64,000 nt of DNA from Pseudooceanicola onchidii (GTDB lineage Bacteria; Pseudomonadota; Alphaproteobacteria; Rhodobacterales; Rhodobacteraceae): the NCBI RefSeq assembly GCF_004959925.1, contig NZ_SPUW01000002.1, forward strand, positions 1 through 64,000, in the 5' to 3' direction. The notes beneath the pieces were generated by a model. The model was not told where the DNA came from. It searched no databases and saw only the letters and a list, made by a program, of their open reading frames with translations. How positions within the stretch are numbered: position 1 is the first letter of the stretch; the number at the start of each line of letters is the position of its first letter. This document shows, piece by piece, positions 1 to 64,000 of the stretch. The translations under genes and the position numbers were made by a program.

Positions 1-358
1 TCAGAGCCTCGCTCCGTCGTTCCGTCTGGCGTCCCGTTGTGCGCCTCAGCGCCGCCGGTGAGGGGGTATTTACGGATGGGGGCCGGGGTCCGCAAGGGCT
101 TTTCTGCGGGAACCGTCATCTTTTTTTCAAAAAAGTGGATAGCCGTTTATAAACAGACACTTAAGGCAGTATTTTTTCTTGATGTGAGCGTTAACCAAGG
201 CTCACTTGGCCTCTCCTTTGCGTGAGCACCCCCCAGATTTTGGGTTACCCACAGGGTTACCCCCAAGAGGGGCCAGAATCCGGTCCGACTCTTCCCTTGG
301 GGAACCCGATTCACGCGAGTCGGACGGGCCGATTCAGGCGAGTCACCCCGTGAGACAC
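1..358. other. Intergenic stretch with short repeats, no gene seen
   Basis: I see no credible coding region here; the open frames lack ribosome binding sites and do not resemble proteins. The stretch holds an AT-rich segment around 120-180, a small hairpin CCAAG/CTTGG at 195-209, two copies of GGTTACCC near 243-265, a direct repeat GATTCACGCGAGTC (308-321) and GATTCAGGCGAGTC (331-344), and an inverted pair TCCGACTC (284-291) and GAGTCGGA (317-324). Any gene it serves would lie left of the window. Confidence 0.5.
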
Positions 359-389
359 GAAAACGCCCGCGACAGGCGCGGGCGTTTCG
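359..389 (-). terminator. Rho-independent terminator of msrPQ
   Basis: A perfect 11-bp inverted repeat (361-371 with 377-387, loop of five bases) lies just after the msrQ stop codon. A run of A on the plus strand at 360-363 gives a short U run on the minus-strand transcript. Confidence 0.75.
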
Positions 390-410
390 ATCGGGACCGG
401 GCTTGGGGCC

Positions 411-1040
411 TTAGCGGCGCCGGAAGACCGGCAGACGCAGGGCAAGCAGCCCGAGGATCGCGGCCATGTAGATCAGCGGCTCGATCTGGAAGCCCTTCAC
501 CAGGAGGATGAAGTGCAGCGCCCCCAGCACCACGGAGACATAGACAAGCTTGTGCAGTTGCCGCCACCTGGGCCCGAGCTTGCGGATCGACCAGTTGTTC
601 GAGGTCAGCGCCAGCGGGATCAGCAGAACGAAGGCCCCCATGCCGATGGTGATATAGGGACGCTTGAGGATGTCGGCCCAGATCTGCGACGGGATCTGCA
701 CGTCGAGAACCAGCCAGATCAGAAGGTGCCCCATTATATAGAAGAAGGCGAGCAGCCCGATGGCGCGCCGGAACTTGAGCAGGTTCACCCCGGCGAAGCG
801 GCGCAGGGGCGTGATGCAGAGGCTGGCGATCAGCAGCCAGAGCGCCCATTCCCCCATCTGGTGTTCCATCGCCTTCACCGGGTCGACCCCCAGCCCGCCG
901 GTGAGCCCGGCAATGAACAGCCAGACCGGCGGCACGGCCCCCAGTATATAGAGAGGCCAGGCCGGGATCTTTCGGGCGGTCTGGTTGACGGCCTGAATGG
1001 CACGGTCCCGCAGGCCGGGTGTCGCGGCTGTATCAGTCAT
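411..1040 (-). CDS. msrQ: MsrQ, heme-binding membrane subunit of the MsrPQ methionine sulfoxide reductase
   Basis: This 209-aa inner-membrane protein belongs to the YedZ/ferric-reductase-like family and passes quinol-derived electrons through heme b to periplasmic MsrP, which reduces oxidised methionine in envelope proteins. The sequence shows about six hydrophobic segments and conserved histidines in the contexts MGHLLIW, QLHKLVY and ALHFILL, which fit the family heme ligands. Its ATG lies 3 bp after the msrP stop, so the two are one operon with msrP first. Length and neighbour are typical. A strong terminator follows. Confidence 0.93.
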   Translation of the reverse strand: MTDTAATPGLRDRAIQAVNQTARKIPAWPLYILGAVPPVWLFIAGLTGGLGVDPVKAMEHQMGEWALWLLIASLCITPLRRFAGVNLLKFRRAIGLLAFFYIMGHLLIWLVLDVQIPSQIWADILKRPYITIGMGAFVLLIPLALTSNNWSIRKLGPRWRQLHKLVYVSVVLGALHFILLVKGFQIEPLIYMAAILGLLALRLPVFRRR

Positions 1041-1043
1041 GGC

Positions 1044-1949
1044 TTAGAAGTTCTTCTTGAGGTCCAGACCGTCGTAGAGGCTGGCGACCTCTTCGGCGTA
1101 GCCATTGAACATGTCGGTCTCGCGCCGCGACCCGAACAGACCCGACCCGATCACCCGTTCGGTGGCCTGCGACCAGCGCGGGTGGCTGACCTCGGGGTTC
1201 ACGTTGGAATAGAACCCGTACTCCTGCACGTTGGCATCCTTCCACGATATGAAGGGTTCGTCGGTCTGCAGGGTGATGCGCACGATCGACTTGATGGACT
1301 TGAAGCCGTACTTCCACGGCACGACCAGCCGCAGCGGCGCGCCGTTCTGGCCCAGCAGGTCCTTGCCGTAGATGCCGGTCGCCATCAGGGTCAGCGGATG
1401 CATCGCCTCGTCCAGGCGCAGGCCTTCGCGGTAGGGCCAGTCGAGCACGGGGTAGCGCAGGCCCGGCATTTCCTCGGGGCGCATGACCGTTTCAAAGGCC
1501 ACGTGTTTCGCGCCGGACTGCACGCCCGCACGCTCAAGCAGGCTGGCCAGGGTGAAACCGTTCCAGGGGATGACCATCGACCAGGCCTCGACGCAGCGGA
1601 AGCGGTAGATCCGTTCCTCGATCTGGGCGTTGGCGATGATGTCCTCAAGCTGGTAGTCGCCGGGGTTGTCGACCATGCCGTCGATCTTGACGGTCCAGGG
1701 TTCGGTGGTCAGCGCACCCGCGTACTTGGCGGGGTCGGTCTTGGACGTCCCGAACTCGTAGTAGTTGTTATAGTTGGTGATGTCCTCGTAGGGGTTCGGC
1801 TCGAGCCCCTCGGGCGCGGCCAGGGCGGGCCCGGCGATAGAGCCCAGGCCCAGACCGGCGGCCCCCGCGATCAGCTGACGTCGGTTGAGGTACATGTCCT
1901 CGGGCGTGACGTCGTTGTCCTTGAACCGGCTTTTCCAGATAGGTGCCAT
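1044..1949 (-). CDS. msrP: MsrP, periplasmic molybdopterin methionine-sulfoxide reductase catalytic subunit
   Basis: This 301-aa protein is the catalytic partner of MsrQ. The N-terminus carries a Tat signal: the twin arginine R23-R24 in [11 protein letters not shown], then a hydrophobic stretch ending in an ALA-type cleavage site near residue 45. The single Mo-coordinating cysteine sits near residue 119 in the motif [11 protein letters not shown], as in the sulfite-oxidase-fold YedY family. It repairs both R- and S-methionine sulfoxide in periplasmic proteins. Gene order msrP-msrQ is standard for proteobacteria. Cofactor insertion before Tat export is expected from the family. Confidence 0.95.
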
Positions 1950-2065
1950 GGGGGCCTCCGCTGTGTGTCTTTGTTACAGGTACGCAGCAGACCGGCAAAA
2001 GGTTACATCACGATGCGCCAGATCACCGGATTGGCACCGCCTGTAACATTTCCGGGGCCGCGCCC

Positions 2066-3571
2066 CTAGATATGCGCCTTGTTCACGTCGCCCGCATCGG
2101 TCGGCGGACGCAGCTTCGACAGAAGGACGCTTTCACCATTGGCCTGCACCACCCGGACGTGATGGCGGCGCATCCGGCGAGGTTCGTTGACGCCGACCGA
2201 ATGGGCGATCGTCTCGACCTCCTTGTTGATCTGCTTGGCGAAGTTGGCGACCTTCTTGTACTTCTGTTCCGCCACCAGCCCGCGCTGCAGGTGCTTCTGG
2301 TGCGTGGTGATGCCGGTCGGGCAGGTGTTCTTGTTGCACTTGAGCGCCTGGATACAGCCAAGCGAGAACATGAACCCCCGCGCCGAGGTGACGAAATCCG
2401 CGCCCGCGCAGATCGCCCAGGCCACGTCGGACGGGTTCACCAGCTTGCCGCTGGCGATGATCCGGATGCGGTCGTGCAGGCCGAACCGGTCGCGCAGGTC
2501 GGCAACGCGCAGCAGGGCCTCGCGCAGGGGCATGCCCACCAGGTCGATCAGCGGCATGGGCGCGGCGCCGGTGCCGCCTTCGCCGCCGTCGATGGTGATG
2601 AAGTCGGGGGCGTGGATCGCGCCGCGTTCAAGGATCTGCTGGAACAGCGCCTCGAAGGTGTCGGACGATCCGATGACGGTCTTGAAGCCCACGGGCTTGC
2701 CGGTGACACGGCGGATGTGGGCGATCTGGTCCAGCAGCTCGGCGAAATTGCGGATCTCGGGGTGCCGGTTCGGAGAGATGCTGTCCTGCCCCACGGCGAT
2801 CCCCCGGATCGCGGCGATTTCGGCGTTCACCTTTTCACCGGGCAGGATACCCCCCTTGCCGGGTTTGGCCCCCTGCGCCATCTTCAGCTCGAACATCTTC
2901 ACTTCCGGCTTTTCCGCCATCTCGCGCAGCTTGTCGTCGCTCAGGTTGCCGTGTTCGTCGCGCACGCCGTATTTCGCCGTGCCGATCTGGTAGACGATGT
3001 CGCAACCGCCGGTCAGGTGATAGGGCGACAGCCCCCCTTCCCCGGTGTTCAGCCAGATGTTGGCCAGCTTTGCGCCGCGGCTCAGCGCCTCGACCGCGGG
3101 GCGGGAAATCGCGCCATAGCTCATGCCCGAGATGTTGAAGATCGACGGCGCATCGTAGGGCTCCTTGCAATAGGGCCCGATGGTCAGCGGCCGGGTCATC
3201 GCCGCCTGGTCGTCCAGCGGCGGGAAGGATGCGTTGACGAAGATCGGCGTGCCCGGGATCGACAGGTTGCGCGTGGACCCGAAGGCCACGGTGTTTCCCT
3301 TGCCGTCCGCCGAATGGTAGATCCAGTCGCGCTGCGCCCGGTTGAACGGCATTTCCTCGCGGTCCATCGCGAAGAAGTACTGACGGAAGAATTCCCCCAG
3401 GGTCGAGAACAGGTACCGGAACCGCCCGATCACCGGGTAATTGCGCCGGATCGCGTCGTTGGTCTGTGTCCTGTCCAGGATGAACAGCACGATCGTCGTG
3501 GCCGCCACAAGGCCGATGACCAGCAAGAAAAGCAGCGCCAGGTATTCAAGCGCCGATCCGACGAACCCCAT
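2066..3571 (-). CDS. FMN-binding glutamate-synthase-family protein with N-terminal membrane anchor
   Basis: A 501-aa protein whose residues from about 90 onward match the FMN-binding (alpha/beta barrel) domain of glutamate synthase. Glycine-rich FMN signatures such as DGGEGGTGAAP are visible, together with a cysteine cluster of spacing C-x5-C-x4-C (LGCIQALKCNKNTCPTGI) that in this family holds a 3Fe-4S cluster. Residues about 8-32 form one transmembrane helix, so the enzyme is membrane-tethered. There is no glutaminase domain, so it is not a complete GltB. It resembles the stand-alone GltB-like proteins (YerD type), whose substrate is not established. It stands alone, divergent from the DUF302 gene. 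Confidence 0.8.
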   Translation of the reverse strand: MGFVGSALEYLALLFLLVIGLVAATTIVLFILDRTQTNDAIRRNYPVIGRFRYLFSTLGEFFRQYFFAMDREEMPFNRAQRDWIYHSADGKGNTVAFGSTRNLSIPGTPIFVNASFPPLDDQAAMTRPLTIGPYCKEPYDAPSIFNISGMSYGAISRPAVEALSRGAKLANIWLNTGEGGLSPYHLTGGCDIVYQIGTAKYGVRDEHGNLSDDKLREMAEKPEVKMFELKMAQGAKPGKGGILPGEKVNAEIAAIRGIAVGQDSISPNRHPEIRNFAELLDQIAHIRRVTGKPVGFKTVIGSSDTFEALFQQILERGAIHAPDFITIDGGEGGTGAAPMPLIDLVGMPLREALLRVADLRDRFGLHDRIRIIASGKLVNPSDVAWAICAGADFVTSARGFMFSLGCIQALKCNKNTCPTGITTHQKHLQRGLVAEQKYKKVANFAKQINKEVETIAHSVGVNEPRRMRRHHVRVVQANGESVLLSKLRPPTDAGDVNKAHI

Positions 3572-3677
3572 TTCATATTCCTTCGGTGCGATGTGTCACA
3601 TGTCGTGTCCGCGCCAGATTGGAGGTATAGTGATCACGCGGCAAGACAAACCGCATCTGCCCCGAGGAGGTAACACC

Positions 3678-4130
3678 ATGACGACACGCCGCCCGTTTGC
3701 CCTGGCCCTTTCCCTTTGCCTTGCGGCCACGCCCGGCCTGGCCCGGGACATGGTGACCTACACCACGGACCAAAGCTTTGATGACGTCACCTTCGGACTG
3801 GAAAACGCGATCCTCGACGAAGGCCTGGTGATCGATCATGTCAGCCACACCGGCGAGATGCTGGAACGGACCCGCGCCGATGTCGGGTCGGACGTGGTGA
3901 TCTTCGACGAGGCCGACGTCTATTCCTTCTGTTCGGCCAAGCTGTCGCGCGAGGTGATGGAGGCCGACTGGCAGAACCTGATGTTCTGCCCCTACACGAT
4001 TTTCGTCGCGGTCCGTCACGACACCCCGGACGAAACCATCATCGGCTTCCGCAGCTATCCCGAAGGCGAGATGCAGAAGATCGAGGCGCTGCTGGACGGT
4101 ATCGTCAAAGCCGCCATCGGGGCCGAGTAG
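3678..4130 (+). CDS. Secreted DUF302 domain protein
   Basis: A 150-aa protein with a cleavable signal peptide (about 22 residues, ending in a GLA-R boundary) followed by a DUF302 domain. These small domains are found singly or in pairs across proteobacteria and are of unknown biochemical function. The start was chosen at the ATG preceded by GAGGAGG at about 3664-3670; an upstream in-frame extension into the divergent gene is not credible. The motif YSFCSAKLS and a second cysteine in LMFCPYTIF suggest a possible disulfide or metal pair, which is inference. A GC-rich hairpin (4131-4147) follows the stop but lacks a U run. Confidence 0.75.
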   Translation: MTTRRPFALALSLCLAATPGLARDMVTYTTDQSFDDVTFGLENAILDEGLVIDHVSHTGEMLERTRADVGSDVVIFDEADVYSFCSAKLSREVMEADWQNLMFCPYTIFVAVRHDTPDETIIGFRSYPEGEMQKIEALLDGIVKAAIGAE

Positions 4131-4230
4131 GGCGCGGCGGACGCGCCAACCTTCGTCCATCATTTACGTTGAATCTGCGGCTGCCACTGGCCGCATACAC
4201 ACAGCCCTTCGTCGCGATCCTGTCGACGAC

Positions 4231-4263
4231 CGGCTGAGACCGGTTGAGACCGGTTGAGACCGG
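4231..4263. repeat. Short 10-bp tandem repeat
   Basis: About three tandem copies of the 10-mer CGGTTGAGAC, the first with one mismatch (CGGCTGAGAC), lie between the DUF302 gene and the RTX gene promoter region. Nothing else is visible at this site. Confidence 0.7.
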
Positions 4264-4302
4264 GACATTGCCCGGAGCAAATCCATTTCTGCAATTGGAA
4301 TC

Positions 4303-4332
4303 TTGACGCAAAGACAACGCCTTTCGTAGAAA
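4303..4332 (+). promoter_or_regulatory. Candidate sigma-70 type promoter of the large RTX gene
   Basis: TTGACG at 4303-4308 and TAGAAA at 4327-4332 are separated by 18 bp and lie about 60 bp upstream of the chosen ATG at 4394. The region is AT-rich compared with its surroundings. This is a motif match only. Confidence 0.35.
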
Positions 4333-4393
4333 GGAGTTAATTTGGTTTATCACGCAAACATCTAATCGACATCTATTGGGGGAGATTTCGACA

Positions 4394-7300
4394 ATGGCCG
4401 ATTTCTATGGCGATAATCTTGGCAACAATATCACCGGAACCTCGGGCGACGACCGGATCTTCGGCGGCGCCGGGAATGACACCCTCAGCGGTGAGGGCGG
4501 GTCAGACCAGCTGTACGGCGGATCGGGCGATGACAGCATCAATCCCAGCGCTACGGACAACGCCGATTTCATCCAGGGCGGACTGGGCAACGACACGATC
4601 AACTTTGCCGGGGCGACGTCGGGATACTACGAAGCCTCCTACGACGATCTGAACGGCCCGATCAGCGTTACGCTTGATGGTGTGGCCGGGACCGGGACCG
4701 TGACGTCGGCGGGCGAAGGCACCGACACGCTCCTCAATGTCGACGTGCCGCTGGATTATGAAAACTTCGGTCTCTTCGGGACGGATGGCGACGACACCTT
4801 CAACCTGTCGATCGGCGGCAACCAGTGGATGCTGGTGGCAGGCGGGGCCGGCAACGACAGCTTCACCCTGTCGGGCTTCATCCGGCTGGCCTACAATTAC
4901 AGCAGCGGCGCCGTCGTCGCGGACCTGAACGCGGGCACGATCACGCAGGATGGCTACACCGACACTGCGAGCGGCCGCGTCAACGAACTGCAGGCCGGGG
5001 ACGGCAACGACTCCCTGCTGGGGTCGGCCGAGAACGACCGCTTCATCACGCAGGGCGGCAACGACACCGTGGACGGCGGCGCCGGGTTCGACAGGGTACG
5101 CTATGACCGCTGGCAGATGACAACCGGCATCACCGCCGACCTGAGCCAGACGACCAACACGGTCAGCTATGAATGGAACGGTGTCGCCTATTCCGACAAC
5201 CTGACCAGCATCGAATACATCCGTGGCTCGAACCTGAACGACCAGGTCGACGGCAGTTCGGCCGATGAACGGCTGGAAGGGCGCGACGGCAACGACAGCC
5301 TGTTCGGCCATGGCGGCAACGACACGCTCTATGGCGGCGCCGGCACCGACTTCCTGTTCGGCGGGTCGGGCGACGACTACCTGAACCCCGACGACAACAC
5401 CGACTACGATTACCTCGACGGCGGCACCGGCAACAACACCTTCGATCTCAGCAACGTCTCGACCGGATTTGTCGACATCGCGAACGGCGGTCGCACGGTC
5501 GCGGCCACCATCTCCATCGACGGCGTCGGCAACACCGGGTCGATCGCGGCGGGCGCCCAGGGCACCGACACGATCATCAACGTGACGAACGCGCTCTGGG
5601 CGGACGGCCTGTCGGTCGAGGGCACCGACCAGGACGATACCTTCAACATCAACCTCGCGGGCGGCCAGTGGATCCAGGTCTGGGGTGGCGGCGGAAGCGA
5701 CAGCATCAACATCACCGGATCGGGATCGGTCCGACTGGGCTATGACGAAGGCGATGGCGCGATCATCGCGAACCTCGTCACCGGCCAGATCCAGCAGGGA
5801 TCCGACACCGACACGGTCACCGGCACGGTCTGGGAAGTCCGGGGCACCAGCCTTGCCGACAGTTTCCTCGGCACGTCGGGCAATGAATCCTTCATCACCG
5901 AAGGCGGGGCCGACACCGTCGACGGCGGCGGCGGCTTTGACCGCGTGCGCTATGATCGCGGCGGGATGAGCGCGGGGATCACCGCGAACCTGAACCTTGC
6001 GACCGGAACGGTGACCGGCGAATGGCAGACGGTCGGGTTTTCCCAGAACCTGACGAATATCGAAGCCATCCGCGGCACCGATCTCAACGACACCCTGATC
6101 GGCAATGCCGACGCCAACCGGCTTGAGGGTGAAGACGGCAACGACACGATCACCGGCAACGCGGGCAACGACACGCTAAGCGGCGGCGACGGATCGGACG
6201 AGATCTTCGGCGGTTCGGGCGATGACTACATCAACCCGGGCGAAAACTCGAGCTACGACTATGTCGACGGCGGTCGCGGCAACGACACGATAGACCTGTC
6301 GAACATCGTGAACGGCTATGTCGACATCGGCAACGAATTCGTCAGCGGCCCCCTGACAGTATCGATCGACGGCGTTGCCAACACCGGATCGATCAATGCA
6401 GGCGCCGATGGCACCGACACGATTATCAACGTCAAGAACGCGCTGGATGCGGGGTGGTACAATGGCGGCTTGGGTGTCCGGGGCACCAGCCAGGGCGATA
6501 CCTTCACCATCCACTTCGACAGCGAACAGTGGGCCGAGTTCGACCCCTATGGCGGTAACGACACGATCAACGTCACCGGCAATGGCGCCCTGAAGCTGAA
6601 CTACGGGACCAGCGACAGCGCGGTCACGGCAAACTTGGCCACCGGGATCATCCAGCAGGACGGGTTCACCGACACCGTGAACGGCACGATCTGGGAAATC
6701 GCCGTCGGATCTGGGAACGACAGCCTGGCGGGCAGCGCGGCCGACGAAAGCTTCGTGACCCGGGGCGGCAACGATACTGTCGACGGCGGCGATGGCTTCG
6801 ACCGCGTGAACTATCACACCGGCGGCATGACGGCGGGCGTGGTCGTCGATCTGACCCAAAGCGTCGGCACGGCCACCGGCGAATACAACGGCGTCGCCTT
6901 TTCCCAGAACCTGACGAACATCGAACGCGTCCGCGGCACCTGGATGGACGACAGCCTGACGGGCGATGCCGAGGCCAACCGCCTGGAAGGTCGCGACGGC
7001 AACGACACGCTGATCGGCGGCGCCGGCAACGACACGCTGGAAGGCGGCGACGGCAACGACCTGTTCATCTTCAGCGCCAACGACGGCGACGACATCATCC
7101 GGAACTTCAACTACGCGGAAGACGAGATCGACCTGGACGCCACCGGGCTGACGGATGTCGAGATCTACAACGCCCTCGCTGCCGCCGTGGACACCGCCGA
7201 CGGCGTGAAGGTCGACTTTGGCGTAGGCCTGTCGATCACCTTGGCGGGCGTGACCACAGCGGATCTGGCGGCGATCAACTTTGATCCGATCGTGGCGATC

Positions 7301-8920
7301 CCAGATCAGACGATGAACGTCAGAGACTACCAGTGGCGGCAGCTCAGCACCGTCATGACAGTCTACGATGACGCCAACAGTTCGATCACCCAGTACGAGC
7401 TGCGTGACACCACGGGGGCGAGCAACTGGTACGCCGATGGAGCCACGCGGGACACCTCTGCGGGCTACGTGACCAGCAACCTTTCCGACATCTATTTCAA
7501 ACGCGACGCCACGCCGTCGACGCAGGATCTGGAAGTTCGGGTCTTTGACGGGACGTATTGGAGCGAATGGACAAGCTTCACGCTCAATACGGTGCAGGAC
7601 AACAGCAAGCCCGTGACCTCTGTCGCTGATCAGACGATGTCGACAGCGGCCTACCGCTGGACCCAGCTGAACACCGTACTGTCGATTACCGATGAGGACG
7701 GCGACAGCATGACGCGGTACGAAGTCCGCGACACGACTGGGGGCAATAACTGGTACGTCGATGGCGCCGTTCGCGACACGTCATCAGGCTATGAGACGGC
7801 GAACCTTGCGGGCATCTACTTCCAGCGTGACGACGCGCCATCGCAACAGACTTTGGAAGTTCGTGCGTTCGACGGCACAGAATGGGGCGAATGGGGGTCT
7901 TTCACACTCACGACATTCAAGCCGAATACTGCTCCAGTCATTACCGATATCGCCAATCAGACGATCCGGTTGGACCAGTACGCGTGGATCCAGCTCAATA
8001 CACTTCTCGACGTGACGGACGACGAGAATGACGCGATCACCACCTATGAAGTCTACGACAGCGTCGGCGGCAACAACTGGTGGGTCGATGGCGCGCTGCG
8101 CGATGCGAGCGCAGGCTATCAGACTTCGAACCTTGATGGCATCTGGTTCACGCGCGATGCGGCTGAATCGACCCAAACGCTGTGGGTCCGCGTCAACGAT
8201 GGCACTGATTGGAGCGCTTGGGAGAGTTTCTCTCTGACCACTGCGCCCGCACCTGTGGTGAACACAAAGCCAACTGTCACGATTGAAAACCAGACCGTCA
8301 GACTGGACCAATATCAGTGGGTTTCGCTTAGCTCGGTGATGACGGTGGAAGATCCAGACGAAGGCGATAGCATCACCACTTACGAAGTCTATGACAGCGT
8401 CGGTGGACACAACTGGTGGGCCGACGGCGCGTTGCGGGATGCCTCGACCGGGTACCAGACGTCCAACCTCAGTGACATCTACTTCAAACGCGATGCGGTC
8501 GAATCCACGCAGACACTTTGGGTCCGTGCCAATGACGGCGATGATTGGAGCGCCTGGGAAAGCTTCACGCTTACCACGGCTGCGGCGCCTGCTACCAACG
8601 TCAAGCCTGTGGTCGCCGTCGATGATCAGTCGATCTCGCTAAGCGAATACCAATGGAAGAAACTGAGCACTGTCATCAGTGTCTCGGATGCGGATGGTGA
8701 TGCCATCACGTCGTACGAGATCTATGACAGCGCCGGGAACAACAATTGGTATGCGGACGGTGCCGTAGTCAATGCCAAGTCAGGCTACGTGACCAGCGAT
8801 CTCGACGGCATCTGGTTCACTCGTGATCAAGTCGAAAGTTCGCAGACCATGTGGCTGCGTGTGAACGACGGATCGGACTGGAGCGCCTGGGACAGCTTCA
8901 CGCTGGATACCGTCGCCTGA
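4394..8920 (+). CDS. Large RTX calcium-binding repeat protein with five C-terminal tandem domains
   Basis: A 1508-aa acidic protein, probably secreted by a type I system through a C-terminal signal. Residues 1-960 hold three copies of a module of about 285 aa (blocks starting near bases 4420, 5233 and 6080) plus a final RTX block near 6941. Each opens with nonapeptide repeats of the GGxGxDxLx type that bind calcium, followed by a beta-rich segment with motifs such as GTDTIINV. Residues about 967-1508 are five tandem domains of about 110 aa (starts near 7292, 7622, 7949, 8282 and 8618) sharing NNWYxDGAxRDxSxGYxTSNL. Function is probably adhesion or matrix, by family analogy. The ATG at 4394 follows GGGGGAG; a TTG 18 bp upstream overlaps that site and was rejected. 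No type I exporter genes are adjacent. Confidence 0.85.
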   Translation: MADFYGDNLGNNITGTSGDDRIFGGAGNDTLSGEGGSDQLYGGSGDDSINPSATDNADFIQGGLGNDTINFAGATSGYYEASYDDLNGPISVTLDGVAGTGTVTSAGEGTDTLLNVDVPLDYENFGLFGTDGDDTFNLSIGGNQWMLVAGGAGNDSFTLSGFIRLAYNYSSGAVVADLNAGTITQDGYTDTASGRVNELQAGDGNDSLLGSAENDRFITQGGNDTVDGGAGFDRVRYDRWQMTTGITADLSQTTNTVSYEWNGVAYSDNLTSIEYIRGSNLNDQVDGSSADERLEGRDGNDSLFGHGGNDTLYGGAGTDFLFGGSGDDYLNPDDNTDYDYLDGGTGNNTFDLSNVSTGFVDIANGGRTVAATISIDGVGNTGSIAAGAQGTDTIINVTNALWADGLSVEGTDQDDTFNINLAGGQWIQVWGGGGSDSINITGSGSVRLGYDEGDGAIIANLVTGQIQQGSDTDTVTGTVWEVRGTSLADSFLGTSGNESFITEGGADTVDGGGGFDRVRYDRGGMSAGITANLNLATGTVTGEWQTVGFSQNLTNIEAIRGTDLNDTLIGNADANRLEGEDGNDTITGNAGNDTLSGGDGSDEIFGGSGDDYINPGENSSYDYVDGGRGNDTIDLSNIVNGYVDIGNEFVSGPLTVSIDGVANTGSINAGADGTDTIINVKNALDAGWYNGGLGVRGTSQGDTFTIHFDSEQWAEFDPYGGNDTINVTGNGALKLNYGTSDSAVTANLATGIIQQDGFTDTVNGTIWEIAVGSGNDSLAGSAADESFVTRGGNDTVDGGDGFDRVNYHTGGMTAGVVVDLTQSVGTATGEYNGVAFSQNLTNIERVRGTWMDDSLTGDAEANRLEGRDGNDTLIGGAGNDTLEGGDGNDLFIFSANDGDDIIRNFNYAEDEIDLDATGLTDVEIYNALAAAVDTADGVKVDFGVGLSITLAGVTTADLAAINFDPIVAIPDQTMNVRDYQWRQLSTVMTVYDDANSSITQYELRDTTGASNWYADGATRDTSAGYVTSNLSDIYFKRDATPSTQDLEVRVFDGTYWSEWTSFTLNTVQDNSKPVTSVADQTMSTAAYRWTQLNTVLSITDEDGDSMTRYEVRDTTGGNNWYVDGAVRDTSSGYETANLAGIYFQRDDAPSQQTLEVRAFDGTEWGEWGSFTLTTFKPNTAPVITDIANQTIRLDQYAWIQLNTLLDVTDDENDAITTYEVYDSVGGNNWWVDGALRDASAGYQTSNLDGIWFTRDAAESTQTLWVRVNDGTDWSAWESFSLTTAPAPVVNTKPTVTIENQTVRLDQYQWVSLSSVMTVEDPDEGDSITTYEVYDSVGGHNWWADGALRDASTGYQTSNLSDIYFKRDAVESTQTLWVRANDGDDWSAWESFTLTTAAAPATNVKPVVAVDDQSISLSEYQWKKLSTVISVSDADGDAITSYEIYDSAGNNNWYADGAVVNAKSGYVTSDLDGIWFTRDQVESSQTMWLRVNDGSDWSAWDSFTLDTVA

Positions 8921-8937
8921 TCCGGACAGACGACGCG

Positions 8938-8966
8938 AAAAAGGGGCCCCCGCGGGCCCCTTTTTT
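8938..8966. terminator. Bidirectional terminator between RTX gene and kdsA
   Basis: A perfect 12-bp inverted repeat (8938-8949 with 8954-8965) with A and T runs on both sides serves the converging RTX and kdsA transcripts. Confidence 0.85.
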
Positions 8967-8984
8967 AATGGACGGTCAAGGCGA

Positions 8985-9806
8985 TCAAAGACCCTTGGTC
9001 AGATCGTCGATCGCCGCAAGCCCCTTCAGCAGGCGCGCCAGATCTTCGATCGGGACCATGTTGGGCCCGTCGGAGGGGGCGTTGTCGGGGTCTTCGTGGG
9101 TTTCGATGAACAGCGCGGCGGTGCCGACGGCGACGGCGGCGCGGGACAGGGGTTCGACGAATTCACGCTGCCCGCCGGTCGAGGTGCCCTTGCCGCCCGG
9201 CTGCTGCACCGAATGGGTGGCGTCGAAGACAACCGGATAGCCCGTTGCGGCCATGGTCGGCAGCGCGCGGAAATCCGACACCAGCGTGTTGTAGCCAAAG
9301 GACGTGCCGCGTTCGCACAGCAGGATGTTGTCGTTTCCGGTCGAGGCGACCTTGGCCGCGACATTCTCCATGTCCCAGGGCGCAAGGAACTGGCCCTTCT
9401 TGATGTTGATCACCTTGCCGGTTTCCCCGGCGGCCAGAAGCAGATCGGTCTGGCGTGACAGGAAGGCGGGGATCTGAAGGATATCCACGACCTCGGCCGC
9501 AGGGGCGCAATGGCCGGGTTCGTGCACGTCGGTCAGCACCGGGCAGCCGAATTCTGCCCGGATATCGCCAAGGATCTGCAGACCCTTCTCCATCCCCAGC
9601 CCGCGCTTGCCCGACAGGGACGACCGGTTCGCCTTGTCGTAGCTGGCCTTGAACACCCAGGGGCGCTTCGCGGCATCAGCGGCGGCGGCGATCTTTTCGG
9701 CCAACATGCGGGCGTGGTCCAGGCTCTCCATCTGGCAGGGGCCCGCGATCAGCATGTAGGGGAGCGCGTTCGAAACCTCGAAATCTCCGATCTTCACGGT
9801 CTTCAT
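8985..9806 (-). CDS. kdsA: KdsA, 3-deoxy-D-manno-octulosonate-8-phosphate synthase
   Basis: This 273-aa enzyme condenses phosphoenolpyruvate with D-arabinose 5-phosphate to Kdo-8-phosphate, the first committed step toward the Kdo of lipid A-core and of poly-Kdo capsule linkers. Conserved stretches include LIAGPCQMES, KASYDKANR, DVHEPGHC and DATHSVQQPG, all characteristic of the DAHP/KDOPS aldolase family. Length matches the family. It is the last gene of the kdsD-kdsB-kdsA set, its ATG overlapping the kdsB stop by 4 bp. A phosphatase gene (kdsC) is not present in the window. Confidence 0.96.
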   Translation of the reverse strand: MKTVKIGDFEVSNALPYMLIAGPCQMESLDHARMLAEKIAAAADAAKRPWVFKASYDKANRSSLSGKRGLGMEKGLQILGDIRAEFGCPVLTDVHEPGHCAPAAEVVDILQIPAFLSRQTDLLLAAGETGKVINIKKGQFLAPWDMENVAAKVASTGNDNILLCERGTSFGYNTLVSDFRALPTMAATGYPVVFDATHSVQQPGGKGTSTGGQREFVEPLSRAAVAVGTAALFIETHEDPDNAPSDGPNMVPIEDLARLLKGLAAIDDLTKGL

Positions 9807-10600
9807 GCGATACCTTCCTTCTTCAGGACGCCCTCGATGCGGTCGACATCGACGGGGTTGTTAAGCTCCCAGAACACGCGGCCCTTGCCCTCGACCGCCA
9901 CGCAGGCGACCGGCCAGCCGTTTTCCAGGAACCGCAGCTGTTCCAACCCTTCGGCCTTTTCCAGCGGGCCCTCGGGCCAGGCGGCATAGGCGGTCAGCGC
10001 GTCGGGCCGATAGGCATAGCAACCAACGTGGTGCCAGACCTGCGGAGGGGTTTCGAGCGATCCGACATACGGCAGCACTTCTTTCGAGAAATAGATCGCC
10101 GTACCGTCCGCGCGCATCACCGCCGTGGTGCCGCCGACGCGGCCCACTTTCCGGTCGGTGACGAAATTGGCCAGCGTTTCCGCGTCGGTCAGCAGCACCG
10201 GGGTCGCCATCTGTGCCTGCGGATGCGCCTTCATATGCGCGACGAGGTCCGAGACGAACCACGCGGGCGTCAGCGGCGCGTCGCCCTGCAGGTTCACCAC
10301 GATCTCGGGCATCTGGGCCAGTTTCGCGACGCCTTCGGCACAGCGTTCCGTGCCGTTGCGTGCGTCAGACGAAGTCATGATGACCTCGGCCCCAAAGGCC
10401 TCTGCTGCCGCGCGGATGCGGTCATCGTCGGTCAGGACATAGACGGCGTCGATGCCATCCACGGCCTTCGCCGCCTCCCATGACCTCTGGATCAGGCTTT
10501 TTTTCTCACCCGTAGCGCCGGTCAGTTCGACCAGCGGCTTGCCCGGATAGCGGGTCGAGGCATAGCGGGCGGGGATGAAGACGACGGTGCTCATGGTCAT
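9803..10600 (-). CDS. kdsB: KdsB, CMP-Kdo synthetase (3-deoxy-manno-octulosonate cytidylyltransferase)
   Basis: A 265-aa cytosolic enzyme that activates Kdo with CTP to give CMP-Kdo. The family N-terminal signature PARYASTRYPGKPL is present, followed by SSDARNGTERCAE and VVNLQGDAPL, a variant of the usual VQGDEP motif. Because the LPS-type KdsB usually reads GDEP, the GDAP variant and the company of kdsD could mean a capsule-associated (KpsU-like) role, but that is inference. It overlaps kdsD and kdsA by 4 bp on either side, so the three genes are translationally coupled. Confidence 0.93.
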   Translation of the reverse strand: MTMSTVVFIPARYASTRYPGKPLVELTGATGEKKSLIQRSWEAAKAVDGIDAVYVLTDDDRIRAAAEAFGAEVIMTSSDARNGTERCAEGVAKLAQMPEIVVNLQGDAPLTPAWFVSDLVAHMKAHPQAQMATPVLLTDAETLANFVTDRKVGRVGGTTAVMRADGTAIYFSKEVLPYVGSLETPPQVWHHVGCYAYRPDALTAYAAWPEGPLEKAEGLEQLRFLENGWPVACVAVEGKGRVFWELNNPVDVDRIEGVLKKEGIA

Positions 10601-11547
10601 TTCACCCCCAGGCGCAAGGCATCGTGGATATGGATCAGCCCTTCCAGCCGCCCCTCGGCATCCACGGCAAAGAGCGCCGAGATCCGGTTGTCGTTCATGA
10701 TGCCAAGCGCGTCGACCAGAAGGATATCGGCGGGGATCGTGCGCGGGTTGGCGGTGGCGACCTCTCCGGCGGTGTGATCCAGCAGGCCCTTGAGGTTCCG
10801 CCGCAAGTCGCCGTCGGTGATGATGCCACGCAGCACCCCGTCCTCGGCCACGGCCACGACGCCAAAGCCCTTGGCCGACATCTCAAGCAGGGTGTCGCCC
10901 ATGGGGGTTGCGGGGGTGACGACCGGCAGGGCGTCGGCCTTGTGCATCACCGCAGCCACGGTCAGAAGTTGCGCGCCAAGCGTGCCGCCGGGATGGAAGG
11001 TCTGGTAATCCGCACGTTCGAACCCGCGCGCCTTCATCAGCGCCACGGCCAGCGCATCGCCAAGCGCCATTGTCAGCGTGGTCGAGGTCGTGGGCGCCAT
11101 GCCGATGGCGCAGGCTTCGGGCGCGTCGGACAGTTGCAGCAGGTGGTCGGATTGCTTGGACAGCGTGCTGTCGGCACGTTTGGTCACGCCGATCAGGGGA
11201 ATGTCGAAGCGGCGGGTATGGGCGATGATATCGGCCAGTTCCTTCGACTCGCCCGAGTTCGAGATCAGGATCACCGCGTCCGAGCGGGTGATCATGCCCA
11301 GGTCCCCGTGGCTGGCTTCGCCCGGGTGGACGAACTGCGCCGGCGTCCCGGTCGAGGCCAGCGTCGCCGCGATCTTGGCCGCCACATGGCCCGACTTACC
11401 CATGCCCGACACGATCACGCGGCCCGGCACCTTCAGCAGCGTGTCGACGACATCGGCAAAATCCTCGGTCAGTTCCGAGGCCAGCTGGGCCAGCGCCGCG
11501 CTTTCCGTGGTCAGAACGGCGCGGGCGGTATCAAGCGCGGATGTCAT
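10597..11547 (-). CDS. kdsD: KdsD/KpsF, D-arabinose-5-phosphate isomerase
   Basis: A 316-aa isomerase that turns ribulose 5-phosphate into arabinose 5-phosphate for KdsA. It has an N-terminal SIS domain (GMGKSGHVAAKIAATLAS, ISNSGES and the PTTSTT loop) and two C-terminal CBS domains (about residues 195-316). I placed the start at the ATG at 11547, preceded by GGAAGG on the minus strand; a longer frame reaching 11670 adds 41 non-conserved residues. It leads the Kdo operon. Group 2 capsule loci carry such a gene as kpsF, and the window also contains a KpsMTE system 23 kb away. Confidence 0.94.
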   Translation of the reverse strand: MTSALDTARAVLTTESAALAQLASELTEDFADVVDTLLKVPGRVIVSGMGKSGHVAAKIAATLASTGTPAQFVHPGEASHGDLGMITRSDAVILISNSGESKELADIIAHTRRFDIPLIGVTKRADSTLSKQSDHLLQLSDAPEACAIGMAPTTSTTLTMALGDALAVALMKARGFERADYQTFHPGGTLGAQLLTVAAVMHKADALPVVTPATPMGDTLLEMSAKGFGVVAVAEDGVLRGIITDGDLRRNLKGLLDHTAGEVATANPRTIPADILLVDALGIMNDNRISALFAVDAEGRLEGLIHIHDALRLGVK

Positions 11548-11617
11548 GGGCAGGCCTTCCGGAAGTCGTGTTGATCCGGGTGATAGCGCCGATGCACGGC
11601 ACTGTCCAACGCCGTGC

Positions 11618-12019
11618 TCAGACCGCCTCGCAGTCGAGATAGCGATAGGTGTCCCCCGTGGCGCCGTCACCCTGATCGGTGCGCAGCAGGATCATGCCGC
11701 CATCCTGGGATTCAAAGGTGATCTGCCGCGTCCAGCTTTGGCCTTCACCGGTAAAGGCATAGTCGGCCTGAAGGCGCGTACTGTCGCCGCCGGTGATCTG
11801 CGTCAGGGTCGCGCGGGCTTCGTAGAAGCGAAGGGTATCCGGACCCACGACCATCAGCCCCTTGTTGTCGTCGCGCGTCGGGTCACAGTCGTTTTCGGTC
11901 AGACCCCACCTGCCCTGCATCACCTGCGGGATCTGGTCGGGTGTGTCGGGCGCCAGAAGCGGCTGGCAGGCCGCCACGGCAAAGGCGGTCAGCATGATCG
12001 GGATCGTCAGGGTCTTCAT
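11618..12019 (-). CDS. Small lipoprotein of unknown function
   Basis: A 133-aa protein with a lipoprotein signal: a charged start, a hydrophobic core and the lipobox AVAAC with Cys18. The mature part contains the motif GRWGLTENDCDPTRDDNKG and ends in a cysteine-containing YLDCEAV tail, so Cys18 is lipidated and the other two cysteines could form a disulfide. It looks like a small beta-rich family common in this bacterial family, but I cannot assign a function. It lies 70 bp upstream of kdsD on the same strand and may or may not be co-transcribed. Confidence 0.65.
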   Translation of the reverse strand: MKTLTIPIMLTAFAVAACQPLLAPDTPDQIPQVMQGRWGLTENDCDPTRDDNKGLMVVGPDTLRFYEARATLTQITGGDSTRLQADYAFTGEGQSWTRQITFESQDGGMILLRTDQGDGATGDTYRYLDCEAV

Positions 12020-12215
12020 GGGGTTTCCTTCGGTCTTCGATGATCAACACGCGACGTGGCGATCACGTTCCAGCGCCTGACACGGCCGTGACATCGCGGC
12101 CCGGATCACCAGCGTATCACCATCCGCCGATCACGTCCCCGTTACGTCGCAGGCCTGTTCGGCCCGGCTAATTCGGCCTCGCGAAAATCAAGCTGACCCT
12201 ACGGAAATTTGAACG

Positions 12216-12244
12216 TGATCCACCGCCAAGGGGGCGGCGTAGCC
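12216..12244 (+). promoter_or_regulatory. Possible ECF (RpoE-like) sigma promoter of the fasciclin gene
   Basis: TGATCC at 12216-12221 is followed after 18 bp by TAGCC at 12240-12244. The first hexamer and spacing fit the RpoE-ChrR promoter type of Rhodobacter (TGATCC, about 18 bp, TAAGA), but the -10 element matches only in its first two bases. The implied leader would be about 40 nt. Confidence 0.3.
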
Positions 12245-12289
12245 CTTGCGATGCCACTGACGGCATTCTTCAAAAACCTGGAGAGACCA

Positions 12290-12778
12290 ATGCTTCGCAG
12301 AACCCTTCTTTCGCTCACCGCCGCCACCCTGATCGCCGGGCCTGCCCTCGCCGAATCCCACGGCATGAAGAAAGACATCGTCGACACGGCAGCCGAGGCC
12401 GGATCGTTCTCGACCCTGCTGGCCGCCGCCGAAGCCGCGGGCCTTGTCGAGACGCTGAAGGGCGAAGGCCCGCTGACCGTCTTCGCCCCGACCGACGACG
12501 CCTTTGCAGCCCTGCCCGAAGGCACCGTCGACACGCTGCTGCTGCCGGAAAACAAGGACCAGCTGACCGCGATCCTGACCTATCACGTGGTCCCGGGCGC
12601 AGTGAAATCCACCGACCTGAGCGACGACATGACCGCCGCCACCGTTCAGGGCGGCGAGATCACCGTCGATCTGGGTGACAAGGTGATGATCAACGATGCC
12701 ACCGTCGTGACGCCGGACATCGAAGCCTCGAACGGGGTGATCCACGTCATCGACAAGGTGCTGATGCCCGCGATGTAA
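12290..12778 (+). CDS. Secreted fasciclin (FAS1) domain protein
   Basis: A 162-aa protein with an N-terminal signal peptide ([19 protein letters not shown], cleavage near ALA-E) and a single FAS1 domain. The two FAS1 signatures are visible as [11 protein letters not shown] and LTYHVVPG. Bacterial FAS1 proteins are periplasmic or surface proteins linked to adhesion or stress, without known catalysis. The start is set at the ATG preceded by GGAGAG; the open frame continues 27 codons upstream but without a ribosome site. It is monocistronic, with a strong terminator 50 bp downstream. Confidence 0.88.
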
Positions 12779-12826
12779 GACGGATTTCAGATCCGGTCTC
12801 GTCCAACTCACTCACGGATCTGAACA

Positions 12827-12860
12827 GGCCCGTCGGAGACATCCGGCGGGCCGTTTTCTT
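12827..12860 (+). terminator. Terminator of the fasciclin gene
   Basis: An 11-bp inverted repeat with one mismatch (12827-12837 with 12842-12852, loop GACA) is followed by GTTTTCTT. Confidence 0.8.
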
Positions 12861-12878
12861 GCCAACTGCCTTGGATCT

Positions 12879-13298
12879 TCACTTGCGTGAGATCGTCAGC
12901 GGCACCTCGAAGGACAGGTCGAAATCTTCGAAGTCGGACTGCTCAAAGCTCATCACCCAGGTGCTGTCGACCGCCAGCCGCAGCGACCCGCCCGCGTCCT
13001 GCGCAAAGGTCAGCCGGGTGATGTCGACCGGGTTGTGCGCGTGGTGGAAATAGACCGATCCGTCGATATAGCCGTCCTCGGGATTGCGCGGGAAATCCAG
13101 CGTCTGACCGACGAAGACCATCGGGTCGTCGGTCTTCAGCTCGACCGCTTCACCGCGAAACGGATATTCGAACCGCTCGAACTTGCCGTCGACCTCAACG
13201 TCAAAAGGGGCAAAGTCGATATCCAGCGACCAGTCGCCATGTGCCGGGTACAACCGGGCCGCGACAGGTTTGATCTTGTCTTTGAGAATAATGGGCAT
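12879..13298 (-). CDS. Conserved-looking protein of unknown function
   Basis: I do not recognise this 139-aa protein. It has no signal peptide or membrane helix, is acidic, and is rich in beta-type alternation with phenylalanine and aspartate (for example FAPFDVEVDGKFERFEYPF). Codon use is like the neighbours and the frame is clean from ATG to stop, so it is probably a real cytosolic protein. It lies between the converging fasciclin terminator and the clpB terminator and appears to be transcribed alone. Confidence 0.55.
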   Translation of the reverse strand: MPIILKDKIKPVAARLYPAHGDWSLDIDFAPFDVEVDGKFERFEYPFRGEAVELKTDDPMVFVGQTLDFPRNPEDGYIDGSVYFHHAHNPVDITRLTFAQDAGGSLRLAVDSTWVMSFEQSDFEDFDLSFEVPLTISRK

Positions 13299-13360
13299 GT
13301 GTCACCATGAAACCGCGCGACAGGCGCGTGCCCCATCTGAATGCCTTATCCGCGCAATAG

Positions 13361-13388
13361 AAAAGGGGCGATCTGCATCGCCCCTTCC
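13361..13388 (-). terminator. Terminator of clpB
   Basis: A perfect 10-bp inverted repeat (13363-13372 with 13377-13386, loop CTGC) with an A run on its plus-strand left side lies 25 bp after the clpB stop. Confidence 0.8.
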
Positions 13389-13411
13389 GATTTTCCCGTG
13401 ACCGTGTCGGG

Positions 13412-16030
<2,619 letters not shown>

Positions 16031-16241
16031 GGCTCTCTCCTTCTGACAAGCGTTCCCTATGGACACACCCTATATAGGCATGCGGCCCGGAACCTTGATC
16101 TGGATGTGGGGTCGGCAATCGGCGGGTTCAAGCCGATCGCGACGGATTTGAGCGGGATTCTACGGAACTCTTTGCACCGTGATTGGGTTTTTACTGCAAG
16201 GCACCCCAGATTGGGGACATCGTAGCAGTCAGGAGGGTCCC

Positions 16242-16541
16242 ATGACGACCACCCAGATCAACCACGTCACCTACAACCCCGCGAGCCGGGCATTCGAGGC
16301 CCGCGTCACCCTGCGCGAGAACGGGACGGAATACACCTATCCCTGCGCCCTGCGCGGACCTCTCGACATGGACAGCGGCGTCGTGACCCGCAAACTGGCC
16401 GAAATGGCCCTGCGTCGGCACAGCCGCGACTATCGCCCGATGCATTCGCAGCGGCCCGACAACATCCTTGCCCATGTGCCCGCCGAGATCACCTCGGCCA
16501 CGGACGCGCTGTGGCAACGGATGCTCGGCCACGCGGCCTGA
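16242..16541 (+). CDS. Small protein of unknown function
   Basis: A 99-aa protein that I do not recognise. It starts at an ATG 5 bp after AGGAGGG, a very strong ribosome site, which supports it being real. The N-terminal half reads as a beta sheet (NHVTYNPASRAFEARVTLRE) with a single cysteine; the C-terminal half is helical and basic. It is divergent from clpB and 210 bp upstream of pyrF. No signal peptide or membrane segment is visible. Confidence 0.6.
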   Translation: MTTTQINHVTYNPASRAFEARVTLRENGTEYTYPCALRGPLDMDSGVVTRKLAEMALRRHSRDYRPMHSQRPDNILAHVPAEITSATDALWQRMLGHAA

Positions 16542-16752
16542 GACACCCCTTCCGGTCCGCCACCCTGTCCCTTAGGGCGGATCGGCCCCGCGCCCGCCTG
16601 TCGGGTTAGCGGAAGAGGTCGGGAGGGATCGCGGCGCGCTGCCCGATCCGCGATCCTTCCCGGCCTTTCCTTTGGCCCGGCCTTCCCTTTCGCCGCTTTC
16701 CTTATGTGCCGACCCGGCCTATGTCGGGGTGCACCACAGCGGGAGAGACGCC

Positions 16753-17454
16753 ATGACCACCCCCTCGGACAAGCTTATCGTCGCGCTCGACGTCCCGAAT
16801 GCTCTGGACGGGCTGGCGCTGGCCGAGCGCCTGGGTGACGCGGTCAGCTTCTACAAGATCGGTTTGGGGATGCTGACCGGCGGCGGACTGGCGCTGGCCA
16901 ATGAGCTCAAGCAGGATCACGGCAAGCGTATCTTCCTCGACATGAAGCTGTTCGACATCGGCGCCACGGTCGAAGCGGCCGTGCGCGGGCTGGTGCAGTT
17001 CGACATCGACTTCCTGACGGTGCACGGCGATCCGCACGTGGTGCGTGCGGCCAAGGAGGGTGCGGCGGGATCGAACACCAAAATCCTTGGCGTGACGATC
17101 CTGACCTCGCTGGATCGGGCAGATCTGGATGACGGCCTGATGATCCCCGGCACGCCGCGCGACCTGGTGATCGAACGCGCATCACGCGCATTCGAGGCCG
17201 GGGCCGACGGCATCATCTGTTCCCCGCAGGAGGCCGCTGCAGTGCGCGCGCTTGGCAATTCCGACGGTCGGCTGATCGTGACCCCGGGCGTGCGGCCCGC
17301 CGGAGCGGCGCTTGGCGATCAGAAACGCGTGGCAACGCCCGCCTCGGCGATCGGCGACGGCGCGGATCACATCGTCGTCGGGCGGCCTGTCTGGACGGCG
17401 GACGACCCGCGTGCTGCGGCAGCGGCGATCCAGGCCGAGATCCGCGATCTTTGA
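16753..17454 (+). CDS. pyrF: PyrF, orotidine 5'-phosphate decarboxylase
   Basis: A 233-aa TIM-barrel enzyme for the last step of UMP synthesis. The catalytic DxKxxD-type array is present as LDMKLFDIGATV near residue 62, the substrate loop LTVHGDPH follows, and the C-terminal phosphate-gripper segment reads VVGRPVWTADDPR. The ATG at 16753 follows GGGAGAG; upstream in-frame codons lack a ribosome site. The gene is not in an obvious operon and is followed by a GC-rich repeat element. Confidence 0.95.
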   Translation: MTTPSDKLIVALDVPNALDGLALAERLGDAVSFYKIGLGMLTGGGLALANELKQDHGKRIFLDMKLFDIGATVEAAVRGLVQFDIDFLTVHGDPHVVRAAKEGAAGSNTKILGVTILTSLDRADLDDGLMIPGTPRDLVIERASRAFEAGADGIICSPQEAAAVRALGNSDGRLIVTPGVRPAGAALGDQKRVATPASAIGDGADHIVVGRPVWTADDPRAAAAAIQAEIRDL

Positions 17455-17460
17455 GCGGCG

Positions 17461-17525
17461 TCGAGGGGGCTCTGCCCCCCGGCCTGCGGCCTCCCCCCGA
17501 GGTATTTGGGACCAGAAGAAGACAG
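17461..17525. repeat. GC-rich interspersed repeat element, copy 1
   Basis: This intergenic element has a G-run/C-run hairpin (GGGGGCTCTGCCCCCC), a CCCCCGAGGTATTT box and a CCAGAAGAAG tail. The reverse complement of 53018-53078 shows the same order of parts. Elements of this design are frequent between genes in Rhodobacteraceae genomes, from general knowledge. It lies between pyrF and ffh. Confidence 0.6.
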
Positions 17526-17742
17526 TCTTGAGGGTCCGACGGCCCCCGCTTTCCTTGACAGCAAGGTGTCTGGCGCCTAAACGCCCCCTCAATACCCGGA
17601 GTCTATGTTGATTCCGGTCCCTTGCCGTATTGCGGGGATCGCCACCAGTCAGCGCGTCGCGCCCACTGGTGCGCTTGTGCTTTGAACCGTTCCTGACCAC
17701 ATCAGGGGCATTGTCTGGAAAAGGTCGCAGGAGGGCCGAGGC

Positions 17743-19260
17743 ATGTTTGAAAATCTATCCGAACGCCTCTCTGGTGTCTTCGACCGGCTGACCAAGCAGG
17801 GCGCGCTGAGCGACGAGGACGTCAAGACCGCGCTGCGCGAAGTGCGTGTTGCCCTGCTTGAGGCCGACGTGTCGCTGCCGGTGGCCCGCGATTTCGTCAA
17901 GGCGGTGCAGGACAAGGCCACGGGCCAGGCGGTGACCAAGTCGATCACGCCCGGCCAGCAGGTCGTGAAGATCGTGCATGACGAATTGGTCGGCGTGCTG
18001 GCGGGTGATCCGGACGCGGATCCCGGCAAACTGAAGATCGACAACCCGCCCGCACCGATCCTGATGGTCGGTCTGCAGGGCTCGGGCAAGACGACGACCA
18101 CCGCCAAGCTGGCGAAGCGGCTGAAGGAAAAAGAGGGCAAGCGCGTCCTCATGGCGTCCTTGGACGTGAACCGCCCGGCCGCGATGGAACAGCTGGAAAT
18201 CCTCGGCCGCCAGATCGGCGTGGACACCCTGCCGATCGTCAAGGGCGAGGATCCCGTGGCGATTGCCAAGCGGGCCAAGACGCAGGCGGCGCTTGGTGGG
18301 TATGACGTCTACATGCTCGACACCGCGGGTCGTCTGCACATCGATCAGGAGCTGATCGCCCAGGCCGCCGCCGTGCGCGACGTGGCCAACCCGCGCGAGA
18401 CGCTTCTGGTGGTCGACGGCCTGACCGGCCAGGACGCGGTGAACGTCGCGACCGAGTTCGACGACAAGATCGGCGTGACCGGCGTGGTCCTCACCCGGAT
18501 GGACGGTGACGGGCGTGGCGGTGCCGCGCTGTCGATGCGTGCCGTGACCGGTAAGCCCATCAAGTTCGTCGGCCTTGGCGAAAAGATGGACGCCATCGAG
18601 ACGTTCGAGCCGGACCGGATCGCGGGCCGCATCCTTGGCATGGGCGACATCGTGGCCCTGGTCGAGAAGGCGCAGGCCACGATCGAGGCCGAACAGGCCG
18701 AGAAGATGATGAAGCGGTTCCAGAAGGGTCGCTTCAACATGAACGACCTGCGGATGCAGCTGGAACAGATGCAGAAGATGGGCGGCATGGAAGGCATCAT
18801 GGGCATGATGCCGGGCATGGGCAAACTGGCCGGTCAGGCCAAGGAAGCCGGGTTCGACGACAAGGTGATCACGCGGCAGATCGCGCTGATCCAGTCGATG
18901 ACCAAGATGGAACGCGCCAATCCCCAACTGCTGCAGGCCTCGCGCAAGAAACGGATCGCCGCCGGGTCGGGGATGGAGGTCGCCGACCTCAACAAGCTGC
19001 TCAAGATGCACCGGCAGATGTCGGACATGATGAAGAAGATGGGCAAGGGCGGCATGCTGAAACAGGCCATGAAGGGCATGTTCGGCAAGGGCGGCGATGT
19101 GCCCGAAGGCTTTGATCCGTCCAAGATGGACAGCCGTGCCATCGAACAGGCGGCCAAGCAGATGCAGAAATCCGGTGCCATGGGCAAGATGCCCGGCCTT
19201 CCCGGTCTGGGCGGTGGCGCCCTGCCCCCGGGTCTGAGCGGGTTCGGCAAGAAGAAATGA
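17743..19260 (+). CDS. ffh: Ffh, signal recognition particle GTPase
   Basis: A 505-aa protein (SRP54) that binds 4.5S RNA and nascent membrane-protein signal sequences. The N domain spans about 1-90, and the G domain shows Walker A GLQGSGKTTTTAKLA (about 107), DTAGRLHID and TRMDGDGRGGAALS. The methionine-rich M domain (about 300-505) contains many MGxM clusters and ends in a glycine/proline tail. Its TGA overlaps the ATG of the first GNAT gene by 4 bp, so ffh is coupled to the acetyltransferase string that follows. No SRP RNA gene was recognised nearby. Confidence 0.97.
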   Translation: MFENLSERLSGVFDRLTKQGALSDEDVKTALREVRVALLEADVSLPVARDFVKAVQDKATGQAVTKSITPGQQVVKIVHDELVGVLAGDPDADPGKLKIDNPPAPILMVGLQGSGKTTTTAKLAKRLKEKEGKRVLMASLDVNRPAAMEQLEILGRQIGVDTLPIVKGEDPVAIAKRAKTQAALGGYDVYMLDTAGRLHIDQELIAQAAAVRDVANPRETLLVVDGLTGQDAVNVATEFDDKIGVTGVVLTRMDGDGRGGAALSMRAVTGKPIKFVGLGEKMDAIETFEPDRIAGRILGMGDIVALVEKAQATIEAEQAEKMMKRFQKGRFNMNDLRMQLEQMQKMGGMEGIMGMMPGMGKLAGQAKEAGFDDKVITRQIALIQSMTKMERANPQLLQASRKKRIAAGSGMEVADLNKLLKMHRQMSDMMKKMGKGGMLKQAMKGMFGKGGDVPEGFDPSKMDSRAIEQAAKQMQKSGAMGKMPGLPGLGGGALPPGLSGFGKKK

Positions 19261-19811
19261 TCGTCGCGACGCCCCCTTCCCCGGTGATCGAGACCGAGCG
19301 GCTGCGTCTGGTGTCCCCCGCCAGCCCGGAGTTCAACGCACAGGAAATGTTCCTCGTGCCGGGTGCTCCGCAGTTTCTCGATCATCATCCGGACGAGGAG
19401 GCGACCTGGTGGTCCGTCGCGACCATCATCGGGCACTGGCACCTGCGCGGCTATGGCCTGTTTGCGGTGATGGACCGTGAAACCGGCGAAGCCTATGGCC
19501 TTGTCGGCCCCTGGTTTCCGCGCGGCTGGCCCGAACGGGAACTGTCGTGGAACCTGATCGAAGGGGCCGAAGGGCGCGGCATCGCCGAAGAGGCCGCGCG
19601 CGGCGTGCTGGACTGGCTCTTCACCGATCAGAAATGGCCCTCGATCATCTCGCTCGTCGATCCGGGCAACGAGGCCTCGGTGCGTCTGGTCCAGAAGCTG
19701 GGCGCGCGGGCCGAAGGCACCTTTGCGCACGAGATGGCCGGCGAATTCCGCATCTGGCGGCATGTGCCCCGGACGCTCGCGGGCAAGAAGCTGCTTGAGG
19801 GGCTGTCATGA
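19257..19811 (+). CDS. GNAT family N-acetyltransferase, paralogue 1 of 5
   Basis: A 184-aa RimJ/RimL-type GNAT, predicted to move an acetyl group from CoA to an amine or protein N-terminus; the substrate is unknown. The N-terminal ETERLRLVSPA strand is typical of the family. It shares with its four neighbours the motif xGHWxxxGYG and a WPExEL/IxW box (here IGHWHLRGYGLF and GWPERELSW), and the acetyl-CoA loop EGAEGRGIAEEA. Its ATG overlaps ffh by 4 bp and its TGA overlaps the next gene by 4 bp. Confidence 0.88.
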   Translation: MIVATPPSPVIETERLRLVSPASPEFNAQEMFLVPGAPQFLDHHPDEEATWWSVATIIGHWHLRGYGLFAVMDRETGEAYGLVGPWFPRGWPERELSWNLIEGAEGRGIAEEAARGVLDWLFTDQKWPSIISLVDPGNEASVRLVQKLGARAEGTFAHEMAGEFRIWRHVPRTLAGKKLLEGLS

Positions 19812-20347
19812 CGATCCCGGTTCTCACCACCGAACGGCTGACCCTGCGCGCGCCCGAGCAGCGGGATTTCGACGTGTTCGCGGCCTTCTACGCCTCGGAC
19901 CGCGCCCGTTTCATCGGCGGCCCGCTGGACCGTGAACGCGCGTGGCGGCAGCTGGCGACCGAGGCCGGGCATTGGCAGCTGCTGGGCTATGGCCGCTGGA
20001 TCGTCGCGGATCGCGCGACGGACGACGCGCTTGGCATGGTCGGCATCTGGAACCCCGAAGGCTGGCCCGAGCCGGAGATCGGCTGGGACCTGTTCGACGG
20101 TGCCGAGGGCAAGGGCTATGCGACCGAAGCCGCCGAAGCCGCCCGCGCCTATGCCTATGACATTCTGGGCTGGGACACCGTGATTTCGCTGGTGGCCCCC
20201 GCCAACACGGGATCCGCCGCCGTCGCCACGCGTCTTGGCGCCGTGAAGGACGCCGAGTTTGACCATCCGCGTCTTGGGCACCTGCATGTCTACCGCCACC
20301 CCGGCCCGCAGGATCTGGTGAATGGCGGGGCGGAGGCCTACGCATGA
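19808..20347 (+). CDS. GNAT family N-acetyltransferase, paralogue 2 of 5
   Basis: A 179-aa GNAT with the strand TTERLTLRAPEQRDFDVF, the shared AGHWQLLGYGRW and GWPEPEIGW boxes, and the acetyl-CoA binding segment GAEGKGYATEAAEAARAY. It is close in layout to paralogue 3. Coupled by 4-bp ATGA overlaps on both sides. The substrate cannot be read from the sequence. Confidence 0.88.
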   Translation: MTIPVLTTERLTLRAPEQRDFDVFAAFYASDRARFIGGPLDRERAWRQLATEAGHWQLLGYGRWIVADRATDDALGMVGIWNPEGWPEPEIGWDLFDGAEGKGYATEAAEAARAYAYDILGWDTVISLVAPANTGSAAVATRLGAVKDAEFDHPRLGHLHVYRHPGPQDLVNGGAEAYA

Positions 20348-20898
20348 CCCAGCCCCTGACCATGCCCGTCCACGACATCCCCGTCCCCCGGCTTGAGACC
20401 GAGCGGCTGGTGCTGCGCGGCCCCGAGGCGCGGGATTTCCCGATCGTCGCCGAATTTCACAAGGATGCCGAACGGACGAAATACATCGGCGGCCCGGTGA
20501 CGCGCGATTTCGACGTCTGGGGCGCCTTCTGCCGGGCGATCGGGCACTGGATGTGGCACGGCTATGGCTTCTGGACGCTTGAGGAGAAAGCGACCGGGCA
20601 GGCCGTGGGGCGTGTCGGGCTGCTCAACCACGTCAGCTGGCCGGAACCCGAAATCGGCTGGCATGCCTTTGCCGCCGGTGAAGGGCGCGGACTGGTGGCC
20701 GAAGCGGCGGTGGCGATCCGGGCCCATGCGGCACACGACCTTGGGCTGGACCGGCTGATCAGCCAGATCCACCCCGACAACCTGCGCTCTCGGGCGCTGG
20801 CAGACCGACTCGGCGCGGTGGTCGAACAGGAAACAGAGCTATTGGGAGAGCCCTGCCTGATCTATCGCCACCCGTCAATTGCGGAGGGCGCGGCATGA
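20344..20898 (+). CDS. GNAT family N-acetyltransferase, paralogue 3 of 5
   Basis: A 184-aa GNAT with an 11-residue N-terminal extension before RLETERLVLRGPEARDF, the boxes IGHWMWHGYGFW and SWPEPEIGW, and the loop GEGRGLVAEAAVAIRAHA. It begins in a 4-bp overlap with paralogue 2 and ends where paralogue 4 can start. The conservation of the aromatic GHW box across all five copies suggests a common substrate-binding feature. Confidence 0.88.
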   Translation: MTQPLTMPVHDIPVPRLETERLVLRGPEARDFPIVAEFHKDAERTKYIGGPVTRDFDVWGAFCRAIGHWMWHGYGFWTLEEKATGQAVGRVGLLNHVSWPEPEIGWHAFAAGEGRGLVAEAAVAIRAHAAHDLGLDRLISQIHPDNLRSRALADRLGAVVEQETELLGEPCLIYRHPSIAEGAA

Positions 20899-21464
20899 CC
20901 GGGCTGACCGACACCACTGGGAGGACCACAATGACAAAAAACGACTTCATCCCGACGTTCGACACGGCGCGCATTCACCTGCGTGGTGGCCTTGTCGAAG
21001 ACCTCGATGCGCTGGACGGCTTCTTTTCCAGCCAGGACAGCCGCTATGTCGGCGGCCCGCGTCCGCGCGGCGAGACCTGGGATGCGTTGTGTTCCGGCAT
21101 AGGCCACTGGGCCCTGCGCGGCTTTGGCCTGTGGATCCTGACCGAGAAGGCCGAAGGCAAGGTGCTGGGCGTGGCCGGTCTGCAGCAGCCCGACGGCTGG
21201 CCCGAACCGGAACTGATCTGGGTGATGTTCGGCGACTACACCGGCCAGGGTCTTGCGACCGAAGCCGTGCAGGGCATCCGCCGCTATGCCGCCCGTGAAC
21301 TCGGCATCAAGACCCCGATGAGCCTGATCTACCCCGACTACAGCAAGGTCGTGCGCATGGCCGAGAAGATGGGCGCGCGCCGGATCAAGGACGTGCTGAT
21401 CCCCGACGGCCCCGTGCCCGCATGGCGGTTCCCTGAACCTGAAGAGGGGACCAATGTCGACTGA
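20895..21464 (+). CDS. GNAT family N-acetyltransferase, paralogue 4 of 5
   Basis: A 189-aa GNAT by the first ATG, which overlaps paralogue 3 by 4 bp and follows GGAGG. A second ATG at 20931 also has GGGAGG before it, gives a 177-aa protein beginning MTKNDFIPTF, and aligns better with the other copies, so the true start is uncertain. Boxes seen are IGHWALRGFGLW and GWPEPELIW, plus the loop TGQGLATEAVQGIRRYA. This copy departs most from the N-terminal TERLxLRGP consensus (DTARIHLRGG). Confidence 0.85.
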   Translation: MTGLTDTTGRTTMTKNDFIPTFDTARIHLRGGLVEDLDALDGFFSSQDSRYVGGPRPRGETWDALCSGIGHWALRGFGLWILTEKAEGKVLGVAGLQQPDGWPEPELIWVMFGDYTGQGLATEAVQGIRRYAARELGIKTPMSLIYPDYSKVVRMAEKMGARRIKDVLIPDGPVPAWRFPEPEEGTNVD

Positions 21465-22059
21465 CGCCATCCCGGTCATCGAGACGGAGCGTCTGGTCCT
21501 GCGCGGGCCGGAGCCCGCCGATTATCCGAACTTCAAGCATACCTTCAGCTCGTATCGGTCCCGCTTCATGGGTGGGCCGCTGAACGCCTATGAAAGCTGG
21601 ATGCTCTATGCGGCCGAGATCGGGCATTGGCGGATCCGGGGCTATGGCATGTGGATGATCCACGACCGCAAGACCGACGCGACGCTTGGCATGGCCGGGG
21701 GCTGGAAGCCCGCGCAATGGCCCGAGGCGGAAATCGCCTGGATCATCTGGCCCGACACGGCCGGCAAGGGCTATGCGCTGGAAGCGACCCATGCGGCGCG
21801 GCGCTATTTCTATTCGACCTTGGGATGGGAGGGCGCGGTCAGCTACCTCGATCCCAAGAACCTTGACAGTATCCGGCTGGCCGAACGGCTTGGCGCGACG
21901 CGGGACGATGCCGCGCAGACGGTGGACGGCAGCGATGTCTGCTATCGCCACCCCTCGCCCGCCAAGCTGCGCAACAGCCAGATCTCGGACGGGATCGAAC
22001 TTGAGATCCAGTCCTACCAGAACCCGCTATTCAAGCCGAAAGGATTCGCCATTGACTGA
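21454..22059 (+). CDS. GNAT family N-acetyltransferase, paralogue 5 of 5
   Basis: A 201-aa GNAT, longest of the set because of a C-terminal tail of about 25 residues after CYRHPSP. It carries VIETERLVLRGPEPADY, IGHWRIRGYGMW, QWPEAEIAW and the loop TAGKGYALEATHAARRY. Its start, preceded by GAGGGG, lies 11 bp inside paralogue 4, and its stop overlaps the TTG start of the chorismate mutase gene by 8 bp, so the string is one translational unit. Confidence 0.87.
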   Translation: MSTDAIPVIETERLVLRGPEPADYPNFKHTFSSYRSRFMGGPLNAYESWMLYAAEIGHWRIRGYGMWMIHDRKTDATLGMAGGWKPAQWPEAEIAWIIWPDTAGKGYALEATHAARRYFYSTLGWEGAVSYLDPKNLDSIRLAERLGATRDDAAQTVDGSDVCYRHPSPAKLRNSQISDGIELEIQSYQNPLFKPKGFAID

Positions 22060-22360
22060 TCAACAGGACGATGTCGTCGCCCGCGCGGCAGAGCTTTTGA
22101 AGGGCCATCGCGCCAGCATCGACCGGCTGGACGCGATCCTTGTCTACACGCTCGGAGAGCGGTTCAAGCACACGCAGGCCGTGGGCATGCTGAAGGCCGA
22201 ACACGACCTTCCGCCGTCCGACCCGACCCGTGAAGCCACGCAGATCGCGCGGCTTGAAGATCTTGCGAAGGAAGCGGATCTCGATCCCGACTTCGCCAAG
22301 AAATTCCTGAATTTCATCATTCAGGAGGTGATCCGGCATCACCGGCAACACCAATCGTAG
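22052..22360 (+). CDS. Chorismate mutase, AroQ class
   Basis: A 102-aa all-helical enzyme predicted to convert chorismate to prephenate for phenylalanine and tyrosine. The AroQ pattern is clear: [31 protein letters not shown] in helix 1 with the catalytic Arg and Lys positions, then a variable loop, then [20 protein letters not shown] in the last helix. The start must be the TTG at 22052 (AAAGGA 8-13 bp upstream), because no ATG or GTG lies in frame before the conserved region. It overlaps paralogue 5 by 8 bp and is 47 bp upstream of rpsP. Confidence 0.88.
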
Positions 22361-22407
22361 GCGGACCTTCCCGCCAAACCCTCGCCATTCAAACAGGAGT
22401 AACCCAA

Positions 22408-22791
22408 ATGGCCATGAAAATTCGTCTCGCCCGTGGCGGTTCCAAGAAACGCCCCTTCTACCGGATCGTTGCTGCGGACAGCCGTATGCCCCGTGACGGC
22501 CGCTTCATCGAGAAGCTCGGCACCTACAACCCGCTGCTGCCGAAAGACAGCGAAGAGCGCGTGAAGATGGACGTCGAGAAGATCAAGGCGTGGCTCGACA
22601 AGGGCGCCCAGCCGACTGACCGTGTTGCCCGTTTCCTCGAAGCGGCCGGCGTCGTCGAGAAGAAAGAGCGCAACAACCCCAAGAAGGGCACCCCGGGCAA
22701 AGCCGCACAGGACCGCGCCGAAGCCAAGGCGGCCAAGGCAGCTGAAGCGGCCGAAGCGGCTGCTGCCCCGGCGGAAGAGTCCGCAGAGTAA
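22408..22791 (+). CDS. rpsP: RpsP, 30S ribosomal protein S16
   Basis: A 127-aa protein needed for 30S assembly. The conserved N-terminus [20 protein letters not shown] and the block [12 protein letters not shown] are diagnostic. The C-terminal 45 residues form an alanine/lysine/glutamate-rich tail, as in many alphaproteobacterial S16 proteins. AGGAG precedes the ATG. A very stable GC hairpin (22804-22826) lies immediately after the stop. Confidence 0.97.
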
Positions 22792-22803
22792 TCTGATCGG
22801 TCG

Positions 22804-22826
22804 CGGCCCGGGACTGTCCCGGGCCG
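22804..22826 (+). terminator. GC-rich hairpin after rpsP, possible attenuator
   Basis: A perfect 10-bp inverted repeat (22804-22813 with 22817-22826, loop CTG) follows rpsP but has only two U residues after it. It may reduce read-through into rimM rather than stop it completely. Confidence 0.45.
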
Positions 22827-22844
22827 TTGCCGGTTGACGCCGCG

Positions 22845-22979
22845 ATGCTGTTTCGCCCGATCCGGACGCTGATCCTGCTGGCCGTCGCCTTTGGCGCGGG
22901 CATGCTTTATGAGCGTCAGCAGCAGGCCGAGGCCTGCGAGGAAATGGGCGGCGCGATCCGCGGCATGTTCTGCGAATAG
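22845..22979 (+). CDS. 44-aa small membrane protein between rpsP and rimM
   Basis: This short open frame encodes a plausible single-pass membrane protein: an RPIR basic start, one hydrophobic helix ([15 protein letters not shown]) and a short tail with two cysteines ([10 protein letters not shown] and GMFCE). It fits exactly between rpsP and rimM, with its stop 8 bp before the rimM ATG, and the codon use matches its neighbours. No strong ribosome site precedes the ATG. I infer a real gene from the position, the tail cysteines and the helix; its function is unknown. Confidence 0.6.
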
Positions 22980-22987
22980 GAGGGCAC

Positions 22988-23488
22988 ATGGGCGACAAGG
23001 TCTGTGTTGGCGCGATTGCCGGATCCTACGGGGTCCGGGGCGAGGTGCGGCTGAAAAGCTACTGCGCCGAACCATCGGCGATCGCCGATTACGCCCCCCT
23101 GACGGATGCGGCGGACCGAAGCTTTTCGGTCACGCTGATCCGTCCGATCAAGAACGGTTTCGTCGCCCGGCTGGGCGGCGTCACGACCAAGGAAGAAGCG
23201 GATGCGCTGAAGGGTGTCGACCTGTTCGCGCCACGCGACCGCCTGCCCGCCCCCGAGGACGACGAATATTACCACGCCGACCTGATCGGCCTGCGGGTGC
23301 TTGACACCGGCGGGACCGAAATTGGCACGGTGCGGTCCGTCATGGATCACGGGGCCGGGGATCTTCTGGAAATTCAGGGGCCTGGCCTGCCGAACACGGT
23401 GCTTTTGCCGTTCACCAAGGCCTGTGTCCCCACGGTCGATCTGGCCGGAGGCCGGATCATCGCCGACCCGCCCGAAGGGTTGCTGTAA
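22988..23488 (+). CDS. rimM: RimM, 16S rRNA processing / 30S maturation factor
   Basis: A 166-aa two-domain protein: an N-terminal RimM barrel with [19 protein letters not shown] and a C-terminal PRC-type barrel with [17 protein letters not shown] and [14 protein letters not shown]. It assists assembly of the 30S head around S19. AGGAGG sits 6 bp before the ATG. The gene sits in the classical rpsP-rimM-trmD-rplS order, with trmD starting 3 bp after its stop. Confidence 0.96.
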
Positions 23489-23491
23489 CCC

Positions 23492-24283
23492 ATGGCCGAG
23501 CCGAAATCCCACGGCCGCAAAAGCATCCGCCCGACGCTGGTGCCGCGCGACCTGATGACCGAAACGCCGACGCTGGCCGGGGTCTGGACCGCGCGGATCA
23601 TCACCCTGTTTCCACAGGCTTTTCCCGGCGTGCTGGGCGAATCCCTGACCGGCAAGGCGCTGGCCGACGGCAAGTGGCAGCTTGATACGGTGGACCTGCG
23701 CAAATTCGGCGAGGGCAAGCATCGCAACGTCGATGACACGCCCGCCGGCGGCGGCGCCGGCATGGTTCTGCGCCCCGACGTGATGGGCCAGGCGATCGAA
23801 CATGCGATGGCGGGCGCGCGCGGGGCCTGGCCGTTGGTCTACCTGTCGCCGCGTGGCCCGCGGTTCAATCAACAGATGGCTGAACGGCTGTCCCGCGCAC
23901 AGGGCATCACGATGATCTGCGGCCGGTTCGAGGGCCTCGATGAACGGGTGATCCGGCACTACGGCATCGAAGAGATCTCGCTAGGTGATTTCGTCATGAC
24001 CGGCGGCGAACTGGCCGCGCAGGCCGTGATCGACGCCACGGTGCGCCTGCTGCCCGGCGTGCTGGGCAATGCGGAGTCGACCGAACACGAAAGCTTTTCC
24101 GACGGGCTGCTGGAACATCCGCAATACACCCGCCCGGCCGAGTGGAAGGGGCACAAGATCCCCGACGTGCTGATGTCGGGCCACCACGGCGAAATCGCCA
24201 AGTGGCGGCAACGGATGTCGCAAGAGATGACCAAGGCCCGGCGCCCGGATCTGTGGGATGCGTATATTGCAAAGAAGGGCTGA
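23492..24283 (+). CDS. trmD: TrmD, tRNA (guanine37-N1)-methyltransferase
   Basis: A 263-aa SPOUT-class enzyme that methylates G37 of tRNAs reading CNN codons, using S-adenosylmethionine. The knot region is intact: VYLSPRGPRFNQ, CGRFEGLDERV and ISLGDFVMTGGELAAQAVIDA. The N-terminus carries about 27 residues before the usual WTARIITLFPQAFPG start; this kind of extension occurs in relatives, but the ATG at 23557 (Met-22) is an alternative. The 470-bp gap after it separates it from rplS. Confidence 0.95.
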   Translation: MAEPKSHGRKSIRPTLVPRDLMTETPTLAGVWTARIITLFPQAFPGVLGESLTGKALADGKWQLDTVDLRKFGEGKHRNVDDTPAGGGAGMVLRPDVMGQAIEHAMAGARGAWPLVYLSPRGPRFNQQMAERLSRAQGITMICGRFEGLDERVIRHYGIEEISLGDFVMTGGELAAQAVIDATVRLLPGVLGNAESTEHESFSDGLLEHPQYTRPAEWKGHKIPDVLMSGHHGEIAKWRQRMSQEMTKARRPDLWDAYIAKKG

Positions 24284-24756
24284 CGCAGCCGCGACGCAGG
24301 TCCGTCGCCCGTCCGCCGGGTGGGCGAGCCCCATTTGTGGATCTCACTTTGTGCCGCCGTGGTAGCTCATCGCTCCATCCGCGCGCAGACGTCGACGCAT
24401 CGCCCGAGGGGGGCGCCCCTTTCAGCGATTGCAAGCAATCGCTTATCGGGCAGCGGGGCGATGGACCGGCGGCCCTGCGGGCCTTGTTCCGGTCCGTGGA
24501 CACCCGAAATCGCCGGAAACCCCTTCCCTCTTGATCCAAACGCGAATCCCGCATATACGCCGCCCGTCCGGGGCAACTGCCATCCGGACCCTTCGCCTGT
24601 TCCCTGTCCCGGCCTCTTCACCGGATCGCAGCGCAGGCGAGCGCAAAGAAGAGAGTGACCTGACCTCTGGCGGGCTGCATGTGCGGGACCCGGTACGAAG
24701 ACCAGAGCTATCCGGTGGCGTCAATCGCGGGAAAACCGCGGACAAAGGAGATTGCG
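24284..24756. other. Intergenic stretch with three successive palindromes upstream of rplS
   Basis: No gene is visible. The middle of the stretch holds the palindromes GGGGCGCCCC (24410-24419), GCGATTGC/GCAATCGC (24425-24432 with 24435-24442) and GGCCC/GGGCC (24471-24475 with 24479-24483). The 3' part should contain the rplS promoter and leader. A tight hairpin CGCGG-GAAAA-CCGCG at 24726-24740 ends just before the rplS ribosome site. Confidence 0.5.
24726..24740 (+). promoter_or_regulatory. Leader hairpin next to the rplS ribosome site
   Basis: A perfect 5-bp stem with a GAAAA loop lies 4 bp upstream of AAGGAG (24745-24750) in the rplS leader. Such a stem could affect initiation; a role in L19 feedback is only a guess. 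Confidence 0.3.
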
Positions 24757-25140
24757 ATGGACCTGATCGCACAGCTTGAGGCGGAACAGATCGCCTCCCT
24801 CGGGAAAGAGATCCCGGATTTCAAGGCGGGTGACACCATCCGCGTCGGCTACAAGGTGACTGAAGGCACCCGCAGCCGTGTGCAGATGTACGAAGGCGTC
24901 TGCATTTCCCGCAAGAACGGCGCTGGCATTGCCGGGTCGTTCACCGTGCGGAAAATCTCCTTCGGTGAGGGCGTGGAGCGTGTGTTCCCCCTCTACTCCA
25001 CCAATATCGAAAGCATCGAAGTCGTCCGCCGTGGCCGCGTGCGTCGTGCGAAGCTCTACTACCTCCGGTCGCGTCGCGGTAAGTCCGCGCGTATCGCCGA
25101 GGTCACCAACTACAAGCCCAAGTCGGGCGCAAACGCGTAA
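24757..25140 (+). CDS. rplS: RplS, 50S ribosomal protein L19
   Basis: A 127-aa protein at the 30S-50S interface. Conserved segments include [35 protein letters not shown] and the C-terminal [22 protein letters not shown]. The ATG at 24757 is preceded by AAGGAG 6 bp upstream; an in-frame extension to 24679 lacks conservation. It is followed 12 bp later by rpmE, with which it forms a ribosomal pair. Confidence 0.97.
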
Positions 25141-25152
25141 GGATCTGACGAG

Positions 25153-25374
25153 ATGAAAAAGGATACCCATCCCGAATACCACATCATCGACGTCAAGATG
25201 ACCGATGGTACCGTGCACCAGATGAAATCCACCTGGGGTTCCGAAGGCGACACCCTGTCGCTCGACATCGACCCGACCGTGCACCCGGCCTGGACCGGTG
25301 GCTCCTCGCGCCTGCTGGACGCCGGCGGCCGCGTGTCGAAGTTCAAGAACAAGTACGCAGGCCTCGGCTTCTGA
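25153..25374 (+). CDS. rpmE: RpmE, 50S ribosomal protein L31, cysteine-free form
   Basis: A 73-aa L31 with the family signature [16 protein letters not shown] and the C-terminal [13 protein letters not shown]. The zinc-binding cysteines of the C+ type are all absent, so this protein does not act as a zinc store. That form is usual in this lineage. It is the last gene of the ribosomal block, followed by a strong terminator. Confidence 0.95.
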
Positions 25375-25395
25375 TAGCCGCCTGAGTGACGTTCG

Positions 25396-25427
25396 AAACG
25401 CCGCCCCCCCCGGGGCGGCGTTTTTCT
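25396..25427 (+). terminator. Terminator of rplS-rpmE
   Basis: A perfect 12-bp inverted repeat (25396-25407 with 25412-25423, loop CCCC) runs into TTTTTCTTT. Confidence 0.9.
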
Positions 25428-25545
25428 TTGGCACTGGCGGCGGCCCGCGCAGGCCCTTCAAGATCGCGGCAGCCCGGCGCGATATTGTTGCTTTTCACCC
25501 CCTTGTGTGGGAAGCACCCGCAAGACGGGGGTCCGGGGCAGAACG

Positions 25546-27672
25546 ATGGACATGACAAAACCTCTCAATCCCAGCCGGCAAAGCCAGGTTGCGGACAACG
25601 GCGAGATCAACCTGAGCGAGATCATCGGCACGCTGTGGCGTGGCAAGCTGATCATCCTCGGGGCGGGTCTGTTCGGGGCGCTTTTCGCGATCTACTACGC
25701 GTTTTTCGTGGCCGTACCGGTGTATACGGCCTCCACGACTGTCGCGCTGGAAAGCCGCCAGGAACAGATTGTCGACATCGAAAGCGTTATGACAGGCCTG
25801 TCAGGTGATCAGGCAACCATCAACACCGAGGTCGAAGTCCTCAAGTCACGCGAACTGATCGGCACACTGGTCGACGACCTGAACCTTGTGGCAGACCCCG
25901 AATTCAACACGGAATTGCAACCCAAGCCTCGCTTTTCGATCCGGGGCACGCTGAGCTGGATCATTCGCACGATCCGGGGCGGCACGGTGGCCGCAGAAGA
26001 GCCTGACCCCGTACAGGTTCGCGATGATGTCGTCACCGAAGTGTTGGGCCATCTCTCGATGTCCAACGTGCGGCAGTCTTTCGTTTTTACCATCACGGCA
26101 ACGACCGAGGACCGCCGGAAATCGGCGTTGATCGCCAACAGGTTGGCCGAGCTGTACATTCAGGATCAGATCGCCGTCAAATTCGAGAAGACAGAGCGGG
26201 CGACCGAATGGCTGTCCGGCCGTGTCAGCGAGCTGCGCATTCAGCTTGAGGAAGCCGAAACCGCGCTCAAGTCATTTTCGTCCAACACCGACCTGATCAG
26301 CCCGGAGGGTCTTTTCGCCCTCAACCGGCAAATCAAGGAGCTGCGCGAACGGCGCGATGAGCTGGCAAAGCAGGTGGGTGAGGCAGAGGCCTCGGTCTCG
26401 ACCCTCAAGGACAATGCCGATGCGGCCTTCGACCAGCGTGCGGCGGTGTCCAACGATCCGCGTCTCGTGGCGCTGCTGTCGGATGTCGCCTCGGGGGATG
26501 CCGACGCGCAGGAGCAGTTCGACGACCGCTACCAGCAGATCCTCACCCGGGCGCAACAGGAACAGCTGCGCGCGCAGCAACAGCTTCGGATCATCGAAAC
26601 CTCGATCACCGACCTTGCCGGGCGCATCGACCGCCAGTCGGGTGAACTTGTGCGCCTGCAGCAGTTCCAGCGCGAAGCCGAGGCCAGCCGCCTGATCTAT
26701 GAACATTTCCTCGGTCGTCTGAAGGAAACCAGCGTGCAGCAGGGCATTCAGCAGGCCGACAGCCGCCTGCTGTCCCAGGCCGTCGTGCCGCAGTCGCCCT
26801 CGGCCCCGCGCAAGGCCCGCATCCTTGTCATGTGCGTCTTCCTCGGGCTTGTGGGCGGCGCGGGCGTGGTGCTGGCGCGTGAAGCGGCGCAGAACACCTA
26901 CCGGATCTCGGACGATCTGGAAAAGGCGACCAGCCTGCCCGTCATCGGCCAGATCCCGAAGATCCCGGCGCGGCAGCGGAAGAACGTGCTCAAGTACCTG
27001 TCGGACAAACCAAGTTCCGCCGCGGCCGAGGCCGTGCGAAACCTGCGCACCTCGGTCCTGCTCGCCAACCTCGACAATCCGCCGAAGGTCATCATGTCGA
27101 CCTCGTCGATCCCCGGCGAAGGCAAGACGACCCAGTCTCTGGCCATGGCGCAGAACCTGGCCGGTCTGGGCAAAAGCGTGCTGCTGATCGAAGGCGACAT
27201 CCGCAAGCGGGTCTTCAGCGAATACTTCGACATCAAGACCGAAAAGGGCCTTCTGGCCGTGCTGTCGGGCGAGGTATCGCTGCAGGATGCCGTGGTCTGG
27301 AACGACCAGTTGCAGGCCTACGTGCTGATCGGCGAACGGTCCAAGGTGAACGCCGCCGACATCTTCTCGTCCGAGACATTCGGCCGTTTCCTGGCCGAAG
27401 CGCGCGCCGCCTTCGACTACATCATCATCGACACGCCGCCGGTGCTGGCCGTGCCGGATGCGCGGGTCATCGGCGGGTCCGTCGACGCGATCATGTATGC
27501 CGTCAAATGGGACAGCACCACGCGCCGCCAGGTCTCGGAAGGGCTGCGGTCCTTTGCCAACGTGAACGTCAAGGTCTCGGGCCTCGTGTTGACCCAGATC
27601 GACAAGCGCGGAATGAAGCGGTACGGCTACGGCGACAGCTACGGATCCTATTCGAACTACTACCACGAATAG
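25546..27672 (+). CDS. Exopolysaccharide co-polymerase with BY-kinase domain (Wzz/ExoP/Wzc type)
   Basis: A 708-aa inner-membrane protein that controls chain length and export of an exopolysaccharide. An N-terminal Wzz domain follows the first transmembrane helix (about 35-55), a long coiled-coil region spans about 220-400, a second helix lies near 425-445, and a cytoplasmic tyrosine kinase domain follows with Walker A' SIPGEGKTTQS (about 520) and FDYIIIDTPPV. The tail RYGYGDSYGSYSNYYHE holds six tyrosines, the usual autophosphorylation cluster. I chose the ATG at 25546; the GTG at 25507 is possible. The Wza-like gene 2.4 kb downstream is the natural partner. Confidence 0.9.
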   Translation: MDMTKPLNPSRQSQVADNGEINLSEIIGTLWRGKLIILGAGLFGALFAIYYAFFVAVPVYTASTTVALESRQEQIVDIESVMTGLSGDQATINTEVEVLKSRELIGTLVDDLNLVADPEFNTELQPKPRFSIRGTLSWIIRTIRGGTVAAEEPDPVQVRDDVVTEVLGHLSMSNVRQSFVFTITATTEDRRKSALIANRLAELYIQDQIAVKFEKTERATEWLSGRVSELRIQLEEAETALKSFSSNTDLISPEGLFALNRQIKELRERRDELAKQVGEAEASVSTLKDNADAAFDQRAAVSNDPRLVALLSDVASGDADAQEQFDDRYQQILTRAQQEQLRAQQQLRIIETSITDLAGRIDRQSGELVRLQQFQREAEASRLIYEHFLGRLKETSVQQGIQQADSRLLSQAVVPQSPSAPRKARILVMCVFLGLVGGAGVVLAREAAQNTYRISDDLEKATSLPVIGQIPKIPARQRKNVLKYLSDKPSSAAAEAVRNLRTSVLLANLDNPPKVIMSTSSIPGEGKTTQSLAMAQNLAGLGKSVLLIEGDIRKRVFSEYFDIKTEKGLLAVLSGEVSLQDAVVWNDQLQAYVLIGERSKVNAADIFSSETFGRFLAEARAAFDYIIIDTPPVLAVPDARVIGGSVDAIMYAVKWDSTTRRQVSEGLRSFANVNVKVSGLVLTQIDKRGMKRYGYGDSYGSYSNYYHE

Positions 27673-27728
27673 GCCCGCTGCAGGGCACTGTACGGTGGCG
27701 TCAGGAATTCATAACCAATTAACCAGAA

Positions 27729-27758
27729 ACTCTCCCGGCTGCATTCCCGGGAGTTTTT
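27729..27758 (+). terminator. Hairpin and U run directly abutting the DUF2793 start codon
   Basis: CTCCCGG (27732-27738) pairs with CCGGGAG (27747-27753), followed by TTTTT (27754-27758). The structure looks like the kinase-gene terminator, but its right arm GGGAG is also the only Shine-Dalgarno-like sequence for the ATG at 27760. Confidence 0.65.
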
Positions 27759-27759
27759 C

Positions 27760-29505
27760 ATGTCCGACCGCTCTGCCAACCTGTCGCTGCCCTTCATCCT
27801 GCCAAGCCAGGCCCAGAAACACGTCACCCATAACGAGGCGCTCTTGCTGCTGGATGCCCTGGTGCAGCTCAGCGTGCTCAGCGCGACCGACACGGCGGCC
27901 CCCGGTGCGCCGGATCCGGGCGATCGCTATGTCGTCCCCCTTGGCGGGACCGGCGCGTGGAGCGGTCGGGACGGGTCCCTTGCCCTCTGGGACGGCACCG
28001 GCTGGATCTATCTTCAGCCCGCGACCGGCTGGATCGCCTGGGTCCAGGACACGGGCAGCCAGCTGCGGTTCGACGGCACGACCTGGGGGGCCCTTTCGGC
28101 CACGGGCGAAACGGTCGCAAAGCTTGGCATCAACACGACGGCCGATGAGGTGAACCGCCTGTCGGTGTCGGCCCCCGCCAGCCTGCTGAGCCATGACGGG
28201 GCGGGCCATCAGCTCAAGATCAACAAGGCGACGGCGGGCGATACGGCCAGCCTGCTGATGCAGACCGGCTGGTCCGGGCGCGCCGAGATCGGGCTGGTCG
28301 GCACGGATGACCTTGTCTTCAAGGTCAGCGCGGATGGATCCACGTTCCAGACCGCGCTGACCGCATCGGCCACCACCGGCGTAGTCGATTTTCCGCAGGG
28401 CGCCACCGGGCTGACCCCGGCCGCGCTTGGGGCGCCTGCCCTCGTGACGCAGGATTATATTGCCGCCCGGTCAGGCCTGGTGACCAACGGCTCAGGGGAT
28501 CTGCCGGGCGACTGGAACCTGCCGCCCGGGGCCACGCGCGACACCGCCATTGCGCCGGATCTGCCGTCCGCGTTTTCCTTCGCGGGGCACTACGCCGGTC
28601 CCGTCGCGATGCCCGAGCGGATCCCCGTCGACCCGCATCTGTGCTACCGGATGCGCGCCTGCCTGCGCCAGGAAGGTCTGACCGGGGACTGGTCCGCCTA
28701 TGCCAACGGCGACCGGCACCAGCATAGCATCGGCCTGGCCTGTTTCGATGCCGACGGGGCCGAGATCGCGCCGGTCCACCACAAACGGTATCGCGCGGGC
28801 GGCGTGGACAGCCTCACCACCCTCGCCGCGCCCCTCGCGCCTGGCGACACGGTCGTGCAGCTGACCGATGCCAGCGGCTGGAACGACAGCGACACGGATG
28901 CCGAGGCCTGCGGGATCCTGATCTTCGGCTATCGCACGGCCTCGGGGCAGGTTCAGCGCCACTATAGCCGCGTGGTCGATCACGGCCTGTTCGTCCCGGC
29001 CGGGGTCGACAAGACTGGCCATACCGTCACCCTGTCGTCCGGGTTCCCCGCCGCCCTCGCAAACCCGGACAATGGCGGGATCTGGCCCGTCGGCACGCCG
29101 CTGGCCAATACCGCGTCGGGCTCGGGCCCCAAGGGATTCCTTCTGGACGAAGGAGTGCCCGCCGCCACTGACACATGGTACCAGACCACGGGCCACATCG
29201 GCGGGCTCGATCTTTCGGGGACGGACCGGGTGTCGAACTTTGCGCCCGGCACCGTGTCGGTTGCGCCCGTCTTTCTGCCGAACCTGTCGAACCGACCCGG
29301 CGGATACGCGGGGCATGCCGACACCGGCGCAGGCCACCGCGTCTGGTTCGGGGGGATCGCGTTTGACCGCGACCCGATGGCCGCGACCCAGCCTGTTGCC
29401 AGCGGCGCATCGTCCGGAGCGCGGGACGTCTTCGCGACGACACTCGACCCCTCGGGCGGGACCGTGACCCTGGCCGCTGCCGTGCCTCTTTTCACCCCTC
29501 TGTAG
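27760..29505 (+). CDS. DUF2793 domain protein (tail-fibre/GTA-like surface protein)
   Basis: A 581-aa protein whose first about 115 residues match DUF2793 (LSLPFILPSQAQKHVTHNEALLLLDALVQ, then a repeated GTGWIYLQPATGWIAWVQD-type segment). This domain is common in phage and gene-transfer-agent related proteins of alphaproteobacteria. The remaining 460 residues are beta-rich and rich in glycine, with no recognised enzyme motif and no signal peptide. No other phage genes surround it, and it sits inside a polysaccharide region, so an appendage role there is possible but unproven. Confidence 0.72.
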   Translation: MSDRSANLSLPFILPSQAQKHVTHNEALLLLDALVQLSVLSATDTAAPGAPDPGDRYVVPLGGTGAWSGRDGSLALWDGTGWIYLQPATGWIAWVQDTGSQLRFDGTTWGALSATGETVAKLGINTTADEVNRLSVSAPASLLSHDGAGHQLKINKATAGDTASLLMQTGWSGRAEIGLVGTDDLVFKVSADGSTFQTALTASATTGVVDFPQGATGLTPAALGAPALVTQDYIAARSGLVTNGSGDLPGDWNLPPGATRDTAIAPDLPSAFSFAGHYAGPVAMPERIPVDPHLCYRMRACLRQEGLTGDWSAYANGDRHQHSIGLACFDADGAEIAPVHHKRYRAGGVDSLTTLAAPLAPGDTVVQLTDASGWNDSDTDAEACGILIFGYRTASGQVQRHYSRVVDHGLFVPAGVDKTGHTVTLSSGFPAALANPDNGGIWPVGTPLANTASGSGPKGFLLDEGVPAATDTWYQTTGHIGGLDLSGTDRVSNFAPGTVSVAPVFLPNLSNRPGGYAGHADTGAGHRVWFGGIAFDRDPMAATQPVASGASSGARDVFATTLDPSGGTVTLAAAVPLFTPL

Positions 29506-29652
29506 GGACGCCGAAACCTGCAGACCGGTGCAATTCGGACTCACCGTGGTCAAAAATCCACCGACCGAAGGGGCGCCCGAACACTTCTGTTGCCGATCAA
29601 CGTCGCCTGCACTACGTTTTCCCTGCATGCACGTTTATCCGAGGAGTTTCCC

Positions 29653-29856
29653 ATGAAGCGCATTGCCGCACTTTCGCTGATCGCCGCACTTGCCGCGACC
29701 GGCGCGTCCGCAAACAACACCAAACCGACCGTTTCCTCCCAGGGCGCCTTCCTTGGTGGTCTTGGCGGAGCCGGCGTTGCAACCGGCGCGATCATCGCCG
29801 GCGCGATCGCCGTTGGCGTCGTGGTTGCTGCGACCGAATCCTCTTCCGGCACCTGA
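29653..29856 (+). CDS. Small secreted Gly/Ala-rich protein
   Basis: A 67-aa protein with a signal peptide (about 20 residues, ASA-N cleavage) and a mature part containing a glycine/alanine-rich hydrophobic stretch (GGLGGAGVATGAIIAGAIAV). ATG at 29653 follows GAGGAG. It lies just upstream of the Wza-like gene in a surface-polysaccharide region. The function is unknown; it may sit in the membrane or self-assemble. Its own terminator follows 30 bp after the stop, so it is transcribed alone. Confidence 0.65.
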   Translation: MKRIAALSLIAALAATGASANNTKPTVSSQGAFLGGLGGAGVATGAIIAGAIAVGVVVAATESSSGT

Positions 29857-29888
29857 TCCGGAACGGAAACGGGCCCGTGGCCCAGGAA

Positions 29889-29916
29889 ATGCCCCGCTTT
29901 ACGGCGGGGCTTTTTC
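29889..29916 (+). terminator. Terminator of the small Gly/Ala-rich gene
   Basis: GCCCCGC (29891-29897) pairs with GCGGGGC (29904-29910) and is followed by TTTTT. Confidence 0.85.
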
Positions 29917-30063
29917 GTTTCGGCGGGTCCTTCGTTCCATCGGGACGTGTCGGCACCAACAGGCCACACTCCAGGTTCGATTCCGCGGCCACGACGGCGT
30001 CAAGTCTTGAAACAGAGCCAAGAATCGTCGACTTAGGGACGTCGCTGCCAACGGGAACCCGGA

Positions 30064-31404
30064 ATGAAAAAGCTTTTCGCACTGCTCAGCCTCACAGTCA
30101 TGACCGGGTGCGGAACGGCCTATATCTCCTCCAAGGTTGTCGACAACGACGATGTGTCGATCGTCGAGATGACCCGGGTCTCCGTTCAGGCGGCCAATGC
30201 CTCGACCTACACGCCGAAAGATCTTCCGCAGGTTTTCTTTGCGTCTGCCGGCGGTCCCTCGGCCGGACGTGGCGCCGGGCCTCTGCCGCCGACGGCCGTT
30301 GATCCTGAACGACGCCCCGCTGCCCTGACCCTGCGTGTCCCGCCGCAACCCGCCCGTCGCCCCTATACCATCGGCGTTGGCGACGTGCTGCTGTTGGCCA
30401 CGCGCGGCAATGCCTCGACCGTGGAAGAGCTGAGCGGCCTGCTTGCGGCGCAGAACCGGCGGCAGGGCTATACGGTGCAGGATGACGGGGCCATCGCGAT
30501 TCCCGAGGTCGGCCGTGTGATGGTGGCGGGCAAGACGCTGGAAGAAACCGAAGCGGAATTGTTTCAACGCCTTGTCGAGAACCAGATCGATCCGTCGTTC
30601 AGCGTCGAGATCGCGGAGTTCAACTCTCAGCGGGTCGCGATCGGCGGGGCCGTCGCGAACCCGACCGTGCAGGCGATCACCCTGACCGATCTGACGCTTG
30701 ACCAGGCGCTTTCGGCCGCCGGAGGGATCAACAGCAAGGATCTCGACTATGCGTCGATCCGCATCTATCGCGACGGGTCGCTTTACCAGATCCCGCTCGA
30801 GAACTACCTGTCCGAGCCCCAGTTGCAAAAACTGCGCCTGACTGCGGGCGACAGCGTCTTTGTCGACACGGAATATGAACTGGAACGCGCCCGCGCCTAT
30901 TTCGAAGAACAGATCCAGCTGGCGCAATTCCGGCAGACCGCGCGAACCCAGGCGCTGAACGAACTGCAAGCCGAGATGGACATACGCCGCAATGCCCTGC
31001 AGGAGCAGCGCGAAAACTTCAAGGATCGCATGGACCTGGACGGCGTGGACCGCGATTACGTCTACCTGACAGGCGAGGTCAACACGCCCAGCCGTTACCC
31101 CATGCCCTTCGGTCGCCAAAGCACGCTGGCCGACGCGCTGTATTCGTCGGGCGGGTTTGCGAACAACACGGGCAACCCCTCGCAGATCTATGTCCTGCGC
31201 GGGTCGGATAGCGCGGTCGCCCCCGTGACGGCCTATCGCCTCGACGCCCGGAACGCCGTGAACCTGACGCTCGCCACGCTGTTCGAGATGCGTCCGAACG
31301 ACATCGTGTTCATTGCCGAACAGCCGATCACGCGCTGGAACCGTGTCGTGCAGCAGATCGTGCCGACTCTGCTGACCTCCGGCGCGGCGCTTGCCTCCAA
31401 CTGA
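30064..31404 (+). CDS. Wza/ExoF-type outer-membrane polysaccharide export lipoprotein
   Basis: A 446-aa lipoprotein (lipobox VMTGC with Cys16) with the polysaccharide-export domain opening YTIGVGDVLLLATRG and a following SLBB-type beta-grasp region (about 190-290). A coiled coil of about 50 residues (EEQIQLAQFRQTARTQALN region) is inserted before a second SLBB-like segment with YVYLTGEVNTPSRYPMP. It should form the outer-membrane channel for the polymer handled by the BY-kinase gene upstream. It is divergent in layout from the sulfotransferase gene, whose 3' end it meets. Confidence 0.88.
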   Translation: MKKLFALLSLTVMTGCGTAYISSKVVDNDDVSIVEMTRVSVQAANASTYTPKDLPQVFFASAGGPSAGRGAGPLPPTAVDPERRPAALTLRVPPQPARRPYTIGVGDVLLLATRGNASTVEELSGLLAAQNRRQGYTVQDDGAIAIPEVGRVMVAGKTLEETEAELFQRLVENQIDPSFSVEIAEFNSQRVAIGGAVANPTVQAITLTDLTLDQALSAAGGINSKDLDYASIRIYRDGSLYQIPLENYLSEPQLQKLRLTAGDSVFVDTEYELERARAYFEEQIQLAQFRQTARTQALNELQAEMDIRRNALQEQRENFKDRMDLDGVDRDYVYLTGEVNTPSRYPMPFGRQSTLADALYSSGGFANNTGNPSQIYVLRGSDSAVAPVTAYRLDARNAVNLTLATLFEMRPNDIVFIAEQPITRWNRVVQQIVPTLLTSGAALASN

Positions 31405-31414
31405 TTGCGGGCCG

Positions 31415-32404
31415 TCACGCCGCATGCCGTGTGCCTTGCAATGCCAGGCGACGGGCCAACCTGATCCAGTATTCGGGGCGAATGTCTTCGCGATATAACG
31501 TCGTGTCCGGAGGTGTCGGGGCAGAGAGTGTCCAGCCCGGCTGCACCTTGCGCACGCGATTGGCCAGCCGGTCGTTCTGCGGCGCGCAGCATTCCGACAG
31601 GCGGCGCATTTCGGCCCGCGTGAAGATACACCCGGGACGATCGCCCCCGTATTCGAGGTCATATGCTTCTGCGGCCGCCCGTCGGATCGCGCCATCCGGG
31701 CTTGGCCCGCCGGCGACAACATGGGCCGCCCAGACCGGCAGCGGCGGCGGAGACCGATTGTCGTGACGGCTCATAGGCGGGATCGGGACCGCTGGCATCA
31801 CCGATGCCATCACTTCGCGCAGCAAGCCATGAGGCGAGGTGGCGGCGCGCGCGTAATCCACCAAACGGATCGCGTTGACGTCAAATTCTTCGCGCAAACC
31901 GTCATAGAGGCGGGTGTAATCGCACCACAGCCCATCGACCTGGCCGGTATCGATGGCCTCGTCCACGATCCGGGCCGGGGGCGGCGGTGGCGTCGATTGA
32001 GACACCTCGAGATAGACCGCCTGGAGAAACTGCCACTGGCATCGCAGCACACATATGACTTGTATGTCGTAACCGTCGAAGATCGCGGCGAGATCCCGGA
32101 AGTCCACCGTCCCGCCACGCCCGCCCGCGCGAGAGAACTCTTCGCTCGACAATAGCAGGGTGACGTCACTGTCCCGCCATCGCTGCGCCAGTTGCTGCAG
32201 TCCCGCGCGGCCACCGTTCGCCGACCGATAGGCCTCGGGCAACGCAATCCAATCCGTGAGATAGCCGTGATGTCCCGTGTGCCGACCGAGATCAGGATAG
32301 ATGACCCCATGGTCGGCGAGCGTGTTGCGCAGGTCGTGCAGCCGGTTCTGGATCATCGTCGTGCCGGTCTTGTGGGTGCCGATGTGGAGGACGAGCCTAG
32401 GCAT
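31415..32404 (-). CDS. Sulfotransferase-like protein of the capsule locus
   Basis: A 329-aa protein beginning with a P-loop-like 5'-phosphosulfate binding motif, HIGTHKTGTT, at residues about 6-15, characteristic of PAPS-dependent sulfotransferases. The segment VTLLLSSEEFSRAG and a central VICVLRCQWQFLQAVY resemble the 3'-phosphate binding region. Placement at the end of the capsule transcript suggests that it sulfates a sugar of the exported polymer. The ATG at 32404 overlaps the stop of the preceding gene by 8 bp; a 43-residue upstream extension was rejected. Confidence 0.7.
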   Translation of the reverse strand: MPRLVLHIGTHKTGTTMIQNRLHDLRNTLADHGVIYPDLGRHTGHHGYLTDWIALPEAYRSANGGRAGLQQLAQRWRDSDVTLLLSSEEFSRAGGRGGTVDFRDLAAIFDGYDIQVICVLRCQWQFLQAVYLEVSQSTPPPPPARIVDEAIDTGQVDGLWCDYTRLYDGLREEFDVNAIRLVDYARAATSPHGLLREVMASVMPAVPIPPMSRHDNRSPPPLPVWAAHVVAGGPSPDGAIRRAAAEAYDLEYGGDRPGCIFTRAEMRRLSECCAPQNDRLANRVRKVQPGWTLSAPTPPDTTLYREDIRPEYWIRLARRLALQGTRHAA

Positions 32405-34646
32405 GATCCTGCCTCTGCTCAGCTTGGCCCCGCCGCCTGGATCCTGTCGCCTCGGCCAAGACGTCAAGGTTACAGTGACCGAAAACCTCTGTCGGTTCCA
32501 GCATCGCCTTTTCGGCCCATTCGTTCCATGCATTCACGAAAAGCTCGCCCCGGTAGGACTGCTGCAGGGGACCCTCGCATAGCCGTGTCAGCCAGTAGCG
32601 AAACGCTGCCGGCGTGCCGCCCCTGGCGATATGCGCCTGCGCGCCACGCCGTGCGGTGTTGTCCCACGACGGCATGATTCCAGCGATGGTCCGGTCCGGC
32701 AGGGTCTTACGATACCTTTGGCTCAGCGCGTGATTAGCGACCGAGCTGTAATCGTAGATCAGTCCACCGAAATCATGCGCCGGAGGCGGATGGAGCGTCG
32801 AACCCGCCGGACCGCCATGGACATAACTCGTCGGCGCCACCACACCGTGCGGCGGCATTTCCACCCAGAAATCGAATAGATCCTCTGCTACGGACGACCG
32901 GCCCGAGACATGGAAGCAGACCGCGCCCAATTCGACTGGGCCGATTCCCGCCTCCCTCCAGGCGCGGCGCATGCGCGCCACGTTCTGCATCGGGGCAGGC
33001 ATGTCTTCGGGCCGGTAGATCACGAAACGCGGGCGGCGCCCGTCCGGACGCTGGTAGCGCGGATCGCGCATGTAGGGCAGGGTCGATTCGACCAGCCTCT
33101 GCTCGAAACCCGGACTGTAGTCCTGCTCGATCAACACGTCCCCGCTAAGACCGTCCCAGTTACGCCGCCAGCTTTCGTTGGCCCAGCACAGGTAGAAGGG
33201 AAAATCGATGTCCGGTCTGGCCATCAACTGGTCCATCGGCTTGTGCAGCAACCGCTGCGTCCCGAAGGCGTAATGGTAGACACAGAAGGCATCAACGCCC
33301 GCCTGCCGGGCCAGCCTTGCCTGATCCTGCATGACGTCCGGCGAACGCAGATCGTAGTAGCCCAGGGCCCCGGGGCGCATGGGTTGAAGATGGCCGGGGA
33401 AGGCCGAGGTCGCAGCTGCGACGCCCCTCCATTCGCTGAAACCCGCGCCCCACCAGGCGTCGTTTTCCGGCGTCGGGTGGAACTGCGGCAGGTAAAACGC
33501 CGAGACATACCTGGGCGCCGGTGGCGCGGGCCTGTAATCCCGAGACAGGGCAGAGACTTCGCGCACCTTCTGACCCGCCGCACTTGCCAGAACACCGATA
33601 CCCCGTTCGAAGGCATGTGCCAGCGTGCCGTCAATCTGCCCCTGCTCAACCTCGAACAGGTCTTCGGTGAGCCGCAGGCCCCGTATCATTCCGATCATCA
33701 GCGGCTTCAGCCAATAGATGGATCCCGCAGGAAACAGCGCCGTGTCCCGTGGCAGGTCGATCTCGACCCTGCGCAACATGGCCTCGGTCTTCGCTTTGTT
33801 CGATCCCCACCACCGGTCGAGATCATAACTCTGCCCGTCAGCGACCAGCATCGCGGCGTCGCGGTCCTCGACAAAGCGCGAAAGACGCTGTGCCGTCCCC
33901 GTGCCGGGCAGGATACCGTCGACCAGGTGGCGCCGCCACGTTACCCCGTCTGTACGATGCGGCGATTTCTTCGTGTGGATCTTGCAGACGGCATCATACC
34001 CCTCGAACGCCCCGGCGTTTACCAGGCGCACGAAGGGCAGGATATCCCGGCCCCGGTTCGGCATGGCGTGGATATATGCATCGGGGAATTCGCCTTCGAT
34101 CTTCTCGGCCAGGCGAGCTGTTTCCCGGCCCCGCCAGGTGAGGGTGATAAAAAGATCGGCCGCAATGTCGATCGTCCTCAGACGGTCACGAAACTCCGGC
34201 CACAGATCGGGATAGAAGATATGGAGATGGATGGCATAGGGCGCCTTCACGCGGGATGGATCGAAGCGCAGAGGTCTGGTTGCGCATTCCGGCAGGGATT
34301 CGACCGGCATGTTGCGCAGCGGCCGTCCCTCGTGTCGACCGGTCGAGAGATAATGCCCAAGCGGCGGCAGACCTGCGGACGCCACATCAGGATTGAGGTT
34401 CAGATAGGCTTGGGGGGAGAAGGCGCGATTGGGCTGCAAGCCGACGGCCTCTCCCCAAAGGACATAGTGTCGAAGCGGCGCGAGACGGAACACAGGGTTC
34501 AGACCGGGATGGGCGCGGATGTAGAATTCGCGATCGAAGGTTCCGCTGCGCCTGATCTGGCGAATGTAAGCCCCTTGCCTGATCCCGGGCACACACAGGC
34601 GTATCAACTTCCCGAGCCGGGTCAGGGCCAGTTGGAATCGGGTCAT
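32397..34646 (-). CDS. RgpF/WbsX-type polysaccharide biosynthesis protein (glycosyltransferase fusion)
   Basis: A 749-aa cytosolic protein. Residues about 130-330 match the rhamnan synthesis F domain (IHLHIFYPDLWPEFRDRL and PNRGRDILPFVRL). Residues about 375-720 match the WbsX glycosyltransferase / GH99-like domain (FYLPQFHPTPENDAWWGAGF, CWANESWRRNWDG and NAWNEWAEKAMLEP). Such proteins assemble rhamnose-containing or modified repeat units of capsules and O antigens. It lies between the sulfotransferase and the ABC permease on the same strand, so it is probably part of the capsule operon. Confidence 0.85.
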   Translation of the reverse strand: MTRFQLALTRLGKLIRLCVPGIRQGAYIRQIRRSGTFDREFYIRAHPGLNPVFRLAPLRHYVLWGEAVGLQPNRAFSPQAYLNLNPDVASAGLPPLGHYLSTGRHEGRPLRNMPVESLPECATRPLRFDPSRVKAPYAIHLHIFYPDLWPEFRDRLRTIDIAADLFITLTWRGRETARLAEKIEGEFPDAYIHAMPNRGRDILPFVRLVNAGAFEGYDAVCKIHTKKSPHRTDGVTWRRHLVDGILPGTGTAQRLSRFVEDRDAAMLVADGQSYDLDRWWGSNKAKTEAMLRRVEIDLPRDTALFPAGSIYWLKPLMIGMIRGLRLTEDLFEVEQGQIDGTLAHAFERGIGVLASAAGQKVREVSALSRDYRPAPPAPRYVSAFYLPQFHPTPENDAWWGAGFSEWRGVAAATSAFPGHLQPMRPGALGYYDLRSPDVMQDQARLARQAGVDAFCVYHYAFGTQRLLHKPMDQLMARPDIDFPFYLCWANESWRRNWDGLSGDVLIEQDYSPGFEQRLVESTLPYMRDPRYQRPDGRRPRFVIYRPEDMPAPMQNVARMRRAWREAGIGPVELGAVCFHVSGRSSVAEDLFDFWVEMPPHGVVAPTSYVHGGPAGSTLHPPPAHDFGGLIYDYSSVANHALSQRYRKTLPDRTIAGIMPSWDNTARRGAQAHIARGGTPAAFRYWLTRLCEGPLQQSYRGELFVNAWNEWAEKAMLEPTEVFGHCNLDVLAEATGSRRRGQAEQRQDHA

Positions 34647-34722
34647 GCGAACCTCCGTCCTATCATGGGAAGATCATGCCTGCGAAAGCTTAAGCCGGAC
34701 TGAATCTCGCCGCAGTTTCACC

Positions 34723-35490
34723 TCAGTTTCGACACAAAAGATCGCGGGCTCCGCGGCGTAGCATCAGCAGTCCTAGGGCCAATAGCACCAGCGCGGCGGC
34801 CACTGGATATAGGGGCACCCACCCGTCCGGCCGGTACCATTCGTACAGGCCCGACCGCATCGTGGTGATCACGTGGACAAGCGGGTTGATCCAGATCCAG
34901 TCGCGGAATGGCGGCGGGATGGCCTCTGGCAAAAATAGGATGCCCGAGGCCAGAAAGGCCGGACGGTTGAGAATTGCCCAAACCCTTTCCCAGATCGGCC
35001 ACCGCTCGAATAGGTAGGCATTGACGACCCCCAGCCCCAACCCCAGCAAGGCGCATGATCCAAGGCTTGAGAGGATGAAAATTGGGTAGGCGATGCGGTG
35101 CCCTGTCCACAGGATCATGCCGCCCAGCACCAGCGCCACCACGATCGTATGCGTCAGGAAATTCAGGAAAAACCTGGCGAGGACCGCATCGATCCAAGTG
35201 ATCGCGGGATAGGCCATCAGCGGGCGGGAATAGCGCAGCGCGACGCCTATTTTCTGGGACAGATCCGCGTAGATGGCGAAGGGAAGGTATCCGCTGGCGT
35301 AGAAAAGCGCAAAGTCCCGGCCAAGCGGTGGCGCATCGAAGGCCAGCGAAAAAATCCCCGCCAACACCGCCACGGCTGCAAGTGGTTCGAGGACCGCCCA
35401 GAGGTAGCCGCCGGGCGTGCGCCCGTAACTTGTTGCTATCTCACGGATCATCAGCGCGGTGATTGCGCGGGACGCAGAAAAGGAACGCAT
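34723..35490 (-). CDS. KpsM-like ABC transporter permease for capsular polysaccharide
   Basis: A 255-aa ABC-2 type permease with about six hydrophobic helices. It starts with a short cytosolic segment (MRSFSASRAITALMIREIATSYGRTPGGYLWAV region) in which the RxPGGYLWxxLEP motif is the typical polysaccharide-exporter signature. It should pair with the KpsT-like ATPase at 36828 although the two are encoded on opposite strands. The start codon is 84 bp from that of the KpsE-like gene across a shared divergent promoter region. Confidence 0.88.
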   Translation of the reverse strand: MRSFSASRAITALMIREIATSYGRTPGGYLWAVLEPLAAVAVLAGIFSLAFDAPPLGRDFALFYASGYLPFAIYADLSQKIGVALRYSRPLMAYPAITWIDAVLARFFLNFLTHTIVVALVLGGMILWTGHRIAYPIFILSSLGSCALLGLGLGVVNAYLFERWPIWERVWAILNRPAFLASGILFLPEAIPPPFRDWIWINPLVHVITTMRSGLYEWYRPDGWVPLYPVAAALVLLALGLLMLRRGARDLLCRN

Positions 35491-35510
35491 CGCCCCCCCT
35501 TGTTATCGGT

Positions 35511-35548
35511 TTCTTCACGCCCGAGTCGTACACCGGGAAAGTGAAGAA
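35511..35548. promoter_or_regulatory. Perfect 8-bp dyad in the divergent capsule promoter region
   Basis: TTCTTCAC (35511-35518) and GTGAAGAA (35541-35548) form an inverted repeat with 22 bp between the arms, in the middle of the 84-bp gap between the divergent permease and KpsE-like genes. It is a candidate operator for a regulator of both transcripts. No dedicated regulator gene lies in the locus. Confidence 0.45.
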
Positions 35549-35574
35549 CAAATTAGCAACATGGGGTCATCAAG

Positions 35575-36831
35575 ATGGCCAGTGCCACGCAGATCTCCGC
35601 GCATCCCAAGCGCAATAAGCCTTTGCCCGAGGCATTTCCGACCCTTGTGCCAAGCGCCGCTGCGACGCGGGGCACCGGTTTCGCCGCAGCCGCCCGCATG
35701 AGACTGCGCCATGCGATGATGCTGGCTGTCTTCATCCTCATGGTGCCTGGCCCGGTCGGAGTTGCGACGTGGTACATGCTGACCCGGGCGCAACCGCAGT
35801 TTGCCGCGACCTTCGGCTTTGTGATCCACAGCGAAGGCGACGGGGCCTCTGGCGGGTTCCTGTCCGCTTTGCCTGCGATCGGGTCGTTAAGCGGGAGTTC
35901 GTCGAAGGATACCGACGTTTTGGCGCGGTTCCTGCAATCCCAGACGGTCGTTGCCGACCTGAACCACTCACTAAACCTGGAGGAGGCCTGGTCCGCCCAC
36001 CATGCTCAGGACCCCGTTTTTGCCCTGAAACCTGACGGCACGATTGAGGATCTAGCCCGCTTCTGGCGGCGCATGGTGCGGGTTCACTACGATTACTCCG
36101 CGGGATTGATGGAGGTCGAGGTGCGAAGCTTCGCGCCTCAACATGCCCTCACCATTGCGGACGCCTTGGAACGGGCAGCTTCTGACCTGGTGAACCGGCT
36201 CAGCGGGATCGCCCGCGAAGACCGGCTGAAACACGCCACCGCCGAACTTGACCGGGCCGAGGCAGACCTGGTGAACGCGCGGGAAGCCCTGACCACATTC
36301 CGGGCGCGGCATCAGATGATTGACCCCATGACCGATCTGGAAGGCGACATGCAGGTGATCGCGGGGCTTCAACAGCAACTGACAGAAGAGCGGATCGCGC
36401 GTGATGTATTGTTTCAGACCCTGGCCGAGGCCAAGTCAGCCAAGCGGCGGGAGGATAGCGGCGACTTTCGCATCCGGCAAAGTGATCGACGCATAGCCAT
36501 CATCGAAAACCGGATCGCCGAAGAGAAACAGAAGATCAACGGAACGGACGGACGCCGAAACTACGCCAAGCTGATGGGTGACTTCGAACGCCTGACCGTC
36601 GGCGTCGAGATCGCCCAACAGGGTTTTGTCACGGCGCTCGCCGCGCGGGAAGCGGCGCGGATCGAAGCGGACAGGCAAAGCAGGTACGTCGCGACCTACG
36701 CTACCGCAGGGCTGCCGGAACGGGCCCTTTATCCAAGGTCCTGGCAGATCATCACCCTTGTCGCAGTGGGGGCGTTCCTGATCTGGTCGATCCTGATGCT
36801 CGTCATCTACGGATTGCGGGATCGCCAGTGA
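35575..36831 (+). CDS. KpsE-like capsule export inner-membrane protein (PCP-3)
   Basis: A 418-aa protein with two transmembrane helices (about 48-66 and 392-414) bracketing a large periplasmic coiled-coil region, the layout of KpsE/CtrB polysaccharide co-polymerases. No kinase domain is present. It connects the ABC exporter to the outer-membrane channel. The first 40 residues are a basic, proline-containing cytosolic segment. Its TGA overlaps the KpsT-like ATG by 4 bp. Confidence 0.85.
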   Translation: MASATQISAHPKRNKPLPEAFPTLVPSAAATRGTGFAAAARMRLRHAMMLAVFILMVPGPVGVATWYMLTRAQPQFAATFGFVIHSEGDGASGGFLSALPAIGSLSGSSSKDTDVLARFLQSQTVVADLNHSLNLEEAWSAHHAQDPVFALKPDGTIEDLARFWRRMVRVHYDYSAGLMEVEVRSFAPQHALTIADALERAASDLVNRLSGIAREDRLKHATAELDRAEADLVNAREALTTFRARHQMIDPMTDLEGDMQVIAGLQQQLTEERIARDVLFQTLAEAKSAKRREDSGDFRIRQSDRRIAIIENRIAEEKQKINGTDGRRNYAKLMGDFERLTVGVEIAQQGFVTALAAREAARIEADRQSRYVATYATAGLPERALYPRSWQIITLVAVGAFLIWSILMLVIYGLRDRQ

Positions 36832-37508
36832 TGCTGGCTTTGGAGTCTGTCAGCAAGACATTCTCGTCGGGGCGGCAGCGAACGATCGTGGCACGTGATC
36901 TCAGCTTTGCCTTCCCGCAGGGGCAGGCGATGGCCTTGCTGGGGCGCAATGGCGCCGGGAAGTCCAGTCTACTGCAATTGCTGTCAGGAACCTTGCGGCC
37001 TGACCGGGGACGGGTTCTTCGACATGGCAGCGTTTCTTGGCCGGTCGGCTTTCAGGGCAGCTTTCACCCCGATCTGACGGGGGCCGAAAACACCCGCTTC
37101 GTCGCGCGGCTGTACGGCATCGACACGACAGATCTGGCGGACTACGTATCGGACTTTGCGGACCTTGGCGGCCACTTTCACCAGCCCGTCCGGGTGTATT
37201 CGGCCGGCATGAAGGCGCGGCTGGCATTTGCGATATCCACGGGCATCCCGTTCGACACCTATCTGATAGACGAAGTCACCTCGGTCGGGGACGGCGCATT
37301 CCGGTCCCGCAGCGAAAACGTCCTGCGTGCGCGGCTTTCACGTTCAAGCGCCATCGTCGTATCCCATTCGATGGACCTGTTGGCACGTCTTTGCACGTCA
37401 GGGGCCGTACTCGAGAACGGCCGTATATTTTTCTACGCCAAGGTCGCCCGTGCGATCGAGCATCACGAACATCGGATGCAGGGCCGGTATCCGCCGTGGT
37501 TGGTCTAG
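36828..37508 (+). CDS. KpsT-like ABC transporter ATP-binding protein
   Basis: A 226-aa ATPase with Walker A LLGRNGAGKSSLLQLLSG, the signature VYSAGMKARLAFA and Walker B TYLIDEVTS, where glutamate is the catalytic base. The short size without a C-terminal carbohydrate-binding domain puts it with the KpsT/CtrD family rather than Wzt. It energises the KpsM-like permease. It is encoded between KpsE and the glycosyltransferase, with the latter starting right after its stop. Confidence 0.92.
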   Translation: MMLALESVSKTFSSGRQRTIVARDLSFAFPQGQAMALLGRNGAGKSSLLQLLSGTLRPDRGRVLRHGSVSWPVGFQGSFHPDLTGAENTRFVARLYGIDTTDLADYVSDFADLGGHFHQPVRVYSAGMKARLAFAISTGIPFDTYLIDEVTSVGDGAFRSRSENVLRARLSRSSAIVVSHSMDLLARLCTSGAVLENGRIFFYAKVARAIEHHEHRMQGRYPPWLV

Positions 37509-37509
37509 G

Positions 37510-38394
37510 ATGGATGTCACGCTTCTCATGCCGGTGTTCAACGGTGCCCGGCATCTGCGCGACCAGCTGGACAGCCTTGCCAAGCAGACCGTTCTGCCCA
37601 GCGGATTGATCGTGTCCGACGACGGGTCCACCGATCAAAGCCGCGACATCGTGACGGAGTTCCAGAAGCACGCGCCGTTTCCAGTGCAGCTGCGGCACGG
37701 GCCACGGCGTGGATATCCACAGAACGTGATGGCCTTGTTGCAGTCGGTTCCTAACGGAATGATCGGCTTTTGTGATCAGGACGATATCTGGCTTCCCGAC
37801 AGGATAGCGCGTGGCCTTGAAGCACTTGCCACGCAAAAGGGGCTGGCAATCCACGTTGCAGCGCGTGCCTCCATAGGCGGACAGCCCCGCCGCCAAGTTC
37901 CGCGCCCGCCGGACATGTTTGCCACAGCGCTGATACAGAACCTTGCCCCCGCCAACGCCACGCTCATGAACGAAGCTGCGGCGCGGATCATCCGTCAGCT
38001 GATGCCCGGGCTGCGCAGTGCTCCGCCGTTTCCTGATTGGTGGATTTTCGGCGTGATTGCCGGGATCGAGGGGCAGATCATTTTTGATCCGAAGCCTGGC
38101 CTCCTCTACCGCGAACATGGCGGGAACCTGCTGGGCGATGCCCGCAGCGTTTCAGGCATTCGTCGTCGCATCCACTTTCTCTGCTCTGGCCAGTTCGGCG
38201 CGTGGTTGCATCAGAATACGCGCGCGCTGATGCAGGTCCGGCCGCATCTTGCGCCGCCCGCGATGGCGCGGCTCTCTGAATTCTCTGAAGCGCTCCTTAG
38301 CGGTCGCGCGCGTGATTGGCTGGCGCTTTCAGATCGCACCGGGTCAGGCGAGAAGCTGTTGCTGCGCGCTGCGGCAGGGATGCGCCTGATATGA
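37510..38394 (+). CDS. Family 2 glycosyltransferase
   Basis: A 294-aa GT-A enzyme with the N-terminal nucleotide-sugar fold MDVTLLMPVFNGARHL, the SDDGSTDQS loop and the metal-binding FCDQDDIWLP. The GT2 family transfers a sugar from an NDP-sugar to a polysaccharide. The C-terminal part ends in a basic amphipathic region suitable for membrane contact. It begins one base after the KpsT-like stop codon and is the last gene of the plus-strand capsule operon. Confidence 0.9.
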   Translation: MDVTLLMPVFNGARHLRDQLDSLAKQTVLPSGLIVSDDGSTDQSRDIVTEFQKHAPFPVQLRHGPRRGYPQNVMALLQSVPNGMIGFCDQDDIWLPDRIARGLEALATQKGLAIHVAARASIGGQPRRQVPRPPDMFATALIQNLAPANATLMNEAAARIIRQLMPGLRSAPPFPDWWIFGVIAGIEGQIIFDPKPGLLYREHGGNLLGDARSVSGIRRRIHFLCSGQFGAWLHQNTRALMQVRPHLAPPAMARLSEFSEALLSGRARDWLALSDRTGSGEKLLLRAAAGMRLI

Positions 38395-38505
38395 TACGAA
38401 TGCATCTCAAACCTTTGGCCATGGTCACGGCTCTGCCCGGTTTGCGCCACGCGAAGATCGACCCCCTGTCTCATCTTGCTTCCGGATCAAATCCGGGGGC
38501 AAACC

Positions 38506-39990
38506 ATGACACAACTGATCTTGCGAGCGACACTCACCGGCAACAACATCAGCCTTTACGGCGGGGTGGCGGACCTGACCCCCCTGTCAGACGAGGCCTT
38601 GGCGCGAACCTGGATCTTCGCAGGCGCACAGTCGACCGGAACGATGACGCGCTACCAGTTGGACGATCTCGGGACCATCCAGCATCGGCAGTCGGAAACC
38701 ATCAGCGCCTCGACGACGTACCGCATTTCGGATGCCGAGGTGGTGGGCGATGACGCGCCTCATCTTTTGGTGTCGGCTGTCGAAACCGCCAGTATCGCGG
38801 CGTTTGCCATCGGACCGGACGGGTCGCTTGGGGAACAGACAACCATCTCTGCCCCGCTGATGGGGCCGGTGACACAAATGGAGGTCATCGAGGCAGGCGG
38901 GTACAGCTTTGTCGCGACCGGATCGCGCGACAGCGCAGGGCTCAGAATCTATGAATGGGTTGATGGCGAAACTCTGGCCCCTCGCGCGACAGTGACCGAT
39001 CACGGGAAAACCGCGCTTGGCAATGTCACCGACATGGCGGGCCTGCGCGTCGGCGGGACGGAGTATCTGGCGGTTGCGTCCACGACGGACGAGGCGGTCT
39101 CGACCTATTGGATTGGCACCGACGGCACACCGGAGCTGATCGACAGCCTTGGCATCAAGGACGGGATGTGGATTGCCGGGCTTGACGGCCTTGCAACGGT
39201 CGCCGCGCACGGAGAAAGTTTCGTGGCTGTCGGCGCAACGATGTCCTCAAGCCTCACGCTGCTGCGCGTCAACGATCACGGGGTGATGTTCCAGGAAGAT
39301 CACCTGATCGACACGCTCGACACGCGATTTTCGCGAGTCGATGCCCTGACCGGGTTCGAGGTCGGTGAGCGCGGATTCCTCGTTGTCGGCGGCGCCGATG
39401 ACGGGCTGACCTTGCTTGAGATCATGCCGGATCGCAGCTGTCACGTACGTTCGACACTGGTCAATTCCCAGGGCGGTGCGATGGAAAACATCGTGTCCCT
39501 GTCTGCGGTATCGCTGACCAGCGAGATCCAGATCGTGGCTGCCGGACAGCCCGGTCTGACCCTTGCAACGCTCGACAAGACATCGATCGCTGCCCCTCTG
39601 ATCGGGACTGGTGCTGCTGATGATCTGGTCGGTGGTGGCCGGGACGATCTGATCTGGGGCAATGCTGGCGACGACATCCTGACCGGCGGCGCCGGGGCCG
39701 ACATCATCGCGGGCGGGGCGGGGCAGGACGTTCTGACCGGCGGCGATGGTGCGGATGTCTTTGTATTCTCTGCCGATACCGGGATGGATCGGGTGACGGA
39801 TTTCCAGCTTGGTGTCGACAGGATCGATGTTTCGGCATGGGGCCGGATCTACGACGTCCAATCCCTGACAATCGACGATCGCTGGGACGGTGCCGATCTG
39901 AGTTTCGGAGATTTTTCCCTGCGACTGTCGACACTTGACCCGACCCGACTGACCGAGATTGAGCTGACCAACGACTGTTTCATTTTCTAG
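38506..39990 (+). CDS. RTX protein with N-terminal propeller-like region
   Basis: A 494-aa secreted-type protein. Residues about 10-360 are beta-rich with repeated LTxLxxMEVIEAGGYSFVATGS-type strands that look like a beta-propeller. Residues about 370-430 hold RTX nonapeptides (LTGGAGADIIAGGAGQDVLTGG) followed by DVFVFSADTGMDRVTDFQLGVDRID, the classical end of hemolysin-type calcium-binding proteins, and a short hydrophobic tail ending CFIF. The start is the ATG at 38506. The lack of a signal peptide fits type I secretion. Confidence 0.75.
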   Translation: MTQLILRATLTGNNISLYGGVADLTPLSDEALARTWIFAGAQSTGTMTRYQLDDLGTIQHRQSETISASTTYRISDAEVVGDDAPHLLVSAVETASIAAFAIGPDGSLGEQTTISAPLMGPVTQMEVIEAGGYSFVATGSRDSAGLRIYEWVDGETLAPRATVTDHGKTALGNVTDMAGLRVGGTEYLAVASTTDEAVSTYWIGTDGTPELIDSLGIKDGMWIAGLDGLATVAAHGESFVAVGATMSSSLTLLRVNDHGVMFQEDHLIDTLDTRFSRVDALTGFEVGERGFLVVGGADDGLTLLEIMPDRSCHVRSTLVNSQGGAMENIVSLSAVSLTSEIQIVAAGQPGLTLATLDKTSIAAPLIGTGAADDLVGGGRDDLIWGNAGDDILTGGAGADIIAGGAGQDVLTGGDGADVFVFSADTGMDRVTDFQLGVDRIDVSAWGRIYDVQSLTIDDRWDGADLSFGDFSLRLSTLDPTRLTEIELTNDCFIF

Positions 39991-40059
39991 AGCGACGTAT
40001 ACCCGATCGTAAGGATCGTCTGCCAAAACGATATCATGTGAAGTGAAGGTAGGCAGAAG

Positions 40060-41436
40060 ATGGCGGGCTCTGTCCAACGTGGGCTTGGTGGTGCTTCGGG
40101 CTTTGGCGAACTGGCCTTGCCACGGTCCGACGACGGCGCGTTCCGCATTGCGGCCGGTGCGGTCTTTGCCAATGGGCTCAACGTCTTCGGGACGACCTAT
40201 TCCGGTGACGACATCTGGATCGGAACCAACGGGGTCATGAGCTTTGGTACGGGCGCCGAGGCCGTACCCTCGTCGGATGGCGTCGACCCGTCGCTCGACA
40301 TTCTCGCGCCCTTCTGGGCGGACGTGGACACACGCCTGAATGGCGAAGGGATCGAAAGCGGGCCGATCTGGGTCGACATGCAGGGCGGTGTTCTGACCGT
40401 TACTTGGGAAGATGTCGGGCGGTTCCGACGGTCGAGTGACCCGTCGAACCTGTTCCAGATGCAACTGACCGATCGGGGCAACGGCGATTTCGACCTGCGG
40501 TTCACCTACGAGCGGATTGAATGGGTGCAGTCGACCCACGAGACCGAGGTGGGCGCCCAGATGATCCTGTCGTCAGCACGGTTGCCCGAACCCTGGATCG
40601 AGGCCGGAGAGGCGCTGACCCTGGACACGCGGACCGGCAACACCGGCATCACCGGACGTTGGCTGTTCGAGATGCGCGACGGCGCGCTGCCCGGGCTGAC
40701 GCCCGTGACCGGGGACGCCCGGATTGGTGGGGACAGCAACGATACGCTGTCTGGTGGCGCGGCAGATGACATCCTGCGCGGCGGTAACGGCAATGACATC
40801 CTTCGCGGGTTCGCCGACGCCGATTGGCTGTTCGGCGGCGATGGCGCGGATACCCTGAACGCCGCCAGCGGGGATGATCACGTGATGGGCGGCAATACGG
40901 ACGCCGACCTGCGCGACGTGATCTACGGCGGTGCGGGACAAGATTATCTTGACGGAGGTCACGGCAACGACCTGATCTATGGCGGCGACGGTCAGGACAC
41001 CCTGGAAGGTGGGTTCGGCGTCGATCAGCTGATCGGGCAGCAGGGCGATGATGCGCTGTCGGGCGCGGCCTGGTCGGACGAGATCTTTGGCGGAGACGGG
41101 GCCGATTTCCTGAACGGCGGCTTCGGGTTCGACCGGTTGAATGGTGGCACCGGCGCGGACCGGTTCTTTCACCTCGGGATTGCCGATCACGGATCAGACT
41201 GGGTGCAGGACTACTCTGCGGTCGAGGGTGATTTGCTTGTGTGGGGGCAAGGTGCAAACCTGCCCGGCAACTTCCAGGTCAACTGGGCAGATACGGCGGG
41301 CGCAGGGCAGTCGGGGGTGGCCGAGGCCTTTGTCATCTACAAGCCGACCGGGCAGATCCTGTGGGCCTTGGTCGATGGCGCGGCTCAGCCCCAGATCAAC
41401 CTGATGATGGCAGGTGTGGTGCACGACCTGCTTTAG
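40060..41436 (+). CDS. RTX protein with N-terminal nidogen-like (NIDO) domain
   Basis: A 458-aa protein. Residues about 15-190 resemble the extracellular NIDO domain (GLNVFGTTYSGDDIWIGTNG, DILAPFWADVDTR and WEDVGRF). Residues about 215-370 contain around twelve RTX nonapeptides binding calcium, and the C-terminus carries a weakly conserved secretion-type segment. A fold of this type supports adhesion. It follows the propeller RTX gene by 69 bp and is followed, tail to tail, by the phosphatase gene at 41443. Confidence 0.8.
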   Translation: MAGSVQRGLGGASGFGELALPRSDDGAFRIAAGAVFANGLNVFGTTYSGDDIWIGTNGVMSFGTGAEAVPSSDGVDPSLDILAPFWADVDTRLNGEGIESGPIWVDMQGGVLTVTWEDVGRFRRSSDPSNLFQMQLTDRGNGDFDLRFTYERIEWVQSTHETEVGAQMILSSARLPEPWIEAGEALTLDTRTGNTGITGRWLFEMRDGALPGLTPVTGDARIGGDSNDTLSGGAADDILRGGNGNDILRGFADADWLFGGDGADTLNAASGDDHVMGGNTDADLRDVIYGGAGQDYLDGGHGNDLIYGGDGQDTLEGGFGVDQLIGQQGDDALSGAAWSDEIFGGDGADFLNGGFGFDRLNGGTGADRFFHLGIADHGSDWVQDYSAVEGDLLVWGQGANLPGNFQVNWADTAGAGQSGVAEAFVIYKPTGQILWALVDGAAQPQINLMMAGVVHDLL

Positions 41437-41442
41437 GGCAGG

Positions 41443-42228
41443 TCAGGTGATGAACCGGCACGCGTCGGCGTCAATATGGGCTGCGGTGAGTGTGCCGGTG
41501 AAATAGGCCCCGGTGTCGATTGAGATCCGGCAATCGCCGATGGTTGCTTCGGCCATCACGGTGTGCCCATGGACGATGGTCTGGCCGTCGTCGCGCGGGA
41601 CCTCCAAGAAGGCGGGGTGACCATTGATCATCTCGCGACGACTTTGATCGTCGACGGCGCGATCGGGGTCCATCCCGGCATGAACGCAATGCAGGTTGCC
41701 CGTCGACCACCGGGCGGGCAACTGGCGGATCCAGTCCTGCATCCCGTCCGGCATCGCGTCTTCCAATTGTTCGACCAGTTCGACCGCATCTTCGACGTCG
41801 GGCCGTTTTGAATGTGCCTGGATGCCGAAGCTGGCCAGGGTTTCGATACCACCGAAGGTCAGCCAGCGCAGTCCACGCCCGGCGGGATCGTCGATGAAAT
41901 CGAGCATCATTTTCTCATGATTTCCCATGAGGTTGACGTGCCGATCAGGCGAGTCCACGCAAAGGCCGCGGATGAATGCAAGCGTTCCGGCAGAATTCGG
42001 TCCCCGATCGATCGCGTCGCCCAGGAAGACGATCGGAATGTCCTGGCCGAATTCCTGTCGCAGCTTGGTGTAGAGCGGCTCAAGCAGGTCAAGGCAGCCA
42101 TGAACGTCGCCGATGGCGCAGAACGGCGTGCCCGGAGCAAGCACGGTCTCGACCGTCGGGTCGGCGGCGACGCGGCGGCGTGGTTTGGGTTCCTTGCCCG
42201 CAAAAAGACCTTTCAGTCGTCCCAGCAT
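41443..42228 (-). CDS. Metallophosphoesterase, PrpA/ApaH-like serine/threonine phosphatase family
   Basis: A 261-aa cytosolic enzyme with the di-metal motifs GDVHGCLDLL, LGDAIDRGPNSAG, MGNHEKMML and the downstream HAGMDPDRA and HGHTVM. The fold belongs to the PPP-like phosphatases that act on phosphoproteins or nucleotides. It is the second gene of a transcript starting with glmM, whose stop is 6 bp upstream. Such a pairing may reflect phosphorylation control of the GlmM serine, which is inference. Confidence 0.88.
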   Translation of the reverse strand: MLGRLKGLFAGKEPKPRRRVAADPTVETVLAPGTPFCAIGDVHGCLDLLEPLYTKLRQEFGQDIPIVFLGDAIDRGPNSAGTLAFIRGLCVDSPDRHVNLMGNHEKMMLDFIDDPAGRGLRWLTFGGIETLASFGIQAHSKRPDVEDAVELVEQLEDAMPDGMQDWIRQLPARWSTGNLHCVHAGMDPDRAVDDQSRREMINGHPAFLEVPRDDGQTIVHGHTVMAEATIGDCRISIDTGAYFTGTLTAAHIDADACRFIT

Positions 42229-42234
42229 CGGCCC

Positions 42235-43575
42235 TCAGCTCGCCTTCTCCACCGCCGACCTGATATTGTCGATGACTTCCATAAGCTTGCCGTGATCTTC
42301 CGATTCACCCATCACGCGGATCAGCGGCTCGGTTCCCGATTTGCGGATCAACAGGCGGCCGGAAGATCCAAGCGCCTTTTCCCCGTCCTCGATGGCCTGC
42401 TGCACCGCGTCGGCCGCCAAGGGTTCGGATCCCTGCGTGTAGCGCACGTTGTGCAGCACCTGCGGGATCGGATCGAAGACACGCAGGATTTCGCTGGCCT
42501 TGCGGTCGCTTTCGATCAGCGCGGCCAGCACCTGAAGGGCGGCGACCAATCCGTCACCGGTGGTTGCATAGTCGGTCATGACAACATGGCCAGACTGCTC
42601 TCCGCCGAGGTTGAATTCGCCTTCGCGCATCTTTTCAACGACATAGCGGTCGCCGACCTTGGTGCGTTCAAGACCGATACCGGTGTCGTTCAGGTGCCGT
42701 TCCAGCCCGAGGTTCGACATGACCGTGGCGACAAGCGCATTGCCGGCCAACCGACCTTCGGCGGCCCATCTGGTCGCGATCAGGCCCATGATCTGGTCAC
42801 CGTCGACCTGTTCGCCGGTTTCGTCGATCAGGATCAGGCGGTCGGCGTCACCGTCCAGGCAGATGCCGATGTCCGCGCGGGTTTCCCGCACCTTGGCGGC
42901 GGCGGCCTCCGGGTGGGTCGATCCGCATTTGTCGTTGATGTTCAGTCCATTGGGGGACGTCCCGATGGGGATCACATCGGCGCCAAGTTCCCACAGGATG
43001 GCAGGGCCGACGCGGTGCGCGGCCCCATGGGCGCAGTCGACGACGATGCGCAGACCGTCCAGTCGCAGCTGCCGCGGGAAGGTTGTTTTAACGTATTCGA
43101 CGTATCTTGATCCGGAATCATCGATCCGCTTGGCGCGTCCTATGTTCTGGGGCTGCGCCAGGGCGATGTCGGTGGACATGATACGCTCGATTTCGGCCTC
43201 CGCGTCGTCCGACAGCTTGAATCCATCGGGCCCGAAGAACTTGATGCCATTGTCCTCGGCCGGGTTGTGCGAGGCCGAGATCATGACACCCACATCCGCC
43301 CGCATGGAGCGGGTCAGGAACCCGACCGCCGGGGTCGGCACAGGACCAAGGAGGAAAACACTCATCCCGGTAGATGTGAAACCAGAAGTCAGCGCATTTT
43401 CAAGCATGTAGCCCGAAAGACGGGTATCCTTGCCGATGACGACCCGGTGGTCGTGCTGGTCACGCCGGAAATATCGCCCCGCCGCGGCGGCAAGGCGCAT
43501 CACGACCTCGGCCGTCATGGGGTGGGTGTTGGTCCGTCCGCGCACGCCATCGGTGCCGAAAAGAGAACGGGACAT
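42235..43575 (-). CDS. glmM: GlmM, phosphoglucosamine mutase
   Basis: A 446-aa enzyme that converts glucosamine 6-phosphate to glucosamine 1-phosphate, needed for peptidoglycan and lipopolysaccharide precursors. Diagnostic blocks are [12 protein letters not shown] at the N-terminus, the active serine loop [21 protein letters not shown], the metal loop DGDADRLI and the C-terminal [13 protein letters not shown]. Length matches the family. It is divergent from the YjbH gene and starts the operon with the phosphatase. Confidence 0.97.
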
Positions 43576-43742
43576 CGTGCCTCCTGAATTTAGGCGGGTC
43601 TGGAGGCCTTTGTTACGGCGATCAACGGTTCAAGTCCAGCTTGGCAAACGGCAGCCAACTGCCACTTTTGCGCGGTCGCGCATTGCCCCGGGCAAATGCA
43701 GAGGATACGGTCGTCGGCAATTGGCCTGGGAGGCAGGTGGCA

Positions 43743-45866
43743 GTGCCGAAGACCAAATCAACCCTGGGGTTCGCCTTGGCGACCTTCGCGGCGGTACAGC
43801 CCACTGTTCCGTCCGCGCAGCAAAGCTATAGCTACAACAACTATGGCGCCCCTGGCCTGATCGACATGCCGACGGCGCAAAGCGCCGACGACGCAGAACT
43901 TTCGACGACGATCAGCCATTCGCCCGCCTTTACCCGCGCAACGATGACCTTCCAGATCACGCCACGGCTGAGCGGAAGCTTCCGTTACGGGACGATTAAG
44001 AACTACGTGATCGCGACTGGCGAACCAACGTTCGATCGGTCGTTTGACCTGCGGTACCGGATCATCGACGAAGGGCGGTATCGCCCTGCGGTTGCCATCG
44101 GTCTGCGCGACATCATCGGGACCGGCATCTATTCATCTGAATATTTGGTGGCCACAAAGCACCTGTCGCCGCGCCTTACGGTCACGGGTGGGCTTGGCTG
44201 GGGCCGGATGGCCACGCAGGGTGGCTTCAAGAACCCCCTGAGCGTCTTTGGATCTGGTTTCAATTCCCGCCCGGGCGGATTTACCGGTACCGGCGGACAG
44301 GTCGAACTGGGCCGCTGGTTTCGCGGGCAGGCTGCGTTCTTTGGTGGTGTCAGCTATAAGGCCACGGATCGCCTGACGCTCAAGGCGGAATATTCCTCGG
44401 ATGCCTATCTGCTTGAATCTGCGGCCGGTCGGAACCTGATCGCGCCGAAGACGCCGGTGAACCTCGGGCTCGACTACCGGCTGAGCGACGGGGCCAACCT
44501 GCAGCTGGCCTACCTGCATGGCGACACCTATTCCTTTGGCCTGACCTTCGCGACGAACCCCCGCAAGGCTGCTGTGCCGGGCGGGAAAGGCGGCGCACCG
44601 ATCCCCGTCAAACCGCGCGACATGAAATCCGCGCAGGCGCTTGGATGGGTGACGAACGAACCCGCGAAACAGCAGCTGCGGGGCGGCATGCAGACGCTGT
44701 TGCAGCCCGACGGCATCCATGTCGAGGCCGTGACGCTGGACGGGCGGCAGGCGACGATCTTTATCCGCAACGAGAAATACATCGCCCGGGCCGAGGCGAT
44801 CGGACGGACCGCCCGCGTGCTGAGCGTCGCGACCCCGGCGTCGGTCGACACCTTCCGGATCGTGCCGATGGTCAACGGGATGCCCGCGGCGGCGGTCGTG
44901 ATCCGGCGCGACGACCTTGCGCGGTTCGAACATGACCCGAATGGCGCGCAGCGGATGTTTGACGCGGCGCAGGTGGTCAGCCATCGCGGCAAGCCTAGGG
45001 CGCCGGATGTGCTCGAGGGGCAGTATCCGCGGCTGACCTGGTCGGCCGGTCCCTATGTGAAGGCCAGCTATTTCGACCCGGACAACCCGGTGCGCGCCGA
45101 TCTGGGCCTGCGGTTCGCGGCGCGGTATGATCTGGCGCCTGGGCTTGTTCTGTCGGGTCAGGTCGATCAGCGCGTGATCGGCAACCGGCAGGGGTCGACG
45201 CGGTTCGATCCCTCGGCCCTGCCCCGCGTGCGGTCCGATGCCGGACGCTATGCCAAGGCCGACACGGCGCTGACCAAGCTGACCCTGGCGTCGTATTTCC
45301 GGCCCGGCGAAAACCTCTATGGCCGCGTGACCGCAGGTTACCTCGAACCGATGTACGCCGGGGTCAGCGGGGAACTGCTGTGGAAACCGGTCGACAGCCG
45401 CCTCGCCCTCGGGGTCGAGGTCAACTATGTGCAGCAGCGCGATTTCGACCAGGCGTTCGGGTTGCGGAATTACAAGGTCGCGACCGGCCATGTCTCGGCC
45501 TATTATGATTTCGGCAACGGCTTTCACGGTCAGGTCGACGGCGGGCGGTATCTGGCCGGCGACTGGGGCGGGACCTTTGCGCTGGACCGGGAATTCGTGA
45601 ACGGCTGGAAGGTCGGCGCCTATGCGACCTTCACCAATGTCTCGTTCTCGGACTTCGGCGAAGGGTCCTTTGACAAGGGCATCCGTTTTGAGATCCCGCT
45701 GGATCACTTCCTCGGGCGGCCGGTCGGCAAGACCTACAAGGCAACCCTGCAGCCGCTGTCGCGCGATGGCGGGGCGCGGCTGGACGTGGATGGGCGGCTT
45801 TACGACCAGATCAGAAGTTACCACGAGCCCGAGCTCGAGAAGAGCTGGGGGAGGTTCTGGCGGTGA
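43743..45866 (+). CDS. YjbH-family exopolysaccharide/outer-membrane protein
   Basis: A 707-aa protein with a signal peptide (start to about residue 27, SAQQ region), then a beta-rich sequence with alternating hydrophobic residues, as expected for an outer-membrane barrel of the YjbH/GfcD (DUF940) family. Such proteins serve group 4-like capsule or extracellular polysaccharide export. I chose the GTG at 43743, with GGGAGG 9 bp upstream; the upstream frame from 43641 has no ribosome site. A lipoprotein gene overlaps its stop by 4 bp. Confidence 0.8.
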   Translation: MPKTKSTLGFALATFAAVQPTVPSAQQSYSYNNYGAPGLIDMPTAQSADDAELSTTISHSPAFTRATMTFQITPRLSGSFRYGTIKNYVIATGEPTFDRSFDLRYRIIDEGRYRPAVAIGLRDIIGTGIYSSEYLVATKHLSPRLTVTGGLGWGRMATQGGFKNPLSVFGSGFNSRPGGFTGTGGQVELGRWFRGQAAFFGGVSYKATDRLTLKAEYSSDAYLLESAAGRNLIAPKTPVNLGLDYRLSDGANLQLAYLHGDTYSFGLTFATNPRKAAVPGGKGGAPIPVKPRDMKSAQALGWVTNEPAKQQLRGGMQTLLQPDGIHVEAVTLDGRQATIFIRNEKYIARAEAIGRTARVLSVATPASVDTFRIVPMVNGMPAAAVVIRRDDLARFEHDPNGAQRMFDAAQVVSHRGKPRAPDVLEGQYPRLTWSAGPYVKASYFDPDNPVRADLGLRFAARYDLAPGLVLSGQVDQRVIGNRQGSTRFDPSALPRVRSDAGRYAKADTALTKLTLASYFRPGENLYGRVTAGYLEPMYAGVSGELLWKPVDSRLALGVEVNYVQQRDFDQAFGLRNYKVATGHVSAYYDFGNGFHGQVDGGRYLAGDWGGTFALDREFVNGWKVGAYATFTNVSFSDFGEGSFDKGIRFEIPLDHFLGRPVGKTYKATLQPLSRDGGARLDVDGRLYDQIRSYHEPELEKSWGRFWR

Positions 45867-46504
45867 AACTGGCGACAGGTGCAGTGCTGGCAGCGGTGCT
45901 GGCGTTGGTGGCGGGATGCGGCAACGACACCGGCAATCCGCAGCTTGGCCTCGACATGGCAAAGCGCGTGACCGCGAAACTGACCGGCAAGGACAAGGCC
46001 GCGCCGCCGCCCACGGCCGACCAGATCCGCGCCGCCGTCACGCCCGAGTTCCGGGCGCAGAATGGCAATCTTCCGATGCTGCTGGCCAGTTCGGTCGACA
46101 AGCCGATCGCGTCGCTGATGTTCCAGACCGGACAGAATGGGGACGTGCGGACGTACCTGACACCCGACGCGATCAGCTTCAGCCTGCGGCAGGGGGTTCT
46201 GGTGGCCTCGCGCGGGCTGGGGGCGGATCTGATGCAGGCCGACGTGACCCAGGTGCTGCCGCGCGTGCTGGCCGGATCCGGGCAGGCGCAGCGGGTACAT
46301 GTCTATCTGGACAGCGAAGATCGGGAAGTGCGCCACAGCTTTACCTGCAGCTATGCCCGGGCAGAGGGCCAGGTGGTCGAAACCTGCCGTGGCGACGGCA
46401 CCGGGTTCGAAAACCGCTACGTGCTGCGCGGGGGCCGGATCGTGACGTCGGTCCAGTGGGTCAGCCCGCTTCTTGGGTCCTTCCGGCTGGAAGATCTGGG
46501 CTGA
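45863..46504 (+). CDS. YjbF/GfcB-family lipoprotein
   Basis: A 213-aa lipoprotein starting at GTG, with a lipobox ALVAGC (Cys19) and a mature domain matching the YjbF family (LTPDAISFSLRQGVLVASRGLGADLM). In E. coli its relatives act with YjbH in polysaccharide secretion. The 4-bp overlap with the YjbH-like gene makes this a two-gene operon. The other two members of the E. coli set (yjbE, yjbG) are not next to it. Confidence 0.85.
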   Translation: MKLATGAVLAAVLALVAGCGNDTGNPQLGLDMAKRVTAKLTGKDKAAPPPTADQIRAAVTPEFRAQNGNLPMLLASSVDKPIASLMFQTGQNGDVRTYLTPDAISFSLRQGVLVASRGLGADLMQADVTQVLPRVLAGSGQAQRVHVYLDSEDREVRHSFTCSYARAEGQVVETCRGDGTGFENRYVLRGGRIVTSVQWVSPLLGSFRLEDLG

Positions 46505-46520
46505 TGACGCCCGTCCTCCG

Positions 46521-46542
46521 AAACTAGTTTAACGCTAAACTA
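46521..46542. repeat. Nested palindromes between yjbF-like and mur-like genes
   Basis: AAACTAGTTT (46521-46530) is a 10-bp palindrome that overlaps an inverted repeat TAGTTTA (46525-46531) and TAAACTA (46536-46542). There is no U run, so a terminator role for the converging genes is not well supported. Confidence 0.6.
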
Positions 46543-46556
46543 CTTCTATCGACACG

Positions 46557-46985
46557 TCAGCCGCGCCGCTTGCGCACGTACAGCTCAAGCCGGTGATGGA
46601 TGATCTCGTACCCCATGGCCTCGGCGATCTGGGCCTGAAGCGCCTCGATCCGGTCGTCGGTGAATTCGATGACCTCGCCGGATTCCATGTCGATCATGTG
46701 ATCGTGATGATCCGTCTCGGTGTGTTCGAAGCGCGCGGGCGTGCCTTCGAACTGATGGCGCATGATAACCCCCTGCGACTCAAGCTCGGTCAGGGTGCGA
46801 TAGACCGTCGACAGGGAAATCCCCGGAACTTCGGTTTCCGCGCGGCGTTGCAGTTCAACGGCTTCGGGGTGGTCATCGGCGGCGGCAAGAACCGACAGCA
46901 GCGCCTTGCGCTGGCGCGTGATGCGCACCCCGGCGCGGCGCAGCGCGGCGGTCAGGTCTTCGGTTCTGCGGTCGATCTTGGTCAT
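46557..46985 (-). CDS. Fur-family metal-responsive repressor, Mur-like
   Basis: A 142-aa regulator with the winged-helix segment GISLSTVYRTLTELESQGVI and the metal-binding HHDHMIDMESGEVIEF plus a C-terminal HHRLELYVRKR. The cysteine pairs of Fur/Zur are absent, which fits the manganese-responsive Mur branch of alphaproteobacteria. It is divergent from sitABCD across 117 bp holding two near-identical operator-like sequences, which argues strongly that it represses them when Mn is sufficient. The ATG at 46985 is used; the upstream TTG is less likely. Confidence 0.85.
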   Translation of the reverse strand: MTKIDRRTEDLTAALRRAGVRITRQRKALLSVLAAADDHPEAVELQRRAETEVPGISLSTVYRTLTELESQGVIMRHQFEGTPARFEHTETDHHDHMIDMESGEVIEFTDDRIEALQAQIAEAMGYEIIHHRLELYVRKRRG

Positions 46986-47026
46986 TGCCCGGGTATTGCG
47001 CAAAGCCGCCTGTGCGATCAAGTGTT

Positions 47027-47075
47027 AGTTGCAAATCATTCGCAGATAGCTTGACAGTTGCAAATCGTTCCTAGA
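47027..47075. promoter_or_regulatory. Two direct-repeat Mur-type operators in the mur-sitA intergenic region
   Basis: AGTTGCAAATCATTC begins at 47027 and AGTTGCAAATCGTTC at 47056, 29 bp apart on the same strand. The first core TGCAAAT-C-ATTCGCA is a near-perfect dyad. A TTGACA (47051-47056) sits so that the second copy falls between it and the expected -10 region, which suits repression. Confidence 0.7.
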
Positions 47076-47102
47076 TGCATCCTGAGTGACAAGGAGTGCA
47101 TC

Positions 47103-47996
47103 ATGTTCCGACGACAGTTCCTGACCTGGGCTCTGGCCCTTCTGCCCCTGACCGCTGGCCTGCCCGCCACGGCGCAGGACCGGATCAAGGTCGTGACCAC
47201 CTTTACCGTCATCGCGGACATGGCTCAGAACGTGGCCGGGGACGCGGCCGAGGTCGTGTCGGTCACCCGCCCGGGGGCCGAGATCCACGGCTACAGCCCC
47301 ACCCCGCGCGACCTGATCCGCGCGCAGGATGCCGACCTGATCCTGTGGAACGGGCTGAACCTTGAACTGTGGTTCGAACAGTTCCTGTCGAACCTGCGCG
47401 ACGTGCCCTCGGCCGTGGTCAGCGACGGGATCGATCCGATCGCCATCACGGGCGGGGACTATGACGGCAAGCCCAATCCCCATGGCTGGATGGCGCTGGA
47501 TAGTGCCCTGATCTACATCGACAATATTCGCGACGCCCTGTCAGAAGCCGACCCCGCGAACGCGGACACCTATGCCGCCAACGCCGAGACCTACAAGGCC
47601 GAGGTCGCCGCCGTCATCGGCCCGCTGCGTGACGCCGCCCGCGCCCTGCCCGAAAGCCGCCGCTGGCTGGTGACCTCGGAAGGGGCGTTTTCCTACCTTG
47701 CCCGGGATTTCGGGCTGACCGAGGTTTTCCTCTGGCCGATCAACGCCGACGCGCAGGGCACGCCGCAGCAGGTGCGCAAGGTGATCGACGCCGTGCGCGA
47801 GAATGACATCCCGGCGGTCTTTTCCGAAAGCACCGTGTCCGACAAGCCCGCGAAACAGGTCGCGCGCGAAACCGGCGCGGCCTATGGCGGGGTGCTCTAC
47901 GTCGACAGCCTGTCCGAAGCGGACGGGCCGGTGCCGACCTACCTCGACCTGTTGCGCGTCACGGCCGAAACCATCGTCGCGGGTCTGAGCGAATGA
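47103..47996 (+). CDS. sitA: SitA/MntC-like metal (Mn2+) ABC transporter substrate-binding protein
   Basis: A 297-aa periplasmic protein of the cluster A-I metal binders. A signal peptide (about 24 residues, ATAQ) is followed by KVVTTFTVIADMAQNVAGD, the histidine ligands in GAEIHGYSPTP and NPHGWMALD, and a C-terminal FSESTVSDKPAKQVA. The Sit identity is inferred from the four-gene layout and the Mur-like neighbour; zinc or iron cannot be excluded. The ATG follows AAGGAG at 47090-47095. Confidence 0.88.
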   Translation: MFRRQFLTWALALLPLTAGLPATAQDRIKVVTTFTVIADMAQNVAGDAAEVVSVTRPGAEIHGYSPTPRDLIRAQDADLILWNGLNLELWFEQFLSNLRDVPSAVVSDGIDPIAITGGDYDGKPNPHGWMALDSALIYIDNIRDALSEADPANADTYAANAETYKAEVAAVIGPLRDAARALPESRRWLVTSEGAFSYLARDFGLTEVFLWPINADAQGTPQQVRKVIDAVRENDIPAVFSESTVSDKPAKQVARETGAAYGGVLYVDSLSEADGPVPTYLDLLRVTAETIVAGLSE

Positions 47997-48844
47997 CCGA
48001 CGGCATCCGCGCCACCGGCCTCACGGTCGCCTATCGCAACGGCCACACCGCGCTGCGCGATGCGTCGTTCGCCATTCCGCGTGGCACGATCACCGCGCTG
48101 GTCGGCGTGAACGGGGCCGGAAAATCGACGCTGTTCAAGGCGTTGATGGGGTTCCTGCCCGCGTCGTCGGGCAAGATCGAGATCCTGGGCCAGCCGGTGC
48201 GCAAGGTCATGAAGGATCAGGCCGTCGCCTATGTGCCGCAGGCCGAAGAGGTCGACTGGACCTTCCCGGTGCTGGTCGAGGACGTGGTGATGATGGGCCG
48301 CTATGGCCACATGGGCTTCTTCCGCCGCCCCCGCGCCAAGGATCACGAGGCCGTCGCGAAGGCGCTTGCCCGGGTCAACATGACCGACTTCCGCCATCGC
48401 CAGATCGGAGAGCTGTCGGGCGGTCAGAAGAAACGCGTCTTCCTGGCCCGCGCGCTGGCGCAGGACGCACAGGTCATCCTGCTGGACGAACCCTTTACCG
48501 GCGTCGACGTGAAGACCGAAGAACAGATCATCGCCCTGCTGCGCGAGCTGCGCAAAGAGGGCCGGGTGATGCTGGTTGCGACGCACAACCTGGGCTCCGT
48601 GCCGGAATTCTGCGACCGCGTCGTGCTGGTCAAGGGCACGGTTCTGGCCCACGGCCCCGTGGCCGAGGTGTTTACCCCCGACAACCTGAAACAGGCCTTT
48701 GGCGGGGTGCTGCGGCATTTCCTGCTGGAAGGGCCGCACCTGCATGACGACGAAGACCCGCGCAAGCTGAACATCTACACCGACGATGAACGCCCGCTGG
48801 TGATCTACGACGACCGGCACCACACCGCGAAGGGTCGCAAATGA
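47993..48844 (+). CDS. sitB: SitB-like manganese ABC transporter ATP-binding protein
   Basis: A 283-aa ATPase with Walker A VGVNGAGKSTLFKAL, signature ELSGGQKKRVFLARA and Walker B VILLDEPFTGVD. The C-terminal 40 residues include a His-rich GPHLHDDEDP segment, typical of this subfamily. It overlaps sitA by 4 bp and sitC by 4 bp. Confidence 0.92.
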   Translation: MTDGIRATGLTVAYRNGHTALRDASFAIPRGTITALVGVNGAGKSTLFKALMGFLPASSGKIEILGQPVRKVMKDQAVAYVPQAEEVDWTFPVLVEDVVMMGRYGHMGFFRRPRAKDHEAVAKALARVNMTDFRHRQIGELSGGQKKRVFLARALAQDAQVILLDEPFTGVDVKTEEQIIALLRELRKEGRVMLVATHNLGSVPEFCDRVVLVKGTVLAHGPVAEVFTPDNLKQAFGGVLRHFLLEGPHLHDDEDPRKLNIYTDDERPLVIYDDRHHTAKGRK

Positions 48845-49692
48845 TCCTGCTGGAGCCCTTTCAGTACGGCTACATGACCAACGCGATCTGGGTGTCGGCG
48901 CTGGTCGGCGCGGTCTGCGCCTTCCTGTCGGCCTACCTGATGCTCAAGGGCTGGTCCCTGATCGGCGATGCGCTGTCGCATTCGGTCGTACCGGGGGTCG
49001 CCGGGGCCTACATGCTGGGCCTGCCCTTTGCCATCGGGGCTTTCCTGTCGGGCGGGCTGGCGGCGCTGGCGATGCTGTTCCTGCGGCAGCGGTCCGGGTT
49101 GAAAGAGGACGTGGTGATCGGCCTGATCTTCACCGCCTTCTTCGGGCTGGGGCTGTTCATGGTCTCGCTCAACCCCATGGCGGTGTCGATCCAGACCATC
49201 ATCATGGGGAACATCCTGGCGATCACCCCGCAGGATACGCTGCAACTGGCCCTGATCGGGGGCGTGTCGCTGGCGGTGCTGCTGGCCAAGTGGCGCGACC
49301 TGCTGGTGGTCTTCTTCGATGAAAGCCACGCGCGGTCGATCGGGCTGAACGTGGGGCTGCTGCAGATCGTGTTCTTCACCCTGCTGTCGGCCTGCACGGT
49401 CGCGGCGATGCAGACGGTCGGGGCGTTTCTTGTCATCGCGCTGGTGGTGACGCCGGGGGCCACGGCCTATCTGCTGACCGACCGCTTCCCGCGCCTGCTG
49501 ATGCTGTCGGTGGTGATCGGGTCGGTGACCTCGGCGCTTGGGGCCTACATCAGCTATTTCCTCGACGGGGCGACGGGGGGCGTGATCGTCTGCCTGCAGA
49601 CCCTGCTGTTCCTGATCGCGCTGGTTTTCGCCCCCACCCACGGGATGCTCGCCGCCCGTCGCCGCCGGGCCGAGGCCGAGGCGGGCGCATGA
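48841..49692 (+). CDS. sitC: SitC-like manganese ABC transporter permease
   Basis: A 283-aa ABC-3 family permease with about eight hydrophobic helices. Motifs include YLMLKGWSLIGDALSHSVVPGV and the conserved loop near SIGLNVGLLQIVFFTLLSACTVAAMQTVGAFLV. It works with SitD as a heterodimer. It ends in a 4-bp overlap with sitD. Confidence 0.92.
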   Translation: MILLEPFQYGYMTNAIWVSALVGAVCAFLSAYLMLKGWSLIGDALSHSVVPGVAGAYMLGLPFAIGAFLSGGLAALAMLFLRQRSGLKEDVVIGLIFTAFFGLGLFMVSLNPMAVSIQTIIMGNILAITPQDTLQLALIGGVSLAVLLAKWRDLLVVFFDESHARSIGLNVGLLQIVFFTLLSACTVAAMQTVGAFLVIALVVTPGATAYLLTDRFPRLLMLSVVIGSVTSALGAYISYFLDGATGGVIVCLQTLLFLIALVFAPTHGMLAARRRRAEAEAGA

Positions 49693-50519
49693 TGGAGACC
49701 CTTCTGCTGCCCCTGCAATTCCCCTTCATGCAGAACGCCCTGCTGGCCGTGGCGCTGATCGCGCCTGCGGCGGCGATGCTGTCGACCTTCCTGGTGCTGA
49801 AAGGTTGGTCGCTGATGGGCGACGCCACCAGCCACGCGGTGCTTCCCGGGGTGGTGCTGGCCTATATCGCGGGCATTCCGCTGATCATCGGGGCCTTTGT
49901 CGCGGGGCTGATCTGTGCCGTGGCGACGGGGTTCATCAAGGACAATTCCCGCATCAAGCAGGACACGGTCATGGGCGTGGTCTTTTCCGGCATGTTCGGT
50001 CTGGGGGTGGTGCTGTACACCCGGATCTCGTCGGACATGCACCTGGATCACATCCTCTTCGGCAACATGCTGGGGGTGGGGCCGGATGACCTTTGGACGG
50101 CGGGCACGATCTCGGCCGGGGTGGCGCTGATCCTCGGGGTGAAGTGGCGCGATTTCCTGGCCCACAGCTTCGACCCGGTGCAGGCGCGGATGATCGGCCT
50201 GCCAGTCGGCTGGCTGCACTACGGCCTGCTGGCGATCCTGTCGGCGACCATCGTGGCGATGCTGACCTCGGTCGGGATCATCCTGTCGGTGGCCTATCTG
50301 ATCGCGCCGGGGGCGATTGCCTTCCTGCTGACCCGGCGATTCCTGCCGATGATGCAGGTTTCGGTCCTGGTGGCGCTGCTGGCGGGGCTGGCGGGCACCT
50401 ACCTCAGCTTCTGGATCGACAGCGCGCCCGCGCCGACCATCGTTCTGATCATGACGGCAATGTTCCTGTTGGCGCTTGGCTGGCGGCGGCTGCGGGACGG
50501 GGTGAAAATCACCCCTTGA
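49689..50519 (+). CDS. sitD: SitD-like manganese ABC transporter permease
   Basis: A 276-aa second permease, paralogous to SitC, with AFMLKGWSLMGD-type and VGIILSVAYLIAPGAIAFLL segments and about eight helices. Its last codons contain the start of the copper-ATPase promoter (TTGACC at 50516-50521), so the two systems are packed tightly without a terminator. Confidence 0.92.
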   Translation: MMETLLLPLQFPFMQNALLAVALIAPAAAMLSTFLVLKGWSLMGDATSHAVLPGVVLAYIAGIPLIIGAFVAGLICAVATGFIKDNSRIKQDTVMGVVFSGMFGLGVVLYTRISSDMHLDHILFGNMLGVGPDDLWTAGTISAGVALILGVKWRDFLAHSFDPVQARMIGLPVGWLHYGLLAILSATIVAMLTSVGIILSVAYLIAPGAIAFLLTRRFLPMMQVSVLVALLAGLAGTYLSFWIDSAPAPTIVLIMTAMFLLALGWRRLRDGVKITP

Positions 50520-50546
50520 CCCTCCAGCGACTGGAGACCCTAGATC
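50516..50546 (+). promoter_or_regulatory. CueR-type promoter of the copper ATPase gene
   Basis: TTGACC at 50516-50521 and TAGATC at 50541-50546 are separated by 19 bp, the unusual spacing of MerR-family promoters. The spacer holds the dyad CTCCAG-CGA-CTGGAG. The -35 box overlaps the sitD stop codon. Confidence 0.8.
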
Positions 50547-50582
50547 ACCCGTCGACACCCCGTGCAGACGAAAGGGCACCCC

Positions 50583-53015
<2,433 letters not shown>

Positions 53016-53017
53016 GC

Positions 53018-53078
53018 CTTCATCTTGCCGGAAATACTCCGGGGGTCCGGGGGCCGCGCCCCCGGTCCGCCCTCGCCT
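53018..53078. repeat. GC-rich interspersed repeat element, copy 2 (inverted)
   Basis: Reading the minus strand gives a C/G-run hairpin, a CCCCCGGAGTATTT box and an AAGATGAAGG tail, matching the plan of the element at 17461-17525. It lies between the copper ATPase and cueR and leaves the cueR promoter just outside it. Confidence 0.6.
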
Positions 53079-53079
53079 C

Positions 53080-53110
53080 TTGACCCTCCCGCAGGTGGAC
53101 CCTTTATCCT
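53080..53110 (+). promoter_or_regulatory. CueR-type promoter of the cueR gene
   Basis: TTGACC at 53080-53085 and TATCCT at 53105-53110 are again 19 bp apart, with the imperfect dyad CCTCC-CGCA-GGTGG between them. This suggests that the regulator controls its own gene as well as copA. Confidence 0.7.
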
Positions 53111-53130
53111 GATCGGAAAGGAGCCGTGAC

Positions 53131-53538
53131 ATGAACATCGGACGCGCCGCGAAAGAAACCGGGCTGTCGGTCAAGACGATCCGCTACTACGAAGACATCG
53201 GGCTGGTCGATGCCGACCGCGCCGACAACGGCTATCGCGATTTCGGCGACCGCCAGATCACCCGGCTGCGGATGCTGGCGCAGGCCCGTCACCTGGGCTT
53301 CGGGCTGGAGGAATGCCGCCGGCTGCTCGACCTCAACGCCGACCCGGACCGCGCCAGCCGCGACGTGCAGGCCTTGGCGCTGCGCAACCTCGATGCGGTG
53401 CGCGCGAAGATCCGGCAGCTGCAGGCCCTGGAGTCCGAGCTCGAGACGCTCATCCGCCAGTGCCACGGCAACGACGATCCGGACTGCGCGATCCTGGACG
53501 GGCTGAGCGGCACCGCCGACACCGCGCGCGGCACCTGA
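53131..53538 (+). CDS. cueR: CueR-like MerR-family copper-responsive activator
   Basis: A 135-aa protein with the MerR helix-turn-helix MNIGRAAKETGLSVKTIRYYEDIGLV, a coiled dimerisation helix and the metal loop CHGNDDPDC, in which two cysteines spaced by seven residues match the CueR Cu+ site. A serine in the SRDVQALAL position is typical for monovalent-metal sensors. AAGGAG precedes the ATG. The copper ATPase lies just upstream, and both have MerR-type promoters. Confidence 0.92.
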   Translation: MNIGRAAKETGLSVKTIRYYEDIGLVDADRADNGYRDFGDRQITRLRMLAQARHLGFGLEECRRLLDLNADPDRASRDVQALALRNLDAVRAKIRQLQALESELETLIRQCHGNDDPDCAILDGLSGTADTARGT

Positions 53539-53556
53539 CCTCGGGCCGTCGGGCCC

Positions 53557-54150
53557 TCAGACCCCGTTCATCCGGCGGATCTTGGCGACCGCCCGCGCCA
53601 GGTCTTCCTGATATCCGATCGGTTCAAAGAACCGGCCCCTGCGGTCGAACAGAAGGATGTTGGCCGAATGGTCCATGGTGTAATCCCCATCCTCAAGCGG
53701 TACCTTTCGGGCGTAGATGCGGAACGCCTTGATCGCCTTGTCGATCTCCTCCCGCGTGCCTGCCACGCCCTGAACTCCGGGTGCCCAGCCGACGTAATCC
53801 CGCAGCTGGTCGACCGTGTCGCGTTCCGGATCCACGGTCACGAAGAACACGCGGATCCGGTCCTCGCCCAGTTCTTCCTGGAAGGCGGCGATGTCGCCCA
53901 GGCTGGTCGGGCAGACCTCGGGGCAGTGGGTGAAGCCGAAGAAGACCGCGCTCGGGCTGCCCTTCAGCGTGTCTTCGGTAAAGGCAGTCCCGTCCGTGGT
54001 CTCAAGGCGGTAGTCGCCGGGCCCGATGGTATCGGCGAGCCCGCCGTCGACCATGGGGCTGATCAGTCGGGTCCAGGCCACGGCGATGAGGGCCAGCACG
54101 GCCAGCCCCCACAAACCGCCCAGGACCATGTGCTTGCGTGTGATGGTCAT
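53557..54150 (-). CDS. SCO1/SenC-family copper chaperone
   Basis: A 197-aa membrane-anchored thioredoxin-fold protein for loading copper into the CuA centre of cytochrome oxidase. An N-terminal helix (about 8-30) is followed by the copper-binding CPEVCP motif and the conserved histidine in YTMDHSANILLF. It is the last gene of an opposing operon with the YcnI-PCuAC fusion; the gap is 7 bp. Confidence 0.93.
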   Translation of the reverse strand: MTITRKHMVLGGLWGLAVLALIAVAWTRLISPMVDGGLADTIGPGDYRLETTDGTAFTEDTLKGSPSAVFFGFTHCPEVCPTSLGDIAAFQEELGEDRIRVFFVTVDPERDTVDQLRDYVGWAPGVQGVAGTREEIDKAIKAFRIYARKVPLEDGDYTMDHSANILLFDRRGRFFEPIGYQEDLARAVAKIRRMNGV

Positions 54151-54157
54151 GGCGGCC

Positions 54158-55135
54158 TCAGTGCTTCATGCCGTGGGCGCCGTGGTCCATCGACCCGGCG
54201 GCCTTGGCGTTGACCTTGCCGATCGGCAGCGGCACCTGCACCTCTCCGGCCTGTTCGAAGGTCAGCGTGACCGGCACGGTGTCGCCTTCGACCAGCGGCG
54301 CGGACAGCTCCATCAGCATGAGGTGATAGCCGCCCGGTTTCAGCGTCACCGTCTGACCGGCCGGAACCGGCAGCCCGTCGGGCAGGTCGCGCATGCGCAT
54401 CACGTCGCCTTCCATCGCCATCTCGTGCACCTCGACCCGGCCGGCGACCGGGGTGGTCGCGCCGATCAGGCGGTCATCGGTCGCGCCTGCATTGGTGATC
54501 GTCATGAAGCCACCGCCGACCGGAGCATTGGGCAGGGTGGCGCGGGTGAAGGCGCCTGTGATCGTCAGCTCTCCGACGGTCACCGGGGCCATGGCTTGGT
54601 CTGCCGTGCCGCCCGCATGTCCGTGCCCGTGGCCCGCATCGCCCACCACGACCGTCAGCCTGGGCGCAGGGTTCGGAACGCCCGACGCGCCCGAGGTGTC
54701 GGTCCAGTCCGCCGTGCCGTTGGCGCATTCCTGCACCGCCGGAAAGGTCATCACGGTGCCGGGGGCGATGTCGGCGCCGATGGTGCCGCGCACGGTGAAT
54801 TCGTCGTACCAGCCATCCTCAAGGTGCCCGCCGGACCAGGTGACCTCGCGCAGGCCTTCGGTCATCTCGGTGCCGTGGTTGTCATAGGGCGTGGCATAGG
54901 GGCCGGTCCCGGTGGACAGGGTCCAGCCCGCCTTGGGCATGGGTTTCGCGGCGTAGAAGCCGTCGGGCAGGTTGATGCGGACGGTATGCGTCGCCTCGCC
55001 CTTGCAGCCGTGGGGCACGCGCAGGGTGATCTTGGTGGTGGCGCCCGCCTTGGCCTGAGACTGTTCAAGGGTGGCATGGGCGGACAGGGGACCGGCAAGC
55101 GCGACAAGCGCCCCGGCAAGAAGCATGGTTTTCAT
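54158..55135 (-). CDS. YcnI (DUF1775)-PCuAC fusion, periplasmic copper chaperone
   Basis: A 325-aa protein combining two copper-binding modules. After the signal peptide (19 residues) the mature protein starts with His20, as in YcnI proteins whose N-terminal histidine binds Cu(II). Residues about 20-165 form the DUF1775 domain with NLPDGFYAAKPMPKAGW. A linker with HGHGHAGG leads to a PCuAC domain (about 185-305), showing HEMAMEGDVMRMRD and HLMLMEL, the H/M copper motif. Family members deliver Cu+ to CuA. I set the start at the ATG at 55135, since an upstream frame to 55315 has no signal. Confidence 0.9.
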   Translation of the reverse strand: MKTMLLAGALVALAGPLSAHATLEQSQAKAGATTKITLRVPHGCKGEATHTVRINLPDGFYAAKPMPKAGWTLSTGTGPYATPYDNHGTEMTEGLREVTWSGGHLEDGWYDEFTVRGTIGADIAPGTVMTFPAVQECANGTADWTDTSGASGVPNPAPRLTVVVGDAGHGHGHAGGTADQAMAPVTVGELTITGAFTRATLPNAPVGGGFMTITNAGATDDRLIGATTPVAGRVEVHEMAMEGDVMRMRDLPDGLPVPAGQTVTLKPGGYHLMLMELSAPLVEGDTVPVTLTFEQAGEVQVPLPIGKVNAKAAGSMDHGAHGMKH

Positions 55136-55244
55136 GGGTATCTCCATCGGATCGCGCGCGCGGATGCCCCGGTTGGCCGGGCGACCGCCTGCGCTGACGT
55201 GCGGCCGAAGCCGCCATGTGTCGGATGGCCCGAACGGGCCGCGA

Positions 55245-55610
55245 TCAGACTGAGAGTGGCGGAGCCCGGGGCGATCGCGCGTGATCGCGCGCCTGCGCGG
55301 CCCGGTGCAGATCACCGGCCAGTTGCCAGGCAGTCACGGGTATCAGCCGCGATGCAATGTCGGCCGGGGCGGGCATCGCGGGATCCGACACGAGGTGACA
55401 GAACGGACAGCGGTGATCATGCCCGCCGTGTTCGCCATGCCCTGCGTGATCGCCGCACAGATCTTCGGCGGTCATGCCCATCATGGCCAGCTGCGCCTCG
55501 GCCAGATCTCCCCGGTCGGGGGCCATCATGGCGGCCGACACGGCACTGCCAACCGCGAGCACGAGCACGGCGATCAGGATCAGAAGGTGTCGGCGAAACG
55601 GGCGGACCAT
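55245..55610 (-). CDS. Small periplasmic DUF2946-like copper-associated protein
   Basis: A 121-aa protein with an N-terminal hydrophobic helix (about 9-30) and a histidine-rich stretch GDHAGHGEHGGHDHR followed by CPFCHLVSDP. The Cys and His residues are arranged as in DUF2946-type proteins that accompany copper-chaperone genes. It is likely the first gene of the operon that continues with the YcnI-PCuAC fusion and SCO1. A perfect palindrome CTGGCGCCAG at 55637-55646 lies 27 bp upstream. Metal binding is inferred from composition. Confidence 0.7.
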   Translation of the reverse strand: MVRPFRRHLLILIAVLVLAVGSAVSAAMMAPDRGDLAEAQLAMMGMTAEDLCGDHAGHGEHGGHDHRCPFCHLVSDPAMPAPADIASRLIPVTAWQLAGDLHRAAQARDHARSPRAPPLSV

Positions 55611-55685
55611 ATGGCCGGGATAGCGCAGACCCGCGTCTGGCGCCAGCCCGTGGCAGGGGGGTGCGGCATCGGCGACCGTCGGGGC

Positions 55686-56723
55686 CTAGCGCGCGGCCTC
55701 TCCGGGGCGCTGCAGGACCTTGGTCGGCACGATGCCGAAGCGCGCCTTGAAGGTGCGTGAGAAATGGGTGGTGGATTCGAACCCGCAGGCGATGCAGACC
55801 TCGGCCACCGACAGATCGGTCGTGGCCAGAAGGTTCCGCCCCCGGTCCAGCCGGAGATTGCGATAGAAGACGCCCGGCGTGTCGTTCAGATGACGCGAGA
55901 ACAGACGCTCGAGCTGCCGGGTCGAACAGCCGACCGCACGCGCGATGTCCGGGATGGCCAGCGGGGTGTCGATGTTGGCCCGCATCAGGTTCACGGCCGC
56001 CACCACCGCCTTGCTGCGCGAGGTCATGACCGCCGCAGTCGAACTGCGCTGTGCCGGATCGACCCCGGCCATGACCGGGCGCAGGCACATGTCCGACACC
56101 ATCGCGGCAAAGGCGGCGCCGTGGTCTTCGGCAATCAGCGCCAGCATCATGTCCGTCGCCGCGGCCCCGCCGCCACAGGTCATGATCCGAGCATCGATTT
56201 CGTAGCGGGCGGGCGTCGGCATCAGATCGGGGAAGGTTTCGCAGAAGCCCGGCTGGTTTTCCCAGTGCAGCGTGAATCGTCGCCCGTCCAGCAGGCCGGC
56301 CCGGGCCAGCGCCACCGCCCCGGTGCAGATGCCGCCGACCGTGCCGCCAAAGCGATGATGCCGCTGGACGGCCGACACCACCGCGCCGTCGCCTGCTGCC
56401 ATCGCCGGATTGCCCGCGCAGACGAACAGCCGCACCTCCTTGTCCTGGACCGACAGGGGTGCGTCGACCGACACCTCGATGCCCGAAGAACTGACCGCAG
56501 GCACACCACCCTTCGACATCAGCGTCCAGCGATACAGCGGCTTCTGCGACAGCTGGTTGGCGATGCGCAGCGGCTCGACCGCCGAGGAAAACGCCAGCAG
56601 GGTAAAGCCGGGCACGAGGATGAAGGTATAGGCCCGCGGCGCGCCCGAACTTTCGACCGGCTGATAGGCCGCGCCCTTGGGAACCAGGGCTTCGAGGTCG
56701 GTGTCGAACGGGTCATCCGTCAT
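55686..56723 (-). CDS. GlxA-family transcriptional regulator (DJ-1/PfpI plus AraC domains)
   Basis: A 345-aa regulator. Residues about 30-210 form a DJ-1/PfpI-like sensor domain (ILVPGFTLLAFSSAVEPLRIAN and GGICTGAVALARAGLL), and the C-terminal 100 residues a double helix-turn-helix AraC domain (IARAVGCSTRQLERLFSRHL and VAEVCIACGFESTTHFSRTF). Members of the family respond to metabolites such as betaines, carnitine or amino acids. It starts 11 bp inside the LysR gene, so the two regulators are translationally coupled. Confidence 0.9.
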   Translation of the reverse strand: MTDDPFDTDLEALVPKGAAYQPVESSGAPRAYTFILVPGFTLLAFSSAVEPLRIANQLSQKPLYRWTLMSKGGVPAVSSSGIEVSVDAPLSVQDKEVRLFVCAGNPAMAAGDGAVVSAVQRHHRFGGTVGGICTGAVALARAGLLDGRRFTLHWENQPGFCETFPDLMPTPARYEIDARIMTCGGGAAATDMMLALIAEDHGAAFAAMVSDMCLRPVMAGVDPAQRSSTAAVMTSRSKAVVAAVNLMRANIDTPLAIPDIARAVGCSTRQLERLFSRHLNDTPGVFYRNLRLDRGRNLLATTDLSVAEVCIACGFESTTHFSRTFKARFGIVPTKVLQRPGEAAR

Positions 56724-57678
56724 GGCGGGGCTCCGGTGTGCCGGGTCGGGTCAACGACGCCAACAGGTGATCGACGAACTGCGCCACCGCCGGGCGCTGA
56801 AGCGCGGCGGTCTGGCAGCGCAGGAAGTTGCCGCGCCCGGCCGTGACCTGGGCGGGATGCGCCACGACCAGCCGACCCTGGGCGATCAGCGGCGTGACCA
56901 TATGCTGCCAGCCCAGCATGACGCCCTCGCCCGCAATCGCCGCCTCGATCAGCAGCCCGACCTTGTTGGTCGTCAGGCTCGATGCCCCCCGACCCCAGCT
57001 TGCCCCCTGGGCGCGGAACCATTCCTCCCAGCCAAGCGGCTGCCAGCCGATCGCATCGGCGCTCCAATGGCGTTCATGCAGGTGCAGAAGGTTGGCGCGG
57101 TTCAGATCCTGCGGGTCCGCAAAGGGGCCATGGTCGGCCAAGTAGCCCGGCGCGCAGACCGGCAGGGCCGCTTCGGGGAACAGGTAGTGCAGCGTCTCGC
57201 CGACTTCGCTGCGTTCGTTGCCGCACAAAAGCGCGATGTCGACGCCCGAATAATTGCGCATCGCGCCGTCCTCGTCCGACGCAAGGATGACGAAACCGAT
57301 GTCAGGGTGATCGGGCCGAAAGCTGTCGATCAGCGGTTTGAGCCAATAGGCCGCCATGCCGTTGGTGGCGGAAATCGTGATCGTCTGCGGCGCGGCCTCG
57401 GGGCGCAGCAGTCCGACACCTGCGCTGATCGTATCGAGACCTGCCGCCACGGCGGCGCTCAGGTCCGCGCCGGCCGGCGTCAGCTCCAACGCGTTGTGCT
57501 TGCGGATGAACAGCGGCACGTCGAGTGCCTTTTCCAGCAGGCGGATCTGCTGGCTGACGGCCCCTTGCGTGATGTTGAGCTCTTTGGCGGCCAGCGTGAA
57601 GCTCAGGTGTTTTGCCGCCACTTCAAACGTCGCCAGCGCACCGAGCGAGGGAAGGTGTCTGCGACGGACGGGTCTCAT
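56713..57678 (-). CDS. LysR-family transcriptional regulator
   Basis: A 321-aa regulator with an N-terminal winged helix (LPSLGALATFEVAAKHLSFT and LNITQGAVSQQIRLLEKAL) of the GcvA-like subgroup and a C-terminal two-domain effector module with ITISATNGMAAYWLKPLI. It probably regulates the catabolic genes just upstream. The ATG at 57678 has GAGGGG 9 bp upstream. A dyad of the T-N11-A type at 61610-61628 could be its target, which is inference. Confidence 0.88.
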   Translation of the reverse strand: MRPVRRRHLPSLGALATFEVAAKHLSFTLAAKELNITQGAVSQQIRLLEKALDVPLFIRKHNALELTPAGADLSAAVAAGLDTISAGVGLLRPEAAPQTITISATNGMAAYWLKPLIDSFRPDHPDIGFVILASDEDGAMRNYSGVDIALLCGNERSEVGETLHYLFPEAALPVCAPGYLADHGPFADPQDLNRANLLHLHERHWSADAIGWQPLGWEEWFRAQGASWGRGASSLTTNKVGLLIEAAIAGEGVMLGWQHMVTPLIAQGRLVVAHPAQVTAGRGNFLRCQTAALQRPAVAQFVDHLLASLTRPGTPEPRHDG

Positions 57679-57715
57679 CTTGCTTTGCCCCTCACACTGG
57701 CAATCACATGGCCCT

Positions 57716-59077
57716 TCATTCGGTCCGGGCCTGCCATTCTTTCCAGCGAAGATACGCATTTGCACCGATCGTGTCGAATGGATGCGGCGGCAGACGTGAC
57801 GGTTCGGGTTCGGACAGGAAAAAGCGCGTGATCTCGGTCTGCCGCCCCAGCACCAGGTCGGCGGCACCGATCCCGGTCAGCGTGCCGCGCGTCGTGCCCA
57901 ACCCATTCTGGACACAGGCGGAATACAGCCCCGGCTCCAGCTCTCGCATGACCGACACGCCGTTCCGGCTCAGGCACAGATGCCCCGACCAGGCGTGGTC
58001 GAACGGCACGTCCCGCAGCGCCGGAAACCGGTCGTCGAACTTGCGACGCATGTTGGCGGTGACGCGGGCCAGGTCGGCGGCGCTGGTCTGCATGTCGGGC
58101 CGGTAATAGCCGCCCTGCCGGATGACGATGCGGTTGCCACCCTCGGGCGTGGCGATCCGGCGGACGGTGCAGCCCATGGGATCCGCAGGGGTCAGCCCCC
58201 AGCTGTCCTGCCCGCCAAGCGCCACCAGCGCCTCGGCGGGCAGTTCGGCGGTCATGCAGGCGTTCAGCATGATGTGCATCAGCTGCCCGGTCTTGAAGCC
58301 GAAGCTTTGCAGATGCCCGTTGGTGGCCAGGATGACCTTCTGGGCCGTTACCGTTCCGGATGGCGTCTTCAACGACCATCCGGTCTGGGTGCTCTCGAAC
58401 CCCGTGACCGGGCTGTCCTCGAACAGGCGCACACCTTTGGCGGCGATCCCGTCGGCCAGCCCGCGAATATAGGCGGCAGGCTGGATCAGCGCCGTGCCGG
58501 GGGTGAACAGCCCGCCAGAGTAATAGTCGGACCCGGTGATCCCGCGCATCTGGTCGGCATCCAGCATCTCGTGCGGTTCGCCAAGATCGTGCAGATGCTG
58601 CGCGTAGGTCCGGTTGGCCGCTTCGCCGACGCGCGAGGCCGCGCCGTTGATCTTGCCGGACCGGCGGAAGGTGCCCTTGGGCAGGCCAAAGTCGGCGACA
58701 ATCGCTTCGGCAAAACCGATGGCGTGGCGGTTCAGGCGGGTCAGGACGCGGTCCCGCGCCTCTCCGGTCCCGGCATAGTCGGAACTGGTCAGATCGTGCG
58801 GCAGGTCGATCATGAAGCCGGAGTTGCGCCCGGCCGAGGATTGGGCGATGCGCCCGGCCTCAAGCACCACGATGTCCAGCGTCGGATCGGCCGTGTGCAA
58901 GTGCCGGGCTGCCGACAGCCCGGCAAAGCCCGCGCCCACGATGGCCACGTCGCACCCTACCTCGCCACTCAGCGCCGAACCGGCGGCGCGCGGCGGCAGG
59001 ATCGCTTCCCACCCGGCGGGGCCGGTGTGGACGGGCAATCGCCGGACTGGGCGGTGCGACGTGGGGCGGCGCGCCAT
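57716..59077 (-). CDS. FAD-dependent oxidoreductase, PuuB/DadA-like
   Basis: A 453-aa enzyme with the FAD-binding GxGxxG fold CDVAIVGAGFAGLSAARHL, then the motif AGRNSGFMIDLPHD and a C-terminal GLYSACVQNGLGTTRGTLTG block close to gamma-glutamylputrescine oxidase and D-amino acid dehydrogenases. It should oxidise an amine or amino acid to an imine/aldehyde. It lies 7 bp after the aldehyde dehydrogenase gene, so its product is likely passed on in the same pathway. The substrate cannot be named from the sequence. Confidence 0.82.
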   Translation of the reverse strand: MARRPTSHRPVRRLPVHTGPAGWEAILPPRAAGSALSGEVGCDVAIVGAGFAGLSAARHLHTADPTLDIVVLEAGRIAQSSAGRNSGFMIDLPHDLTSSDYAGTGEARDRVLTRLNRHAIGFAEAIVADFGLPKGTFRRSGKINGAASRVGEAANRTYAQHLHDLGEPHEMLDADQMRGITGSDYYSGGLFTPGTALIQPAAYIRGLADGIAAKGVRLFEDSPVTGFESTQTGWSLKTPSGTVTAQKVILATNGHLQSFGFKTGQLMHIMLNACMTAELPAEALVALGGQDSWGLTPADPMGCTVRRIATPEGGNRIVIRQGGYYRPDMQTSAADLARVTANMRRKFDDRFPALRDVPFDHAWSGHLCLSRNGVSVMRELEPGLYSACVQNGLGTTRGTLTGIGAADLVLGRQTEITRFFLSEPEPSRLPPHPFDTIGANAYLRWKEWQARTE

Positions 59078-59084
59078 GGCGACC

Positions 59085-60590
59085 TCAGTCGATGCCCGTG
59101 TCGGAGGTGTCGGCCAGATCCAGCCAGATCGTCTTGAGCTGCGTGTACTGGTCATGCGCATGCACCGAATTGTCGCGCCCGCCAAAGCCCGATTGCTTGT
59201 AGCCGCCGAAGGGCGTGGTGATGTCGCCCTCGCCAAAGCTGTTCACCGTGACCGTGCCCGCCCGCAGCATCCGTGCGCCCCGCATCGCCCGCTTGCCGTT
59301 GGCGGTAAAGATCGACGCGGCCAGACCGTAGTCGGTGTCGTTGGCGACCGCGATGGCCTCCTCGAAGCTGCCGACCGGGATGACCGTCAGGATGGGGCCA
59401 AAGATCTCCTCGGTTGCAAGCGAAGAGGCGCGGTCGGCCTCGACCACCGTCGGCTCGACAAAACCGTCGGCGGGCGACGTGCCACCGATCAGGACCTTGG
59501 CCTTTTTCGCCGCATCAAGATACCCGGCGACCTTGGCAAAATGCGCCTTGGATACCAGCGCGCCGACCCGCACCTCGGGGTTCAGCGGATCGCCCACGGG
59601 CCATTCGCGGACATGGGCCGTGACCTTCTCGATCAGCCGGTCCTTGATGCCCGTCTGCACGATCAGGCGCGACGCGGCAGAGCAGTTTTCGCCCATGTTC
59701 CAGAAGGCGCCGTTGACCACATGGGCCGCGACGGCATCCAGATCCTCTGCGTCGTCCAGCACGATGCAGGGGTTCTTGCCGCCCAGCTCCAGCACGACCT
59801 CTTTCAGGTTGCTGTCGGCCGAATAATGCAGGAACCGCCGCCCGGTGACGGTCGAGCCGGTGAAGGACACCATGTCGACGCCGGGATGCCGCCCAAGCGG
59901 TTCGCCCACCTCGGCCCCGCCGCCGGTGACGATGTTCAGCACGCCGCGCGGCAGTCCGGCCTCGGCGGCCAGTTCGGCCAGTCGGAGGGCTGTCAGCGAT
60001 GTCTCCTCGGCCGGTTTCACGACCACGGTGCAGCCCGCGGCCAGCGCCGGGCCGATCTTCCATGCCAGCATGAGCAACGGGAAGTTCCACGGCAGGACCA
60101 GACCGACGACGCCCACAGGTTCGCGCACCACCATCGCGATATGATCGGCCGACGCGGGCGCCACCTGGTCATAGATCTTGTCGATCAGTTCGGCGTGCCA
60201 GCGCAGGGTATGGATCGTCTCGGGCAGATCGACGGTTTCGCAATCATAGATGGTCTTGCCCGACTCGAGGCTCTCCATCACCGCCAGCTCTCGCGCGTTG
60301 CGTTCGATCAGCTTGGCAAGGCGCAGCAGCACCTCCTTGCGCTCGCCGGGATGCAGCGCCGACCAGCGGCCGTCGTCGAAGGCCTCGCGCGCCTTGGTCA
60401 CGGCCAGATCCACATCCGCGGCGTCACAGGCCGCGACCGGACCCAGCACCGCACCGGTTGCCGGGTTCACCGTCTGATACGTCTTGCCCGAGATCGCGGG
60501 CCGATAGCCGCCGTCGATCCAGGCGTTCTGCGGCAGGTCCAGGCTTGCGGCGATGGAGGCGTATTCCTCGTGGGTCAGCAGGTCGGTCAT
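59085..60590 (-). CDS. NAD(P)-dependent aldehyde dehydrogenase
   Basis: A 501-aa member of the ALDH superfamily. The catalytic cysteine lies in MGENCSAASRLI, the general-base glutamate in VLELGGKNPC, and the cofactor motif FTGSTVTGRRF is present. It is nearest in look to PuuC-type semialdehyde dehydrogenases. The gap to the DapA-like gene is 3 bp and to the FAD oxidoreductase 7 bp, so the three form the enzymatic core of one operon. Confidence 0.92.
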   Translation of the reverse strand: MTDLLTHEEYASIAASLDLPQNAWIDGGYRPAISGKTYQTVNPATGAVLGPVAACDAADVDLAVTKAREAFDDGRWSALHPGERKEVLLRLAKLIERNARELAVMESLESGKTIYDCETVDLPETIHTLRWHAELIDKIYDQVAPASADHIAMVVREPVGVVGLVLPWNFPLLMLAWKIGPALAAGCTVVVKPAEETSLTALRLAELAAEAGLPRGVLNIVTGGGAEVGEPLGRHPGVDMVSFTGSTVTGRRFLHYSADSNLKEVVLELGGKNPCIVLDDAEDLDAVAAHVVNGAFWNMGENCSAASRLIVQTGIKDRLIEKVTAHVREWPVGDPLNPEVRVGALVSKAHFAKVAGYLDAAKKAKVLIGGTSPADGFVEPTVVEADRASSLATEEIFGPILTVIPVGSFEEAIAVANDTDYGLAASIFTANGKRAMRGARMLRAGTVTVNSFGEGDITTPFGGYKQSGFGGRDNSVHAHDQYTQLKTIWLDLADTSDTGID

Positions 60591-60593
60591 GGC

Positions 60594-61511
60594 TCAGTTT
60601 CCCTCGCAGATGGATTTGACGGTGGTCTTCAGCGTGCGGATGACCTGTTCCAGCTCGCGCTTTTCTTCCTTGTTCAGACCCTTGAGGGGCGGCCGCATCG
60701 GCCCCGCGTGCAGGCCCGACACCTCGACCCCGTGCTTGATGCACTGGATGAACTTGCCGCCCTGTTCGAGCACCCGCATCAGCGGCAGCATCGCCGACAT
60801 GATCCGGCGGCCCTTGGCAAAATCGCCCTTGATCACGCAGGTCTCGTACAGCGCGATGTGTTCTTCGGGCAGGAAGTTCGACCCGCCGCAGATCCAGCTT
60901 TGCGCACCCCAGGCGAAGAACTCCAGCGCCTGGTCGTCCATGCCACAGGACATCTGGATGTGCGGGTAATCGCGCGCCAGCAGGTGCACCCGGTTGATAT
61001 CGCCGGAACTTTCCTTGATCCCGATGACATTGGCGGACCGGCCCACGCGGTCAAGGAACTCGCGCCCCATCTCGACGCCCATGCGGCCCGGGTAGTTGTA
61101 CAGGATGATCGGCAGCCCGCAGGCCCGGTCGATGGCCAGGGCGTTCAACGCATTCTCCCGCTCGGTCGGGACCGAATAGGGCGGCGTGCCCAGCAGGATG
61201 CCGGTGGCGCCCATGTCCACCGCCCCCTCGGCCAGAGCGATCGAATCCGGCGTGCGCAGCGCCCCGGTCCCGACGAAAACCGGGATGCGTCCCTTGACGC
61301 GATCGGTGATGAACCGCGCGATCTGCAGCCGTTCCTCGACCGTCTCGGCATAGTTTTCGCCGGTGGAGCCGCCGGAAATCAGCCCATGAACACCGGCTGT
61401 TACAAGACGTTCGACAAGGTCGGCAAGCGACTCAAAGTCGATCTCGCCCGCGTCATCGAAGGGTGTGATGACCGGCGTGTAGATACCTTCCAGCTTGAAG
61501 CGGGCTGTCAT
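60594..61511 (-). CDS. DapA-superfamily lyase/aldolase
   Basis: A 305-aa TIM-barrel enzyme of the dihydrodipicolinate synthase/N-acetylneuraminate lyase family. Conserved are GIYTPVITPFDDAGEID, GGSTGENYAET, the active-site tyrosine in ILYNYPGRMG and the Schiff-base lysine in VIGIKESSGDINR. Because the neighbours are oxidative enzymes, this is a catabolic member rather than lysine biosynthesis. In hydroxyproline pathways a DapA-like deaminase acts next to a semialdehyde dehydrogenase, but the epimerase and transporter of such loci are not seen here. It is the first gene of the operon. Confidence 0.85.
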   Translation of the reverse strand: MTARFKLEGIYTPVITPFDDAGEIDFESLADLVERLVTAGVHGLISGGSTGENYAETVEERLQIARFITDRVKGRIPVFVGTGALRTPDSIALAEGAVDMGATGILLGTPPYSVPTERENALNALAIDRACGLPIILYNYPGRMGVEMGREFLDRVGRSANVIGIKESSGDINRVHLLARDYPHIQMSCGMDDQALEFFAWGAQSWICGGSNFLPEEHIALYETCVIKGDFAKGRRIMSAMLPLMRVLEQGGKFIQCIKHGVEVSGLHAGPMRPPLKGLNKEEKRELEQVIRTLKTTVKSICEGN

Positions 61512-61609
61512 GTGTCCTCTCTCCTCTGGCCTGAATTGGACGCGGGCGCCCTGGCTTCAGGCCTAGGCGAACGGCGTCGATCCGGCAAAGGAGAATGATC
61601 TGAGGATAG

Positions 61610-61628
61610 GCATTAGCAGGGCTAATGC
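61610..61628. promoter_or_regulatory. LysR-type operator candidate
   Basis: GCATTAGC (61610-61617) and GCTAATGC (61621-61628) form a perfect 8-bp dyad with a 3-bp centre, which contains T-N11-A (TTAGCAGGGCTAA). It lies about 100 bp before the first gene of the operon, the usual distance for a LysR recognition site. Confidence 0.6.
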
Positions 61629-61667
61629 GGTTGCCGCGCGGCCGGGTTTTCTGCCCCTCCAGACGTG

Positions 61668-61706
61668 AAAACCCCGGCGTCGAGACCAAACACGCGCCGG
61701 GGTTTT
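61668..61706. terminator. Hairpin with A/T ends, possible bidirectional terminator
   Basis: A perfect 12-bp inverted repeat (61668-61679 with 61695-61706), starting AAAA and ending TTTT, with a 15-base loop. It may end a transcript that once ran leftward into the catabolic operon, or one running rightward. Confidence 0.4.
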
Positions 61707-61741
61707 CGGGGTTTCAGAAGGCTGGTGAGGCCTGTAGGACT

Positions 61742-61858
61742 GCGCATAACCGTGCGCGTCCCTCACTGATCGCAAACAAGAAAATCGACACTATTCGCTC
61801 ACAGGTTTGTGCGGCGTTCGCGCATAGTCTTGCGCGTTTCGCTCATAACCTTGCGTGG
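61742..61858. repeat. Four TnsB/TniA-binding-site-like repeats at the transposon end
   Basis: GCGCATAACCGTGCGCGT (61742-61759), GCTCACAGGTTTGTGCGG (61797-61814), GCGCATAGTCTTGCGCGT (61820-61837) and GCTCATAACCTTGCGTGG (61841-61858) share the form GCxCAxAxxxTTGxGxGx; the second copy is the least similar. The spacing (55, 23 and 21 bp) mixes isolated and adjacent sites, as in Tn7-like ends. Confidence 0.65.
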
Positions 61859-62098
61859 TCAGCCATCCGGATTCGGACGAACCTAAGCTACTGGAATGTA
61901 TAACAACTCCGCAGGCACCCTGCAAGCTTTGGCAGGGCGCGCTCGAGTCTTCGGTCTCCGCAATGGACAACGCCCTTATCGTCGGAGTTCGGTCATTTTC
62001 TGGAATGTAGGGAAAGATACGGTCGATACAAAACCGCACGCGACTAAACCGGAAGCTAATGCTCCCGGCGCGCATTTTCGCTCCTCGATGAAACCGGG
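61859..62098. other. Subterminal region of the transposon, no gene seen
   Basis: This 240-bp stretch between the last end repeat and the small ORF carries no convincing gene, hairpin or promoter motif. It looks less GC-rich than the neighbouring chromosomal genes. Confidence 0.4.
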
Positions 62099-62518
62099 CT
62101 AATCGCTGCCTGGGGATCGCTCGAGGCCGCTCGCAGTCAGAGCCTTCCGGACACGCCGAGCCTCCGACAGCCGTTTATGCGCAGAAATGGAATCCAGAGA
62201 AGCGAAGAAGCCGTGAACATGTTTCCCTTCCGGAAGGATGCGCCACCCCAAGGCCTCCAGCGCCTTCTCAAGGTCATGGCGAGCCTCTCTCCGGACTTCT
62301 CGGGCTTCGCAGGAGGGCTCCACATGTGCGATGTCGAAGTCCTCGCACGAATAGTGCCGCTGGATCTCTACCCACCGCACTCTGCCGGGGCGCTCGACAT
62401 CATACCAGCTGAGCACAGCGACGACATCCACCCGAAGCTGGGCGGCCGCCTTTGTCGTCCGCGCCATTTGCTCTTCCATCGACAGTTCGGGGCCCGAGTG
62501 ATCTTTATCTTGCGGCAT
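62099..62518 (-). CDS. Small unknown protein downstream of tniQ
   Basis: I do not recognise this 139-aa protein. It is charged, with a predicted helical middle (EAREVRREARHDLEKALEALGW) and the aromatic segment WVEIQRHYSCEDFDIAHVEP, and has no signal or membrane helix. Its start lies 14 bp inside the tniQ-like gene, so it is coupled to it. Two cysteines are present. It may be a co-factor of transposition or cargo; its location between TniQ and the element end is the only evidence. Confidence 0.55.
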   Translation of the reverse strand: MPQDKDHSGPELSMEEQMARTTKAAAQLRVDVVAVLSWYDVERPGRVRWVEIQRHYSCEDFDIAHVEPSCEAREVRREARHDLEKALEALGWRILPEGKHVHGFFASLDSISAHKRLSEARRVRKALTASGLERSPGSD

Positions 62519-64000
62519 GTTCCAGCCTTTCGCCTACGTGCATGAGACGCGCGAAATGGGCGACGGAGAGCAGATGACCTCTCGCCGTTTTTCCGACGGT
62601 TTTCGCACCAACCGGTGAAATGCCCCGTCCGGCGAGGCGCGAGATGAGAGCCCGGGATGTCGTTTGGCACTGTTCAGCAACATCCGCGAGCACGAGGTAT
62701 TTCTGCTGGAACTGCGCGAGATCCTCTGGGGCGATCAGCCACGCATCAGCGCCGCCTACGCGACCTTGAGTAGACGGAAGTAGTCCCGCCGCGCACCAAT
62801 GCGTAACACATTCCGGCCTCCAGCCTGTTATCTTCGCGACTTCTCCCGCAGTCATTGCGCTCGGTGCGCCTTGTGCAGCCAGCAGGTCCGAGATCTCCTT
62901 TTCGGAGAACAGCGCATCGCCAAGACGCTGTCCGCTGTCGAAGTGGCGCGCATGGATAGTCCCTGATTTGATCGCCCGGAACACCGCCAGAAGTGCCTTT
63001 TTGTCAGTGGTCCTTCGTAGAGTCAGGTCGCGAAAGGCAATCGTCGGTTCTTCGATGTCCCAGGTCGGAGCCAGATTCTTTCGGATCACGAAAACCCTCC
63101 GGGTCAGGTCGTCCCGATCGAAGCCCCCCGCGACGCATGGATGACGAACATTGACATCGACCGCTGCCACGACATGCGCCTCGAGAAGCAGTTCGAACTG
63201 CTTTCGACCTACCCCCAGAAACTCGCGAGCCCGCGTCTTGTCGAGCATTTGCGACCGCAAGATGCGAGTGGCCTCGATATCCGAGCGCGCGACTATCGTG
63301 TGGACATGCCCAGTGCCGGATCGCGCCAACCGCCCGTTCATCTTGCCGGTCCTGACGGCATCGACAATCCGTTCCGCCCGGATACCCAACTTTTTTGCTC
63401 CTTCGGCTGCGCTCACCCATGCGCCTTCTCCGGAAGCGCCCGCCAACCGATACGCGTCCCCGCAGATAGCCCCAGCCATATGGAGGCAACGCTCTTGGAG
63501 AGCATCCGCGACGGATCCGGTCTGTTTCATCAGTCCTTGATACCAGGACCCCAGACGCGCCGCCGCCGTTTGCCCGTCCGCTTCCGGGGCATCCCAGAGG
63601 TCCTGCACATGACCATCGAATGCCGTCGGCCAGTCGAACAGCAGCGGTTCGACCGTGCCGATCATCTCGCGGGCTTCCGCTAAGGTTTTTGGAATACCGT
63701 CTTTTCCCGGCTTCCCGGTTCGCGTGGACCGCATCGCCGAAGCCAGGAACCACACCGTCCGTGCTACAGATCGGTCAGAGCCGCCCTCCAGGTCGAAACC
63801 GACGATATTTGCGGGGAGTCCCGCGATAGCACGAGAAATCTGGACTGCGCCGTCAGTCGCGAGGATCTGTGGAGCGTCAGCGTAGTGCGCTCCGCAAATG
63901 CAGCTCGCATGTCCGTCGTCCGTCACCCTCAGCGGGGACTCGCAGCCGGGGCAGGTCTCGAGCAGTTCTGTGCCGTGCACAGCGCATGCGGAAACAAGCG
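62505..64000 (-). CDS. tniQ: TniQ/TnsD-family transposon targeting protein, N-terminus outside the window
   Basis: An open frame runs off the right edge without a start; at least 498 codons are visible. Just inside the edge the reading is SACAVHGTELLETCPGCE, which matches the TniQ zinc motif (CxxH followed by CPxC), with a further CIC pair 14 residues on. The rest contains four segments that look like helix-turn-helix units (about residues 190, 250, 377 and 430 counted from the valine codon at 63980), for example MTAGEVAKITGWRPECV. In Tn7-like elements such proteins choose the target site. The GTG at 63980 could be taken as a start but would cut the zinc motif. Confidence 0.75.
   Translation of the reverse strand, partial: LVSACAVHGTELLETCPGCESPLRVTDDGHASCICGAHYADAPQILATDGAVQISRAIAGLPANIVGFDLEGGSDRSVARTVWFLASAMRSTRTGKPGKDGIPKTLAEAREMIGTVEPLLFDWPTAFDGHVQDLWDAPEADGQTAAARLGSWYQGLMKQTGSVADALQERCLHMAGAICGDAYRLAGASGEGAWVSAAEGAKKLGIRAERIVDAVRTGKMNGRLARSGTGHVHTIVARSDIEATRILRSQMLDKTRAREFLGVGRKQFELLLEAHVVAAVDVNVRHPCVAGGFDRDDLTRRVFVIRKNLAPTWDIEEPTIAFRDLTLRRTTDKKALLAVFRAIKSGTIHARHFDSGQRLGDALFSEKEISDLLAAQGAPSAMTAGEVAKITGWRPECVTHWCAAGLLPSTQGRVGGADAWLIAPEDLAQFQQKYLVLADVAEQCQTTSRALISRLAGRGISPVGAKTVGKTARGHLLSVAHFARLMHVGERLEHAAR

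Follow-up and report, generated by a model that had tools for sequence, protein, structure and literature searches.

The window, which means the whole stretch of 64,000 nucleotides that was analysed, corresponds to positions 1-64000 of a contig (C2) of 1,027,058 bases, in an assembly of 3,671,680 bases and 8 contigs. Close to its right edge, the left end of a putative Tn7-like transposon follows a chromosomal gene, and a tniQ gene reads toward this end. The corresponding features are listed below, with prefix C2 where they extend beyond the window.

60594..61511, minus strand: flanking chromosomal gene of the dihydrodipicolinate-synthase family, outside the element
61667..61707, minus strand: hairpin with perfect 13-bp arms and four T at its end on the gyrB strand, candidate gyrB terminator
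61728..61732, no strand: target-site duplication AGGCC, left copy (right copy at C2:89443-89447, beyond the window)
61733..61740, plus strand: left terminus of the transposon, TGTAGGAC (the inverted right terminus ends TCCTACA at C2:89442)
61742..61758, plus strand: putative TnsB-binding site L1 (terminal), matching the repeat pattern with one mismatch, GTG for TTG
61797..61813, plus strand: putative TnsB-binding site L2, no mismatch
61820..61836, plus strand: putative TnsB-binding site L3, no mismatch
61841..61857, plus strand: putative TnsB-binding site L4, no mismatch
62099..62518, minus strand: ORF of 139 aa after tniQ, overlapping the tniQ end, with sub-threshold Pfam matches only
C2:62505-64304 (window part 62505..64000), minus strand: tniQ, 599 aa, predicted TnsD-type target selector (PF06527, E 5.6e-9), crossing the window edge

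The initial annotation had read a TGT terminus at 61733, followed after 6 bases by the first of four 18-bp repeats extending to 61858, as the left boundary of a Tn7-like element with AGGCC as target duplication and a tniQ-type gene facing the repeats. All of this was borne out: TGT occupies 61733-61735, the first repeat begins at 61742, the four repeats match on the plus strand, the facing gene carries the TniQ domain, and AGGCC recurs beyond the window. In the window as a whole the repeat pattern is not in excess (7 found versus 5.3 expected, with one mismatch allowed). What stands out is the clustering: 120 bp of one strand hold four copies, whereas none of 200 dinucleotide-shuffled versions of the window had more than two so close together.

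To the right, the initial annotation had expected tnsA/tniA and tniB/tnsC genes as well as an ACA end carrying the repeat in inverted orientation. Both lie beyond the window edge. The complete element spans C2:61733-89442 (27,710 bp), has the termini TGTAGGA...TCCTACA and is flanked by AGGCC on both sides. The remaining transposition genes and the right end are as follows.

C2:64301-65290, minus strand: tnsC, 329 aa (TniB PF05621, 3e-15; VchTnsC in PDB, 8.4e-13)
C2:65296-67227, minus strand: tnsB, 643 aa (Tn6677 TnsB in PDB, 1.6e-22)
C2:67224-67931, minus strand: tnsA, 235 aa (NF033179, 6.9e-10, and PF08722, 8.3e-4, both under the curated cut-off)
C2:89377-89393, 89398-89414 and 89417-89433, inverted: three site copies of the right end, one mismatch each

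The right-end copies adjoin the junction of TCCTACA with AGGCC, so that four putative sites at the left end stand against three at the right, a layout of several unequally spaced TnsB-type sites with TGT/ACA ends. Taking 61733 as the left end fits the usual convention, in which the left end has the spaced sites and lies far from the attachment gene.

On the minus strand, the order toward the left end is tnsA, tnsB, tnsC, tniQ and the 139-aa ORF. In Pfam, TnsB gave a weak match to the Mu C-terminal domain only, and the rve model did not detect it; its residues D257, D339 and E375 are invariant in 10 of 10 aligned relatives and are read as the likely catalytic DDE triad. In TnsA, all 11 aligned proteins keep E43 and D97, and the later ExK is not invariant. 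The closest solved structures of both TnsB and TnsC belong to Tn6677, the top PADLOC model for TniQ is of type I-F, and the sole PADLOC match of TnsB is a V-K model. A helix-turn-helix match (PF12728) was found at the C-terminus of TniQ, and conservation among nine aligned TniQ proteins spans the whole length. Structure prediction for TniQ from two sequences reached a mean pLDDT of 37, too poor for use. The 139-aa ORF, which has no match in PADLOC, PHROG or NCBIfam, has a counterpart (83% identical) solely in the G008 element among the 12 loci compared (G008, same genus; G000, the own genome).

The bulk of the cargo, mostly of metabolic type, lies between tnsA and the right end. It encodes an IclR regulator, a zinc alcohol dehydrogenase, a fumarase/aspartase-family lyase, an ABC transporter with a family-3 binding protein, a class-V aminotransferase, a beta-lactamase-fold hydrolase, a second ABC transporter, a GntR regulator, an AtuA-family protein and an alpha/beta hydrolase. 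Two further genes were located at its margins.

L002:8355-8663: integrase-core transposase remnant (rve_3), between tnsA and the first cargo gene
C2:87390-89216 (L003:7390-9216): AAA ATPase, 608 aa, directly inside the right end

The 608-aa protein matches 171 PADLOC ATPase families, the best being AriA (7.1e-33), and thus resembles many defence ATPases too broadly to name one system. Identity as a CRISPR-associated transposon (CAST) was considered and is not supported: no direct repeats of at least 22 bp within 150 bp of each other occur in the element, and no Cas protein was found in Pfam among the 22 larger ORF products scanned.

The initial annotation missed the gene at the right end because it lies outside the window.

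C2:89448-91865: gyrB (equivalog TIGR01059), with recF and dnaN beyond

The right end of the element begins exactly 5 bp past the gyrB stop codon; the right AGGCC (GGCCT on the gyrB strand) directly abuts the stop codon, and gyrB is left whole by the insertion. The element now separates gyrB from the hairpin at 61667..61707, which would come after gyrB if the element were absent and is a candidate for its terminator. The hairpin region folds with -39.6 kcal/mol for 83 bases (z -3.1), and the terminator pattern scan does not list it. An insertion-free strain with the same left flank was not found, because the sequence after gyrB varies among the genomes compared: none of 30 gyrB loci showed an empty collinear site by the left-flank genes (dapA-like, aldehyde dehydrogenase), and ORFs after gyrB from 18 genomes, compared with the window and L003-L005, matched only places read as ABC-transporter genes.

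Relatives were searched with TniQ in 390 genomes of the order. Matches were obtained in 17, of which 10 were strong (E below 1e-18), namely those in the own genome, G147, G287, G422, G300, G370, G401, G233, and partial ones in G184 and G111. In each of these 10, tniQ and gyrB share a strand, with tniQ 1-26 kb beyond gyrB. The other seven were weak (E above 1e-6) and lie on contigs other than that of gyrB, and since these are draft genomes nearness is possible. A further carrier, G002, was detected through TnsB, and a scan of genome contigs with TniQ gave one locus, in Primorskyibacter flagellatus (Rhodobacterales in NCBI). When 385 genomes from across the class were searched with the TniQ alignment, seven had a match, full-length in the own genome only, the other six covering N-terminal or zinc-finger columns; among 72,556 plasmid records, 3 matched, at 23-26% identity.

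Altogether, tnsA-B-C-tniQ elements occur at gyrB in nine further genomes, of which two belong to the same genus and seven to four other genera; two more genera have remnants there. Across 12 loci, the TGTAGG start follows the gyrB stop codon after 5 bp in 11 and after 6 bp in one (G184). Matches to tnsA, tnsB, tnsC and tniQ occur in that order in 10 of the 12, tnsA being split in G002 and tniQ having an in-frame stop in G422. A left end with a matching duplication was recognised in 8 of 10 elements, and the duplication is exact in seven.

G000: 27,710 bp, duplication exact
G008: 21,788 bp, duplication with one mismatch
G147: 21,801 bp, duplication exact
G233: 34,867 bp, duplication exact
G002: 28,620 bp, duplication exact
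G287: 46,386 bp, duplication exact
G422: 25,455 bp, duplication exact
G300: 35,457 bp, duplication exact

The left ends of G287, G422 and G300 were found only after the scanned sequence had been extended, and the length for G287 is the longer of two, a second left-end candidate at 8,280 bp having also fitted; the longer was chosen for its site cluster. In G002 and G422 the site scan detected no cluster at the left end. For G370, where the contig ends, and for G401, only looser candidates came up, and these were discarded.

The frequency of such ends was assessed in the same 390 genomes with a pattern of gyrB C-terminal codons, the stop codon, 4-7 bases and TGTAGG. Hits were found in 63 genomes, all at gyrB except that of G427, and the reversed-pattern control, as we read its table, hit 10. 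The spacing among the 62 gyrB hits is 5 bp in 50, 6 in 10, 4 in one and 7 in one. Half of the 30 gyrB loci inspected have a TGTAGG end and half do not, the 15 occupied ones including nine genomes chosen for tniQ and the known carriers G000, G008 and G002. In G004 (L048) and G006 (L049), which were counted as unoccupied, there may be decayed transposon ends just after gyrB, as judged by eye.

For 54 of the 62 genomes, the 60 kb beyond gyrB on its contig contain no PF06527 place (contig ends unchecked). A set of 68 chosen genomes has 70 PF06527 places: 10 are at most 60 kb past gyrB, 14 share its contig at a distance of at least 226 kb, and 46 are on other contigs. When 18 further right ends (16 of the 62, plus G010 and G018) were read over 7-40 kb past gyrB, tnsB had no match in 17 and a fragment in G160, and no exact left end with duplication was present in any. 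Given this scarcity of tnsB, TniQ and left ends, many occupants of the gyrB site are remnants or dependent elements without their own transposase.

About 8.5 kb past gyrB in G409 (first 8.7 kb of L205, C1:793601-813600), a left-type cluster is accompanied by CCTACA and by GTTCG versus GGTCG. This unit of about 8.5 kb has right- and left-type ends and no tnsB match, and is perhaps an element without its own transposase.

In G002 (L025-L027), G300 (L126) and G422 (L124), a left end is followed by another TGTAGG end within 4-6 bases, and in G010 (L195) an abutting-end junction lies about 14.4 kb past gyrB, without an exact duplication. We read these abutting ends as newer elements that entered between gyrB and older ones, giving tandem stacking.

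The boundaries, the duplication and the gene set with its likely catalytic residues can all be read from the DNA itself, and so can the constant position and orientation beside gyrB that many genomes share. TnsA, TnsB, TnsC and TniQ, ends with putative binding sites, a 5-bp duplication and a fixed orientation together make the Tn7-like assignment of the initial annotation well supported at the level of sequence. Very probably, the element is a complete cut-and-paste transposon of the Tn7-like kind, with a TniQ of TnsD type that recognises gyrB by its 3' coding end. By the roles known for their families, TnsB would bind the sites at both ends and cut those ends together with TnsA, and TnsC would connect the ends to the target. 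The single TniQ would act like TnsD, its C-terminal part of about 300 residues, with the helix-turn-helix, binding gyrB at its conserved 3' coding end and directing insertion to a point five bases beyond the stop, in a single orientation with the right end toward gyrB. Such an element may well have kept its mobility.

Insertions lie at a nearly constant distance from gyrB, whereas the sequence that they enter varies, and the simplest reading is that the gyrB end is recognised by the C-terminal half of TniQ. Among occupied gyrB ends (38 distinct), most differences fall at third codon positions, and the same holds for unoccupied ones (15 distinct); this variation, alike in both groups, therefore indicates an available conserved site and not binding by itself.

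Two other explanations of the gyrB position were weighed, each of which we consider very improbable. One holds that the position was inherited from a single old Tn7-like insertion, with no active targeting. The carriers were all found in one order and the cores of G000 and G008 are 89% identical, as common descent would have it. Yet the cargo of these two elements differs, only a 242-bp (73%) and a 30-bp match remaining between the core and gyrB. Moreover, the 5-mer adjoining the end differs in 12 of 12 loci, 59 distinct 5-mers are present among the 62 pattern hits at gyrB, TniQ identities to the first aligned protein drop as low as 35%, and adjoining ends, read as stacked, are present in G002, G300, G422 and G010. 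The other holds that the insertion recognises the gyrB terminator or local supercoiling instead of coding sequence, and the insertion in G000 does fall between the stop codon and the hairpin. However, the distance from the stop codon is nearly fixed, whereas the sequence after it differs, by eye, among the 15 loci without a TGTAGG end (G004 and G006 among them maybe decayed). That the element is of the Tn5053/Tn402 type (tniABQ) and not a TnsA-bearing Tn7-like one is almost certainly wrong: tnsC matches the Pfam TniB model, and tniA/tniB had been named in the initial annotation, but a TnsA-like gene is matched in 11 of 12 loci (the exception being the remnant G184), E43 and D97 are kept in all 11, and the target is a chromosomal gene end.

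The preferred reading thus remains a transposon directed by its TniQ to the end of gyrB. The attachment sites that we found named in PMC11406308 are glmS, yhiN, comM, parE, tRNA genes, guaC, yciA, ffs and rsmJ, and gyrB is absent from these. By word search, the main text of PMC8649781 does not contain "gyr" and PMC10293859 does not contain "gyrase"; in PMC12452197, gyrB serves for a host tree and host comparison. No report of a gyrB attachment site was recognised in the literature searched, which comprised few subscription papers and no supplementary files. A Tn7-like family with a gyrB attachment site, not found in that literature, appears well supported by these genome comparisons.

The 3' end of gyrB would accordingly be an additional chromosomal attachment site for Tn7-like transposons. 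With such ends in 62 of the 390 genomes sampled from one order, it would also be a major route by which these bacteria acquire genes. The system offers a ready test of target choice by TniQ C-termini, and the site could serve as a safe insertion site for genetic engineering of these bacteria. It is conceivable, though we regard it as rather doubtful, that the TniQ selectors homing to gyrB and to parE form two branches of a single lineage, which initially came to recognise topoisomerase B-subunit genes by their homologous 3' ends. In that case the attachment site could move between paralogues, and gyrB in Rhodobacterales would be a general, repeatedly reused landing site with stacking.

Among known systems, the Tn5053/Tn402 (tni) elements share a TniB-like ATPase, TniQ and a 5-bp duplication with the element described here. 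They are not known to have TnsA, whereas TnsA is present here and the target is the end of a chromosomal gene, gyrB. Their target is plasmid resolution sites (PMC11406308). Closer in its choice of target is the Tn7017-type I-F3 CAST, which has a TniQ-targeted attachment site at parE (PMC11406308). Both involve a TniQ-family protein and an insertion beside a type II topoisomerase B-subunit gene, parE being a paralogue of gyrB, and the Tn6677 structures and the I-F TniQ model that fit our element best point the same way, Tn6677 being an I-F3 CAST. The present element differs in that no CRISPR array was seen, only one tniQ is present, the gene is gyrB, and the only PADLOC match of TnsB is to V-K.

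With Tn7 itself, the element shares tnsA-B-C together with a selector that has the TniQ domain, TGT/ACA ends whose arrays of TnsB-type sites are unequal, a 5-bp duplication, and insertion just past an essential gene with the right end adjoining that gene. In Tn7, tnsA adjoins the right end, whereas here most cargo lies between the right end and tnsA; tnsE is not among the genes recognised here, which were obtained without a dedicated tnsE search. TnsD of Tn7 recognises the final 36 bp of the glmS ORF, and Tn7 inserts about 20 bp past the glmS stop codon independently of the sequence there (PMC2918618). The element described here has gyrB in place of glmS as its target, and its insertion lies 5 bp past the stop codon instead of about 20 bp.
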